42,759 bases of DNA from a virus: positions 1-42,759 of the IMG/VR virus record IMGVR_UViG_3300020478_000016. One strand, written 5' to 3'. A program made the position numbers and the translations under genes. The notes beneath the pieces are model-generated. The model had not been told where the DNA came from, did no database searches, and saw only the letters and a list, made by a program, of their open reading frames with translations. Every line of letters starts with the position of its first letter. The stretch's first letter is position 1. Of this stretch, positions 1 through 42,759 are shown in pieces.

Positions 1-2
1 CT

Positions 3-3000
3 ATTGTACCTAGAGGTTGTTCATTAATTGGATATGACCTACGTCGTACCATTGTCAGACCACTATATGTTCCTGATTGTATAGATGGTGATGTTGGTAG
101 GTCTGCTTTATTCTGTCTAACAGGTGGTTGCTATCTGTGGCAGATGACATATAAAGATGGTGATTTGTCTACTAATTCACCTCTATATGATCAGGCAGAT
201 AATGTAGGTAAGGTATACAACAAGCCAAATGACTTTACTTCACTAGCGATTCCTGAATATTCTCACCATAAGCTCACTGTGATGACTTATGCTGGAAATG
301 AAGAATTGGATCGTTATTATGAGAAGGTAGGTAGAGCATTTGCACAATTCCAACCAACTATTGATGATGGAGAACTTGAAGCTCTTGTACAAGAAACAAG
401 AATTGTTGGTCCTCTATCAGACTCTAGGTCTATTGAAAGCATTGAACCAAATGATATTAATGCTGGATCTACATGTGAATTAACAGTTAAGACAAAGATT
501 GACCATGGTTACTTTGTTGGTCAGTATGTTGCTGTTCTTAACACTGGATTATCTACTGAAATTAATGGTACATTTAAGGTTACATGGATTGATTCATCTA
601 ATCCAAAGGTCTTTAAGTATCAAATTCCTACAAATTCTGCTGGATTAGGTCTTGTAGCAGGTACAATTTATACTACTGCTAATAATCTATCAACAGGTGC
701 TGTTATTCAGGCAGAAATTGACTCTGTTGAATCTGCATCTCCATACGTCTTTAACTGCTCCATTCGTTCTACCTGGGGTATCTGTGGTATGTGGGCAGAT
801 GGATCCAAGGTAACTGGATTCAAGTCTATGGTTGTTGCCCAGTACACTGGTGTATCACTCCAGAAGGATGACAGGGCATTCATTCGCTATGATAGGTTTA
901 ATAATACATGGAACCAAGCATCTTTACAAGATTCATTTGCTACAGTTCCATATCACACGAAGGGTGATGCATATTGGAAGGATGATTGGAGAAACTTCCA
1001 CATCAAATGTACTGATGATGCATTCATTCAGGCAGTCTCGGTGTTCGCTGTTGGTTATCACAACCACTTCTTACTAGAGTCTGGTGGTGACATGTCTATC
1101 ACCAACTCTAACTCTAACTTTGGTAACACCTCACTGCATTCCAAAGGATTTAAAGGATTTGCTTTCAACCAAGACAAGGGTGGATACATTGATGCTATTG
1201 TCCCACCGAAGATAGTTGATAGTTCTGGTACTGCACTAATTAAACAGCAATACTATACAATAGATATTGAGAAGTCTAATGATGCTACTAACCACACAAG
1301 GTTATATCTTGCTGGTGATGAGAATCAGAATCCTGCTGACCGTCCTGCTGCTAACATTGGTGGATATAGGATAGGTGCTAAAGCAAATGAGAGATTGTAT
1401 GTTAATCTACCAAAACCAACTGTAGGTGGTAAGGATAAGTATCATGGATCACTAGAACCTTCTGGTTGGACTACCTATACTGCTTCACTATCCACATTAA
1501 CACCTGCTGATTACAATCCACAGTTTGATCTTAATGCTGATGGAAATAGTGATTTCAACAGTGCTCAAGACGCAGCATCTCTAATTGAAAGAAATAGAGA
1601 TTACATTGCTTCTGAAGCTTATGGATATATCTTAAGTAAGTATCCACTACTATCAATTAATCCTGCTCTAACAATACAGAAATGTCAGAGAGACCTTGGA
1701 TTCTTTGTTGATGCTGTTGTTAAGGACTTGCGTGTTGGTGGTAATATTAACTCTATTAATATTGCTAATGCATACTTCAATGCAACTAATCTTAACTATA
1801 TTAATAATGAATTAACAGAGACATTAGAAGCATATGATTATGCCAAGAAGTTAATGCTTGGTGCAATGCGTAACTTCAATCTTTTAATTAAGGATTGTAC
1901 AGTTACAAATAACAGTGCAACGGTTGTTGTTGGTGATACATCAGGTCTTGTTGAAGGAATGATCGTTAGGGAATTTGATTCTAACGACTTTACTAATGGT
2001 TGGATTGATGTAACCACTGCTAACCCAGTCGTAACAAACCTTTCTAGTTCTAATATTGTTATTGATAGTATTGTCAATGCAACAACAATTACTCTTAAGG
2101 ATCAATCAACTGGTTCTCCATATCTATCTCTTGGATCAAGTACAACAGCATGGTTGTATTTCGAGCAAGTAACCACATATGGTACTTCTATTCCTCTTTA
2201 TAGAGATTCAACTATTACTATTGATGCACAGTATCCAGAGTGTAACAATATCGCTAGTGTCATTGAAGGATATTATGACACAGTTAACCTGATTCTTTCA
2301 GGTAGTTCTAATTCTATAACAAGAGTAGAACCAATTATTACTTCATCTTCCTTAACTGGACGTGCAACAGTCTTCACAGTTAATACTGGTGCTGGACAAT
2401 CTGACCCTCATGGATGGCAGACAGGTACTCCAGTAAGACTTGTTCCTAAAGCAGGTAATACTTCAATTGATAAGAGACTTGTACGTCTTCCTGTAGGATT
2501 TGCTACTAACCAAGTATACTATGTGATTGCTCCTGGTAGAAAGACATATCCTAAATTCTGGGATAATAGTTCTGATTTCGATACCAGTGCTAGCACTAGG
2601 TTGATGCTTGCAAGCAGTAAAGAAAATGCTGCTGCTGGTATCTACGTTTTCTCACCTGAAACAGATTTCATTGATAGTGGTGTAGAGGTTGAGATCCAAC
2701 AGTATGTACTAGATGATAGTTACAATCTACATCGTTATGTTTGTAACGTTAGTGGTACATATATTGAATCAGATATTCCAAATATATTTGATAAACCAAT
2801 AGCAAACGTTTCTGCACAGAAGATATTCTTCTCTACATCTTCTGATGCATCATCAGCACTACCAGAAATTAGTGGTGGTGGCGGTGGTGTTGTACCAACT
2901 GATGTATATTACTATCCTAGGTATGAAACTAACACCAAGTTTAGTGTACACCCAACAGAAGCTGATGCTGCTGCTGGTACTAATGCTATTCTATTCCAGG

Positions 3001-6000
3001 CAGGTAGTGGTAATGACTTCCTAGTCTATGGTGATAAGAAAACAAGTCCACTTAAGTATGATGCATCCACATATCAGAGATGGTATTTAAATGTTAAGGA
3101 TGAATCTACTGGTGGTGTTGATCCTAACTCTATTCTAACTAGATTCCATCATGTATCATATGAGGATGGATCTGGTAATCTCTTTACACCTGACACATGG
3201 TTTGAGAGATTTGAGGATGATCGTACTCCAGATGATAGAATCTATAGATTACGTTATGTCATCCCAGAGTATCTTGAGAACGTAAGAGAACCATTAAATG
3301 GTTACGTTGTTAAGACAAGAACTGACGATAGAAGGAGACTGAAGCCACAGAAATTTATTCTTGAACCATATAGTAATGGTGCTCCTAATGTTGCTGAATT
3401 CCATAACCCAGGAAGAACTACACAGGAAGAGTGGTTAGGTACAAACTATACTGCACTAGATGCTGCTGGTATTGATGTTGAAGATAGGGATTCAATGTAT
3501 GATCCTTATAAGAATCCTTTGGTACTAGAGTTTGAGAGTTTAATTGCTACTACTGTACAGAGTGCAAGGATTGTTAAGAATGATGCTTTAGAAGATAGAC
3601 TTGAATTAACTACATTCGATCATACTATTCTTAATGATTCTATTAAGAATGAACAGTTTGCAGTTATTGAAGTTAGTGCTCCACAGGGTGCTGGTATTCA
3701 ATCACAATTAATTGGTGAGACAGCAGATACTGCAGTATCATGGGCAGGTTATTCAACAGGTTCTGCTTATGTTCATGCATATTATACTGCTGAATCTACT
3801 GCTTTTGTTGTACTTAAGAGTATAACAGGAAAACTTGAGTGGGATAGTGGTGTTCAAACTACATTTACACAAGCTAATGGAACCTTCTGGAATCTTTCCA
3901 GTAACCCTGATTCATGGGGTGAGGTAAATCAGAAGTCTAGATCAGATAGAAATAACTATCTCTATAGAGTATCTGGAGCAAATGTATATACTGTTGTTCC
4001 TGGTGATAGAGTTAATGATGTTAGAGGTAATACATATACAGTTCTATCTGTAGAAGATGTACCTGAAGTTGAAGATACATTCTATATCTTTGATGTTGAA
4101 ACAATTAGAGAGTTTATTCCAAGACAACAGCCTGGTATCTACTACTTGACATGTGTACGTGGTAATGTTTCACCATATCCAACAGGTGCTGGTGTTGGTA
4201 ATAACTTCCATAACTATAAGTTCTCTCAACCAATCTCTAGTCTCTATCCATTAAACTATAAGAACGACCCTCTATGGTTTACAATTGCAGATCCAACTGC
4301 TGTAGACCCACCAGCATCTATTGCTGCTGCTGATAACTATGTTCATGGTTATGTAACTCTTAACGATAATAAGAATAGTGAGACAAAAGAGGCATTGCTG
4401 GACTTCCTAGCAACAGATCCTCTCAAGCAATATGTGTACACAAATAGTACAACTAGTCCTGCTGGTGATACACAAGACTATAGAATTAGAGCACAAGAAG
4501 GTAATGCATCCATTGGATCAGAGAACAGAAAGATTCCTATCAGTGGTGACTCTGCATACCCACTAGAAGAGAGATTCTATGTTGAATTACGTAGACCATC
4601 TATCGCTAGATCTGGTAACCACACGTTTGAGTACCTAGGATTCGGTCCAGGTAACTACTCAACTGGTTTCCCTGTACGTCAGGAAGTGGTTCTTTCAGAC
4701 AAGCAAGACTTCTATGCTCAAGCAAAACGTGAGGATGCTGGTATTGTATTCTACACAGGTCTTAACTCTAATGGTGACCTGTACATTGGTAATAAGAAGA
4801 TCAATGCTATCACTGGTGAAGAGACCTTCCTAGAGCAAGCAGTTCTTCAAGAAACTGATGATGATGCTGATAAGATTGGCGTACTTGTAACAACATTTGA
4901 TACTGCTGTTACATTTAACAATAAGATCACTGTTGAAGGTAATACTTATCTTAACAACCCAGTTAGAATTAATGTTGATCCTGATGAGGGTGATGCTTTA
5001 CGCATCTATAGTCTTGTTGATGCTGCACAAGATGATGATACTCTTGGTCGTCAGTCATGGAGAAACCAAGACGATGGTGATATCCTATTAACCAAAAATG
5101 AGATTCGTGGTGCAGTATTCCATCTGAATGCCAGAGGAAATATTAATTCTCCTGGACAACCATACAAAGTTAAGACACATTACGCTGCTGGTTTACCATC
5201 TAATATCACACCTAACCAAAGTGGAATGGTTGATGTTAGTGACACTGCTAATGATTCTCATCTTGGTGGTGGAACAGCAACATATGTAGCACAAGCAGTA
5301 TCTTATGGTAGTGCTGCGTTAGCACCTGCATCTGGTGATGTACTGTTTAAAGGTAGAGAAGTAGGTAGCACTGGTTCACTTGGTTGGGTCTATGCTAACT
5401 CCTTCAAGTCTTTATCATCTTCACAGATAGAGAAGGTAACTGCTAACTCAACTACAAAGATTGTTATTCAGTGGAAGACTGGAATTACTAATGGTAGTAT
5501 TGGTGCCAAGGTAAATCAGTTTATCCGTTTTGCTAACTTCAGCAACACATATGTTAATGGTACATGGAAGATTACAAGTGCTCCTGAATCTTCTAATGAA
5601 GCAGAATTCTATGTATATAACCAGGTTCCATCTGGTGTTTACGATTGGTCTAATGAAGGACCTGGAGCAACATGTGAAATCAGTCAATCAGTATGGAAGG
5701 AAGTTGGTGTACTTGGTGCTGAAGCACTTCGCACATTAACTGAACAACCAGGTGATTATAGGTTAGGAGTTAACACTATTGGCAGAATGGCCAAGGAAGG
5801 TGTTCTAGATGGCAGTACCAGTGTTGACACTACACCTCGTGCTAACCTAGATGTTGTTGGTTTCGCATTCATTAGCGGTAAAGAACTGGTACAGTATGAT
5901 GTATCAGGTAATGTAATTGCTAATAACTATCTCAAGGATCAAGGTAACGTTAAGACATACTTCCCAGTAACTAATGCGTTCCTGGTTGGTGGTGACAGTG

Positions 6001-9000
6001 CAACTCCAGATAGTCTTGCTACTCTACGTGTTGCAACTACTGATGTTCTTCCAACAAGAGTAACAATAACCAACCCTGGTACTGGATATACTGCAGGTAG
6101 CGTTGCTGTCAGTGGTGGATCAGGTGCTGGTCTAACAGTTACAATTACTGTTGATAGTAATAATTTCGTAACGGGTATCACATTAAATGCTGATCCTATT
6201 GGATACGCTGATGGTGATAATCTAACAGTTACAGGTGGTGGTGGAGATGCTACATTTACACTTAACTATCCTATAACATATGTTGGTGGTGGTAGAGTTG
6301 GTGTTAATACAGGCATTGGACTCGCTGCTGAAAAAGAATTAGATAGAAACTTTGTTGTAGTTGGTAATTCCAGGATAACTGGTAACGTTCTCATCGAGGA
6401 TGACTTAAGTGTTGATGGTGGTGACATTAATAGTACCGCTGAAACATTCCAGTTCTTGAATACTAGTGTTGATTACTTCCTTGGTCTTAACACTGCTGAA
6501 TCTATTACCATTGGTAACACAACTACAAATTCTCAAGTACTTAACATTGGTAACGCTGTTCCTAATGATAAGTCATCTACTATAAGGGTCGGTGGTAATG
6601 CTGGTACTACAGTCTTTGAAGTTCATAAACTATCCAAGGATGCTCATGTAGATATTGCTTCTGTTGAAGATGTAGTATCAAGTACATGTACTATCAGAAT
6701 TGGTGGTGCTGCACCAAATCAGTCTTCTTCTACTTACATTGGTACATTCCAAACCAAGACTGCTGGCACATTAGAAATTGGTTCATTCCCTGGCACTTCT
6801 ACTGCAAGACTCTTTACTACTGCTACACAGGTTGATGTATTCGATGGTGCTTCTACTTCTAGATTAACACTCGGTAAGAACGCTTCTGACCTACAGATGG
6901 GTTCACTTGGTGGTACTACCACGGTTAGGAACTCTTTAGAGGTTCTAGCACGTATTACAGGTCACTCACACATTAAATTGGTTGGTGGTCTACAAGCTGG
7001 TATCATTGAGATTACGAGAGGTAGATTTAGTGCAGGTGTATCCTCACATTCTATAGGTTCACTTGAAGCTCCAAACATTGACTTCCTTAAGTATGCTGAA
7101 ACAGGTAGGAAGATTGATACTGCAGGTCAAGGTAATTGGGGTAGTGATGCAGATCTACTAGCATCAGGTCAAATTGCTGCTATCGATAGTATTACACCTG
7201 CTTCAAGTTCTTCTTGGGTTGCTAATACAACGTATTCATTCTTAACAACAGTTAATAATTCTACTCCTACTGCTTCTGGAGCATTGTTCACTGTTACTGT
7301 AGATGGTAACGGTGTTCCTAGCATTGATTTGGTTGCTGCTGGTACTGGATATGCTGATAATGATGTACTGACTATTAGTGGTACTCAATTAGGTAATCCA
7401 TCAGGTGATGACCTTACCTTCCAAGTAAATGGTGTTAATTCTTCTGGTACAGTATTTGTTCTTCCAATTACACAACCATCACCATTAGACTTTAAAGTAG
7501 GTGATATTCTGTTAGTTGAAAGAGGACATGCTGATTCTCCTGATACTATTGATGGTGGTGTTACTACTGGATTGAGAGATCAAGCATTCAATGAAATTCT
7601 TAAGGTTGAAGGTCTAATTAACGTTACTGATCCTTCTGATACTGCTGGTTTCAGACTTGCTGTTTCACGTGGATTAGATGGAACTGTTAAGAGAACAGAT
7701 CACCCTGATAATACTGTCATTGCTAAACTTGATAAGCAACCAAATGCCAGTTATATTACTGGATTTGACTTCAATGAAGATGGTATTATAGATCCTCCAT
7801 CTGATGTGGAAATTCTTGATGCTAACATTGAGAAGATTGTTGGTGATGGTACTGACATTGCTGTGGTACATTGGTCTACTGGAAATACGAACGGAAGTTT
7901 GAACATTGATTCTGGTGAAACCATAAAAATTTCTGGGGTAACAAATGCTCCGTCAACCTTGAATGGTGATTGGGTAGTACAAACTGGTATTGTTGATGGT
8001 GAGGCAACAGCAAATATTAAGTTAGGTGCTGTTCTTGCTGCTGGTGATTATCTCTGGTCTGCTGAACCTACTGCTGCAGAACTTTCTATTACAAGTTCTA
8101 ATTCCCTTGCTCCTGATACTGCAGATACAAGAATTGGTGTTGCAGAATTTGGTGGTGTACTAACTGATGCTGATTATCTACTGTTATCTGATTCTGAAAT
8201 CGTTAAGGTTAAGTCTCTTATTACAACAGATATTCAATCACTAATTGTAACAGATGGTGGTGATCCTGAAGTAGAGAACTTTAAAGTTGAATCTACAACA
8301 GGTCATACATTTGCTCGTGGCGATCTTAAGATTGGTCAGGGACTTAATAAACTGACAGTTGATGGTCAGAGTGGTGATACTACTATCGCTGGTATGTTAA
8401 CCATAGAGGATACATTTACTCTTAATGGTTCTACGATAGAAGGATCACAATGGTTTAGATTAACAAATGGTGGTGCAGAAGGCACACCATTGAGAACTAC
8501 ATTGGAAGTTGATACTGCAACTGGTGATCTAACCATTAATGGTGGAGATATTGATATCTTTGCTGAAGATGGTACTACACCAAAATTGACCTTTGAGAAC
8601 GCTACAGGTGACTTTACAACCTATGGTTCATTCTCTGCTTTAGGTACAGGTACAAGTACATTTGGTGGTGACATACTTACACAGGGTGATATAACCATTA
8701 ACGGTGGTGATCTAACAATTAATTCTGGAGGCACTAATATCTTTAGTGTTGAGAATGATGGTGCTCTAACAGTTTCTGGAATTGAGAACTATATAACACA
8801 GACAGGTGGTAGAAAGTGGGAGTATAGTGCTCAACCTGAAATAAATGCACAGGCTAACACCAATTACTTCCTAGATGTAGCACAGAATACAGTTGTTAAG
8901 TTGCCTAATAATCCTTTGATTGGTGATATGATTCGTATCGTAGATATTGGTGGTATCCTTACATATAATATGTCACTGGTTATTAGAGCAGTTACAGGTG

Positions 9001-9203
9001 TTAAGGTACAAAATACACTAACTAATACAGGAACTGCAATGTTAACTGGTAATGGTGCTGATTTAAGTCAACATGATGGTGGTGAAATGATTGTACAGAC
9101 ACCATATGCTGGATTTGCCTTAATTTACGTGGGAGATACAACACCTAATGGTGATTCTGCTGCTCCTCCTTCAAAAGTCGGTTGGTATCTATTAGAAGTA
9201 TAA
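3..9203 (+). CDS. Giant virion structural protein, 5' end outside window
   Basis: The frame is open to the left edge of the window, so the first in-frame ATG (144) is not the true start; at least 3,066 residues are present and the N-terminus is missing. The protein is Thr/Ser/Asn/Gly-rich, has few Cys and looks like stacked beta modules. Around residue 500 there is a helical segment (SLIERNRDYIASEAYGYI, then a CQRDLGFFVDAV stretch) of a kind I associate with cyanophage structural proteins. Related ~80-aa modules with an 'NGS/NGT...GDYLWS / GVYDWS' pattern recur near residues 1,830 and 2,620, and GTGY...GD modules recur near 2,050 and 2,430. The C-terminal 250 residues are 'GDLTINGG'-type repeats ending GWYLLEV. 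The next fibre gene starts directly after the stop. I infer a tail-fibre or other large virion protein; no catalytic motif was seen. Confidence 0.8.
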   Translation: MVPRGCSLIGYDLRRTIVRPLYVPDCIDGDVGRSALFCLTGGCYLWQMTYKDGDLSTNSPLYDQADNVGKVYNKPNDFTSLAIPEYSHHKLTVMTYAGNEELDRYYEKVGRAFAQFQPTIDDGELEALVQETRIVGPLSDSRSIESIEPNDINAGSTCELTVKTKIDHGYFVGQYVAVLNTGLSTEINGTFKVTWIDSSNPKVFKYQIPTNSAGLGLVAGTIYTTANNLSTGAVIQAEIDSVESASPYVFNCSIRSTWGICGMWADGSKVTGFKSMVVAQYTGVSLQKDDRAFIRYDRFNNTWNQASLQDSFATVPYHTKGDAYWKDDWRNFHIKCTDDAFIQAVSVFAVGYHNHFLLESGGDMSITNSNSNFGNTSLHSKGFKGFAFNQDKGGYIDAIVPPKIVDSSGTALIKQQYYTIDIEKSNDATNHTRLYLAGDENQNPADRPAANIGGYRIGAKANERLYVNLPKPTVGGKDKYHGSLEPSGWTTYTASLSTLTPADYNPQFDLNADGNSDFNSAQDAASLIERNRDYIASEAYGYILSKYPLLSINPALTIQKCQRDLGFFVDAVVKDLRVGGNINSINIANAYFNATNLNYINNELTETLEAYDYAKKLMLGAMRNFNLLIKDCTVTNNSATVVVGDTSGLVEGMIVREFDSNDFTNGWIDVTTANPVVTNLSSSNIVIDSIVNATTITLKDQSTGSPYLSLGSSTTAWLYFEQVTTYGTSIPLYRDSTITIDAQYPECNNIASVIEGYYDTVNLILSGSSNSITRVEPIITSSSLTGRATVFTVNTGAGQSDPHGWQTGTPVRLVPKAGNTSIDKRLVRLPVGFATNQVYYVIAPGRKTYPKFWDNSSDFDTSASTRLMLASSKENAAAGIYVFSPETDFIDSGVEVEIQQYVLDDSYNLHRYVCNVSGTYIESDIPNIFDKPIANVSAQKIFFSTSSDASSALPEISGGGGGVVPTDVYYYPRYETNTKFSVHPTEADAAAGTNAILFQAGSGNDFLVYGDKKTSPLKYDASTYQRWYLNVKDESTGGVDPNSILTRFHHVSYEDGSGNLFTPDTWFERFEDDRTPDDRIYRLRYVIPEYLENVREPLNGYVVKTRTDDRRRLKPQKFILEPYSNGAPNVAEFHNPGRTTQEEWLGTNYTALDAAGIDVEDRDSMYDPYKNPLVLEFESLIATTVQSARIVKNDALEDRLELTTFDHTILNDSIKNEQFAVIEVSAPQGAGIQSQLIGETADTAVSWAGYSTGSAYVHAYYTAESTAFVVLKSITGKLEWDSGVQTTFTQANGTFWNLSSNPDSWGEVNQKSRSDRNNYLYRVSGANVYTVVPGDRVNDVRGNTYTVLSVEDVPEVEDTFYIFDVETIREFIPRQQPGIYYLTCVRGNVSPYPTGAGVGNNFHNYKFSQPISSLYPLNYKNDPLWFTIADPTAVDPPASIAAADNYVHGYVTLNDNKNSETKEALLDFLATDPLKQYVYTNSTTSPAGDTQDYRIRAQEGNASIGSENRKIPISGDSAYPLEERFYVELRRPSIARSGNHTFEYLGFGPGNYSTGFPVRQEVVLSDKQDFYAQAKREDAGIVFYTGLNSNGDLYIGNKKINAITGEETFLEQAVLQETDDDADKIGVLVTTFDTAVTFNNKITVEGNTYLNNPVRINVDPDEGDALRIYSLVDAAQDDDTLGRQSWRNQDDGDILLTKNEIRGAVFHLNARGNINSPGQPYKVKTHYAAGLPSNITPNQSGMVDVSDTANDSHLGGGTATYVAQAVSYGSAALAPASGDVLFKGREVGSTGSLGWVYANSFKSLSSSQIEKVTANSTTKIVIQWKTGITNGSIGAKVNQFIRFANFSNTYVNGTWKITSAPESSNEAEFYVYNQVPSGVYDWSNEGPGATCEISQSVWKEVGVLGAEALRTLTEQPGDYRLGVNTIGRMAKEGVLDGSTSVDTTPRANLDVVGFAFISGKELVQYDVSGNVIANNYLKDQGNVKTYFPVTNAFLVGGDSATPDSLATLRVATTDVLPTRVTITNPGTGYTAGSVAVSGGSGAGLTVTITVDSNNFVTGITLNADPIGYADGDNLTVTGGGGDATFTLNYPITYVGGGRVGVNTGIGLAAEKELDRNFVVVGNSRITGNVLIEDDLSVDGGDINSTAETFQFLNTSVDYFLGLNTAESITIGNTTTNSQVLNIGNAVPNDKSSTIRVGGNAGTTVFEVHKLSKDAHVDIASVEDVVSSTCTIRIGGAAPNQSSSTYIGTFQTKTAGTLEIGSFPGTSTARLFTTATQVDVFDGASTSRLTLGKNASDLQMGSLGGTTTVRNSLEVLARITGHSHIKLVGGLQAGIIEITRGRFSAGVSSHSIGSLEAPNIDFLKYAETGRKIDTAGQGNWGSDADLLASGQIAAIDSITPASSSSWVANTTYSFLTTVNNSTPTASGALFTVTVDGNGVPSIDLVAAGTGYADNDVLTISGTQLGNPSGDDLTFQVNGVNSSGTVFVLPITQPSPLDFKVGDILLVERGHADSPDTIDGGVTTGLRDQAFNEILKVEGLINVTDPSDTAGFRLAVSRGLDGTVKRTDHPDNTVIAKLDKQPNASYITGFDFNEDGIIDPPSDVEILDANIEKIVGDGTDIAVVHWSTGNTNGSLNIDSGETIKISGVTNAPSTLNGDWVVQTGIVDGEATANIKLGAVLAAGDYLWSAEPTAAELSITSSNSLAPDTADTRIGVAEFGGVLTDADYLLLSDSEIVKVKSLITTDIQSLIVTDGGDPEVENFKVESTTGHTFARGDLKIGQGLNKLTVDGQSGDTTIAGMLTIEDTFTLNGSTIEGSQWFRLTNGGAEGTPLRTTLEVDTATGDLTINGGDIDIFAEDGTTPKLTFENATGDFTTYGSFSALGTGTSTFGGDILTQGDITINGGDLTINSGGTNIFSVENDGALTVSGIENYITQTGGRKWEYSAQPEINAQANTNYFLDVAQNTVVKLPNNPLIGDMIRIVDIGGILTYNMSLVIRAVTGVKVQNTLTNTGTAMLTGNGADLSQHDGGEMIVQTPYAGFALIYVGDTTPNGDSAAPPSKVGWYLLEV

Positions 9204-10667
9204 ATGTTTTACCAAGAATCACGTACTGCTAAAGCTAGTGCTATTGGCACAATTATGCCCTGGTCGGGTGGATTATCAGTAATTCCCGATGGTTGGATAG
9301 CGTGTAATGGCGAATCTATTGTTGCTTCAGAATTTCCTCTACTAGCACAGACAATAGGTGATACCTATAATCAAGGTACTAGTAATTTTACTGGTAATTT
9401 TCCTAATTATTCAGGTACAATTAAATTACCAAACCTTAATAACAAGGCTTTGATGGATATTGAGGAAAAATATTTCGTTGGTGGTACTGAAGCAAATACT
9501 GGTAGGATTGCTGATGCTGATACTGATGCGAAAACATTGCTATCAGCACAGATTGGAACTAATGAGAGTCAGTCTGTTGTAAAAATATTTACTGATGTGT
9601 ATACTGATTTAGTATGGGAAATGCCCAGTACTATGACAGATCCAGCAAATACTAATTATTTTGGTAGGATTTCTGGTAATACAAGTGAAAAGGGTGATGG
9701 TCAAAAAGATGTCTATATTGCTGGAAGAAAATTAGGTAGAAAACATATTAAATATCATAATCATTCTGGTAATTACAATACTTTACAAGTTCAAAATGTA
9801 GGTCAACCAGGATATGGTGTTATTCCATATCATCCAGTAGAATATACTATTAGATTCCAATCTATTGATAATCATTGGAATACTGATGACTTTACAGGTG
9901 GTGATACGTATTATTTTGGTTGGACAGATGATATCCTTGGTGCTGATGATGGTGATTCATGGTCTGGATTTGCAACACGATTTAATAGACCAGGTATTCA
10001 AGTTGGTTCTGGTTGGGCAGGTTTTCCAAATGAAGCATATGATTTAATACCAGCAACTACTGCTTATACACAAGATTCATATGGATCTACGGATAATTTA
10101 TATCAATTATGGTGGCCAGATGGTGGAGCAGATGAAGAAGTTCCTAATGGATTTAATATTGCTGATCCAGGTAAAGTTATTGCTAAAGTAACATCAGAAT
10201 CACCACCTGTAAACTTAACTCCTAATATTGTTAATTATACACCTATAACAGAACAGTTTCTAGTTACTCCTAATAGACCAACTGGACCACGTATTGATGA
10301 CAGTAATCCAGTTAAATATAGAGTTGGTAGTGGAGGTGATATTACTATTCCTATGGGAGTAAGGAATTATTATTTGGAAAATGATCCAGATTCATCTGTT
10401 CGTCAAACTATGATGTCTAATATTGGTTATAATTTTACAACAAATACATCTAGTATAAGTACGGATTATATTGTACCACATATTCATGATGATATAGTTA
10501 TTAATTTTGTGGATAAAATGAAACCACAATCTAACATTACTGCTAATGTAGAGTTACCTATACAAGCAGAACTTATTGATAATAATGCAAATAAGAATGC
10601 ATTACAGATAGATATGAATGTAACACAACCATCGTTACAATGTTTGTACATCATAAGAGCATATTAA
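9204..10667 (+). CDS. Tail-collar domain fibre protein
   Basis: The ATG directly follows the TAA of the giant structural gene, so the two are probably translationally coupled. Residues about 13-80 match the phage tail-collar fold as found in T4 gp12-like short fibres: a GTIMPWSGG start, PDGWIACNG, then FPLLAQTIGDTY and a KLPNL segment. His pairs (KYHNHSGN near residue 190, PHIHDDI near 430) resemble the metal-binding His motifs of short tail fibres. The protein is 487 aa with no signal peptide or transmembrane segment. It probably acts at the baseplate or fibre tip in host contact. The fold is well supported; which fibre it is cannot be told. Confidence 0.8.
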   Translation: MFYQESRTAKASAIGTIMPWSGGLSVIPDGWIACNGESIVASEFPLLAQTIGDTYNQGTSNFTGNFPNYSGTIKLPNLNNKALMDIEEKYFVGGTEANTGRIADADTDAKTLLSAQIGTNESQSVVKIFTDVYTDLVWEMPSTMTDPANTNYFGRISGNTSEKGDGQKDVYIAGRKLGRKHIKYHNHSGNYNTLQVQNVGQPGYGVIPYHPVEYTIRFQSIDNHWNTDDFTGGDTYYFGWTDDILGADDGDSWSGFATRFNRPGIQVGSGWAGFPNEAYDLIPATTAYTQDSYGSTDNLYQLWWPDGGADEEVPNGFNIADPGKVIAKVTSESPPVNLTPNIVNYTPITEQFLVTPNRPTGPRIDDSNPVKYRVGSGGDITIPMGVRNYYLENDPDSSVRQTMMSNIGYNFTTNTSSISTDYIVPHIHDDIVINFVDKMKPQSNITANVELPIQAELIDNNANKNALQIDMNVTQPSLQCLYIIRAY

Positions 10668-10668
10668 T

Positions 10669-11583
10669 ATGGCATCATCACCTTCAGTAAATTATTCTAG
10701 AGCAAAAGCACATTATGGTGGCATATGTGGAAGTATTCAACAACATGCTGTTGAAGGAGTTTTAATCGATAAGGATGTTTATAGTCCTATTTTTAAGGAA
10801 AATTTACCCGCAGGATTTTTAGCGTGTAATGGTGCTGTATTAGCTGCTAAAGATTATTATGCTTTATCACAGGTTCTTGGTGTTGGTAGTGCGTGTAGAT
10901 TTAAGAAAGATAGAACTGCATTGATTGAACCAGATGCAGCAACAAATCAATTAGGAACATTTCAGTTACCAGATCTTGGATCTAAAGTAATGATTGGTGG
11001 TGCTGGTTCAGGTGCTTATACAGGAACTATTCTTTCTAATAGTTCAGAGAATAGTCCTCAAAATAGAGTTGGTGTAGAAGTTACTGCTACATCTAATGTA
11101 GGTAATCGAGCAGAATGTAATTATAATGGACATTTAACTGTTAAAGGGCAAACTGGTCTCAACTTCAATGGTAATGTAAAGTATCAAGAAGATAATAGTT
11201 GGGATACTAGTGCTATGGATCTGAATATTGAAAATTTCCAAGGACATGCTCACACAGCAGACTTTAAGGTATTAAATTATACATCTCAACATGGTATTGA
11301 TGGTGAAGGAAAGGGTAGAAGAGGTAATGATGGTCAGGCAGACGCTGGTAATGAATTAGAAACTACACAAATGAATGTTCCAAAGACTGGTCAAGCAGCG
11401 TTTCATAAACACGATATTACTAAACCGTCTACATATACAAATAATTTTTCATATGAGTTTTCAGATACTAATATACCATTAACTGATGTTTATTCATATA
11501 TTGATCTTGATGTATCAGATATGGAGGTATTAAATCAGGTAGTTACTCCATTTATAATGGTGCATTACATTATCAAGTTTTAA
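10669..11583 (+). CDS. Second tail-collar domain fibre protein
   Basis: A 304-aa protein beginning 1 nt after the previous stop. Residues about 42-110 carry a tail-collar pattern: ENLPAGFLACNGAVL, YYALSQVLG, then a TFQLPDLGSKVMIGG core. His motifs QGHAHTADF and AAFHKHDIT could bind metal as in T4 gp12-type trimers. It ends FIMVHYIIKF, similar to the C-termini of the 9204-10667 product (LQCLYIIRAY) and of the 1,135-aa protein (VKYLIKAF), which points to a shared fibre architecture. It lies between another collar protein and the adhesin-like family. A structural role in adsorption is inferred. Confidence 0.78.
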   Translation: MASSPSVNYSRAKAHYGGICGSIQQHAVEGVLIDKDVYSPIFKENLPAGFLACNGAVLAAKDYYALSQVLGVGSACRFKKDRTALIEPDAATNQLGTFQLPDLGSKVMIGGAGSGAYTGTILSNSSENSPQNRVGVEVTATSNVGNRAECNYNGHLTVKGQTGLNFNGNVKYQEDNSWDTSAMDLNIENFQGHAHTADFKVLNYTSQHGIDGEGKGRRGNDGQADAGNELETTQMNVPKTGQAAFHKHDITKPSTYTNNFSYEFSDTNIPLTDVYSYIDLDVSDMEVLNQVVTPFIMVHYIIKF

Positions 11584-11586
11584 AAA

Positions 11587-13113
11587 ATGGGAACGCAATA
11601 TCACAACAACACTAGTAGTGGAAGTTGGGGAGTTCCATTTGATGTAAAATATGTTGATTATATTATAGTTGCAGGTGGCGGTGGTGGTGGAAGACCATCT
11701 ACTCCTCCTGGTTGGGGTAGAAGTCCAGCAGCAGGTGGTGGTAGTAGTACATCATTTGGGATGAGTGCAGGTGGTGGTGGACCTGGATCTCCTGGCGATA
11801 ATTTCACTCAAGGTGGATATGGTGGGTGGGGTAATTATGCGAATGGACAAGCAGGATGGTATAATACTAGTGGTAATGAATATGCTAGAGCAGCGTCTGG
11901 TTATGGATCACGTGGATATGGTGGTGCAGGTCAGTGGAGATCAGGGTATTTAAGTGCTGGTGGAGGTGGTGGAGGTGCATCATGTTGTAGGGTATATAGA
12001 AATAGCAATGGTGCTATACCAAACCAAACAATAAGTTATACTATTGGTGGTGGTGGACATCAAGGTGGAACTGGTAACAGAAGATTTGGTGGAGCAGGTG
12101 GTATTTACGCTACAGCAACTACATGGAATGATGTTACTGCATCTGTTTCATTGAGTCCTAGTACTATTATTACAGGTGAGACTGCAACATTATCATGGTC
12201 TGCAGGTGGTGAGTGGACTGATGTTATTTTGAGTCCTGTAGGTGGTGCTGTTGGACAGTCTGGTAGTATTACAGTATCACCAACATATACTACGACATAT
12301 CAAGTAACAGTAAGTAATCCAGCATATAGTAGGTCAGGAACAGCAACATTAACGGTATATGTTCCTCCTGAAGTTACTCTAACTGCTTCTCCTAGTAATA
12401 CGATTACACTAGGTGAATCTGTTACTCTTAATTGGACTGTTACTGGAGATGCTGATAGTTATATTATGGACAATGGTGTTGGTAATGTTCCTGCAAGTTC
12501 TTATACAACAGTAACTCCAACTACTGACACAACATATACTTTGACTGCATCTGGTCTTGGAGGCACTGCTAGTGCTTCGGTAACAATTACAGTATTATAT
12601 CCACCAACTATTACTGTTAATGCTCCAACTGAAATATTTTATAATGATGCATCTATACCATTGAATATTACTGGTACTAATTCTGATGGTGGTGTTACAG
12701 TTACACCAACATATTATACAAATGGTATGCCAACAGTACAATCTCCTGTTGCTATTCCTAATTCATCAGGTGCAACTTTTACTGTACAGACATGGCCGTT
12801 GCCTGTTACCTGGGGAACATATGGACCAGATTATATAAAATTAGAATTTGAAGTTGATGGGTATGGATCTTTAATTGCACAGGCAACAGAGAATGTAAGT
12901 GTAAATATTGATGATAGTCCTGCAGTCTTCGTTATTCCTCAATCACTGAATAAGCTACCTGATGAGGATCCTGTTATTACTCCTGACGTTACAATCACTA
13001 CTGATAAAATAGAAGTTGATGATATAGATATACCAGTAGAAATAAGAGCAAGTCAACCTATTTTAGTAGAAATTGATGAAGATGATACTTGGCATGAATT
13101 GAGGGAGTTGTGA
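11587..13113 (+). CDS. Gly-rich adhesin-like fibre protein with Ig-like repeats (paralog 1 of 4)
   Basis: A 508-aa protein in three parts. Residues about 28-175 form a Gly-rich domain with runs such as AGGGGGGRP and SAGGGGGGASC, resembling polyglycine-type phage adhesins such as the gp38 class (comparison from memory). About 180-345 hold Ig-like repeats of the pattern SPSxIxxGExxTLSWS...TxTYxxTxSG...TVTVY, followed by a PPTITV-type module. The last 60 residues (IPQSLNKLPDEDPVITPD, then DIDIPVEIRASQP) are shared with the next three genes. The ATG lies 3 nt after the upstream stop. I infer a virion surface fibre with a swappable head; receptor specificity is unknown. Confidence 0.72.
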   Translation: MGTQYHNNTSSGSWGVPFDVKYVDYIIVAGGGGGGRPSTPPGWGRSPAAGGGSSTSFGMSAGGGGPGSPGDNFTQGGYGGWGNYANGQAGWYNTSGNEYARAASGYGSRGYGGAGQWRSGYLSAGGGGGGASCCRVYRNSNGAIPNQTISYTIGGGGHQGGTGNRRFGGAGGIYATATTWNDVTASVSLSPSTIITGETATLSWSAGGEWTDVILSPVGGAVGQSGSITVSPTYTTTYQVTVSNPAYSRSGTATLTVYVPPEVTLTASPSNTITLGESVTLNWTVTGDADSYIMDNGVGNVPASSYTTVTPTTDTTYTLTASGLGGTASASVTITVLYPPTITVNAPTEIFYNDASIPLNITGTNSDGGVTVTPTYYTNGMPTVQSPVAIPNSSGATFTVQTWPLPVTWGTYGPDYIKLEFEVDGYGSLIAQATENVSVNIDDSPAVFVIPQSLNKLPDEDPVITPDVTITTDKIEVDDIDIPVEIRASQPILVEIDEDDTWHELREL

Positions 13114-13114
13114 T

Positions 13115-14893
13115 ATGCCAACCTTTAGTGCTACAGGATATGGAGCATATACACAGGTAATACCACCAAATGCTATTAATGTATCATATACTATAGCAGG
13201 TGCTGCTGGTGGTGATAGTAAACGTGATCCACCTGGTACTACATGGAATCAAATTGGTGGATTTGGTCGTGTTGGTAACATGTCCTTAAATAGTGTAAAT
13301 TTTCAATATACATTGACCTTCTACTGTGGTGGTAGAGGTGGTGCTGGATATGGCACCCAAGGGCCTGGTAACCCAGGTGGTGGTGGACCTTCACACTTTG
13401 CTAACGGTGGTGCTGGATATAGTGCTGGTGGAGGTGGTGGAGGTGCTTCTGGTGTAGTTCACAGTGGTGGTAATGGTTGGGGTAGTAAATGGATTGTTGT
13501 TTGTGGTGGAGGTGGTGGTGCTGCCCGTCAGATGAACAACACGGGACAGTATGCAGGTCTTGGATTGCAGGGTGGTACTACTACAGGTACGTTATATTCT
13601 CAAACTGGTGAATCAGCATCTGCAGGTAATACTGGTGGAGGTGGAGGTGGATCTACATTTGGTGTAGGTACTGGTACATTTGGTGGTAGAGCAGGATATC
13701 CATATTCTGGTGGTGGTCATTATGGACATGGAGGTAATTCTGCGTGGTTATCTGATTATATGAATAATGGACAATTGTTCCATTATCCAGGGTATGCTAA
13801 TTATGGTGAGGGATATTATTCCTTGAGTTGGGACTATGGAGCACCTATATTTTTAAGTATTATTCCAAATCCAGCACAAGTTGTACTTGGTAATACTGTT
13901 GATTTACAGTGGACTACTAGTGGTGAAACAACATACACATATATTGGTAGTAATGCAACAGATCCTGGAAACGTTGGTGGAGCAAATGTATTAAGTGGTA
14001 CAGCAACTGTTTCTCCTACTGTAATACCAACAACAACTTATACAGGTACATCATATGGTCCTGGTGGTGCATCAAATCAGGTGACTGCTAATGTAACAGT
14101 ATATGAGATGCCTAATGTTACAATTACTGCTGATCATACTACGATTACATTAGGAGAAAGTGCAGAAATATCGTGGGCAACTACAGGTACTGCTAATACA
14201 GCAAATTTCAATCCAGGAGTTGGTGGTGTTCCAATTTCATCAACACAAACTGTATCTCCAACAACAACTACCACTTATACTATTGATGTTAGTGCTAGTG
14301 GTGAACCATATGCATCAGCAGGATTAGATACTGTTCTTGTTGATTCAGATACTATTACTATTACAGTATTACAACCACCTAGTGGAACTCTTTCAGGACC
14401 AGCTACTATACCATGGGAAGCGAAACCAACACTACAGTATACTGGTACAAATGTAATAACATCTTTTACTTTAAGTCATAGATATTATTATGTTGATGAT
14501 ACCGTCACATCATGGCAAACAACAGAAGTTTTAAACACTGGTTCTGCAGTTTCAGGTAGTCATGAGCATGATATAGTTTACAATGATTCTACACCTCATG
14601 GATTTGGTCCAAAATATGTTGAGTACAGACTTTCTGGTGTAGGTTCTGGGTCTTTAACCTTTGAAGAATTTCATACAGTTAACATAAATATTGATACTAC
14701 ACCAGATCCTTTTAGCATACCAGCAACAGAAAATCTTTTACCAGATATTGATGTTATTACTCCTGATTCTGGTGTTATTGGTGGTGATGTTACTGTTACT
14801 GATATAGATATACCCGTGAAGATTAAATCAAATCAACCAATTAAAGTTGAGATTGAAGAAAGTGGTATTTGGTTGGATGTAACGGAGATTTAA
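13115..14893 (+). CDS. Gly-rich adhesin-like fibre protein with Ig-like repeats (paralog 2 of 4)
   Basis: A 592-aa protein starting 1 nt after the previous stop. The N-terminal ~245 residues are Gly-rich (CGGRGGAGYG, SAGGGGGGASG, NTGGGGGGSTFG) and cognate to, but longer than, the head of the preceding gene. Three Ig-like modules follow (IIPNPAQVVLGNTVDLQW, ITADHTTITLGESAEISW, then a PPSGTLSGPATIP module). The C-terminal tag is present as TDIDIPVKIKSNQPIKVEI. Same inferred role as its neighbours: a secreted-fold or virion-exposed fibre, not an enzyme. No transmembrane segment is seen. Confidence 0.72.
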   Translation: MPTFSATGYGAYTQVIPPNAINVSYTIAGAAGGDSKRDPPGTTWNQIGGFGRVGNMSLNSVNFQYTLTFYCGGRGGAGYGTQGPGNPGGGGPSHFANGGAGYSAGGGGGGASGVVHSGGNGWGSKWIVVCGGGGGAARQMNNTGQYAGLGLQGGTTTGTLYSQTGESASAGNTGGGGGGSTFGVGTGTFGGRAGYPYSGGGHYGHGGNSAWLSDYMNNGQLFHYPGYANYGEGYYSLSWDYGAPIFLSIIPNPAQVVLGNTVDLQWTTSGETTYTYIGSNATDPGNVGGANVLSGTATVSPTVIPTTTYTGTSYGPGGASNQVTANVTVYEMPNVTITADHTTITLGESAEISWATTGTANTANFNPGVGGVPISSTQTVSPTTTTTYTIDVSASGEPYASAGLDTVLVDSDTITITVLQPPSGTLSGPATIPWEAKPTLQYTGTNVITSFTLSHRYYYVDDTVTSWQTTEVLNTGSAVSGSHEHDIVYNDSTPHGFGPKYVEYRLSGVGSGSLTFEEFHTVNINIDTTPDPFSIPATENLLPDIDVITPDSGVIGGDVTVTDIDIPVKIKSNQPIKVEIEESGIWLDVTEI

Positions 14894-14894
14894 T

Positions 14895-16349
14895 ATGGGA
14901 TATCAATATAGTTCTTTTAATCCTCACGGTAATACATCACAATGTAGTGCTGGTAGTCATTGGTGGCCACAAGGTGGTAATTGGGGTGACATAGTTAGAG
15001 ATACTTTAACTAATGCATATATGGCACACCTTGGTAGGTATGGTGAAACTGGTGGAATGGAGCATTACTACAATTCTGTTGTTAGTGTAGTTGGGTATGG
15101 TAATTCATATAGTACACAATGGCTATATGATATGGTTTATCATGGTGGTCTTGCCAGTTCTGGAGGCAGTGGTGAATTAGATAACGTTTGGAGTCTGGGT
15201 CGGCATACCAACATGAGGTTGGGGTATTGTATTATATACGGGTGTACAAATCCCAGTGCTAGTAATTATAATTCAAGTGCTAATGTTGATGACGGAAGTT
15301 GTATAATTTATGGATGTACAGATCCTGCAGCGAACAACTATAATTCTAGTGCTAATATTGATAATGGATCATGTTCTTATGATGCAGTTTGGGTATCTAT
15401 TAGTGCCAGTCCAAATCCTTTATGTGCACCAAATAGTGTTACAATTAGTTGGTCTACACAGTATGCAGTTAGTGCTAGTATTAGTGGATATGGTGGTGTA
15501 TCAACTAATCAAAATGGATATACTAGTGGATCATTTAATACGACCCCATATAATAATCAAACATATACAATAAGTGCTACTGGAAAGGGTCCTAGTAATA
15601 CAACATCAGCAGGTACTACTGTTACAGTATACCAACAACCATCAGTAAATATAACTTCTAGTAATTCAACTATTGTAATTGGTGAAAGTACAACACTTTC
15701 GTGGAGTACAACTGGTACAGTTAATTCCTCATCAATAAATCAAGGCATTGGTGGTGTACCAAATAGTTCTAATACAACAGTAAGTCCAACATCTTCTAAA
15801 ACATATACTATTACATCGAGTGGACCCTGTGGAACAGTATCTGATAGTACAACTATTACAGTATTAACTCCACCATCAGCAACATTAACAGGACCATCAT
15901 CCATTAATTATGGTGATACTCTTACGTTTAATTATTCTACAACGTATTCTACATCTAGAGTATTAACTATTACATATAATTATTACGATCAAGTATTAAC
16001 AGATACAGTTAATGTTAGTGAGTCTGGATCATATAGTCCTACAATAACATGGACAGATCATGGTCCTCATTTAATATATGCACAATTAGCTGTTGTTGGT
16101 GCTGGTGGTAATGATCAAGCAACTAAAAGTGTACCAGTTAATATTGATACAACTCCTAACGTGATTAATATTCCTGCATCTGAAGATAAATTACCAGATG
16201 AGGACAATATTATTTCACCTGATGTATCAGTCACATCTAATGAAGTAAAGATTGAAGATATTGATATACCAGTAGAAATTAAATCTAGTAATCCTATCCT
16301 GATCGATATAGATGATCAAGATAATTGGCAAGAAATTAGGCAGATTTAA
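14895..16349 (+). CDS. Fibre protein with DUF4214-like head, GCTDP repeats and Ig-like domains (paralog 3 of 4)
   Basis: A 484-aa protein with a head unlike that of the two preceding paralogs. Residues about 33-90 (DTLTNAYMAHLGRYGETGG...HYYNSV) resemble the DUF4214 pattern of bacterial surface proteins, but only weakly. Two tandem ~22-aa Cys repeats follow (YGCTNPSASNYNSSANVDDG and YGCTDPAANNYNSSANIDNG), a module common in marine bacterial and phage surface proteins. Ig-like modules (ISASPNPLCAPNSVTISW, ITSSNSTIVIGESTTLSW, a PPSATLTGPSSINYG module) lead to the common C-terminal tag (EDIDIPVEIKSSNPILIDI). Likely a virion fibre whose N-terminal head was exchanged. Confidence 0.7.
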   Translation: MGYQYSSFNPHGNTSQCSAGSHWWPQGGNWGDIVRDTLTNAYMAHLGRYGETGGMEHYYNSVVSVVGYGNSYSTQWLYDMVYHGGLASSGGSGELDNVWSLGRHTNMRLGYCIIYGCTNPSASNYNSSANVDDGSCIIYGCTDPAANNYNSSANIDNGSCSYDAVWVSISASPNPLCAPNSVTISWSTQYAVSASISGYGGVSTNQNGYTSGSFNTTPYNNQTYTISATGKGPSNTTSAGTTVTVYQQPSVNITSSNSTIVIGESTTLSWSTTGTVNSSSINQGIGGVPNSSNTTVSPTSSKTYTITSSGPCGTVSDSTTITVLTPPSATLTGPSSINYGDTLTFNYSTTYSTSRVLTITYNYYDQVLTDTVNVSESGSYSPTITWTDHGPHLIYAQLAVVGAGGNDQATKSVPVNIDTTPNVINIPASEDKLPDEDNIISPDVSVTSNEVKIEDIDIPVEIKSSNPILIDIDDQDNWQEIRQI

Positions 16350-16351
16350 AC

Positions 16352-18244
16352 ATGGGAGTTTCTGGTAGTTTATATACATTCGATGCTTACTGGGGTGAGT
16401 TTACAAACCCATACCGTGATACTTTTTATACTTCCAACTATAGTGGTGAAGCGGTGGGTGATCCTCCCATATGGCAATTCATAGCCAGTAATGTTTGGAA
16501 TCTTTTTATGAGTAGCAGCAGTCCTGGAGTTGTTGGGAATGTTTATCCAGTATACAGATTTTGGACAGGTACTCAAGGACAAGCATGGGGTGGAACTACT
16601 CAAGGATTTGATCACTATTACAGTACTAACTCCAGTGCTCCTAGTGGTTATTACAATGAAGGTATTATAGGATATGCTTATGACAAATACGATCCTGGTC
16701 CAAATCGTGTAGCAGTTTATAGCTTTTGGAATCCTACCACTCATGATCATAAGTATAAGACCACTTCTAATCTCCCATATATCGGTGGATACCAAGCCGA
16801 AGGTATTGCATGGTACTCTCCCATAATAGTAAATGGTTGTTCAAATACTAGTGCCCAAAATTATAATGCATATGTAAATCAATCAAGCAGTGGTTGTACA
16901 TACGGTAGTGGTGATACCTGTGTATATTTTAACTGGACTAGATCTGCAGGAGATTCAAATTATATTTCTTGGGGTGGATATACTTTAGGACCTAATAGTG
17001 GTAATGGTACGTGGTGTTTTACTGCAGGACAGAGTTATCCTATAAGTTCATGGGGTAGTGGACCTGGATCAACAGGATTGAGAGTATTAAGTCCAACAGT
17101 TTTAGGACTTGATGATAGACAAGGTGCTGGTGCTGATAATGATTGGAATGATATGATTGTTTATGCTGGGCAAGGCATATTCTATCAATCTGGTAGTACA
17201 TGTTATTATCAAGCTCCTGGTCCAATATATGGTTGTACAGATCCTAACGCACAGAATTATAATTCAAATGCAGATGTAGATGATGGAACTTGTTGGTATA
17301 CACCACCAGCATGTAGTTTATCTGCGAGTCCAACATCATTGATACAAGGTGGTGGAAGTACATTATCATGGAGTATGAGTAATGCTTATGCTGCTAATAT
17401 AAACAATGGGGTTGGAGTTGTTGCTATTGGTTCAGGAAGTACAAATGTACAACCATCTAGCACAACCACATATACATTAAGTGTTACAGGACTTGGTGGT
17501 ACTGCATCTTCTGTGGCAACTGTTACAGTTTATATTCCTCCACAAATATCAGTTAGTCTTACTAATAGTTCTATTACTATCGGTGAACAAGCTACATTAA
17601 ATTATAGTACTAGTGGTGATGCTGATACAATGTATATTAGTCCGTTGGGATATAAACCATTATCATCTAGTTTGGCAGTAGCACCAACAGTTACAACAAC
17701 ATATGTTTTAACAGCAACTGGTAATGGTGGTGCTGATAGTGTGTCAATAACATTAACTGTGTATCGACCACCAACAGTTACTGCTACCGCACCCAGTACT
17801 GTCTTTTATGGTAATTCTTTTAATATTACATATGATACCACTTATACTAATACTTTAACTGCTACTATAAGATATTATTATCTTAATGATGTAATAACAA
17901 CTCAACAAATAACACCATCAGGAGGATCTTTAACAGTATCACCACCATATGATAACTTTGGACCACATGATGTTAGAGTAACATTTAATGCTGTTGGTGA
18001 TGATGGTTTGACTGATACTACTGAAGTTACTACTAATGTTAATATTGATACAACTCCTCAAGCATTTGCGATACCAGGATCTGAAGATTTACCAGATGAG
18101 GAGGTAATTAGTCCAGAAACTATTTTAGAATCTCCATCTATATTAATTGATGATATAGATATACCAGTAGAAATAAGAGCAAGTCAACCAATACAGGTTG
18201 ATATAAATGAAGCAGATAATTGGCAAGATGTTCGTGAATTATAG
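16352..18244 (+). CDS. Fibre protein with DUF5648-like head, GCTDP repeats and Ig-like domains (paralog 4 of 4)
   Basis: A 630-aa protein. Residues about 64-160 hold paired modules (VYPVYRFWTGTQGQAW...FDHYYSTN and VAVYSFWNPTTHDHKYKTT...GYQAEGIAWY) that fit the DUF5648-type repeat of secreted lytic or surface proteins. A Cys-containing domain (CVYFNWTRSAGDSNYISW ... GADNDWNDMIVYAG) lies at about 188-280, flanked by a degenerate and a good GCTDP repeat (YGCTDPNAQNYNSNADVDDG). Ig-like modules and the shared C-terminal tag (DDIDIPVEIRASQPIQVDI) follow. The stop TAG is followed 3 nt later by a late promoter, so this gene closes the upstream transcription unit. Confidence 0.7.
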   Translation: MGVSGSLYTFDAYWGEFTNPYRDTFYTSNYSGEAVGDPPIWQFIASNVWNLFMSSSSPGVVGNVYPVYRFWTGTQGQAWGGTTQGFDHYYSTNSSAPSGYYNEGIIGYAYDKYDPGPNRVAVYSFWNPTTHDHKYKTTSNLPYIGGYQAEGIAWYSPIIVNGCSNTSAQNYNAYVNQSSSGCTYGSGDTCVYFNWTRSAGDSNYISWGGYTLGPNSGNGTWCFTAGQSYPISSWGSGPGSTGLRVLSPTVLGLDDRQGAGADNDWNDMIVYAGQGIFYQSGSTCYYQAPGPIYGCTDPNAQNYNSNADVDDGTCWYTPPACSLSASPTSLIQGGGSTLSWSMSNAYAANINNGVGVVAIGSGSTNVQPSSTTTYTLSVTGLGGTASSVATVTVYIPPQISVSLTNSSITIGEQATLNYSTSGDADTMYISPLGYKPLSSSLAVAPTVTTTYVLTATGNGGADSVSITLTVYRPPTVTATAPSTVFYGNSFNITYDTTYTNTLTATIRYYYLNDVITTQQITPSGGSLTVSPPYDNFGPHDVRVTFNAVGDDGLTDTTEVTTNVNIDTTPQAFAIPGSEDLPDEEVISPETILESPSILIDDIDIPVEIRASQPIQVDINEADNWQDVREL

Positions 18245-18247
18245 ACC

Positions 18248-18255
18248 TATAAATA
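18248..18255 (+). promoter_or_regulatory. T4-type late promoter
   Basis: TATAAATA, an exact match to the T4-like late promoter, sits in the 34-nt gap between the fourth fibre paralog and the 1,135-aa gene, 23 nt before its ATG. It would launch the fibre/2OG-oxygenase late unit. Confidence 0.8.
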
Positions 18256-18278
18256 CCTATGATACTAGTACATAGTCG

Positions 18279-21200
18279 ATGACGTATCAGTTTTCAAACA
18301 CACCAGTATATGTAAGCGAAGGACAAACTGTTAGGTTTAAGTTCAAAGCTCCTGCTGCCTGGAATACTACATTAAGTGTAACTGTACGAATTGGTGATCA
18401 GGAAACTGTTTGGTTTATCGTTACAGTACCAGAAGATTTTGCTCCAGATCCATTTCCATTCCAGTCTTTAAGTGATGCTGCAGCGGATACATTATACACG
18501 TATGCTGATGGTCAAAGAGCACAAGAACAAATTATTACTGTTAGTGGTCTAACTCCAACAACAGAAGCACCGATGACATTGTTGTCATCACACAATAATG
18601 CTAATATCAGTAATGCTGCTCTCCGTATCATGGAGAATGGTACTACTACATGGGGTGATTGGATTACTGCTGTTAATGTTCTTGTAAAGAATGGAGATCA
18701 AGTACAAGTAAGATTACGTTCTAATGATTCACCTGGTCTATCAAGATATCTAGATTTATCTATTGGTACTAGAACTGAAAGATGGACTATTAATACTGAA
18801 GTACCACCACCAAATTTCCCTGATCCATTCCCAGATTTCACAGAATTATATAATCAACCATTTGATACTATAGTTTATAGTGAAGTTATACAAATTCAAG
18901 GTCTTTCTGATCAGGCAGTAGTACAAACAGATAATAATGCACAGATTGGTATATCAACTACGAATACTACAACAACAAATGCTGATGGATTTGATGTTCT
19001 TGATGGTGTAACATTTGTTGATAGTAGTACACAACCAAGTATTCTTAATGGTCAGTATTTACAGTTACGTGTTACCACATCAACAACTGCTAATGTTCTT
19101 ACAACAAATGTTTTAGGTATTGGTGATAAGATCAATGGATCTACATGGGGTGTAGAGACAGGTGATTTCCCATCAGAAACTCCAGGTTCATTCTCTTTCC
19201 CTAACAAGATTGATCAGATAGAAAATGTATTAATTAGTTCACATCCAAGACCTGAAGGTGGTATCATTGGGTTGGGTACAGATGTTGAGGTTGATGTAGT
19301 AGTAGTTAATGAGAATGGTGGTGACCCAGGTATTAGAAGAAAGCGTGATGGTGGTTGGTCTAGTTGGGGAACGTTCCCAATATCTGTTAAGAATGGTGAT
19401 GAGATTCAAATTCGGAATTTGTCATCAGCAACATTTGGAGAGACAATTTCTACCACAATTAAGGTAGGAACATTACAAATTGGTACATGGACTGTAACTA
19501 CGAACACTGGTCCAGATACTGTTGCAACATTTACTCCACCAACAGATAGAACTAACGTTGTTCCAGGTGCATTAATACCAAGTAGTATTATTCCTATTAG
19601 TGGTATCAATAGACCTATAACTATTAGTGCTACAGGTACTGCATTAATTTCTATAGATTTTGATACAGCAGTAGCAGGACCAAGGACATTTGATCCTGCA
19701 TTACATAGTTCCATACAGTTATTTTTAACAGCACCTAGTGGATTATCACAGTCTACACTAACAACTGTATCTATTGGTACAGGTTCTGGTGATAATAATA
19801 ATAATCCATTTACATGGAGTGTAACAACTTATGCTACTGTTCCACCACCACCTGAATTAAAAGGTTGCTGGTATAGTAAGAAGAATGCTTTTGTTGATAT
19901 GTCAGGTGGTGGTACTGGTGTCATTAGAGAAGCAAAAGACGATGGATTAGCACTTGGTACAGTTATTACTGTGTTGAAACAGGGTGATGGAACTTATGGT
20001 GAATTGGTTGGTAGTACAGCAGAAGGTAGATTAGATTCTAGGTATCCTGGTTATCTAGAGTGTGATGGATCAGAATATAATGTTGCTGATTTCCCTGATT
20101 TATGGTGGGTTATTAAGAATAACTATGCAAAAACTGGTGATGATGTAGCACAGTTTGGTACATGGGATTCAACAACTAAAACATATACTGGTAAGTTTAG
20201 AGTGCCAGATTATAGAAATAGAAGGATGACAGGTCCAGGACCTGTTGATGGCAATATAGCTAATGCAGTTTCTTTGGGTATAGAGACATCAACACATCCA
20301 CAGAAGACATATAATTCTGCTGAAGCAGGTGGAATTGGTGGATATTGGTACATGGATAATGTTGATGTTACTGCTGGTGATCCAAATCCATATCAACAGG
20401 TAATAGGTGATGAAGGTGCTACTACTGGTATATCAAGTGACTTCTTCAACTTTGGAACAGTTAGAACAGTATATCCTACTGAAGGTATAACTGTTGATAT
20501 TGATTTTGAAGTTACTGGTTCTGTTTTGGGTCGTGTTGGACCATTGACAGAAGAATTTGTTAATGTACCATTACATGATCATGATTATGTTGCTGCAGTA
20601 CAATCCAATCCAAATGCAGCAGATCCAGTAATACCGTGGATGACACCAGCATTGTTTGCTTATTGGCCTCACTTACATGGTAATCAAGAACCATGGTCTG
20701 GAGTAGCTCCAGATTTAGGTGATCGTCTTGGTCGTTGGGCATGGCCGAATGATAAGGTAATGATAGATAATCATCAGCACACTCAAAACCCAACTCCTCA
20801 CGGTTTCTATTTTAATAATCCATACTCTACTCCAGATTTACAAGATAATATTGATGGTGTTGTTAATGAATGGATATCAGAATTCGGAACTGCACAGCAG
20901 GGTACTTTTATGGAGAGGTGGGATGATTTAGCTATACAAGGTAAAGATGGTACAGCACCATTCACATTTGGTGGTGAGACTGGATTTAAAGCTGAAGTTA
21001 AAGCAATGATAACAGCAGCATCAACTGCTGGTGAGAATGCTTTAGGTCAGATTGAGAGAACAATTGTAGCAAATACATGGTGGGCAAGTCCTGGTGATCA
21101 TGTTGCTAACTCATATTTTAAGTATCTTGGTGGTGGACCTAATTCTGTTTATTCCTATAGTGGATTACAAGGTGATTGGTCTGGTTATCATAACCCTAAT

Positions 21201-21686
21201 GCAGTATCAACAGCAGGAACAGTTGATATGACATGGAACCCTACTGGTGGTCAGAATGGTACTGGTGCTTGGCCACATTGGGGTGCTCTTGTATGTGGTG
21301 TAATTGATACAACACCAACATCAGTAAGAATTGATCCATACACACCACCATATATCCATGAGGATGCTTCTGATAACTCAACTTCATCTCATAGTCATTG
21401 GTTATCATTGGATCCATTAACTTCAATGGAAACTGATTATGGTCATGGTAATACAAGTGGTCCTGGTACTAAAGTAGGTCTTGCTACTGCTGGTAATTAT
21501 ATTGATGTTGTTTTTAATCAAAATACTATAGGTACTGATGTTGGTGTTGGAATTGAATTAAACACTGCTACATTCACCCTAAATAGAGCAGAGAGACCGA
21601 TACCTAACGTTAAGTTTCATCCAAATAGGCAAGTTCCTATTGTCCCAGAATTTCATAAAGTAAAGTATTTGATTAAAGCATTCTAA
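18279..21686 (+). CDS. Large tail-collar domain fibre protein
   Basis: A 1,135-aa protein. The first ~520 residues contain four or five related beta modules, each built around a 'VKNGDxVQVR...IGxxxxxWTVxT' pattern (for example VKNGDQVQVRLRSN near 145 and VKNGDEIQIRNLSS near 370). A tail-collar segment occupies about 575-660 (GYLECDGSEYNVADFPDLW ... KFRVPDYRNRRMTGPG). His-rich motifs follow (VPLHDHDY, WPHLHGNQ, DNHQHTQNPTPHG, SSHSHWLSL), as expected for metal-coordinating fibre tips. The C-terminus VKYLIKAF matches the other collar proteins. A late promoter lies just upstream. I infer a host-contact fibre expressed late. Confidence 0.8.
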   Translation: MTYQFSNTPVYVSEGQTVRFKFKAPAAWNTTLSVTVRIGDQETVWFIVTVPEDFAPDPFPFQSLSDAAADTLYTYADGQRAQEQIITVSGLTPTTEAPMTLLSSHNNANISNAALRIMENGTTTWGDWITAVNVLVKNGDQVQVRLRSNDSPGLSRYLDLSIGTRTERWTINTEVPPPNFPDPFPDFTELYNQPFDTIVYSEVIQIQGLSDQAVVQTDNNAQIGISTTNTTTTNADGFDVLDGVTFVDSSTQPSILNGQYLQLRVTTSTTANVLTTNVLGIGDKINGSTWGVETGDFPSETPGSFSFPNKIDQIENVLISSHPRPEGGIIGLGTDVEVDVVVVNENGGDPGIRRKRDGGWSSWGTFPISVKNGDEIQIRNLSSATFGETISTTIKVGTLQIGTWTVTTNTGPDTVATFTPPTDRTNVVPGALIPSSIIPISGINRPITISATGTALISIDFDTAVAGPRTFDPALHSSIQLFLTAPSGLSQSTLTTVSIGTGSGDNNNNPFTWSVTTYATVPPPPELKGCWYSKKNAFVDMSGGGTGVIREAKDDGLALGTVITVLKQGDGTYGELVGSTAEGRLDSRYPGYLECDGSEYNVADFPDLWWVIKNNYAKTGDDVAQFGTWDSTTKTYTGKFRVPDYRNRRMTGPGPVDGNIANAVSLGIETSTHPQKTYNSAEAGGIGGYWYMDNVDVTAGDPNPYQQVIGDEGATTGISSDFFNFGTVRTVYPTEGITVDIDFEVTGSVLGRVGPLTEEFVNVPLHDHDYVAAVQSNPNAADPVIPWMTPALFAYWPHLHGNQEPWSGVAPDLGDRLGRWAWPNDKVMIDNHQHTQNPTPHGFYFNNPYSTPDLQDNIDGVVNEWISEFGTAQQGTFMERWDDLAIQGKDGTAPFTFGGETGFKAEVKAMITAASTAGENALGQIERTIVANTWWASPGDHVANSYFKYLGGGPNSVYSYSGLQGDWSGYHNPNAVSTAGTVDMTWNPTGGQNGTGAWPHWGALVCGVIDTTPTSVRIDPYTPPYIHEDASDNSTSSHSHWLSLDPLTSMETDYGHGNTSGPGTKVGLATAGNYIDVVFNQNTIGTDVGVGIELNTATFTLNRAERPIPNVKFHPNRQVPIVPEFHKVKYLIKAF

Positions 21687-21699
21687 ATTATTACACATC

Positions 21700-22440
21700 A
21701 TGTCAAGAAATAAATTAGTTCCTTATCGTCCTCTAGAGATGATGAGAGATACGAAGTTGACTCCTAGTAGTTTTGATGATTTCATTGGTGTTTGGCCAAA
21801 TTTTATACCAAAACCATTCTGCGAGAAAATTATTAAGTATGGAGATGCTATGCTTAATGGTGATGGAGCAGATTATAATTCACCAGTAGAGGTAGCAGAA
21901 GGACTTGCTGGTAGATTTAGATCACCACAAGATATAGCAGATATATTACCACCTGGTATTGATCATACACAGGATGTTATGCATGGTAGTCAAATGTATG
22001 CAGGTAATGTGAATAGAGACGATACTTCATTCCTTTTGAATTATGCTGATGCTAACTGGAATATACAATGTAATCAATTTCTTAAATCATGTATTGCACA
22101 TTATTTGGATAAGTATAGTCAATTACAAAGAGTTGGATTGATATCATCTGATACTAAATTTCAAAGGACTGCACCTGGTGGTGGATATCATACATGGCAT
22201 TATGAGAATGGATCATATTATTTTGCACAGAGAGAAGTAACATGGATGGCATATCTTAATGATATTGATGATGGTGGGGAAACTGAATTCTTATATCAAA
22301 AGAGGAGAATAAAACCAACAGCAGGTACAGTTGTGATGTTCCCTGCAGGTTATACACATGTACATAGAGGTGGTTTAGTTCTAGGAGAAAAGGATAAATA
22401 TATAATAACGGGTTGGTATATTAAAACAGGGGATAAGTAA
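21700..22440 (+). CDS. 2OG-Fe(II) oxygenase, prolyl-4-hydroxylase-like
   Basis: A 246-aa protein. The double-stranded beta-helix core is visible from about residue 155: GGGYHTWHYENGSYY supplies the first metal ligands (H167-x-E169), then MAYLNDIDDGGETEF, KPTAGTVVMFPAGYTHVHRG (distal His 220 or 222) and KYIITGWY with a 2OG-binding Lys near 233. These are the hallmarks of phage-encoded P4H-type dioxygenases. It follows the 1,135-aa fibre gene by 13 nt, probably in the same late transcript. The substrate is unknown; hydroxylation of a virion protein is a position-based guess. Confidence 0.82.
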   Translation: MSRNKLVPYRPLEMMRDTKLTPSSFDDFIGVWPNFIPKPFCEKIIKYGDAMLNGDGADYNSPVEVAEGLAGRFRSPQDIADILPPGIDHTQDVMHGSQMYAGNVNRDDTSFLLNYADANWNIQCNQFLKSCIAHYLDKYSQLQRVGLISSDTKFQRTAPGGGYHTWHYENGSYYFAQREVTWMAYLNDIDDGGETEFLYQKRRIKPTAGTVVMFPAGYTHVHRGGLVLGEKDKYIITGWYIKTGDK

Positions 22441-22444
22441 CACC

Positions 22445-23401
22445 ATGGCAGAAATACAATTAAGGAGTGCAATTATTGAGTTTGATTGTTTAAACAATCA
22501 GCTTCGTTACCTTGAAGACCTGTATGTTAGTCCTAATGGAGAAAGGACTATTGTACCTACGTTTAAGATAGATGAGCAACTTAAGGATAGGTTTCTTGAA
22601 AACTATCTAGATAGTTTTTGGCATTCAGAAAAAGATCAATTAGAACATATTGTATTCTATTCTGATGGTTCAGCACAGTGTCAGAAGAGAAAGTTGAGGT
22701 ATGATTTTAATACAGAATCACAGTATTGGGAGTCATATGCTTTTACTGATATGTCTGCTGAACAAATACAAAATTTGTGCATGACATTTAAAAATTTACT
22801 CAACACACAGACAATAGTTAAAGAGTTTAATATTGAGAATAGAATCAAGAAAGTTGATGAGAATCTCTTGTTCTTTGATCAGACTCTTGGTAAGAGAATA
22901 GGTGAAAGAGATCAGTTGTTGTCAGTTACTGATTGGAGAGTATTACCTGATATTGAGGATAGTTATGTTGGTGAGAAGGATGAGTGGATTAAATATAGAG
23001 TAGAATTAAGGAAGTTATGTAAGCAGGGTGTTGATGATTATGATACTCCATTAGAGTTATTCAAATCAATAACTGAAATGAAATGGCCTGTTGATCCAAA
23101 GATATATCGTGAGAAGTATCCTAATGGTCAAGATGCTAATGGTAATGCTGTTGAGTATCTCAAGGCAGATGATGATAATCAATGGGTAGAGAGAGAAACT
23201 GATTCATCAACAGATATTATTCATAGTAAGTTACTTAATATTGGTGAATTGCGTCAGAGATATGCTGATACAAATAAAATTGTAACTCAAGAAGTTCGTG
23301 AGATGATGCAACTACTGAAGTATGAGGATTTTGTTGAAGGTGGAATTGACTATACTAGAGTATACACACAGGATGAAATAGATGCTCTCAACGCTGAATG
23401 A
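22445..23401 (+). CDS. Tail-fibre assembly/chaperone-like protein
   Basis: A 318-aa protein 4 nt downstream of the oxygenase. Residues about 155-195 (GERDQLLSVTDWRVLPDI ... DEWIKYRVELRKLCK) match the signature of phage tail assembly chaperone domains, whose usual form is RDxLLxxTDWxxxPD...WxxYRxxLR. The N-terminal 150 residues are charged and unassigned. It stands right after the fibre genes, as tail-fibre chaperones often do. It could help fold the collar or adhesin fibres; the domain call is moderately strong and the client is inferred. Confidence 0.7.
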   Translation: MAEIQLRSAIIEFDCLNNQLRYLEDLYVSPNGERTIVPTFKIDEQLKDRFLENYLDSFWHSEKDQLEHIVFYSDGSAQCQKRKLRYDFNTESQYWESYAFTDMSAEQIQNLCMTFKNLLNTQTIVKEFNIENRIKKVDENLLFFDQTLGKRIGERDQLLSVTDWRVLPDIEDSYVGEKDEWIKYRVELRKLCKQGVDDYDTPLELFKSITEMKWPVDPKIYREKYPNGQDANGNAVEYLKADDDNQWVERETDSSTDIIHSKLLNIGELRQRYADTNKIVTQEVREMMQLLKYEDFVEGGIDYTRVYTQDEIDALNAE

Positions 23402-24032
23402 TCTGCTTAATGAACAGCAGGTAAATTATATAACATCATATTATAAAAAAGAAAACTTTCAATGTGGATCAAATAGTAATCCAGATACTGAAGTAAAGAA
23501 TAATTTAGAGATGAAGTATGATGTGCAGAACAATGCTTTATCTAAATTATTACTTAAGACACTTACTGCTGAAAGTAGATTAGTATACATGCTAATTAAG
23601 TCTTTATCACAGTTTTATTTTCTGTGGTATAATGAGGGATCATTTTACAATTGGCATTTAGATAACTATCCTGAATGTGGTGGTGTTAAGGCAGACATGA
23701 GTATGACTATATGGTTGAATGATCCTGATGAATATGAGGGTGGAGAGTTAATAGTTAAGGTTGGTAATCAGGAAACAATACACAAACCAAAGAAAGGTAC
23801 TGCTTTAATATACAGTACAGGATTATTACATAAGGTTAATCCTGTTACTAAAGGAGATAGGAAGGTTGCAGTTGCATGGTATGAGAGTCGTATTGAAGAT
23901 ACATTTATGAGAAATGCTATGGTTGATTATGGACTGATGCTTGATGAATTAACTCCTAATTTAACAAAGGATCAGTTATTTCAGCTTGAGAATTTTAGAG
24001 TGAAGATGGTGAGAGAATATGGTAAAAGATAA
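23382..24032 (+). CDS. 2OG-Fe(II) oxygenase, PKHD-type hydroxylase-like
   Basis: A 216-aa protein whose ATG overlaps the preceding gene by 20 bp. The core reads FLWYNEGSFYNWHLDN (H92-x-D94), MSMTIWLNDPDEYEGGEL, KKGTALIYSTGLLHKVNPV (distal H150) and KGDRKVAVAWYES (R160, the 2OG carboxylate ligand). This is the PKHD/PiuC-YbiX pattern and the catalytic set is complete. The length is close to the usual ~220 aa of that family. It is in a run of three oxygenases downstream of the fibre genes. The substrate is unknown. Confidence 0.85.
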   Translation: MLSTLNDLLNEQQVNYITSYYKKENFQCGSNSNPDTEVKNNLEMKYDVQNNALSKLLLKTLTAESRLVYMLIKSLSQFYFLWYNEGSFYNWHLDNYPECGGVKADMSMTIWLNDPDEYEGGELIVKVGNQETIHKPKKGTALIYSTGLLHKVNPVTKGDRKVAVAWYESRIEDTFMRNAMVDYGLMLDELTPNLTKDQLFQLENFRVKMVREYGKR

Positions 24033-24540
24033 TGTCAGTGTATATGATAATTTCTTTAATAAAGAAGATTATAACACCATATTAAAGAAAGTAGAAGAAC
24101 CAAATTGGAGTTGGGGTCACACTAGCTATTCTCCTGATCATCCACATTATAATCAATGTACACCATTTTGGCATATGGATTTACGTGATGATGAGTTCTT
24201 CACTGGTCACCTTCTAAATAAGATACAGGAGCTAGTACCACAGTATGATCTCCTCAATGTGTATGCAAATGGTCATACATATGGTTTAGATGGTACATTC
24301 CATCAAGATGCATACGATGATAAAGGTAGAACTTTCTTATTATATGCAAACAAAAAGTGGCTCAAACAATGGGGTGGAATGACCTCATTTTATAAAGATA
24401 ATAATGAAGTACATAGTTTATATCCATCACCTAATAAAGGAATACTATTCCCAGGTATGATATTCCATCGTGCATCATCACTATCAAGACTATTCATTGG
24501 GTTAAGAGTTACAATTGCATGGAAACTACAACGTAAATAA
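24019..24540 (+). CDS. 2OG-Fe(II) oxygenase
   Basis: A 173-aa protein overlapping the previous gene by 14 bp. It has DGTFHQDAYDDKGRTFLLY (H95-x-D97), KQWGGMTSFYKD, a SPNKGILFPGMIFHRASS segment with distal H150, and GLRVTIAWKL with R163. The catalytic residues look complete and the fold is the compact phage type without an accessory domain. This is the third consecutive oxygenase and is clearly divergent from the other two, so it is not a recent tandem duplicate. Confidence 0.8.
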   Translation: MVKDNVSVYDNFFNKEDYNTILKKVEEPNWSWGHTSYSPDHPHYNQCTPFWHMDLRDDEFFTGHLLNKIQELVPQYDLLNVYANGHTYGLDGTFHQDAYDDKGRTFLLYANKKWLKQWGGMTSFYKDNNEVHSLYPSPNKGILFPGMIFHRASSLSRLFIGLRVTIAWKLQRK

Positions 24541-24542
24541 AC

Positions 24543-24893
24543 ATGGAAATTACATCAGAATATCAATTATATAATTTAGAGCATACTATTGGTGCATATG
24601 CCAAGGCAATTGGTAAACCAGTAGTATATCTTCGATCATATGGTTGGAATAATAGTAGTGATGTAACAAAGATCAATGCATCTAGAGATGTATATAAAGA
24701 GTTTTTACCAATTGAATGGTTTAATGAACTAGATGAATCAGAGTTTAGTTTTGTTGTGTTGGATAGATTAGGTAACATGGCAGACTTTTTGCAGGATACT
24801 TTTCCTGTTAGTCAAGCATCAGTTGAAACAGAGATGTACATATATTATGCACTCTATAATGATGAAGGACAAGTTATTGCAGACAACGAATGA
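24543..24893 (+). CDS. Conserved-looking hypothetical protein, 116 aa
   Basis: The ATG lies 2 nt after the previous stop and the end overlaps the next start (ATGA). The protein is acidic with no transmembrane segment; the first half has VYLRSYGWNNSSDV and the second half FSFVVLDRLGNMADF. I do not recognise a family. Its place between the oxygenases and the 349-aa gene suggests it belongs to the same transcript. Confidence 0.6.
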   Translation: MEITSEYQLYNLEHTIGAYAKAIGKPVVYLRSYGWNNSSDVTKINASRDVYKEFLPIEWFNELDESEFSFVVLDRLGNMADFLQDTFPVSQASVETEMYIYYALYNDEGQVIADNE

Positions 24894-25939
24894 TATTCAA
24901 CGATTACTACACAGTACACGAGAAATATAGTTTAGTACGACAAGAACGTATTTGTTCGTATTCTGAAATGCCATGGTTGTATACAACATTGGTAGATGAT
25001 CAATATAAACCATCGTTTGATAGTATTACTAAAGAACGATTGAATAAAGCATTGGGATTTAATTATATTATTGGTAATAAGGATACTATTAAGAAAGAAC
25101 TTCATTTCCTTGGCATTAATCATACTAATAAAACAGATGGTATTATAGATTATAGAACTAGATTCAGATATAACTGGGCTGTTGTAAATAATTCAGAGAA
25201 GAATCACTTCATTGGATCTACTGGCACATCTCATTTACAAGAGGTACATGATAAGATAAGTCAGTTAGTAACACCAACAAGAAATGGTGAGAGCTGGTAT
25301 ACAGGCATGAGGCATGATGCAACAGGTCTAGCAAAATCTATTGAGATTACTGATGCAGAATATGATGTGTCAATGTATAATAATACTATGTTGACAGAAC
25401 TAAATGATTATTCAAGAAGGAACTATACATTTATTCATGGTGTATTAAATGTTGGTTTAGATGATAAAGTATCAATGGTATGCAGACTAGCATATCCTCA
25501 AAAGATAACAAGAACAAATCCTCAATCATTAGTTGTAACTAATCCTCAATTATATCGTAACAAAATTAATATATCAGCTGAACAGGCAACAAATAGACAC
25601 TTGTTTGGTATGAGGCAGTATGATTTCCTTACACTAGATCAGATTAATTATATCTACGACGAAATTTATATTGCTGATCATGATCATGATACACGCAGAC
25701 GTACATGGATACATGAGGATTTTGATAATAGAAAGAGCAATAATAATAGTGATTTTAGAATTGATCTTGAGTTCCAGTTTACAGGTGACCAATTAGATGA
25801 TATAATATGCAGTAGAGTACTGTTCCATAAGTTTAAGGATGTTGAGAGATCAAGACCTTGGACCGCAGAGAATGAGGCATCTAGATCAAATCCTGTTGTA
25901 TTCTACCCAAATAGAACTAGATCATCTAATTATAAATAA
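24890..25939 (+). CDS. Hypothetical protein, 349 aa, end of the late unit
   Basis: Starts with a 4-nt ATGA overlap. It is soluble and rich in Asn, Asp, Tyr and Arg, with an HDHDTRRRTWIHEDFDN stretch near residue 265 that could be metal-binding but matches no family I know. The stop codon is embedded in a late promoter sequence (TATAAATAA), so promoter and gene end overlap. Because it closes the fibre/oxygenase run, a virion or assembly role is possible but not shown. Confidence 0.6.
   Translation: MIFNDYYTVHEKYSLVRQERICSYSEMPWLYTTLVDDQYKPSFDSITKERLNKALGFNYIIGNKDTIKKELHFLGINHTNKTDGIIDYRTRFRYNWAVVNNSEKNHFIGSTGTSHLQEVHDKISQLVTPTRNGESWYTGMRHDATGLAKSIEITDAEYDVSMYNNTMLTELNDYSRRNYTFIHGVLNVGLDDKVSMVCRLAYPQKITRTNPQSLVVTNPQLYRNKINISAEQATNRHLFGMRQYDFLTLDQINYIYDEIYIADHDHDTRRRTWIHEDFDNRKSNNNSDFRIDLEFQFTGDQLDDIICSRVLFHKFKDVERSRPWTAENEASRSNPVVFYPNRTRSSNYK
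25931..25938 (+). promoter_or_regulatory. T4-type late promoter overlapping a stop codon
   Basis: An exact TATAAATA encodes the last Tyr-Lys and most of the TAA of the 349-aa gene. It is 25 nt upstream of a 49-aa gene and could drive the small-gene run that includes the NifU-like gene. An exact 8-mer in AT-rich coding DNA can arise by chance, but the position at a gene boundary supports it. Confidence 0.6.
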
Positions 25940-25963
25940 CAGCGTCAATATTCTCAAAAACTA

Positions 25964-26113
25964 ATGAAAAAGGTAAAAGCAGCATTTGATAAAGTTGTTG
26001 AGTGGGATAAACAAGCAATTGCTTATGGTCAGAAGAGATTTGGATGGACTGACTATCAAGTAGTTTGTATCTCATTCGCTAAAGGATTCATTATAGGTGC
26101 TATTTTGTTGTGA
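25964..26113 (+). CDS. Small protein with C-terminal hydrophobic segment, 49 aa
   Basis: ATG 25 nt after the late promoter. A basic amphipathic N-terminus (MKKVKAAFDKVVEWDKQ) is followed by YGQKRFGWTDYQ and a hydrophobic end (FAKGFIIGAILL), so it may be membrane-associated. Its stop overlaps the GTG of the next micro-gene (GTGA). No family recognised. Confidence 0.6.
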   Translation: MKKVKAAFDKVVEWDKQAIAYGQKRFGWTDYQVVCISFAKGFIIGAILL

Positions 26114-26217
26114 TTGATACATCTTGGTCCAGTATTCGTATTGGACTAGTAATGATATTAGGTGTAATTTGGTTCTATTTGTTAAATGATTACATAAGAA
26201 ATAATGACAGAGAATGA
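26110..26217 (+). CDS. One-helix membrane micropeptide, 35 aa
   Basis: GTG start overlapping the previous TGA by 4 nt; the stop lies inside the next gene, so the frame is coupled at both ends. The sequence reads IDTSWSSIR then a single transmembrane helix (IGLVMILGVIWFYLL) and a charged tail NDYIRNNDRE. Positive charge after the helix is compatible with a cytoplasmic C-terminus. Function unknown. Confidence 0.5.
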   Translation: MIDTSWSSIRIGLVMILGVIWFYLLNDYIRNNDRE

Positions 26218-26455
26218 ATTAACTCCCAAAAATGTTAACGATGCACTTGATATTATGCGACCATATATTGAGGCAGATGGAGGATATTTGGAATTTGTTG
26301 AAATAGATTATATTGATGAAGGTCCAGTAGTTAAAGTTAGATTGTTAGGTGCATGTGCATCATGTGCAATGTCATCTCAAACATTAAAAATGGGAATTGA
26401 GAGACAATTACAAGAGCAATTCCCTGAAATTGTTGAAGTTATACAGGTATTATAA
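26204..26455 (+). CDS. NifU C-terminal (Nfu-type) Fe-S scaffold domain protein
   Basis: An 83-aa protein that is essentially a stand-alone NifU C-terminal domain: NDALDIMRPYIEADGGYLEF at residues 12-31, VKVRLLGACASCAMSS with the C51-x-x-C54 cluster-binding pair, then TLKMGIERQLQEQFPEI. Nfu domains dimerise to hold a [4Fe-4S] cluster and pass it to apoproteins; in cyanobacteria Nfu serves photosystem I. Both cysteines are kept, so it is probably functional. It could supply Fe-S clusters to host or phage enzymes during infection (inference). Confidence 0.88.
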   Translation: MTENELTPKNVNDALDIMRPYIEADGGYLEFVEIDYIDEGPVVKVRLLGACASCAMSSQTLKMGIERQLQEQFPEIVEVIQVL

Positions 26456-26595
26456 TGAATAAAAGAGATAGACAAGAGATGAAAGATTTGATCCTTGAGA
26501 CACTTAATGAATGGCATTACGAGAAAACTTATAGACGATTTGCTGGTAAGACACCTGAAGAACTGTCACAATATCACACTAATACTAAAAAATAG
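26455..26595 (+). CDS. Small basic/charged protein, 46 aa
   Basis: The ATG overlaps the TAA of the NifU-like gene (TAATG), so it is probably co-translated. It is helical and charged (MNKRDRQEMKDLILETLNEW, then KTYRRFAGKTPEELSQY). No known domain. Its coupling to the Fe-S scaffold gene is the only clue to function. Confidence 0.5.
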   Translation: MNKRDRQEMKDLILETLNEWHYEKTYRRFAGKTPEELSQYHTNTKK

Positions 26596-26644
26596 TAGTG
26601 TATCATGTTATGAGGAACTAAATACTCCAGTTTGACAACTATTA

Positions 26645-26839
26645 ATGAAAGATCAAAACTCTATTCTAGAACACGAGACACAAGACCAGAAATGGAATCG
26701 TGGTCTAGATCTCTTTATTGAATCAGTTCAGAAACCAGATAATGCATTACGTGGTTGTGCTCATAACCAAAAATGTTATAATGAGTTGATGGATGTAAGA
26801 GAACATGTGCTAGAATACCTCAAGACTATTAGAAAATGA
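26645..26839 (+). CDS. Hypothetical protein, 64 aa
   Basis: A soluble, helical, acidic protein with two Cys (ALRGCAHNQKCYNELMDVR). It follows a 49-nt gap in which I see no clear promoter or terminator. Its last bases overlap the next ATG (ATGA). Unknown function. Confidence 0.55.
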   Translation: MKDQNSILEHETQDQKWNRGLDLFIESVQKPDNALRGCAHNQKCYNELMDVREHVLEYLKTIRK

Positions 26840-27183
26840 CTGAATTAGTTTTTCTATTCTCTGGTTATTATGCATATCCTGAACCAGTTATTCCTGATTA
26901 TCAAACTGAATATGTAGAACATAGAGCTTGGGTTCCTTGGGTTAAACATGAATGGAAAGAAAACAATGGTGTACGAACATATACCAGTGAAACTAATCAA
27001 GTTAATCCTTTTATTAGGAGAGCACCTTTAGATAGGACTCCTTTTGCTGCATATGATGAGTTTATGAAAGCAGATAAATTGAGAAGGGGAATTATGCATG
27101 AGGAACTAATGCACAGAAATAAAGCAGATATTGAACGGATTAGTTCTAAAAGTTTTCAGAATACTTTACGCTATTCTTTTTAA
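26836..27183 (+). CDS. Hypothetical protein, 115 aa
   Basis: ATGA overlap with the previous gene. Starts MTELVFLFSGYYAYPEPVIP; the middle is aromatic-rich (HRAWVPWVKHEWKENNG) and the C-terminal third is charged and helical (KADKLRRGIMHEELMHRNKA). The short hydrophobic start is too brief and too Tyr-rich for a convincing signal peptide. No family recognised. Confidence 0.58.
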   Translation: MTELVFLFSGYYAYPEPVIPDYQTEYVEHRAWVPWVKHEWKENNGVRTYTSETNQVNPFIRRAPLDRTPFAAYDEFMKADKLRRGIMHEELMHRNKADIERISSKSFQNTLRYSF

Positions 27184-27214
27184 AATCATATATAGTAAGA
27201 AATGAGGGAGTTTA

Positions 27215-27415
27215 ATGCTGATTACGATTGATCTATCTGCGGTAATACTATATCTTATCGTTTCAGATCCTATCTGGCAATCAAGATTGATTGTTAGAAC
27301 TACTGATGCATGGGAATCATGGCGTAAACGTAGTCGTGTAGCAAGACTCCTTAATAAGATTGAATACGTCTTTGAGAAGTACAATCTAAAGAACGAGGTA
27401 ACTGCTAAAGTATAA
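27215..27415 (+). CDS. Membrane-anchored small protein, 66 aa
   Basis: ATG preceded by a GAGGGAG Shine-Dalgarno sequence at a suitable distance. An N-terminal hydrophobic helix (ITIDLSAVILYLIVSDP) is followed by a strongly basic, probably cytoplasmic helix (WESWRKRSRVARLLNKIEYVFEKYN). It looks like an N-out/C-in membrane anchor with a helical tail. Function unknown. Confidence 0.6.
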   Translation: MLITIDLSAVILYLIVSDPIWQSRLIVRTTDAWESWRKRSRVARLLNKIEYVFEKYNLKNEVTAKV

Positions 27416-27419
27416 GAAC

Positions 27420-27605
27420 ATGACTAACTATGATATATTAGTTGACACAATCAACCAAAAGTTGTATGAAGTATATACTATGGGTCAAACATTAGATGAC
27501 AGTGATTGGGATGATGATACAGCATCAACCATATCAACCAACATAATAGAACTTGTTGAAGATCACCAGTCTAATCCACGAAGTAAGTGGAGAGCAAGTG
27601 ACTGA
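27420..27605 (+). CDS. Small acidic protein, 61 aa
   Basis: ATG 4 nt after the upstream stop. Very acidic (GQTLDDSDWDDDTAST), predicted helical. Its last 8 nt overlap the GTG start of the following oxygenase, suggesting coupled translation. Function unknown. Confidence 0.55.
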   Translation: MTNYDILVDTINQKLYEVYTMGQTLDDSDWDDDTASTISTNIIELVEDHQSNPRSKWRASD

Positions 27606-28260
27606 TATCTTCCCTATATTTCCTACACCTGTTATAGTTGGTGAGTTTAAACATCAGAAGAAGTGGAAGAAGATATTCAAAGAACAGTTTGATAATGTTG
27701 ATCGTAGACCAGATACGTGGACACAACCATTAAATACATCTTTTCCACAGATAGAAGATGATGATCCTTATGTGTCACCTGACATAAGAGATGACATACA
27801 ATCAGATCTTCTTATGCATGTTAAAGATACCATGAAAGAATATAATATGCCAAGTAGTGTATTTTTTTCTGAATTCTGGTATAATGCATATTATAGTGGA
27901 CAAGGACAAGAGAATCACGATCATTTATCAGAAGTAAATCACAATCCCTTTTGGTCTGGGATATACTTCTGTCGTAATTGTTTCCCTGGTTCTTTAACTC
28001 TATCACGTAGAGAGCAATCATTTAGGTTACAACAGTATTATGACTGGGATAATACTGCTCCACAATTAGAACAGTATTACAGGACAAGAATACAACCACC
28101 TATATCTGATGGCACTGTCGTGTTGTTTCCACCTCATGTCTTACATCAAGTCACTACTGATGATAGAAATGAAAAGAACATGAGATTAACATTCTCTTTT
28201 AATGTATACAGAGAGAAAATCCAAGTACAATTATCTAACAACAAATTAGTTGAAGTATAA
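27598..28260 (+). CDS. 2OG-Fe(II) oxygenase, 2OG-FeII_Oxy_5-like
   Basis: I chose GTG at 27598 rather than the upstream TTG because homologous proteins begin with the 'FPTP' motif (IFPIFPTPVIVGEF) and the GTG overlaps the previous stop. This gives 220 aa. The core reads FFSEFWYNAYYSGQGQENHDH (H107/H109), SGIYFCRN, SDGTVVLFPPHVLHQV (distal H183) and KNMRLTFSFNV (R196). This pattern is typical of the putative 2OG-Fe(II) oxygenases common in T4-like cyanophages. It is separate from the fibre-linked oxygenases, so its substrate may differ. One TTTTCCACA occurs within it at 27741. Confidence 0.82.
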   Translation: MTDIFPIFPTPVIVGEFKHQKKWKKIFKEQFDNVDRRPDTWTQPLNTSFPQIEDDDPYVSPDIRDDIQSDLLMHVKDTMKEYNMPSSVFFSEFWYNAYYSGQGQENHDHLSEVNHNPFWSGIYFCRNCFPGSLTLSRREQSFRLQQYYDWDNTAPQLEQYYRTRIQPPISDGTVVLFPPHVLHQVTTDDRNEKNMRLTFSFNVYREKIQVQLSNNKLVEV

Positions 28261-28262
28261 CT

Positions 28263-28496
28263 ATGGCACTAACTGAACAAGTTGAGACATCACTACGTGA
28301 TGCACAATCAAATTTGCGTAATGCATTAGCATTTGCTGCACGTACAGAGAAACCTTATATTAACATGCATATTGGTAAGATGATGCATGACATAGACAAT
28401 TTAATAGATGTCCACGAGATACTAGAGAAGGTAGATAATCGTGAGAAGGGAGACAGAGGACGTTGGGGTCCATTTATTGGTGACTTTGAAACGTAA
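28263..28496 (+). CDS. Helical hypothetical protein, 77 aa
   Basis: ATG 2 nt after the oxygenase stop. Predominantly helical (TEQVETSLRDAQSNLRNALA, MHDIDNLIDVHEILEKVDN) with a Gly/Arg tail (KGDRGRWGPFIG). No domain recognised; probably co-transcribed with the oxygenase. Confidence 0.6.
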   Translation: MALTEQVETSLRDAQSNLRNALAFAARTEKPYINMHIGKMMHDIDNLIDVHEILEKVDNREKGDRGRWGPFIGDFET

Positions 28497-28534
28497 TCTT
28501 ACACAAACCGAAAGATATCCTAAAGAAAACGCTG

Positions 28535-28563
28535 TTTTGTGTTCGTTTCGTGTTATATATTAT
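28535..28563 (+). promoter_or_regulatory. Candidate early promoter
   Basis: A weak -35 (TTTTGT), a 17-nt spacer and -10 TATTAT, followed 4 nt later by AGTTCAACAC, the same initial sequence seen after many -10 boxes in this window. The 51-aa gene begins 20 nt downstream. Confidence 0.5.
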
Positions 28564-28583
28564 GGGGAGTTCAACACAAATAG

Positions 28584-28739
28584 ATGTTTCAATCACTTAA
28601 ATGGACAGAAGATGGGGAACTATCTGATGTAGACATGGCAAGGATATTAGATGCTCTAGGTAATGAGAAACTAGTTAAGTGTAAGGTTAAAGAAGAGGAA
28701 CCTGCTGAAGAATTAAACCCACTTCGATCTCCACTTTAA
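28584..28739 (+). CDS. Small acidic protein, 51 aa
   Basis: MFQSLKWTEDGELSDVDMAR start, then an acidic Lys/Glu-rich region (KCKVKEEEPAEELNP). It has its own candidate promoter. Its 3' end overlaps the 3' end of the convergent minus-strand gene by 27 bp, and a strong hairpin about 45 nt after the stop could end its transcript. Unknown function. Confidence 0.6.
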   Translation: MFQSLKWTEDGELSDVDMARILDALGNEKLVKCKVKEEEPAEELNPLRSPL

Positions 28740-29105
28740 TGGGTGGAAGTAAGACGATATCTCATCCAGTGTAAAAATATAGAATGGAGCAGAGTTTATA
28801 TGATTCTGCTCCATTTTTGTCATCCTATGTTTACCATCGACTAATCTGTATGGTTTACCAGGTGGATTTGGTGTGTCTTTTAATACTATGCCAGGATACC
28901 TGTAGTCACACATCATTAGTCTTAATTTATTGATTCTAATCCATTCAGGATCAAGTATATTATATTGTTTACTACCTATGTCTTTAAATGATATAGTTTG
29001 TAGCCTATCATCTGTTAATAAATGTTCTATGCTAGGAAGATATATTGTAGCATCATAGTTAAATATTCGCCAAATCCCTTTGGCATCATGGTTACCAGTC
29101 AACAT
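28713..29105 (-). CDS. Minus-strand ParB/sulfiredoxin-like hypothetical protein, 130 aa
   Basis: The only convincing minus-strand gene in the window. The C-terminal half reads LRLMMCDYRYPGIVLKD, NPPGKPYRLVDGKHRMTKME and SAPFYIFTLDEI. The (R/Y)xxDGKHR core after a Tyr-Pro-Gly turn resembles the ParB/Srx-like fold of small phage proteins that end in a 'DGxHR' loop. The N-terminal half is unassigned; its GNHD is not supported as a phosphoesterase site. A late-type CATAAATA on the minus strand lies 33 nt upstream of the ATG. The gene converges on the 51-aa gene. An internal Met start is possible. Confidence 0.65.
   Translation of the reverse strand: MLTGNHDAKGIWRIFNYDATIYLPSIEHLLTDDRLQTISFKDIGSKQYNILDPEWIRINKLRLMMCDYRYPGIVLKDTPNPPGKPYRLVDGKHRMTKMEQNHINSAPFYIFTLDEISSYFHPLKWRSKWV
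28783..28818. terminator. Strong hairpin/T-tract terminator inside the minus-strand gene
   Basis: An 11-bp perfect stem (AATGGAGCAGA / TCTGCTCCATT) with an 11-nt loop is followed by TTT on the + side and preceded by an A-run on the other, so it can act for + transcripts coming from the 51-aa gene. It lies within the minus-strand coding sequence. Confidence 0.65.
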
Positions 29106-29134
29106 TACGATATTGTTAAGAATGATTGAATCGC

Positions 29135-29163
29135 TTGTATTTATGGGTCAATCATGTTAATAT
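29135..29163 (+). promoter_or_regulatory. Sigma-70-like promoter for the 29.2-31.6 kb gene run
   Basis: TTGTAT, a 17-nt spacer, then TAATAT. It points toward the 43-aa gene starting 25 nt downstream and overlaps a late-type promoter on the other strand. Confidence 0.55.
29138..29145 (-). promoter_or_regulatory. Late-type promoter on minus strand
   Basis: On the minus strand this reads CATAAATA, one mismatch from the late consensus and identical to the box upstream of gp25. It is 33 nt before the ATG of the minus-strand gene. Confidence 0.5.
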
Positions 29164-29187
29164 ACCTTGTCCTTCGCAGTTAGAGTT

Positions 29188-29319
29188 ATGACATTCGAGC
29201 AGTACGTTAAGGAAGAATTGGAATATTACGATCAGCATCCAGAGGAAGATGACCATATCATAGAGTGTCACTCTAATTCATTTGAAGCGACGGAGGTGGA
29301 ATACACCCATTCCCAGTAG
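29188..29319 (+). CDS. Small acidic protein, 43 aa
   Basis: ATG 25 nt downstream of a sigma-70-like promoter. Sequence MTFEQYVKEELEYYDQHPEE then DDHIIECHSNSFEATEVEY: acidic and His-containing. The 105 nt that follow hold no gene but a small hairpin (CGAGG/CCTCG at 29383-29400). Function unknown. Confidence 0.5.
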   Translation: MTFEQYVKEELEYYDQHPEEDDHIIECHSNSFEATEVEYTHSQ

Positions 29320-29424
29320 ACAGTTGAAGAAGTGTAACAGAGATGGTTGCAGGGGCATTGAAATGGTGTATATTAGGTAAGTCGAGGGCAATCGACCTCG
29401 TTTCAAACCCTATCCTATTCTATC

Positions 29425-29547
29425 ATGACTGTAATCTCCACCAACGTTGACGCTTCTGCATTTGACTATGAGGAACTGTTTGACGGTTGCGAGACTGGCA
29501 ACGACATTCTCGTTCGTTTGGAGGAATTGACAACCGAGCAGGTTTGA
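29425..29547 (+). CDS. Small acidic protein, 40 aa
   Basis: MTVISTNVDASAFDYEELFD followed by GCETGNDILVRLEELTTEQV. Acidic, no membrane segment, with a more GC-rich codon choice than the neighbouring genes. A long-range 7-bp hairpin follows the stop. No family recognised. Confidence 0.5.
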   Translation: MTVISTNVDASAFDYEELFDGCETGNDILVRLEELTTEQV

Positions 29548-29551
29548 TTTC

Positions 29552-29589
29552 ATGTGGGCACGTTAGCGTTGCATCGGTAAGTCCCACAT
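29552..29589 (+). other. Structured intergenic RNA candidate
   Basis: ATGTGGG/CCCACAT pair around a 24-nt loop, 22 nt before the next ATG. The loop end GGTAAGTC also occurs exactly 200 bp upstream (29376-29383), next to another small hairpin. Could be a weak terminator or a leader structure. Confidence 0.3.
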
Positions 29590-29611
29590 CCCCAACTCTT
29601 TATTTTTCATC

Positions 29612-29845
29612 ATGACACTCACTAAAATCCAATTGACACCAAGTCAAACGAAAGAATTAGCGAGACAATATACCACATTATATGTTGATTCCATGGACTA
29701 TAAGACTATGGAACGTATTGTAGAAGATATGGTATATGATGATGTAAAAGATTATGATAGTGTTACATTAGTATCACGTATCAGAGATGAATTTGGTGAT
29801 GAAACACTAGAACAATTGATCGGAGGTGCTCATCATGGTGAGTAG
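29612..29845 (+). CDS. Helical acidic protein, 77 aa
   Basis: MTLTKIQLTPSQTKELARQY followed by acidic helices (RIVEDMVYDDVKDYD, RIRDEFGDETLEQL). Its 3' end overlaps the start of the next gene by 11 nt and contains that gene's Shine-Dalgarno sequence. Unknown function; first of a tightly overlapping set extending to 31,603. Confidence 0.58.
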   Translation: MTLTKIQLTPSQTKELARQYTTLYVDSMDYKTMERIVEDMVYDDVKDYDSVTLVSRIRDEFGDETLEQLIGGAHHGE

Positions 29846-30035
29846 TACTCAATATGCCTGGGGTGAAGAAGAAACCGCAGATGTCCCATTCACTGATGTT
29901 AAACTAACAACAGAAGAATATGAGGATCTGATTGAGTGTGTACATAATAAGATTAAAGAAGAATACAAAGACGATGAGACGTGTAGATTTTACAGTAAAC
30001 TATTAGGTAAACTACTCATTCTTGCAAACCAATGA
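29835..30035 (+). CDS. Acidic hypothetical protein, 66 aa
   Basis: I chose ATG 29835 over the upstream GTG because a GGAGG Shine-Dalgarno lies at 29822-29826, 8 nt before it. Sequence MVSSTQYAWGEEETADVPFT then a helix LTTEEYEDLIECVHNKIKEE and SKLLGKLLILANQ. ATGA overlap with the next gene. No known domain. Confidence 0.58.
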   Translation: MVSSTQYAWGEEETADVPFTDVKLTTEEYEDLIECVHNKIKEEYKDDETCRFYSKLLGKLLILANQ

Positions 30036-30217
30036 GATTGCATGTTTCCTGTCCTTCTGCCCCTTGGGAGAACACAACAACAGACAAGGATAGAGCAATT
30101 GATCTTGCCTATGACCTTGCTGAAGATTATCAATGTGATGTTGATCTTCTTTATGACACAGTAATGGCATCATCTGGATTAACTTCCAGAGTTGTATACA
30201 CCACAGTTTCACCATGA
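30032..30217 (+). CDS. Hypothetical protein, 61 aa
   Basis: ATGA overlaps at both ends. MRLHVSCPSAPWENTTTDKD, then DLAYDLAEDYQCDVDLLYDT: an acidic helix with two Cys. The coupling suggests co-translation with its neighbours. Function unknown. Confidence 0.55.
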   Translation: MRLHVSCPSAPWENTTTDKDRAIDLAYDLAEDYQCDVDLLYDTVMASSGLTSRVVYTTVSP

Positions 30218-30501
30218 AGTTCTATTATCAAAGATTTGATAATGCCAAGTATAATACTGTGGAATCACAGGCATTGTACAAGCAGTATCCACCTACATTT
30301 GAAGAGACTGAACGCAAGTGGAAAATGAACTTGTTTAAGTCTCGTAAGTGCAGAAATGCAAGTAATGTATGGAAGATTCTTAACTGGACTCTACCACAAG
30401 AAGAGTTTGAAGAGTTAAGATACAAAGCAACAACATTCCCAGTTGTATATGACAAGTGGGGATTCAAACGTAAACACATCTTTCCTATGGAGGTTGAATG
30501 A
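30214..30501 (+). CDS. Basic hypothetical protein, 95 aa
   Basis: ATGA overlap. Basic and aromatic (MKFYYQRFDNAKYNTVESQA, KWKMNLFKSRKCRNASNVWK, WGFKRKHIFPMEVE). It might bind nucleic acid, judging only by charge. No family recognised. Confidence 0.58.
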   Translation: MKFYYQRFDNAKYNTVESQALYKQYPPTFEETERKWKMNLFKSRKCRNASNVWKILNWTLPQEEFEELRYKATTFPVVYDKWGFKRKHIFPMEVE

Positions 30502-30710
30502 AACTAGACACAATGAGCAGGGTTGTTGGTTCAATCATGATTGTTGTGTCATACTTTATCATACTACATGTCAATGTCATTACAGGTACAATCATGCATG
30601 CGGTTGCTGATGCAATTAGTATCCCTTACTTCATTAGAACTAATGGTTGGGATGTTGTCATTATGCTATCGTTCATGACATGCATATCAATTTCTAAATT
30701 CGCATTCTAA
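30498..30710 (+). CDS. Small two-helix membrane protein, 70 aa
   Basis: ATGA overlap with the previous gene. Two hydrophobic helices (VVGSIMIVVSYFIILHVNV at 9-27 and WDVVIMLSFMTCISIS at 51-66) linked by an AVADAISIPYFIRTNG loop. It looks like the small two-helix membrane proteins that recur in T4-like cyanophages (from memory). A role at the host membrane is inferred. Confidence 0.65.
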   Translation: MKLDTMSRVVGSIMIVVSYFIILHVNVITGTIMHAVADAISIPYFIRTNGWDVVIMLSFMTCISISKFAF

Positions 30711-30967
30711 TGACCAATCAAGCAGTTATTCAGGATAAAAACCACGGTATCTATCATCCATTCATGTTACATGAGCAGGAATTGAGGATACTGACTAATG
30801 CACTAATGGCATTAGATCGAAGTGATCAGAAGATCATTGAATCAATGTATGGTAAAGTAGAACCATTGTATCAGAAACTCTTGTATCCATTACAAGAGGA
30901 ATACAAGAAACCAGTTGAATTGAAACCAAAACCCATACGTCATGGAGGTGATTTAGATGCCTTCTAA
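30710..30967 (+). CDS. Hypothetical protein, 85 aa
   Basis: The A of the upstream TAA is the A of its ATG (TAATG). Helical (HEQELRILTNALMALDRSDQ) with a Pro/Lys tail (KKPVELKPKPIRHGG). Its end overlaps the next gene by 11 nt. No domain recognised. Confidence 0.58.
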   Translation: MTNQAVIQDKNHGIYHPFMLHEQELRILTNALMALDRSDQKIIESMYGKVEPLYQKLLYPLQEEYKKPVELKPKPIRHGGDLDAF

Positions 30968-31163
30968 CAAGATCACCATGGTTCATATGGACACTGATGA
31001 GGTGATTCAAGTTGAACTAGGTAAGACATCATGGGTTGCTCGTAAGATAATACAAGACCATGAGGTGCTTGGTTATCGTTTTGAGAACATGATGGATGCA
31101 TTAAGAACACTCAAATCACTTGACACAATTAACATTGGAGAAGACATCGATGAGTCTGATTAA
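30957..31163 (+). CDS. Hypothetical protein, 68 aa
   Basis: GGAGG lies about 10 nt before the ATG, inside the previous gene. MPSNKITMVHMDTDEVIQVE then VARKIIQDHEVLGYRFENMM: a small alpha/beta-type pattern. It overlaps the next gene's start by 14 nt. Unknown. Confidence 0.55.
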   Translation: MPSNKITMVHMDTDEVIQVELGKTSWVARKIIQDHEVLGYRFENMMDALRTLKSLDTINIGEDIDESD

Positions 31164-31464
31164 CACTATCTACGGTCACCACTATCCACCTGGACCAACA
31201 ATGAGCAAACCTGAAGCACCATTTGACACTGAAGCGTATGCTAATTACAAGGCACAAGTTGATCGAGAACGAGAGAAGATTGATCCCAATAATATTGTAG
31301 AATCAATCTATCAATTAGGATATAAGATTGATACTGCACTCTCAAAGATCATTGCTCAACTAGATGCACTTGTCAAGGATGATTTCAATCCAGATAATGT
31401 GACATGTTCAGTTGATGATGAACAGGTAGATTGTGAGACATGGGAGAAGGACAATGACTCCTGA
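31150..31464 (+). CDS. Acidic hypothetical protein, 104 aa
   Basis: I chose ATG 31150 (GGAGA 8 nt upstream) over an earlier TTG; ATG 31201 (MSKPEAPFD) is also possible. There is a Pro-rich start (YGHHYPPGPTM), a central helix (IYQLGYKIDTALSKIIAQLD) and an acidic end with two Cys (NVTCSVDDEQVDCETWEKD). No family recognised. Confidence 0.55.
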   Translation: MSLINTIYGHHYPPGPTMSKPEAPFDTEAYANYKAQVDREREKIDPNNIVESIYQLGYKIDTALSKIIAQLDALVKDDFNPDNVTCSVDDEQVDCETWEKDNDS

Positions 31465-31603
31465 AGAAAGAAAGAAATTAGTTAACATGAGTGATGAAGA
31501 AAAGGAAAAACTATCCATTGATGATTGTTTCATGTTAGCACTTGAAGATCTCGCAGCAGAGAAGGAAGTGACTGTAGATTACTACATGGAGGAATTCATG
31601 TAA
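31454..31603 (+). CDS. Small acidic helical protein, 49 aa
   Basis: ATG inside the end of the previous gene. MTPEERKKLVNMSDEEKEKL then DDCFMLALEDLAAEKEVTVD. The same frame stays open for 70 codons after the TAA. No domain recognised. Confidence 0.5.
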   Translation: MTPEERKKLVNMSDEEKEKLSIDDCFMLALEDLAAEKEVTVDYYMEEFM

Positions 31604-31675
31604 ACTACAGAATGTATACATAGTTCTTGTCGATGTTGGTATAAGGACGATTTGACCACAACAGAACAAGCACTA

Positions 31676-31816
31676 ATGGATGAAATGAAAGCATTGATCA
31701 AGGATCTACAGTATAAAATCACTGAATTAGAAGTCCAAAACAATGCTAAACGATTCCATGTTGAAGAGTTAATCGCTCAACTAGAACAAACGAGCAACAA
31801 GGAGTACGACCTATAA
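31676..31816 (+). CDS. Coiled-coil-like small protein, 46 aa
   Basis: MDEMKALIKDLQYKITELEV then RFHVEELIAQLEQTS shows heptad spacing typical of a short coiled coil. The frame extends upstream without a stop to the previous gene's TAA (encoding CIHSSCRCWYKDDLTTTEQA), so a non-ATG start such as TTG 31652 is possible. Confidence 0.45.
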   Translation: MDEMKALIKDLQYKITELEVQNNAKRFHVEELIAQLEQTSNKEYDL

Positions 31817-31817
31817 T
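31812..31817 (+). promoter_or_regulatory. Candidate -10 box and hairpin leader
   Basis: TATAAT with no clear -35. Four nt later comes GAGGGAGTACA. The resulting leader would fold through TGGAGGG (31820-31826) and CCCTCCA (31857-31863), just upstream of the ATG at 31868. Confidence 0.4.
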
Positions 31818-31867
31818 ACTGGAGGGAGTACAAAAGATCAGTAATTAGAAACTGCGCCCTCCATATT

Positions 31868-32086
31868 ATGAACAAGGAAGAAGATGATAAAATGTTACCA
31901 GTAGGGGTTAAAGTAAGATGGCGAGATGATATTGGTGAAATAGCATTTAGTTGTGAGGATTGTTTAACAATTAGAGTAAACAATCCAAACTCTAATGAAA
32001 GACAACGTGAAGTAAGAGTTGTAGTACAGAAAGAGTATTTTGATGACATCGAACTATTAACAGGTAACCATTCACACCATTATTAA
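31868..32086 (+). CDS. Small beta-rich protein, 72 aa
   Basis: LPVGVKVRWRDDIGEIAFSC then CLTIRVNN and REVRVVVQKEYFDDIELL give an alternating strand pattern like an SH3-type small barrel. Its own -10 box and a structured leader lie upstream. No family named; the fold idea is by eye only. Confidence 0.55.
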   Translation: MNKEEDDKMLPVGVKVRWRDDIGEIAFSCEDCLTIRVNNPNSNERQREVRVVVQKEYFDDIELLTGNHSHHY

Positions 32087-32087
32087 C

Positions 32088-32225
32088 ATGAACGACTACG
32101 AAGGCAATCCAATCATGGATGTATTTGATGATCCAAACTATCGTGAGCAAATCTTACGTGACGCATCACAAGAATTACTCTATGATGCTGAAGAAATACT
32201 ACCCGATGAGTTAGATGATTTCTAG
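32088..32225 (+). CDS. Small acidic protein, 45 aa
   Basis: ATG one nt after the upstream stop. Highly acidic (MDVFDDPNYREQILRDA, DAEEILPDELDDF), which could make it a nucleic-acid mimic or an inhibitor of a basic surface; that is a guess from charge alone. Confidence 0.5.
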   Translation: MNDYEGNPIMDVFDDPNYREQILRDASQELLYDAEEILPDELDDF

Positions 32226-32310
32226 GGTACACGTGAGAGGCATCTAGAAGCGTCTGTAGTGGACACATTACAAAGTGTATACTAAATACTACATGCGCTG
32301 CTTTTTGTCC

Positions 32311-32316
32311 TATACT
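32311..32316 (+). promoter_or_regulatory. Candidate early promoter -10
   Basis: TATACT followed 4 nt later by GTGTTCACAAATG, matching the recurrent initial sequence. A second possible TATACT lies at 32278-32283. Neither has a good TTGACA. It serves the 155-aa gene beginning 22 nt later. Confidence 0.5.
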
Positions 32317-32337
32317 ATGGGTGTTCACAAATGAATC

Positions 32338-32805
32338 ATGCCATCAACCACAAAAGAGGTGTCTGTTAAGGACATTCTCCCATCTGATGTATTGAAAATG
32401 ACTGACACATCAAACAACAAACTTGTTGTCTTGAAGTATACAGCACTATTGTGTAATGCATTAATTACACAGTATTTGAATGAGTCTATCGCTAGAGCAG
32501 AACAAACTCTAAAGATCAGACCTGATAGTGCATCAACAAAAGAACGATTGGAGCACCTGAAACTAGGTATTACCAAGGTCAATTTCTTCTTTGAAACTGG
32601 CAGGAAATACCATAAGATCATTGAATTAGATCATCAAGGTGGACAATCAACACATGCTTTTGTTGATAAAGAGACTGGCGAGGTTTATAAACCTGCTAGT
32701 TGGAAATCACCTGCTAAAGGAGCACGATACAATTTACTTGATGAACAATCACGTAACAATTGTTTACTACGTGCTGACTGGGCAGGAGCATACTTATACA
32801 AATAA
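32338..32805 (+). CDS. Conserved phage protein, 155 aa
   Basis: The N-terminal 85 residues are helical. The C-terminal 60 (KYHKIIELDHQGGQSTHAFV, KETGEVYKPASWKSPAKGAR, YNLLDEQSRNNCLLRADW) carry a pattern I have seen in many phage proteins: a 'YxKI...VHAFVDxxTGxVYKPASWxxPxKGxRYNL' small beta domain of unknown function. It has its own promoter candidate. A stand-alone early protein is likely. Confidence 0.7.
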   Translation: MPSTTKEVSVKDILPSDVLKMTDTSNNKLVVLKYTALLCNALITQYLNESIARAEQTLKIRPDSASTKERLEHLKLGITKVNFFFETGRKYHKIIELDHQGGQSTHAFVDKETGEVYKPASWKSPAKGARYNLLDEQSRNNCLLRADWAGAYLYK

Positions 32806-32831
32806 GTGTGCTAAATTAGTGTAGAGTTGCT

Positions 32832-32837
32832 CATAAT
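32832..32837 (+). promoter_or_regulatory. Weak candidate -10
   Basis: CATAAT followed by AGTGTACC 4 nt later, 31 nt before the ATG at 32869. It conforms to the recurrent layout but has no -35. Confidence 0.35.
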
Positions 32838-32868
32838 TGTAAGTGTACCATCCTTTCACCCATCTATC

Positions 32869-33111
32869 ATGAGCAGATCACGTTACAATGTAGTTGCAGA
32901 ACATGTTTTGCAATTATTACAACCAATTGATGACACCTTAAAGGTAAGACCCAAAGATAATATATCTTCAAGGGAATTACAATTGTTTTGGCGTTATCAC
33001 GGTCATTTCTCTAATGACTTTGCGAAAGCAATACAGAAAGCGTTACCAGATAATTATGAATTCGTATCTTATGATCATCTTCGTAACAAACTGGAGGCAA
33101 AAGCAAAGTGA
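32869..33111 (+). CDS. Hypothetical protein, 80 aa
   Basis: I chose ATG 32869 because the longer reading from TTG 32827 runs through the promoter. Sequence MSRSRYNVVAEHVLQLLQPI, SSRELQLFWRYHGHFSNDFA, AKAIQKALPDNYEF. Basic and helical; might be a small DNA-binding protein but no motif is clear. Ends GTGA, overlapping the next start. Confidence 0.55.
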   Translation: MSRSRYNVVAEHVLQLLQPIDDTLKVRPKDNISSRELQLFWRYHGHFSNDFAKAIQKALPDNYEFVSYDHLRNKLEAKAK

Positions 33112-33377
33112 GTCATTTAAGCGAACAACACTCAATTGTATCACAACTTGATACTATTCTAAAGAATCGTTACAGACGATTTAAATACTTACAGCGTAAC
33201 AATCGCATGGAAGATGCTATTGCTGTTGCTGATGAGTTTCTAGAATGGATTGATCCTGATTATTTTGAACATATCAATGATGATGATCATCCTGTAACAT
33301 ATTTTTGTTTAGATGAGTTAGAACAGTGGCACGATGAAGCAATGACCGAAGAGTTAAGGGAGTTAGAAGATGATTAA
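33108..33377 (+). CDS. Hypothetical protein, 89 aa
   Basis: GTG start in a GTGA overlap with a GGAGG 11 nt upstream. A basic first half (LKNRYRRFKYLQRNNRMEDA) and an acidic second half (DEFLEWIDPDYFEHINDDD) are notable. Helical; function unknown. Leads directly into the micropeptides before heme oxygenase. Confidence 0.57.
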   Translation: MSHLSEQHSIVSQLDTILKNRYRRFKYLQRNNRMEDAIAVADEFLEWIDPDYFEHINDDDHPVTYFCLDELEQWHDEAMTEELRELEDD

Positions 33378-33441
33378 CACTATTGCTGCATTATATGCAT
33401 ACTGGATAGTATGTTATTGTTACCGTATTGTATTACTATGA
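33370..33441 (+). CDS. Hydrophobic micropeptide, 23 aa
   Basis: MINTIAALYAYWIVCYCYRI then VLL: one short transmembrane helix. The ATG overlaps the previous gene's end, and its TGA overlaps the next ATG (ATGA). The coupled arrangement supports translation, but the size makes it uncertain. Confidence 0.4.
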   Translation: MINTIAALYAYWIVCYCYRIVLL

Positions 33442-33539
33442 ACAATCTCATCACTGAAATAGGTTACATCATCATTGGTGGAGCATTAGCATTCATCCCA
33501 GTATACATACTGGGACTTATATTAAAACAAAATGACTGA
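33438..33539 (+). CDS. One-helix membrane micropeptide before heme oxygenase, 33 aa
   Basis: MNNLITEIGYIIIGGALAFI then PVYILGLILKQND: one transmembrane helix with a central Ile-Pro and a polar C-terminus. It overlaps the upstream micropeptide by 4 nt and the heme oxygenase start by 8 nt. The layout superficially recalls small photosynthetic subunits such as PsbM or PetG, but helix composition alone cannot show this. Confidence 0.5.
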   Translation: MNNLITEIGYIIIGGALAFIPVYILGLILKQND

Positions 33540-34206
33540 TTTAGCAGCACAATTGAAATTAGGGACCAAGAAATCCCATACAGCAGCAGAGAACACCAAA
33601 TTTGTTGGTTCATTCTTACGTGGTGTTGTATCAAGAGATAGTTATCGTGTATTGATTGCTAATTTCTACTTTGTTTATCGTGCAATGGAAGAACAATTGT
33701 TTAAATACAAGGATCATCCATGTATTAAACCAATATACTTCACAGAACTACATAGAACTGATGCATTAGCAAAAGATTGTGAGTATTTCTATGGTACAAA
33801 TTGGAAAACAATTATTCAACCTAGTGAAGCAACTCAACAATATGTTAATAGAATCAGAGAGGTTGATCCTGATACATTAGTAGGACATCATTACACAAGA
33901 TATCTTGGTGATTTATCTGGTGGACAAATACTAGCAACAATTGCAGGTAATGCACTAGATTTAGACAAAGAGAATGGTCTTGCATTCTATGATTTCCCTG
34001 ATATTGATGATAAAACAAATTTTAAAACAAATTATAGAGCAGCATTAGACACCTTACCATTAGATATACATGATATTAATAAGATTATAGCAGAGGCAAA
34101 CTTTGCTTTTCGTCTTAACATGTATATGTTTGAAGAATTAGCAGGTAATCCCTTCAAATCAACGATGAAGGTGCTCTGTAGTCTAGTACAGAAGCAAATC
34201 AAATGA
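33532..34206 (+). CDS. ho1: Heme oxygenase
   Basis: A 224-aa protein, close to the usual ~230-240 aa of cyanobacterial HO1. The proximal heme ligand region is LKLGTKKSHTAAENTKFVGS (His16), and the distal helix signature is YLGDLSGGQILA with its Gly pair. YVNRIREVDPDTLVGHHYTR and the C-terminal EANFAFRLNMYMFEELAG are also typical. It opens heme to biliverdin, the first step toward phycobilins, using reduced ferredoxin. No bilin reductase gene (pcyA, pebS) is in this window. Hydrophobic micropeptides overlap it on both sides. The family is certain; benefit to the phage by supplying bilins is known for related cyanophages. Confidence 0.95.
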   Translation: MTDLAAQLKLGTKKSHTAAENTKFVGSFLRGVVSRDSYRVLIANFYFVYRAMEEQLFKYKDHPCIKPIYFTELHRTDALAKDCEYFYGTNWKTIIQPSEATQQYVNRIREVDPDTLVGHHYTRYLGDLSGGQILATIAGNALDLDKENGLAFYDFPDIDDKTNFKTNYRAALDTLPLDIHDINKIIAEANFAFRLNMYMFEELAGNPFKSTMKVLCSLVQKQIK

Positions 34207-34277
34207 CCTATCTGCAACAATCCTTAATACTTGGACTCTTTGTGACTATTCTATTCTTACTCAACGTCGGCAAATGA
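34203..34277 (+). CDS. One-helix membrane micropeptide after heme oxygenase, 24 aa
   Basis: MTYLQQSLILGLFVTILFLL then NVGK: a single helix spanning almost the entire peptide. ATGA overlaps at both ends, with ho1 upstream and the 69-aa gene downstream. Tight coupling on both sides supports it as a real gene. Confidence 0.45.
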   Translation: MTYLQQSLILGLFVTILFLLNVGK

Positions 34278-34483
34278 AACTATCACAACGAAATACTAAA
34301 CTATCAAAAGCAGGTAAAGGACAACACGAACAACCTGAACAGTTACCATTGATGAATGCACCCCCAACTAATCCATTCATTTATGCATTAAATCAAATGG
34401 GATGGTCATTAGATGATGAAATTGACATCGAAACAGACAAAGAGAACAATCGAATCATTATCACTAATCAATCTAAATCCTGA
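34274..34483 (+). CDS. Hypothetical protein, 69 aa
   Basis: ATGA overlap. The basic N-terminus (MKLSQRNTKLSKAGKG) is followed by a Pro-rich stretch (LPLMNAPPTNPFIYALNQMG) and an acidic beta-like end (DEIDIETDKENNRIIIT). No family recognised. Confidence 0.55.
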   Translation: MKLSQRNTKLSKAGKGQHEQPEQLPLMNAPPTNPFIYALNQMGWSLDDEIDIETDKENNRIIITNQSKS

Positions 34484-34698
34484 TGGAAGTTATTCTTACC
34501 CCACCATTAGATAAAATACAATTAAACAAAATGTCAAACTCAATTGATGAAGGTGAACTCATTGCTGAAATATTATGTATTACAGGTGAATTGAAAGGTA
34601 CATGCACTAGATCAACTCAAGTGCAGTCTAATGGTCGTAAGTCTAAACTCATTACTATTGAGTACGATGTTGAAGATCCAAGAGAACTTTCTTCCTGA
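34483..34698 (+). CDS. Hypothetical protein, 71 aa
   Basis: ATG overlaps the previous TGA (TGATG). Alternating strands (IDEGELIAEILCITGEL, SKLITIEYDVEDP) suggest a small beta fold. Its end overlaps the next gene by 32 nt. Unknown. Confidence 0.52.
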   Translation: MEVILTPPLDKIQLNKMSNSIDEGELIAEILCITGELKGTCTRSTQVQSNGRKSKLITIEYDVEDPRELSS

Positions 34699-35173
34699 AC
34701 CAGTATTTCGTCGCATACACAATTGGTTCTTACATACAAAAGAACCCAATTGGAAGTGGCAACCATTTAATACAGGAAGGTATAGAGATAATTATCAATT
34801 TAATATCTCATTCTTTCGTTATGATCAAACTGTACATCCACATTATCATATTGTTAAACCACTAGTAGATGCTATTAATCCTCATCAATTGATAAGAGTA
34901 AAGGCAAATCTTCACCCCATAACATCACAACATGAACAATCAGGGTTTCATGTCGATAATTTATATGAAAACTCTATCACATCTGTATTCTATATTAATA
35001 CATGTAATGGTTGTACAATATTTGAACATGACAATCATCATGAATATTCAGTAGAGAATAAATTGGTCTCTTTCCCTACTCATCTTAAACATTGTTCCCT
35101 TACATCTACTGATCAAAAATGTAGGATAGTAATTAACCTAAATTACTACACACGACCAACAATAAGACTATGA
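34667..35173 (+). CDS. 2OG-Fe(II) oxygenase, compact
   Basis: I chose ATG 34667 (MLKIQENFLPEPVFRRIHNW), giving 168 aa; a longer GTG reading would cover most of the previous gene. Core: LHPITSQHEQSGFHVDN (H95-x-D97), SVFYINTCNGCTIFEHDN, VSFPTHLKHCSLTSTDQ (H142) and KCRIVINLNYY (R153). This is a full metal and 2OG-binding set in the small phage-type fold. It is the fifth oxygenase of the window, in the small-gene region near ho1. Substrate unknown. Confidence 0.8.
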   Translation: MLKIQENFLPEPVFRRIHNWFLHTKEPNWKWQPFNTGRYRDNYQFNISFFRYDQTVHPHYHIVKPLVDAINPHQLIRVKANLHPITSQHEQSGFHVDNLYENSITSVFYINTCNGCTIFEHDNHHEYSVENKLVSFPTHLKHCSLTSTDQKCRIVINLNYYTRPTIRL

Positions 35174-35262
35174 TAAGTGCTATCTTCCCATTTGCATTCA
35201 TTATACTATTAATATCAGGTATGCATATGTTATGGCCATTAAAGTATAGAGGATCAAAGTAA
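35170..35262 (+). CDS. One-helix membrane micropeptide, 30 aa
   Basis: MISAIFPFAFIILLISGMHM then LWPLKYRGSK: one helix followed by a basic tail, suggesting a cytoplasmic C-terminus. ATGA overlap with the oxygenase and TAATG with the next gene. Confidence 0.48.
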   Translation: MISAIFPFAFIILLISGMHMLWPLKYRGSK

Positions 35263-35546
35263 TGGATGATCATAATTTAGAAAGAGTAAGACGTATTCAT
35301 CGCTCATTTAAAGATAAAGAGAGTGATGGTCATTATACTATTAAAAGACTATATGCTGAAGTATTGAGAGCAACAGCAAAAGACTTTCCTCAATTTAGAA
35401 CAGCAGCATCTCCTAATGAATGGGAGAAGGGTTATCATACTGTTATTGAAACATTACATGATATTGCTCATGAATTTGAAGAGTTAGACAGACATCCACC
35501 TACTAAAGTATATGATGATTATAGTGACCCATATGGTGGACACTGA
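35262..35546 (+). CDS. Hypothetical protein, 94 aa
   Basis: TAATG overlap with the micropeptide. Charged and helical (ERVRRIHRSFKDKESDGH, EWEKGYHTVIETLHDIAHEF) with an acidic, Tyr-rich tail (YDDYSDPYGGH). The last gene before the non-coding segment; unknown. Confidence 0.57.
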   Translation: MDDHNLERVRRIHRSFKDKESDGHYTIKRLYAEVLRATAKDFPQFRTAASPNEWEKGYHTVIETLHDIAHEFEELDRHPPTKVYDDYSDPYGGH

Positions 35547-35585
35547 CTAACACACCCGCATGGATACACTCCAGATGATATCTAG

Positions 35586-35666
35586 GTTTTCCACAGGTAG
35601 TTTTCCACAACTTTTAATAAACCTGTGGAAAACTCTATGTTTTTATAAATGGTTTAAAAAACATAG
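35586..35666. other. Origin-like element: DnaA-box cluster plus AT-rich inverted repeat
   Basis: The 332 nt between 35547 and 35879 hold no convincing gene. Here GTTTTCCACAGGT (35586-35598) and its perfect inverse (35621-35633) flank a third TTTTCCACA (35601-35609). Next comes a 10-bp AT-rich inverted repeat, CTATGTTTTT (35635-35644) with AAAAACATAG (35657-35666). DnaA-type boxes next to a meltable AT-rich stretch are the layout of bacterial origins; a phage origin is inferred, not shown. Confidence 0.5.
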
Positions 35667-35791
35667 TATGTGTGAACTAATCATTAAGAATGTGCGGGGT
35701 TGTAGCAGTCTTGGCGTACCGCCCATCATTTGTCAATCCTCTGTTACATTCTGACATTATCACAGAAACTTCACAATGTGGCACAGCGTAG

Positions 35792-35820
35792 TTGACAGAT
35801 TTTGAGTTTTCTGGTATTAT
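35792..35820 (+). promoter_or_regulatory. Near-consensus sigma-70 promoter
   Basis: TTGACA, a 17-nt spacer, then TATTAT with a TGG extended -10. The best promoter in the window, 60 nt upstream of the 88-aa KTSC-like gene. AAGTACAAAAAG follows the -10 by 4 nt. Confidence 0.8.
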
Positions 35821-35879
35821 AAGAAAGTACAAAAAGACAAAAAGTTCAAAAACTCACTTTTTTAAAAACTGAAAGTATT

Positions 35880-36146
35880 ATGAAACTTAAGGAACCAACC
35901 TTTAGTGGATTTGATAGTTCTGCTATTAAATCTATTTCATTTAACAACAATTTGTGTGAAATAGTGTTCAAATCTAGTGATAAATGTTATAATTACACAG
36001 TAAATGATAACAATTTCGTAAAAACAGTCGAAAAGACTATCAAAGACGGTGAATCTATTGGAAAACTAGTAAATAATGCAATAAAAGCAAATAAACTAGA
36101 AATAATTGAATATTCCACTGATAAACTAAATAAAACTGTAGTATAA
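35880..36146 (+). CDS. KTSC-like domain protein, 88 aa
   Basis: FDSSAIKSISFNNNLCEIVF and YNYTVNDNNFVKTVEKTIKD resemble the KTSC domain (an 'S-S-x-I' start, a central beta hairpin and an aromatic 'Y-x-Y'), a small domain of unknown function found in bacteria and phages. It is driven by the strongest promoter of the window and so is probably an immediate-early gene. The second half (NFVKTVEKTIKDGESIGKLV) resembles that of the late 88-aa protein at 39,591. Confidence 0.6.
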   Translation: MKLKEPTFSGFDSSAIKSISFNNNLCEIVFKSSDKCYNYTVNDNNFVKTVEKTIKDGESIGKLVNNAIKANKLEIIEYSTDKLNKTVV

Positions 36147-36154
36147 TTACTATT

Positions 36155-36313
36155 ATGTCTAGGAAAACACGTAATAATCATGATTCATTCAGTAAAATGA
36201 ATGAAATACGAGTTGATTACGAAGATTATGGATATGAGATACAAAATAGTAACAGACAAAAGAAACACAAGGAGCATAAGTTTAAGAAAAGAGAATACGA
36301 TTACGATGACTAA
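36155..36313 (+). CDS. Small charged protein, 52 aa
   Basis: MSRKTRNNHDSFSKMNEIRV, a central acidic YEDYGYE, then a very basic QKKHKEHKFKKREY tail. Could bind RNA or DNA by charge. A TATAAT at 36142-36147 just upstream might give it a separate start. Unknown family. Confidence 0.52.
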   Translation: MSRKTRNNHDSFSKMNEIRVDYEDYGYEIQNSNRQKKHKEHKFKKREYDYDD

Positions 36314-36336
36314 CTAAAGAGTATATTTGTACTACC

Positions 36337-36358
36337 TGTGGAAAACTATTTTTCCACA
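36337..36358. repeat. Inverted DnaA-box pair (intergenic)
   Basis: TGTGGAAAA and TTTTCCACA separated by exactly 4 nt: a 22-bp palindrome that can also form a 9-bp hairpin. The same geometry recurs at 36854-36875. Confidence 0.75.
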
Positions 36359-36370
36359 AGCAAGGGAGGA

Positions 36371-36393
36371 CAGTTGAGAAACTGGACTTTTTT
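36371..36393 (+). terminator. Small hairpin/T-tract terminator
   Basis: CAGTT-GAGA-AACTG stem-loop followed by GAC and six T. A related sequence recurs at 36889-36908 and 37314-37332 in front of the larger terminators. Confidence 0.5.
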
Positions 36394-36441
36394 GTGACAA
36401 ACGCTTAACAATTGGCATGTTGTCAACCCCCTGGGGTGTAT

Positions 36442-36447
36442 AATTAA
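36442..36447 (+). promoter_or_regulatory. Early promoter -10 for the histone-like gene
   Basis: TATAAT, with GAGTTCAAATGAATTTC beginning 4 nt after it. No good -35 at 17 nt. The 13-nt leader piece TCAAATGAATTTC (36456-36468) is repeated at 38095-38107. Confidence 0.6.
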
Positions 36448-36470
36448 AGAGTTCAAATGAATTTCATTTC

Positions 36471-36893
36471 ATGCCAACCAAGTCAACCGCAGTTTCTACA
36501 ACCAAAGCACGTCCAGCACGTCGCCGCCGTTCAACTGCCAAGACTACGACCAAACCAGTTGCCAAAGTGTCCACCACCAAAGCAACAAAACCCACTGCTC
36601 CCAAACTTATGGAACAACCCAAGGTCATTACCACATCATTCAAAAATGGTGAAGCGTACAACAAACAGGTTGAGTGGGTAAAACCAGAGGTAGATCTGAT
36701 CTCCTTTGATTCCTACAGAAAGGATTTCCACAATCGCATGTTGGTCCACAATTATGAGTGTCACATGCTGGTTGAGGATCTCAAGAAAGCATACCACGCT
36801 TCAACACCTTTCATCAAGAAGTCGTTAGACTTTCTTCAGGTTCAGTACAAGGTTGTGGAAAAACAGTTTTCCACAGTCTCGACAACCAATTGA
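36471..36893 (+). CDS. Histone H1-like DNA-binding protein, 140 aa
   Basis: The first ~50 residues are a Lys/Arg/Thr/Ala/Pro tail (TTKARPARRRRSTAKTTTKP, VAKVSTTKATKPTAPKL) like the tails of eukaryotic H1 and bacterial H1-like proteins. The remaining ~90 residues are a mixed helical domain (FKNGEAYNKQVEWVKPEVDL, VEDLKKAYHASTPFIKKSLD). It probably coats or compacts DNA. It has its own promoter and terminator, is more GC-rich than the virion genes, and contains an inverted pair of DnaA-type boxes near its 3' end. No specific family is claimed. Confidence 0.65.
   Translation: MPTKSTAVSTTKARPARRRRSTAKTTTKPVAKVSTTKATKPTAPKLMEQPKVITTSFKNGEAYNKQVEWVKPEVDLISFDSYRKDFHNRMLVHNYECHMLVEDLKKAYHASTPFIKKSLDFLQVQYKVVEKQFSTVSTTN
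36854..36875. repeat. Inverted DnaA-box pair (inside a gene)
   Basis: TGTGGAAAA-N4-TTTTCCACA within the 3' end of the histone-like gene, with the same 4-nt gap as the intergenic pair at 36337-36358. Confidence 0.75.
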
Positions 36894-36914
36894 GAAACTG
36901 TCCTTTTTTGTTAC

Positions 36915-36940
36915 AACCCCGTTACATACGGGGTTTTTTT
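36915..36940 (+). terminator. Rho-independent terminator
   Basis: 8-bp stem AACCCCGT/ACGGGGTT with a 5-nt loop and a run of T, 22 nt after the histone-like gene. Confidence 0.85.
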
Positions 36941-36954
36941 ATGTCTTGCCGTGG

Positions 36955-36960
36955 TATCCT
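36955..36960 (+). promoter_or_regulatory. Candidate -10 after terminator
   Basis: TATCCT preceded by TGG (extended -10), 14 nt beyond the terminator T-tract, with GGGTAGTCAACC 4 nt downstream. 26 nt before the 107-aa gene. Confidence 0.45.
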
Positions 36961-36985
36961 TAAGGGGTAGTCAACCAATTTTCAC

Positions 36986-37309
36986 ATGCGTAAGATTGAG
37001 TCAGAGATGCAAGCAGCAATTGCCGAGCGTCGCAACTGGTCTAAATCTAACACCTGCGTCAGCGTTGATAGTGACAACAACACAACCGTCACACTACATG
37101 GAAACACAATTGCCACAATTTTTAACAATGGTGACATGCGTCTTTCATCGTGCGGTTGGGAAACTGTCACAACCAAGTCAAGACTAAACGCTATCCTTGA
37201 TGTGTTTTTCCACAGGTTAGGGATCTGGCAAAAGGACTTCACTTGGTACATCGGACACCATGACGGTCAAGTCGATGAGTTCTACGATGGTTACGAGATC
37301 GTTAGGTGA
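36986..37309 (+). CDS. Conserved phage/cyanobacterial-type protein, 107 aa
   Basis: MRKIESEMQAAIAERRNWSK, SVDSDNNTTVTLHGNTIATI and the motif WETVTTKSRLNAILDVFFHR. The combination of an N-terminal helix with NW, a TVxLHGNxIA hairpin and TTKSRLNAIL is, from memory, widespread in phages and some cyanobacteria without a known function. It is a self-contained transcription unit with promoter and terminator. Contains one TTTTCCACA (37206-37214). Confidence 0.68.
   Translation: MRKIESEMQAAIAERRNWSKSNTCVSVDSDNNTTVTLHGNTIATIFNNGDMRLSSCGWETVTTKSRLNAILDVFFHRLGIWQKDFTWYIGHHDGQVDEFYDGYEIVR
37206..37214 (+). repeat. DnaA-box-like TTTTCCACA in the 107-aa gene
   Basis: Exact copy, followed by GGT as in the box at 35587 and the inverse box at 35624. 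Confidence 0.7.
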
Positions 37310-37337
37310 CAGTTGACAAACTGGTCTTTTTTACAAC

Positions 37338-37362
37338 AAACCCGTTACAAACGGGTTTTTTT
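37338..37362 (+). terminator. Rho-independent terminator
   Basis: AAACCCGT/ACGGGTTT stem with loop TACAA, then seven T counting those paired. Nearly the same loop as the terminator at 36915. Confidence 0.85.
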
Positions 37363-37376
37363 GTGCCTTGATCTTT

Positions 37377-37382
37377 TATACT
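37377..37382 (+). promoter_or_regulatory. Candidate early promoter -10
   Basis: TATACT 14 nt after the terminator T-tract, with GAGTACACACG 4 nt downstream. The position expected for a -35 falls in the T-tract. Confidence 0.6.
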
Positions 37383-37407
37383 ATGGGAGTACACACGAAA
37401 GAACCAC

Positions 37408-37581
37408 ATGGTTGCCACTGACATCACTGTCACACTGACACCTGAACAGCATGGACTCATCCTAGACATGTTTTCCACAATTGCTGACCTTGGTTTGTAC
37501 GATGACCCTGTGGAAAACGAGCAGGACTCATGCCCTGACCTATTCGACAAAACATGGGATGCCGTCATCGCTGCCAAATGA
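37408..37581 (+). CDS. Small acidic protein, 57 aa
   Basis: MVATDITVTLTPEQHGLILD, then IADLGLYDDPVENEQDSCPD and FDKTWDAVIAAK. A strand-helix pattern followed by an acidic loop. Lies between its own promoter and terminator and contains two opposed TTTTCCACA boxes (37471, 37509). Function unknown. Confidence 0.6.
   Translation: MVATDITVTLTPEQHGLILDMFSTIADLGLYDDPVENEQDSCPDLFDKTWDAVIAAK
37471..37517. repeat. Opposed DnaA-box-like motifs in the 57-aa gene
   Basis: TTTTCCACA at 37471-37479 and TGTGGAAAA at 37509-37517, both exact and both inside coding sequence, facing the opposite way from the 4-nt-gap pairs. Confidence 0.7.
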
Positions 37582-37595
37582 CAAACCGTCCACCC

Positions 37596-37618
37596 AACCC
37601 CTTCGATGGGGTTTTTTT
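37596..37618 (+). terminator. Rho-independent terminator
   Basis: AACCCC/GGGGTT stem with a 6-nt loop, then seven T, 14 nt after the 57-aa gene. Confidence 0.85.
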
Positions 37619-37623
37619 GTGCT

Positions 37624-37629
37624 TATAAT
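37624..37629 (+). promoter_or_regulatory. Early promoter -10 fused to terminator
   Basis: TATAAT only 5 nt beyond the T-tract, so any -35 contact would fall on the terminator stem. AGGTCAACACGG follows 4 nt later. Confidence 0.6.
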
Positions 37630-37653
37630 TAGTAGGTCAACACGGGACACCAC

Positions 37654-37809
37654 ATGACCTGGTTTTCTGAACACCTTCTCAACCACGTCCACTGGATTTG
37701 GGTTCGCCTCTCCGAGGATGCACCACGTGACCCACTCCATCGCCACTTGACCTTGATTTTCGACATCGGGGTCCGTGATACAGTCAACTGGAGACTGGAC
37801 AATCAATGA
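37654..37809 (+). CDS. Small Trp/His-rich protein, 51 aa
   Basis: MTWFSEHLLNHVHWIWVRLS then DPLHRHLTLIFDIGVRDTVN. Rich in Trp and His, possibly amphipathic and membrane-touching. An isolated unit with its own promoter and terminator. Function unknown. Confidence 0.55.
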   Translation: MTWFSEHLLNHVHWIWVRLSEDAPRDPLHRHLTLIFDIGVRDTVNWRLDNQ

Positions 37810-37819
37810 ACTGACCACC

Positions 37820-37843
37820 AGCACCCTTCGGGGTGCTTTTTTT
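37820..37843 (+). terminator. Rho-independent terminator with UUCG loop
   Basis: AGCACCC-TTCG-GGGTGCT followed by T-tract: a 7-bp stem closed by the stable UUCG tetraloop, 11 nt after the 51-aa gene. Confidence 0.9.
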
Positions 37844-37848
37844 GTGCT

Positions 37849-37854
37849 TATAAT
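37849..37854 (+). promoter_or_regulatory. Early promoter -10 fused to terminator
   Basis: TATAAT 5 nt past the T-tract, GAGTACACAACG 4 nt later. The same TTTTTTTGTGCTTATAAT junction occurs at 37612-37629. Confidence 0.62.
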
Positions 37855-37882
37855 GGTCGAGTACACAACGCTACTGCCTTCT

Positions 37883-38032
37883 ATGCGTCGTCTCGCCAAG
37901 TTCAAGGGTTCCTGGGTTTGGTTCTACCATCAATTTAAGACTGGTCGCATCGATCAATCACGGATGGAAACCCTGGTTGCTGGTCCACCTGCTACAGCGT
38001 ACAGATCGATGAGCATCCTGAACGATTTCTGA
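37883..38032 (+). CDS. Small basic protein, 49 aa
   Basis: I chose ATG 37883 because the longer frame would start inside the previous gene and cross a terminator and promoter. MRRLAKFKGSWVWFYHQFKT, then GRIDQSRMETLVAGPPATAY. Very basic N-terminus with aromatic residues. Function unknown. Confidence 0.57.
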   Translation: MRRLAKFKGSWVWFYHQFKTGRIDQSRMETLVAGPPATAYRSMSILNDF

Positions 38033-38054
38033 ACCAGTCCACAAACTGTCCACC

Positions 38055-38077
38055 AAACCCCCAAACGGGGGTTTTTT
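38055..38077 (+). terminator. Rho-independent terminator
   Basis: AAACCCCC/GGGGGTTT stem with loop AAAC and a T-run. Confidence 0.88.
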
Positions 38078-38081
38078 CATG

Positions 38082-38087
38082 TATTCT
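38082..38087 (+). promoter_or_regulatory. Early promoter -10 fused to terminator
   Basis: TATTCT 4 nt past the T-tract; GAGTCAAATGAATTTC follows 4 nt later, matching the histone-like gene leader. Confidence 0.5.
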
Positions 38088-38111
38088 ATAAGAGTCAAAT
38101 GAATTTCTTCT

Positions 38112-38360
38112 ATGACTTGCACTGCTCCAGCACTCGACACCACCTACAACGGGTGGACCAACTACGAGACCTGGAACGTCGCCCTTTGGATCGGGAATGA
38201 TGAGTATTTATACCATCTTGCCCGTGGATGCAGCAACTACTCACGTTTCGTCGCTGCTGTTGAAGGTATCATGTGGGACACCCCCGATGGTGTCTCCCTC
38301 ACTGACCCAAAACTGGACATTGAGGAATTAGACGAGATGATCGACGAACTTCACGATTAA
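38112..38360 (+). CDS. Conserved 'NYETWNVALWI' phage protein, 82 aa
   Basis: TTYNGWTNYETWNVALWIGN is a signature I recognise from many phage and cyanobacterial small proteins (DUF7249-like, name from memory). SRFVAAVEGIMWDTPDGVSL and an acidic IEELDEMIDEL end follow. The function is not established as far as I know; the very acidic surface recalls antirestriction or inhibitor proteins (inference). Marked GC-rich codon use. Its own promoter lies upstream and a hairpin downstream. Confidence 0.75.
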   Translation: MTCTAPALDTTYNGWTNYETWNVALWIGNDEYLYHLARGCSNYSRFVAAVEGIMWDTPDGVSLTDPKLDIEELDEMIDELHD

Positions 38361-38374
38361 GTTTTGTTACTATC

Positions 38375-38391
38375 GGGGGCATTTCGCCCCC
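38375..38391 (+). terminator. GC-rich hairpin, terminator-like without T-tract
   Basis: GGGGGC/GCCCCC with a 5-nt loop, 15 nt after the 82-aa gene. No T-run follows, so termination strength is uncertain. Confidence 0.55.
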
Positions 38392-38399
38392 ATCTCGCC

Positions 38400-38405
38400 T
38401 ACAAT
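38400..38405 (+). promoter_or_regulatory. Candidate -10 box
   Basis: TACAAT just after the hairpin and only 6 nt before the ATG at 38412, so a transcript from it would be nearly leaderless. Confidence 0.4.
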
Positions 38406-38411
38406 ACACAC

Positions 38412-38597
38412 ATGACAAAAACACTCATCCACGGGAACGGTTTTTTTGCTTCCCCCAACATGGTCACCTTTGCCCAGCGCATGGTGGAGCAAGAAATCAA
38501 CCAAGCACGGATCAACCAAGAAATCCGTCAAGGTCTCCGACCCGCCCCACGCTCATTTGGTTACTCTCAAACCTGGAACATTTCAGATAGAGACTAA
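38412..38597 (+). CDS. Small basic protein, 61 aa
   Basis: I chose ATG 38412 since the longer frame covers the hairpin. MTKTLIHGNGFFASPNMVTF then QRMVEQEINQARINQEIRQG and a Pro/Arg tail. A helical middle and a basic end. Unknown function. Confidence 0.57.
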   Translation: MTKTLIHGNGFFASPNMVTFAQRMVEQEINQARINQEIRQGLRPAPRSFGYSQTWNISDRD

Positions 38598-38602
38598 CAA
38601 CA

Positions 38603-38767
38603 ATGGCAGCACAATCTCTCCGAATTCTTGGTATCTTCCTAGTCCTAATAGGAGGAATTAAAATCTTCAACGCTGCACAATCTGTCAGTGAAGATGTCAT
38701 TCAAGTACAACACACTAAATGTGAACAAATGAATGAAATCCTTCCTGGTTCATGCACAATGAAGTAA
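38603..38767 (+). CDS. Membrane-anchored or exported small protein, 54 aa
   Basis: MAAQSLRILGIFLVLIGGIK is an N-terminal hydrophobic helix after a basic residue; the rest (SVSEDVIQVQHTKCEQMNEI then PGSCTMK) is polar with two Cys that could form a disulfide in the periplasm. A strong terminator follows 9 nt after the stop. Confidence 0.58.
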   Translation: MAAQSLRILGIFLVLIGGIKIFNAAQSVSEDVIQVQHTKCEQMNEILPGSCTMK

Positions 38768-38776
38768 AGACTTATT

Positions 38777-38801
38777 AGGGGTCTTATGTGACCCCTTTTT
38801 T
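38777..38801 (+). terminator. Rho-independent terminator
   Basis: AGGGGTC/GACCCCT 7-bp stem, 6-nt loop TTATGT, then six T. Closes the early-gene island. Confidence 0.9.
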
Positions 38802-38833
38802 ATTCTAATCTCTCCACTATCTAACACAAACCC

Positions 38834-39427
38834 ATGACTCAATCTGTAATGACAAAGTATGACTTTTCAGATGTAATTCGTTTGTACAATGATACACTAA
38901 CCCCATTAGCAGAAAGTTATAAGAATTCAAAGAACTTGGGTGGCAAAGTAAGAGGAACTGTAGGTAGACTATATGAGAACATTGCTCATGCAATCATCCT
39001 GATGGTTAACCCTAACCTCACAGTATTGCACAACGATTATATTAACGTACCGTCACGCAGTGGTAGATACTTTAAGAAGACACAAGTTGATTTACATGTA
39101 TACAATAAGGACAAACTAATTCTTGTTATCGAAGGCAAGACATTTCTAGATAGTAGTATGTTAGATCGTGCAATCTCCGAGTTTGATAAGATTAGACGTG
39201 TGAAAGATAAAATGTTACCTTGCTGCGTATTTACAGGACAACAATGTGTATCAGAGGAGTCATTCTTATGGTTTCATGATGAACAACCGTTTGATCTCTT
39301 CGTTGTTAACGAAACCAAGAAACGTGACAGTAAATATCCTATCTTTCAGACATTAGACCCATTAGATGTAAACAAACTCACGCAATTTGCAGACTACGTT
39401 GATAACATCGTGCAACGCAGTTGTTAA
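38834..39427 (+). CDS. Candidate PD-(D/E)XK nuclease, 197 aa
   Basis: Residues 45-103 fit the restriction-endonuclease fold core: LYENIAHAIILMV (E48), then TQVDLHVYNKDKLILVIEGK with D86 and E100-x-K102 at the ends of a predicted hairpin, followed by a helix (SSMLDRAISEFDKIRRVKDK). The rest has a PCCVFTGQQC strand and a FDLFVVNE strand. The active-site set (E, D, ExK) is complete by eye. It could degrade host DNA, resolve phage DNA, or be a defence/counter-defence nuclease; no methyltransferase partner is seen. Specificity unknown. Confidence 0.62.
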   Translation: MTQSVMTKYDFSDVIRLYNDTLTPLAESYKNSKNLGGKVRGTVGRLYENIAHAIILMVNPNLTVLHNDYINVPSRSGRYFKKTQVDLHVYNKDKLILVIEGKTFLDSSMLDRAISEFDKIRRVKDKMLPCCVFTGQQCVSEESFLWFHDEQPFDLFVVNETKKRDSKYPIFQTLDPLDVNKLTQFADYVDNIVQRSC

Positions 39428-39447
39428 CAGTCAAATGACAGTAATTT

Positions 39448-39467
39448 GGGGTATTCGATGATACCCC
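39448..39467 (+). terminator. Hairpin after the nuclease gene
   Basis: GGGGTAT/ATACCCC with a 6-nt loop, 20 nt after the stop, with no T-tract. Probably ends or protects the nuclease mRNA. The rest of this 163-nt gap holds only the late promoter. Confidence 0.5.
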
Positions 39468-39529
39468 CGACCCGCCGAGCGAAAAAAGTACCGTCTTTGC
39501 AAGCTATAAACGTTTCCCAGCGACCTAGA

Positions 39530-39537
39530 TATAAATA
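39530..39537 (+). promoter_or_regulatory. T4-type late promoter for the baseplate operon
   Basis: Exact TATAAATA, 53 nt before the 88-aa gene that begins the late cluster leading to PAAR, gp25 and gp6. Confidence 0.82.
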
Positions 39538-39590
39538 GAAAGTGAAGTTACAAAAATTTCGCCCCAGAAAAAATTTCCCCAGAAAGTCAA

Positions 39591-39857
39591 ATGGCAACTA
39601 CTTTTACAATTCCTGCTGCACAACAAGCTCCCTATGCCAATCGATATGGAGAGGCACCAGCTGCCAGTGAGAGTGTAAGCAAAGTAATATTTAATGATAA
39701 TGATACAGTAACGGTCACGAAGGGTGGAACCGATACTAGTTTCGCAGTATGGGATAATACTCTCATTACGAAAGTTGAGACTGCTTTCAATGCTGGCGAT
39801 ACAGTCGGAGAAACTATTGCAGTTGCAATTAAAGATGGTGGTATCAAAGCATCATGA
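39591..39857 (+). CDS. Late small protein, possibly virion-associated, 88 aa
   Basis: First gene behind the late promoter. Starts MATTFTIPAAQQAPYANRYG, then VSKVIFNDNDTVTVTKGGTD and DNTLITKVETAFNAGDTVGE. The second half parallels the early KTSC-like protein (DNNFVKTVEKTIKDGESIGK), suggesting a shared small fold. No membrane segment. Late expression suggests a virion or assembly role. Confidence 0.6.
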   Translation: MATTFTIPAAQQAPYANRYGEAPAASESVSKVIFNDNDTVTVTKGGTDTSFAVWDNTLITKVETAFNAGDTVGETIAVAIKDGGIKAS

Positions 39858-40045
39858 AGGATTATGATCATTATTTGAATAGGCAAGCAGAAGTATTGAA
39901 CGAATTCGATAATTTCTGCGACCAATTCGAGCAACGTGCCTCGGAACAATTTAAAAATCCAAATAAACAAGATGAACGATTTGAACTCCTCCGAGAAATC
40001 ACCGACCATGAGCATCGAAATGGTGCTGGAGATGCTGACGAATAA
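39854..40045 (+). CDS. Small acidic helical protein, 63 aa
   Basis: ATGA overlap with the previous gene. Coiled-coil-like (YLNRQAEVLNEFDNFCDQFE, RFELLREITDHEHRNGAGD). Its 3' end overlaps the next gene out of frame. Unknown function in the late operon. Confidence 0.52.
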   Translation: MKDYDHYLNRQAEVLNEFDNFCDQFEQRASEQFKNPNKQDERFELLREITDHEHRNGAGDADE

Positions 40046-40184
40046 AATCGCCTTGCTGGAAGCAGAGATAGAGGGTTTAAAAAAACCCAACCTCATGTAT
40101 AAAAGACCAGGCGATGAAGAGCATGAGAAATTAACAGAGTATTTAGATGATGTAGAATTCAGACTACAAGTACTTGAGAGATAA
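40008..40184 (+). CDS. Coiled-coil-like small protein, 58 aa
   Basis: Starts at ATG 40008 (MSIEMVLEMLTNKIALLEAE) or earlier at ATG 39972; I prefer the shorter because it minimises the overlap. Heptad-like leucines run through IALLEAEIEGLKK, then YKRPGDEEHEKLTEYLDDVE. TAATG overlap with the next gene. Confidence 0.52.
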   Translation: MSIEMVLEMLTNKIALLEAEIEGLKKPNLMYKRPGDEEHEKLTEYLDDVEFRLQVLER

Positions 40185-41050
40185 TGGCAGTTATACTTAA
40201 ACCTGGGGTAGGGTTTATAACAGGGATATCACGACAGTGGCAATTTCTGCCAGCACCCAGTGGTAGTATAATGGGCACAGGTGTCTCACGTGTTGGGACA
40301 CATCTTAATATATTAGAGTTTATCAGTCAAATAGAGATCACGGCATGTACAACGGGAGTATGCGGTACACCCCCTATGCCAGATCTGGTTACAAGTATAG
40401 AGGTGATACCTGAAGGATGTACGGTATTGGAAGGTGGGGTGCCTCCCATACCAGAGATGAGTATAAGTGGAGGATTCAGTGCACCACAAATTACATATGG
40501 TACGATAGCAGGTGCATCAGTATGTTTAACATTACCATATGCATTAACTGGTGGATCTTATTATACAGAGAAATATTTGTATGATGGAGGAGTTGGATTT
40601 AGTAAGGTACATAAGAGTGGTGCGAGGCATCCAAACGAGACAAGGAATGATATGCTGGAAGCAGCAAGATTCTATGGTAGTGGGCAATTATATAATTACA
40701 AGAGAGATAAAGTAATTAAGGTAAAAAGGGGACCTACAGGGTCTGATTTTCCAACAAGCGGAACTCTGGGAGCATCCACATGGATGCCAACTAATGCAAC
40801 AACAGCAGGAAGTAAACAAAATCCTTTAGTAGATAGGATAGCAGCAGGAAAAAATTATCTAATAGGATACCCGCCCTCTCTGATCAGAAAATTAGATTTT
40901 TTCTATACTATAAAAGTAACTCATACATGTCCACCCTATGTAACGTTATTTACTGCACATTGTATTGTAGATAATAATTGGGATAATCATGCAAAGAGAG
41001 TAAAGTATAGAATAAATAGACAGAAGGAACCAAAAGAAACGGCGGGATAA
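40184..41050 (+). CDS. Unknown late protein upstream of PAAR, 288 aa
   Basis: MAVILKPGVGFITGISRQWQ start, then Gly/Pro/Cys-containing regions (ITACTTGVCGTPPMPDLV, GGVPPIPEMSISGGFSAPQI), a basic middle (YNYKRDKVIKVKRGPTGSDF) and a C-terminal FTAHCIVDNNWDNHAKRVKY. The gene sits between coupled small late genes and the PAAR spike tip, so a baseplate hub or spike accessory role is plausible. I recognise no T4 homolog. Confidence 0.6.
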   Translation: MAVILKPGVGFITGISRQWQFLPAPSGSIMGTGVSRVGTHLNILEFISQIEITACTTGVCGTPPMPDLVTSIEVIPEGCTVLEGGVPPIPEMSISGGFSAPQITYGTIAGASVCLTLPYALTGGSYYTEKYLYDGGVGFSKVHKSGARHPNETRNDMLEAARFYGSGQLYNYKRDKVIKVKRGPTGSDFPTSGTLGASTWMPTNATTAGSKQNPLVDRIAAGKNYLIGYPPSLIRKLDFFYTIKVTHTCPPYVTLFTAHCIVDNNWDNHAKRVKYRINRQKEPKETAG

Positions 41051-41350
41051 ATGGCAGCAGGATCTGGTATTTCACGATTAGGAGACATGGAGTCTGGGCA
41101 CCAGTGTTGGCACCCAGTAAAGACTGTAACAGGGTCTGCAAATGTGATGATTAATAAAGTACCTGCTAATAAAGTAGGAGATATTACAAAGACCCATAAA
41201 TGTGGTAAGAAACCTCCTCATCCTGATAAATGCAGTAAAGGTTCCAAGACACTACTAATTAATAAGAAACCAGCGATGAGAATTGGTGATCTATTATCAC
41301 CTGGTGGTGCTGTTATGGCAGAAGGTTCACATTCGGTTCTTGCTGGATAA
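41051..41350 (+). CDS. PAAR-repeat spike tip protein (T4 gp5.4-like)
   Basis: A 99-aa protein, the usual size for single PAAR proteins. The PAAR layout is visible: SGISRLGDMESGHQCWHPV, NVMINKVPANKVGDITKTHK, then KTLLINKKPAMRIGDLLSPG and AEGSHSVLAG, with His/Cys residues (H17, C19, H22, H49, C51) suited to metal binding at the cone tip. PAAR proteins sharpen the gp5-type membrane-puncturing spike. It precedes gp25 and gp6, as expected for a baseplate cluster. Confidence 0.9.
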   Translation: MAAGSGISRLGDMESGHQCWHPVKTVTGSANVMINKVPANKVGDITKTHKCGKKPPHPDKCSKGSKTLLINKKPAMRIGDLLSPGGAVMAEGSHSVLAG

Positions 41351-41359
41351 AATCTGTGG

Positions 41360-41365
41360 TATAAT
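41360..41365 (+). promoter_or_regulatory. Extended -10 promoter candidate
   Basis: TGGTATAAT, a full extended -10, in the 36-nt gap after PAAR and 22 nt before the 50-aa gene. It would give sigma-70 expression inside an otherwise late cluster. Confidence 0.5.
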
Positions 41366-41386
41366 ATTGACAGTTTATAGAAGATT

Positions 41387-41539
41387 ATGGCAATTCGTAC
41401 AAAATCACTTTCTGGGAATGATGTTAATATCGAAGCGATTCCCAAGAAGACGAGACAAGGAAATGGGAAGCACACTAAATATGCTGCTACCTCACGTAAT
41501 AATAAGAGGAAAGCATATAGAGGTCAGGGTAGGAAATAA
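41387..41539 (+). CDS. Small basic protein, 50 aa
   Basis: MAIRTKSLSGNDVNIEAIPK, then TRQGNGKHTKYAATSRNNKR and a KAYRGQGRK end. Strongly basic, resembling a short conserved cyanophage protein ending in 'RGQG' that I have seen next to baseplate genes (from memory). The TAATG junction couples it to the SET gene. It could be a nucleic-acid binder or a substrate of its neighbour (speculation). Confidence 0.6.
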   Translation: MAIRTKSLSGNDVNIEAIPKKTRQGNGKHTKYAATSRNNKRKAYRGQGRK

Positions 41540-41826
41540 TGTATCAAGCGTTACCTAGCAGATTACATGTCAAGGATAGCGATACAGCGGGTCAGGGTAT
41601 CTTTGCTTTAGAAGATATACCAGCAGGAATGGTGTTGGGTATGTCCCACATCATAGTCGATGAGGTGATTTATAGAACTCCTTTGGGTGGTTTTATAAAT
41701 CACTCTGATGACCCAAATTGCGTTAAATGGAGCGAAGATGATAAGTACTTTATCAAGACTTTGAGAGCAATACACAAGGGTGAAGAGTTATTTTTGAAGT
41801 ATACCTTCTATAGTGTGCATAAATAA
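41539..41826 (+). CDS. SET-domain protein, 95 aa
   Basis: A minimal SET domain: GQGIFALEDIPAGMVLG at 18-34, then GGFINHSDDPNC (N54-H55-S56 and the PNC motif that contact S-adenosylmethionine and the active site), FIKTLRAIHKGEELFLKYTF with GEEL and Tyr88/Tyr91. SET proteins methylate lysines. At 95 aa it lacks any pre- or post-SET region, like the short viral SET proteins. It is coupled to a Lys-rich 50-aa protein upstream and lies in the baseplate cluster. The fold is clear; activity and target are not. Confidence 0.8.
   Translation: MYQALPSRLHVKDSDTAGQGIFALEDIPAGMVLGMSHIIVDEVIYRTPLGGFINHSDDPNCVKWSEDDKYFIKTLRAIHKGEELFLKYTFYSVHK
41818..41825 (+). promoter_or_regulatory. Late-type promoter before gp25
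   Basis: CATAAATA (one mismatch to TATAAATA) overlapping the end of the SET gene, 19 nt before the gp25 start. Confidence 0.55.
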
Positions 41827-41844
41827 CTGAAAACTAGTGTTATT

Positions 41845-42240
41845 GTGCCCATTTTTGCTCCACTAAAGGATCTAAAAATTAATTTTAAGCCTCATCCCGT
41901 TACTGGTGACCTTCAAGTCACTAAAGATGAGACAGCTGTTAAGCAATCTGTTGTCAATTTATTGATGACAATACCTGGTGAGAGACCATTTAATAACGAT
42001 CTTGGATCTAATTTATCGGCATTGTTATTTGAACCGATGGATTATGGTGTGGCAGCACAAATAAAAAATGAAATTACAACAACTATAGAAAATTACGAAC
42101 CAAGAATAGGTATCATAGATTTAAATGTAGAACCTTTATTTAATGAAAATTCGTTTGATGTTCATTTGGAGTTTACGATACGTGGACGTGATGATAATGT
42201 TCCCCTTGAGATCAACTTCTTACTTCAGAGAACTCAATGA
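41845..42240 (+). CDS. 25: Baseplate wedge protein gp25
   Basis: GTG start, 131 aa, the usual length of the gp25 family (132 aa in T4). The family pattern is clear: NPVT-like PVTGDLQVTKDETAVKQSV, LLMTIPGERPFNNDLGSNLS, LLFEPMDYGVAAQIKNEI and the conserved NYEPRIGI motif, then EFTIRGRDD. gp25 sits in the inner baseplate and helps nucleate the sheath. Its TGA overlaps the ATG of gp6 (ATGA), the same order as in other T4-like cyanophages. Confidence 0.92.
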   Translation: MPIFAPLKDLKINFKPHPVTGDLQVTKDETAVKQSVVNLLMTIPGERPFNNDLGSNLSALLFEPMDYGVAAQIKNEITTTIENYEPRIGIIDLNVEPLFNENSFDVHLEFTIRGRDDNVPLEINFLLQRTQ

Positions 42241-42759
42241 ATTATACGCAAGTTAATAATTTAGATTTCGTAGATATTAAAACATCGCTTAAAGATTACC
42301 TTCGAGCGAAGACAGATTTTACTGATTTTGACTTTGAGGGATCAGTATGGAGTAATTTACTGGATGTTTTAGCATATAATACGTATTATACAGCATTTAA
42401 CACCAATATGGTGGTAAATGAACTGTTTTTAGAGTCTGCTACTTTAAGAGATAACGTAATTACATTAGCAAAACAGTTAGGATATAAACCCAAATCAGTA
42501 GTTGCACCTCAAGCAGTAGTAAATTTCAAAGTATCGTTTACTGGAACTGCTCCTTCCTCAATAATTCTTAAGAAAGGTACAGGTTTTGTAACAACTTTTG
42601 ATGATAAACTTCACAGATACGTTGTTATTGATGATGTCAAGGTTCCTGTTGCGAATGGAGAGGCACTATTTGAGAATGTGTCAATATATGAAGGTACATT
42701 AATCAATGATAGTTACACTGTTAACACTGCTTCTAGCAATCAGAGATTCATTTTAAGTA
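42237..42759 (+). CDS. 6: Baseplate wedge protein gp6, N-terminal part
   Basis: ATGA overlap with gp25; open to the window edge with 174 codons present. MNYTQVNNLDFVDIKTSLKD, TDFDFEGSVWSNLLDVLAYN, TAFNTNMVVNELFLESATLR and NVITLAKQLGYKPKS are the gp6 N-terminal signature (helical arm, then a 'baseplate J-like' beta region beginning QAVVNFKVSFTG). gp6 dimers form the continuous ring of the baseplate. The rest of the gene lies outside the window. Confidence 0.92.
   Translation, partial: MNYTQVNNLDFVDIKTSLKDYLRAKTDFTDFDFEGSVWSNLLDVLAYNTYYTAFNTNMVVNELFLESATLRDNVITLAKQLGYKPKSVVAPQAVVNFKVSFTGTAPSSIILKKGTGFVTTFDDKLHRYVVIDDVKVPVANGEALFENVSIYEGTLINDSYTVNTASSNQRFILS

Follow-up and report, generated by a model that had tools for sequence, protein, structure and literature searches.

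The DnaA-box locus and its surroundings

The window, by which we mean the whole 42,759-bp stretch of DNA analysed, comes from a T4-like cyanophage (Kyanoviridae) and covers part of its genome; Marine virus AG-345-P14 and S-CAM3 are the records closest to it. Its left part encodes tail fibre and virion proteins, a heme oxygenase lies at 33.5 kb, and PAAR, gp25 and gp6 occupy its right end. The element described here, which sits 6.3 kb upstream of gp25, begins with three intergenic copies of the nonamer TTTTCCACA, hereafter the DnaA box, upstream of a phrog_4357 gene. Its features, together with the further boxes and the synteny markers to the right, are as follows.

35587..35595, plus strand: DnaA box 1 (TTTTCCACA), core cluster
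35601..35609, plus strand: DnaA box 2, core cluster, 14 bp after box 1
35624..35632, minus strand: DnaA box 3, core cluster
35633..35665, no strand: AT-rich stretch adjoining the boxes, consensus AAATGGTTTAAAAAACATAGG, candidate unwinding region
35690..35785, plus strand: conserved noncoding block, consensus GTGCGG..GTTGTTGKCTTAGCACG..ATCGA..GTCAA..TGACA..AAAGTGGCACA
35792..35820, plus strand: early-type sigma-70 promoter TTGACA-N17-TATTAT, matching 11/12 consensus positions
35821..35879, plus strand: AT-rich leader between promoter and gene
35880..36146, plus strand: 88-aa gene downstream of the element, phrog_4357 / T4-like GC 805
36337..36358, no strand: palindromic DnaA-box pair (minus at 36337, plus at 36350), intergenic
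36854..36875, no strand: palindromic DnaA-box pair (minus at 36854, plus at 36867), in the 3' end of ORF 36471-36893
37206..37214, plus strand: DnaA box inside ORF 36986-37309 (Kyano_Gp96, PF23790)
37471..37479, plus strand: DnaA box inside the 57-aa reading frame 37408-37581
37509..37517, minus strand: DnaA box inside the same 57-aa reading frame, 37408-37581
41051..41350, plus strand: PAAR protein gene (T4 gp5.4), synteny marker
41845..42240, plus strand: gp25 baseplate wedge gene, followed by gp6, synteny marker

Of all 50-bp segments in the element, the one starting at 35636 is the least stable and falls in the lowest 1.0% of the window; the AT-rich parts as a group lie in the lowest 1-1.4%, yet do not include the window minimum. 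Placement of box 3 beside the AT-rich block is common to S-PM2, Syn1, S-RIM32, S-CAM3 and AG-345-P14, and positions 35624-35697 share 84-85% identity with the nearest relatives, L122 and L144. The -10 hexamer of the early-type promoter falls within the aligned conserved region. A structured RNA was considered at the block and rejected, with no Rfam family above cut-off and no conserved pairs in RNAalifold. The phrog_4357 protein shows weak KTSC likeness only; its predicted model is fairly confident (pLDDT 82) and has no PDB match at E <0.001.

The two box pairs at 36337/36350 and 36854/36867 form an identical 22-bp palindrome, TGTGGAAAA-N4-TTTTCCACA, a feature that the original prediction did not mention. 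All boxes from 36337 to 37517 are lineage-specific; L144 and AG-345-P14 carry extra boxes at different positions. The small genes that hold the boxes from 36854 to 37517 give no DNA-level alignment to L122 or L144, and the match of the window to L109, its closest relative by gp25 (90.6% DNA identity), begins only at 37796. It had been argued from the boxes inside genes that selection has shaped the coding sequence; with genes that cannot be aligned to L122 and L144, this is unsupported as stated. These additional boxes may contribute to DnaA capture or titration.

Density of the nonamer and its identity in the hosts

The ten exact copies of TTTTCCACA between 35587 and 37517 lie on the plus strand at 35587, 35601, 36350, 36867, 37206 and 37471 and on the minus strand at 35624, 36337, 36854 and 37509. 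The sole other exact copy in the window, at 27741, is inside a 2OG oxygenase gene. Dinucleotide shuffles of the whole window give 0.78 copies on average and never more than 3, against 11 observed. For the 1.93-kb stretch the shuffled expectation is ~0.035 copies (Poisson probability of at least 10, ~1e-21); a second-order Markov model built on this stretch alone gives 0.09, and its maximum in 3000 simulations is 2. Among all 9-mers of the window, TTTTCCACA is the densest within 2 kb, its 10 copies comparing with 7 for the runner-up. Copies with one mismatch show no excess over the window (21, exact copies included, against 18.4 expected), so it is the exact nonamer that is kept. All ten boxes are preceded by G or T and followed by A or G. 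The original prediction thus had every coordinate and strand right, as well as the single outlier and the extended form, which fits 10/10 boxes; its chance figure of 0.015 copies per 1.9 kb compares with the two values given above. Counting the nonamer genome-wide and in related phages, as had been proposed, finds it rare and scattered in whole genomes of relatives, except for a cluster at the corresponding locus.

The identity of the nonamer given in the original prediction is documented: TTTTCCACA is the DnaA box of the S. elongatus, Anabaena and Cyanothece oriC (PMC4674748), and it is clustered at some picocyanobacterial origins. In picocyanobacteria, oriC is expected in the dnaN-thrC interval (PMC2836286), where four Cyanobiaceae genomes carry 2-6 copies, two of them with the 12-bp box spacing also seen in phages. 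In the marine Synechococcus strains WH7803 and RCC307, dnaN-thrC holds degenerate sites only and not one exact box, and the affinity for TTTTCCACA of the DnaA from these strains is therefore an inferred one; the whole chromosomes hold 14 (WH7803, 2.37 Mb) and 8 (RCC307) exact copies. Tandem box pairs occur in 21 of 121 Cyanobiaceae genomes, versus none for the reversed pattern, and pairs at 12-bp spacing in only 2 of the 121. We had considered that the phage element might be a copied host origin; this was ruled out, the 12-bp tandem arrangement being nearly absent from hosts.

The hosts are likely cyanobacteria that encode DnaA. A DnaA domain IV is encoded in 9/9 cyanobacteria examined, with a recognition core largely shared around FGGKDHTTV/DHSTV, and the window has no match to PF00308 that would indicate a phage-encoded DnaA. 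Judged by sequence, the boxes are very probably host DnaA sites, and those of the cluster are likely to be recognised by host DnaA, though perhaps not in every host. Recognition of TTTTCCACA by some other phage or host protein, the resemblance being coincidental, is very unlikely: different inverted repeats do occupy the same place in some relatives, but the nonamer matches the cyanobacterial DnaA consensus, and the oriC clusters of the same host family, exactly.

The same locus in related phages

In S-CAM3, S-CAM1, S-RIM32, Syn1, S-PM2 and Sf-CH3, phrog_4357 occupies the corresponding place upstream of gp25, with two or three exact boxes ~200-420 bp upstream of it. Two boxes are likewise found upstream of phrog_4357 in AG-345-P14. 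Isolates with the cluster include, besides these six, Syn9, S-CREM1, DSL-LC02, DSL-LC03 and S-RIM4, and many cluster-bearing phages have two or three boxes only. The aligned modules share one order: boxes, AAATGGTTTAAAAAACATAGG, the block with GTTGTTGKCTTAGCACG and ATCGAnnGTCAA, a TGACA..TGGCACA part, and then a TATAAT-type promoter, an AT-rich leader and the gene. Syn9 has boxes, block core and promoter, followed by a different gene. Most module-bearing isolates have a single genomic copy of the block core GKCTTAGCRC; Sf-CH3 has three. The module falls at 19.2-19.7 kb in S-PM2 (NC_006820), and the Syn9 counterpart at 52.5-52.8 kb (NC_008296). Box order, orientation and spacing differ between phages.

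Three selections of loci were made. When loci were picked by the neighbouring protein phrog_4357 alone, with at least 400 bp of upstream DNA required (n=38), 19 carried no fewer than two boxes in the 700 bp ahead of the gene, at 200-450 bp. These gene-selected loci hold 49 boxes in 26 kb of upstream sequence versus 13 in 205 kb elsewhere, an enrichment of ~30-fold, and permuted control motifs occur 0 times in the upstream regions. Conversely, the box palindrome was scanned across 2.9 million viral contigs. This returned 100 contigs, 97 of them from T4-like cyanophages; 67 encode gp25/gp6, and 30 of the remaining 33 match those contigs or isolate genomes at the DNA level. The palindrome lies upstream of gp25/gp6 in 67/67 contigs, at 2.5-8.6 kb and mostly at 2.9-3.6 kb. 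Many palindrome contigs have 6-12 boxes, often 21-22 bp apart, which is two helical turns. Finally, gp25 alone was used to pick 12 loci that extend 6 kb or more upstream; 8 of them have a cluster of at least two boxes. The viral-contig loci are for the most part fragments, and contigs that are related do not represent independent events; the counts therefore measure how prevalent the feature is in this collection rather than numbers of evolutionary events.

The box cluster is absent from S-RSM4, S-MbCM7, P-SSM2, P-SSM4 and S-SCSM2R, and the boxes are thus dispensable in some lineages, common but not universal. S-RSM4 and S-MbCM7 retain the block and the promoter. At the box position they, along with L171-L175, have an inverted repeat, TTCTCAATAA..TTGAGAATCA, in varied forms, and AAGATACTGT-type repeats occur in several box-free members, including L176 and L181. 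Iteron-like repeats are confined to some of the relatives that lack boxes. At the phrog_4357 loci L161-L168 and L177-L179 the upstream context is unrelated. The original prediction had made its case depend on the boxes being present at the same locus in relatives; they are common there, and a minority of relatives lacks them while keeping the rest of the module.

A candidate origin and the competing readings

On where replication starts in T4-like cyanophages, the only statement found is the predicted single theta origin of Syn9 (PMC2984593), and we found no paper linking cyanophages with DnaA boxes. The element has features expected of an origin, namely a cluster of initiator sites beside an AT-rich stretch, with place and architecture conserved in relatives. 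On balance we lean towards reading the cluster as that part of a conserved candidate replication origin to which DnaA would bind; the origin would thereby recruit host DnaA in T4-like cyanophages. Host DnaA would bind the two or three consensus boxes upstream of the AT-rich stretch, the ~100 bp block and the early sigma-70 promoter. Bound DnaA would help the DNA to open, probably with early transcription through the AT-rich leader, and the opened DNA would let the phage's T4-type replisome load and begin the first replication rounds, after which recombination-dependent replication would take over. The extra boxes across the next 1.6 kb would raise local DnaA capture and might also draw DnaA off the host origin.

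The original prediction had left open whether the boxes are an origin that recruits DnaA or a decoy. Its first reading is the one favoured by the conserved locus in relatives. As a pure sink, the boxes would bind host DnaA and stop initiation on the host chromosome while phage replication went on independently of DnaA. Ten exact boxes in 1.9 kb, compared with 14 in the whole 2.37-Mb WH7803 chromosome, would suit such a sink, as would the arrays of 10-12 boxes, mostly at 21-22 bp spacing, in some phages, and DnaA-box plasmids do titrate DnaA in E. coli (PMC5835720). A decoy, however, needs neither a fixed locus nor an adjoining conserved block and promoter, all of which are seen, and many phages have just two or three boxes. 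We therefore regard a simple decoy as unlikely and favour a cis-acting, DnaA-using origin, for which the constancy of the locus and the presence of a conserved adjoining block, an AT-rich stretch and an early promoter argue together. In the phage of the window, with its many boxes, some titration of DnaA may still come on top.

The early-type promoter that follows the boxes in aligned modules raises another reading, in which host DnaA activates or represses this promoter and the small early genes and so couples early transcription with the cell cycle of the host. Promoter regulation by DnaA is documented in E. coli (PMC5835720). Nevertheless, in the window ~160-205 bp separate the core boxes from the -35 downstream of them, and distances elsewhere are comparable; this is far for classical control, and box-free relatives keep the promoter; we consider this reading quite unlikely. 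We know of no DARS in cyanobacteria. That the element is a DARS-like or datA-like one, altering the nucleotide state of DnaA (by regenerating or removing ATP-DnaA) rather than serving as an initiation site, is highly improbable, since box order, orientation and spacing vary among phages and DARS activity is orientation-dependent, even though three close boxes of mixed orientation recall the 70-bp, three-box DARS first found in the ColE1 origin (PMC5835720).

The candidate origin can be compared with several known systems. It resembles the dnaN side of cyanobacterial oriC in its TTTTCCACA clusters, with 12-bp spacing in some genomes, and its boxes adjoin an AT-rich stretch; it differs in being on a phage, without dnaN or dnaA, beside a phage-specific block and an early promoter. 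The plasmid and phage origins of P1, F and R6K use host DnaA together with an initiator of their own. Like them, the cyanophage element has DnaA boxes next to an AT-rich stretch, and some relatives also show iteron-like repeats, but no Rep-type initiator gene was identified and the phage is a lytic one of the T4 type with its own replisome. E. coli datA and DARS are likewise small noncoding DnaA-box clusters, located away from oriC (PMC5835720); they are marked by fixed box geometry and IHF/Fis sites, whereas the cyanophage box geometry varies.

T4 oriE occupies a comparable position: 1.7 kb separate it from gene 6 downstream, and PAAR 5.4 is located between the two. Both elements are upstream of PAAR and gene 6, with an early promoter nearby and repeated short sites. 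The iterons of T4 oriE are 12 nt long, its activity requires an early promoter (PMC3016281), and it has RepEA/RepEB; a search of oriE for DnaA boxes found single one-mismatch sites only and no cluster. In addition, oriE is inside gene 5. The cyanophage element, by contrast, is intergenic; it is found mostly 3-7 kb ahead of gp25/gp6, farther from gene 6 than oriE is, and gp25 stands in between. The cyanophage element may be the counterpart of T4 oriE with a different initiator. A wider proposition, which we put forward tentatively and hold to be rather doubtful, is that most T4-like cyanophages start replication at one oriE-like locus with host DnaA and that the initiator sites are exchangeable, S-RSM4, S-MbCM7 and L171-L175 having other inverted repeats and/or AAGATACTGT-type repeats instead while they retain the neighbouring block and promoter.

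These comparisons suggest, at the level of sequence, that many T4-like viruses of marine and freshwater cyanobacteria start DNA copying with host DnaA, and they place a precise 300-bp candidate origin at hand in many isolates. If so, the start of phage replication would be tied to the host initiator protein. For T4 in E. coli no requirement for a host initiator is known, nor any use of host DnaA by its origins; the cyanophages would then clearly depart from T4.

In S-PM2 and S-CAM3 the element shows no GC-skew extreme. Such an extreme supports an origin but does not strictly define one, and two of the T4 origins are located away from strand-composition switches (PMC3016281). In passage, S-PM2 lost 33 ORFs directly upstream of the place of the element (PMC4503421); the passaged phage retains the element itself, as judged by the match in LN828717.

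DnaA boxes in host genomes

Exact DnaA boxes are absent from the dnaN-thrC oriC regions of marine Synechococcus WH7803 (G007) and RCC307 (G008), whereas other Cyanobiaceae carry up to six there. Tandem TTTTCCACA pairs also occur at a distance from dnaN-thrC in Cyanobiaceae genomes (loci L413, L415-L424, L427-L432 and L434), with one arrangement common to three genomes (L427-L429). Such pairs outside dnaN-thrC could be host loci of the datA or DARS kind.

Repeats in box-free relatives

Among the related phage loci that lack DnaA boxes (L171-L176, L181, L187 of S-RSM4 and L188 of S-MbCM7), some have the inverted repeat TTCTCAATAA..TTGAGAATCA in the position of the boxes, and several contain direct repeats of the AAGATACTGT type. 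It is possible that initiator sites have been exchanged here.

Other genes of the window

At 36300-38100, where G+C content rises to as much as 48% and the GC skew is reversed, there is a succession of short genes with similar intrinsic terminators, followed immediately by TATAAT-like sites. These look like a set of early gene cassettes under separate control. Elsewhere lie the following:

13115-18244, three adjacent genes for structural proteins of the virion, all belonging to family phrog_2155 and apparently tandem paralogues
33532-34206, an auxiliary metabolic gene of the phage that encodes heme oxygenase (PF01126)
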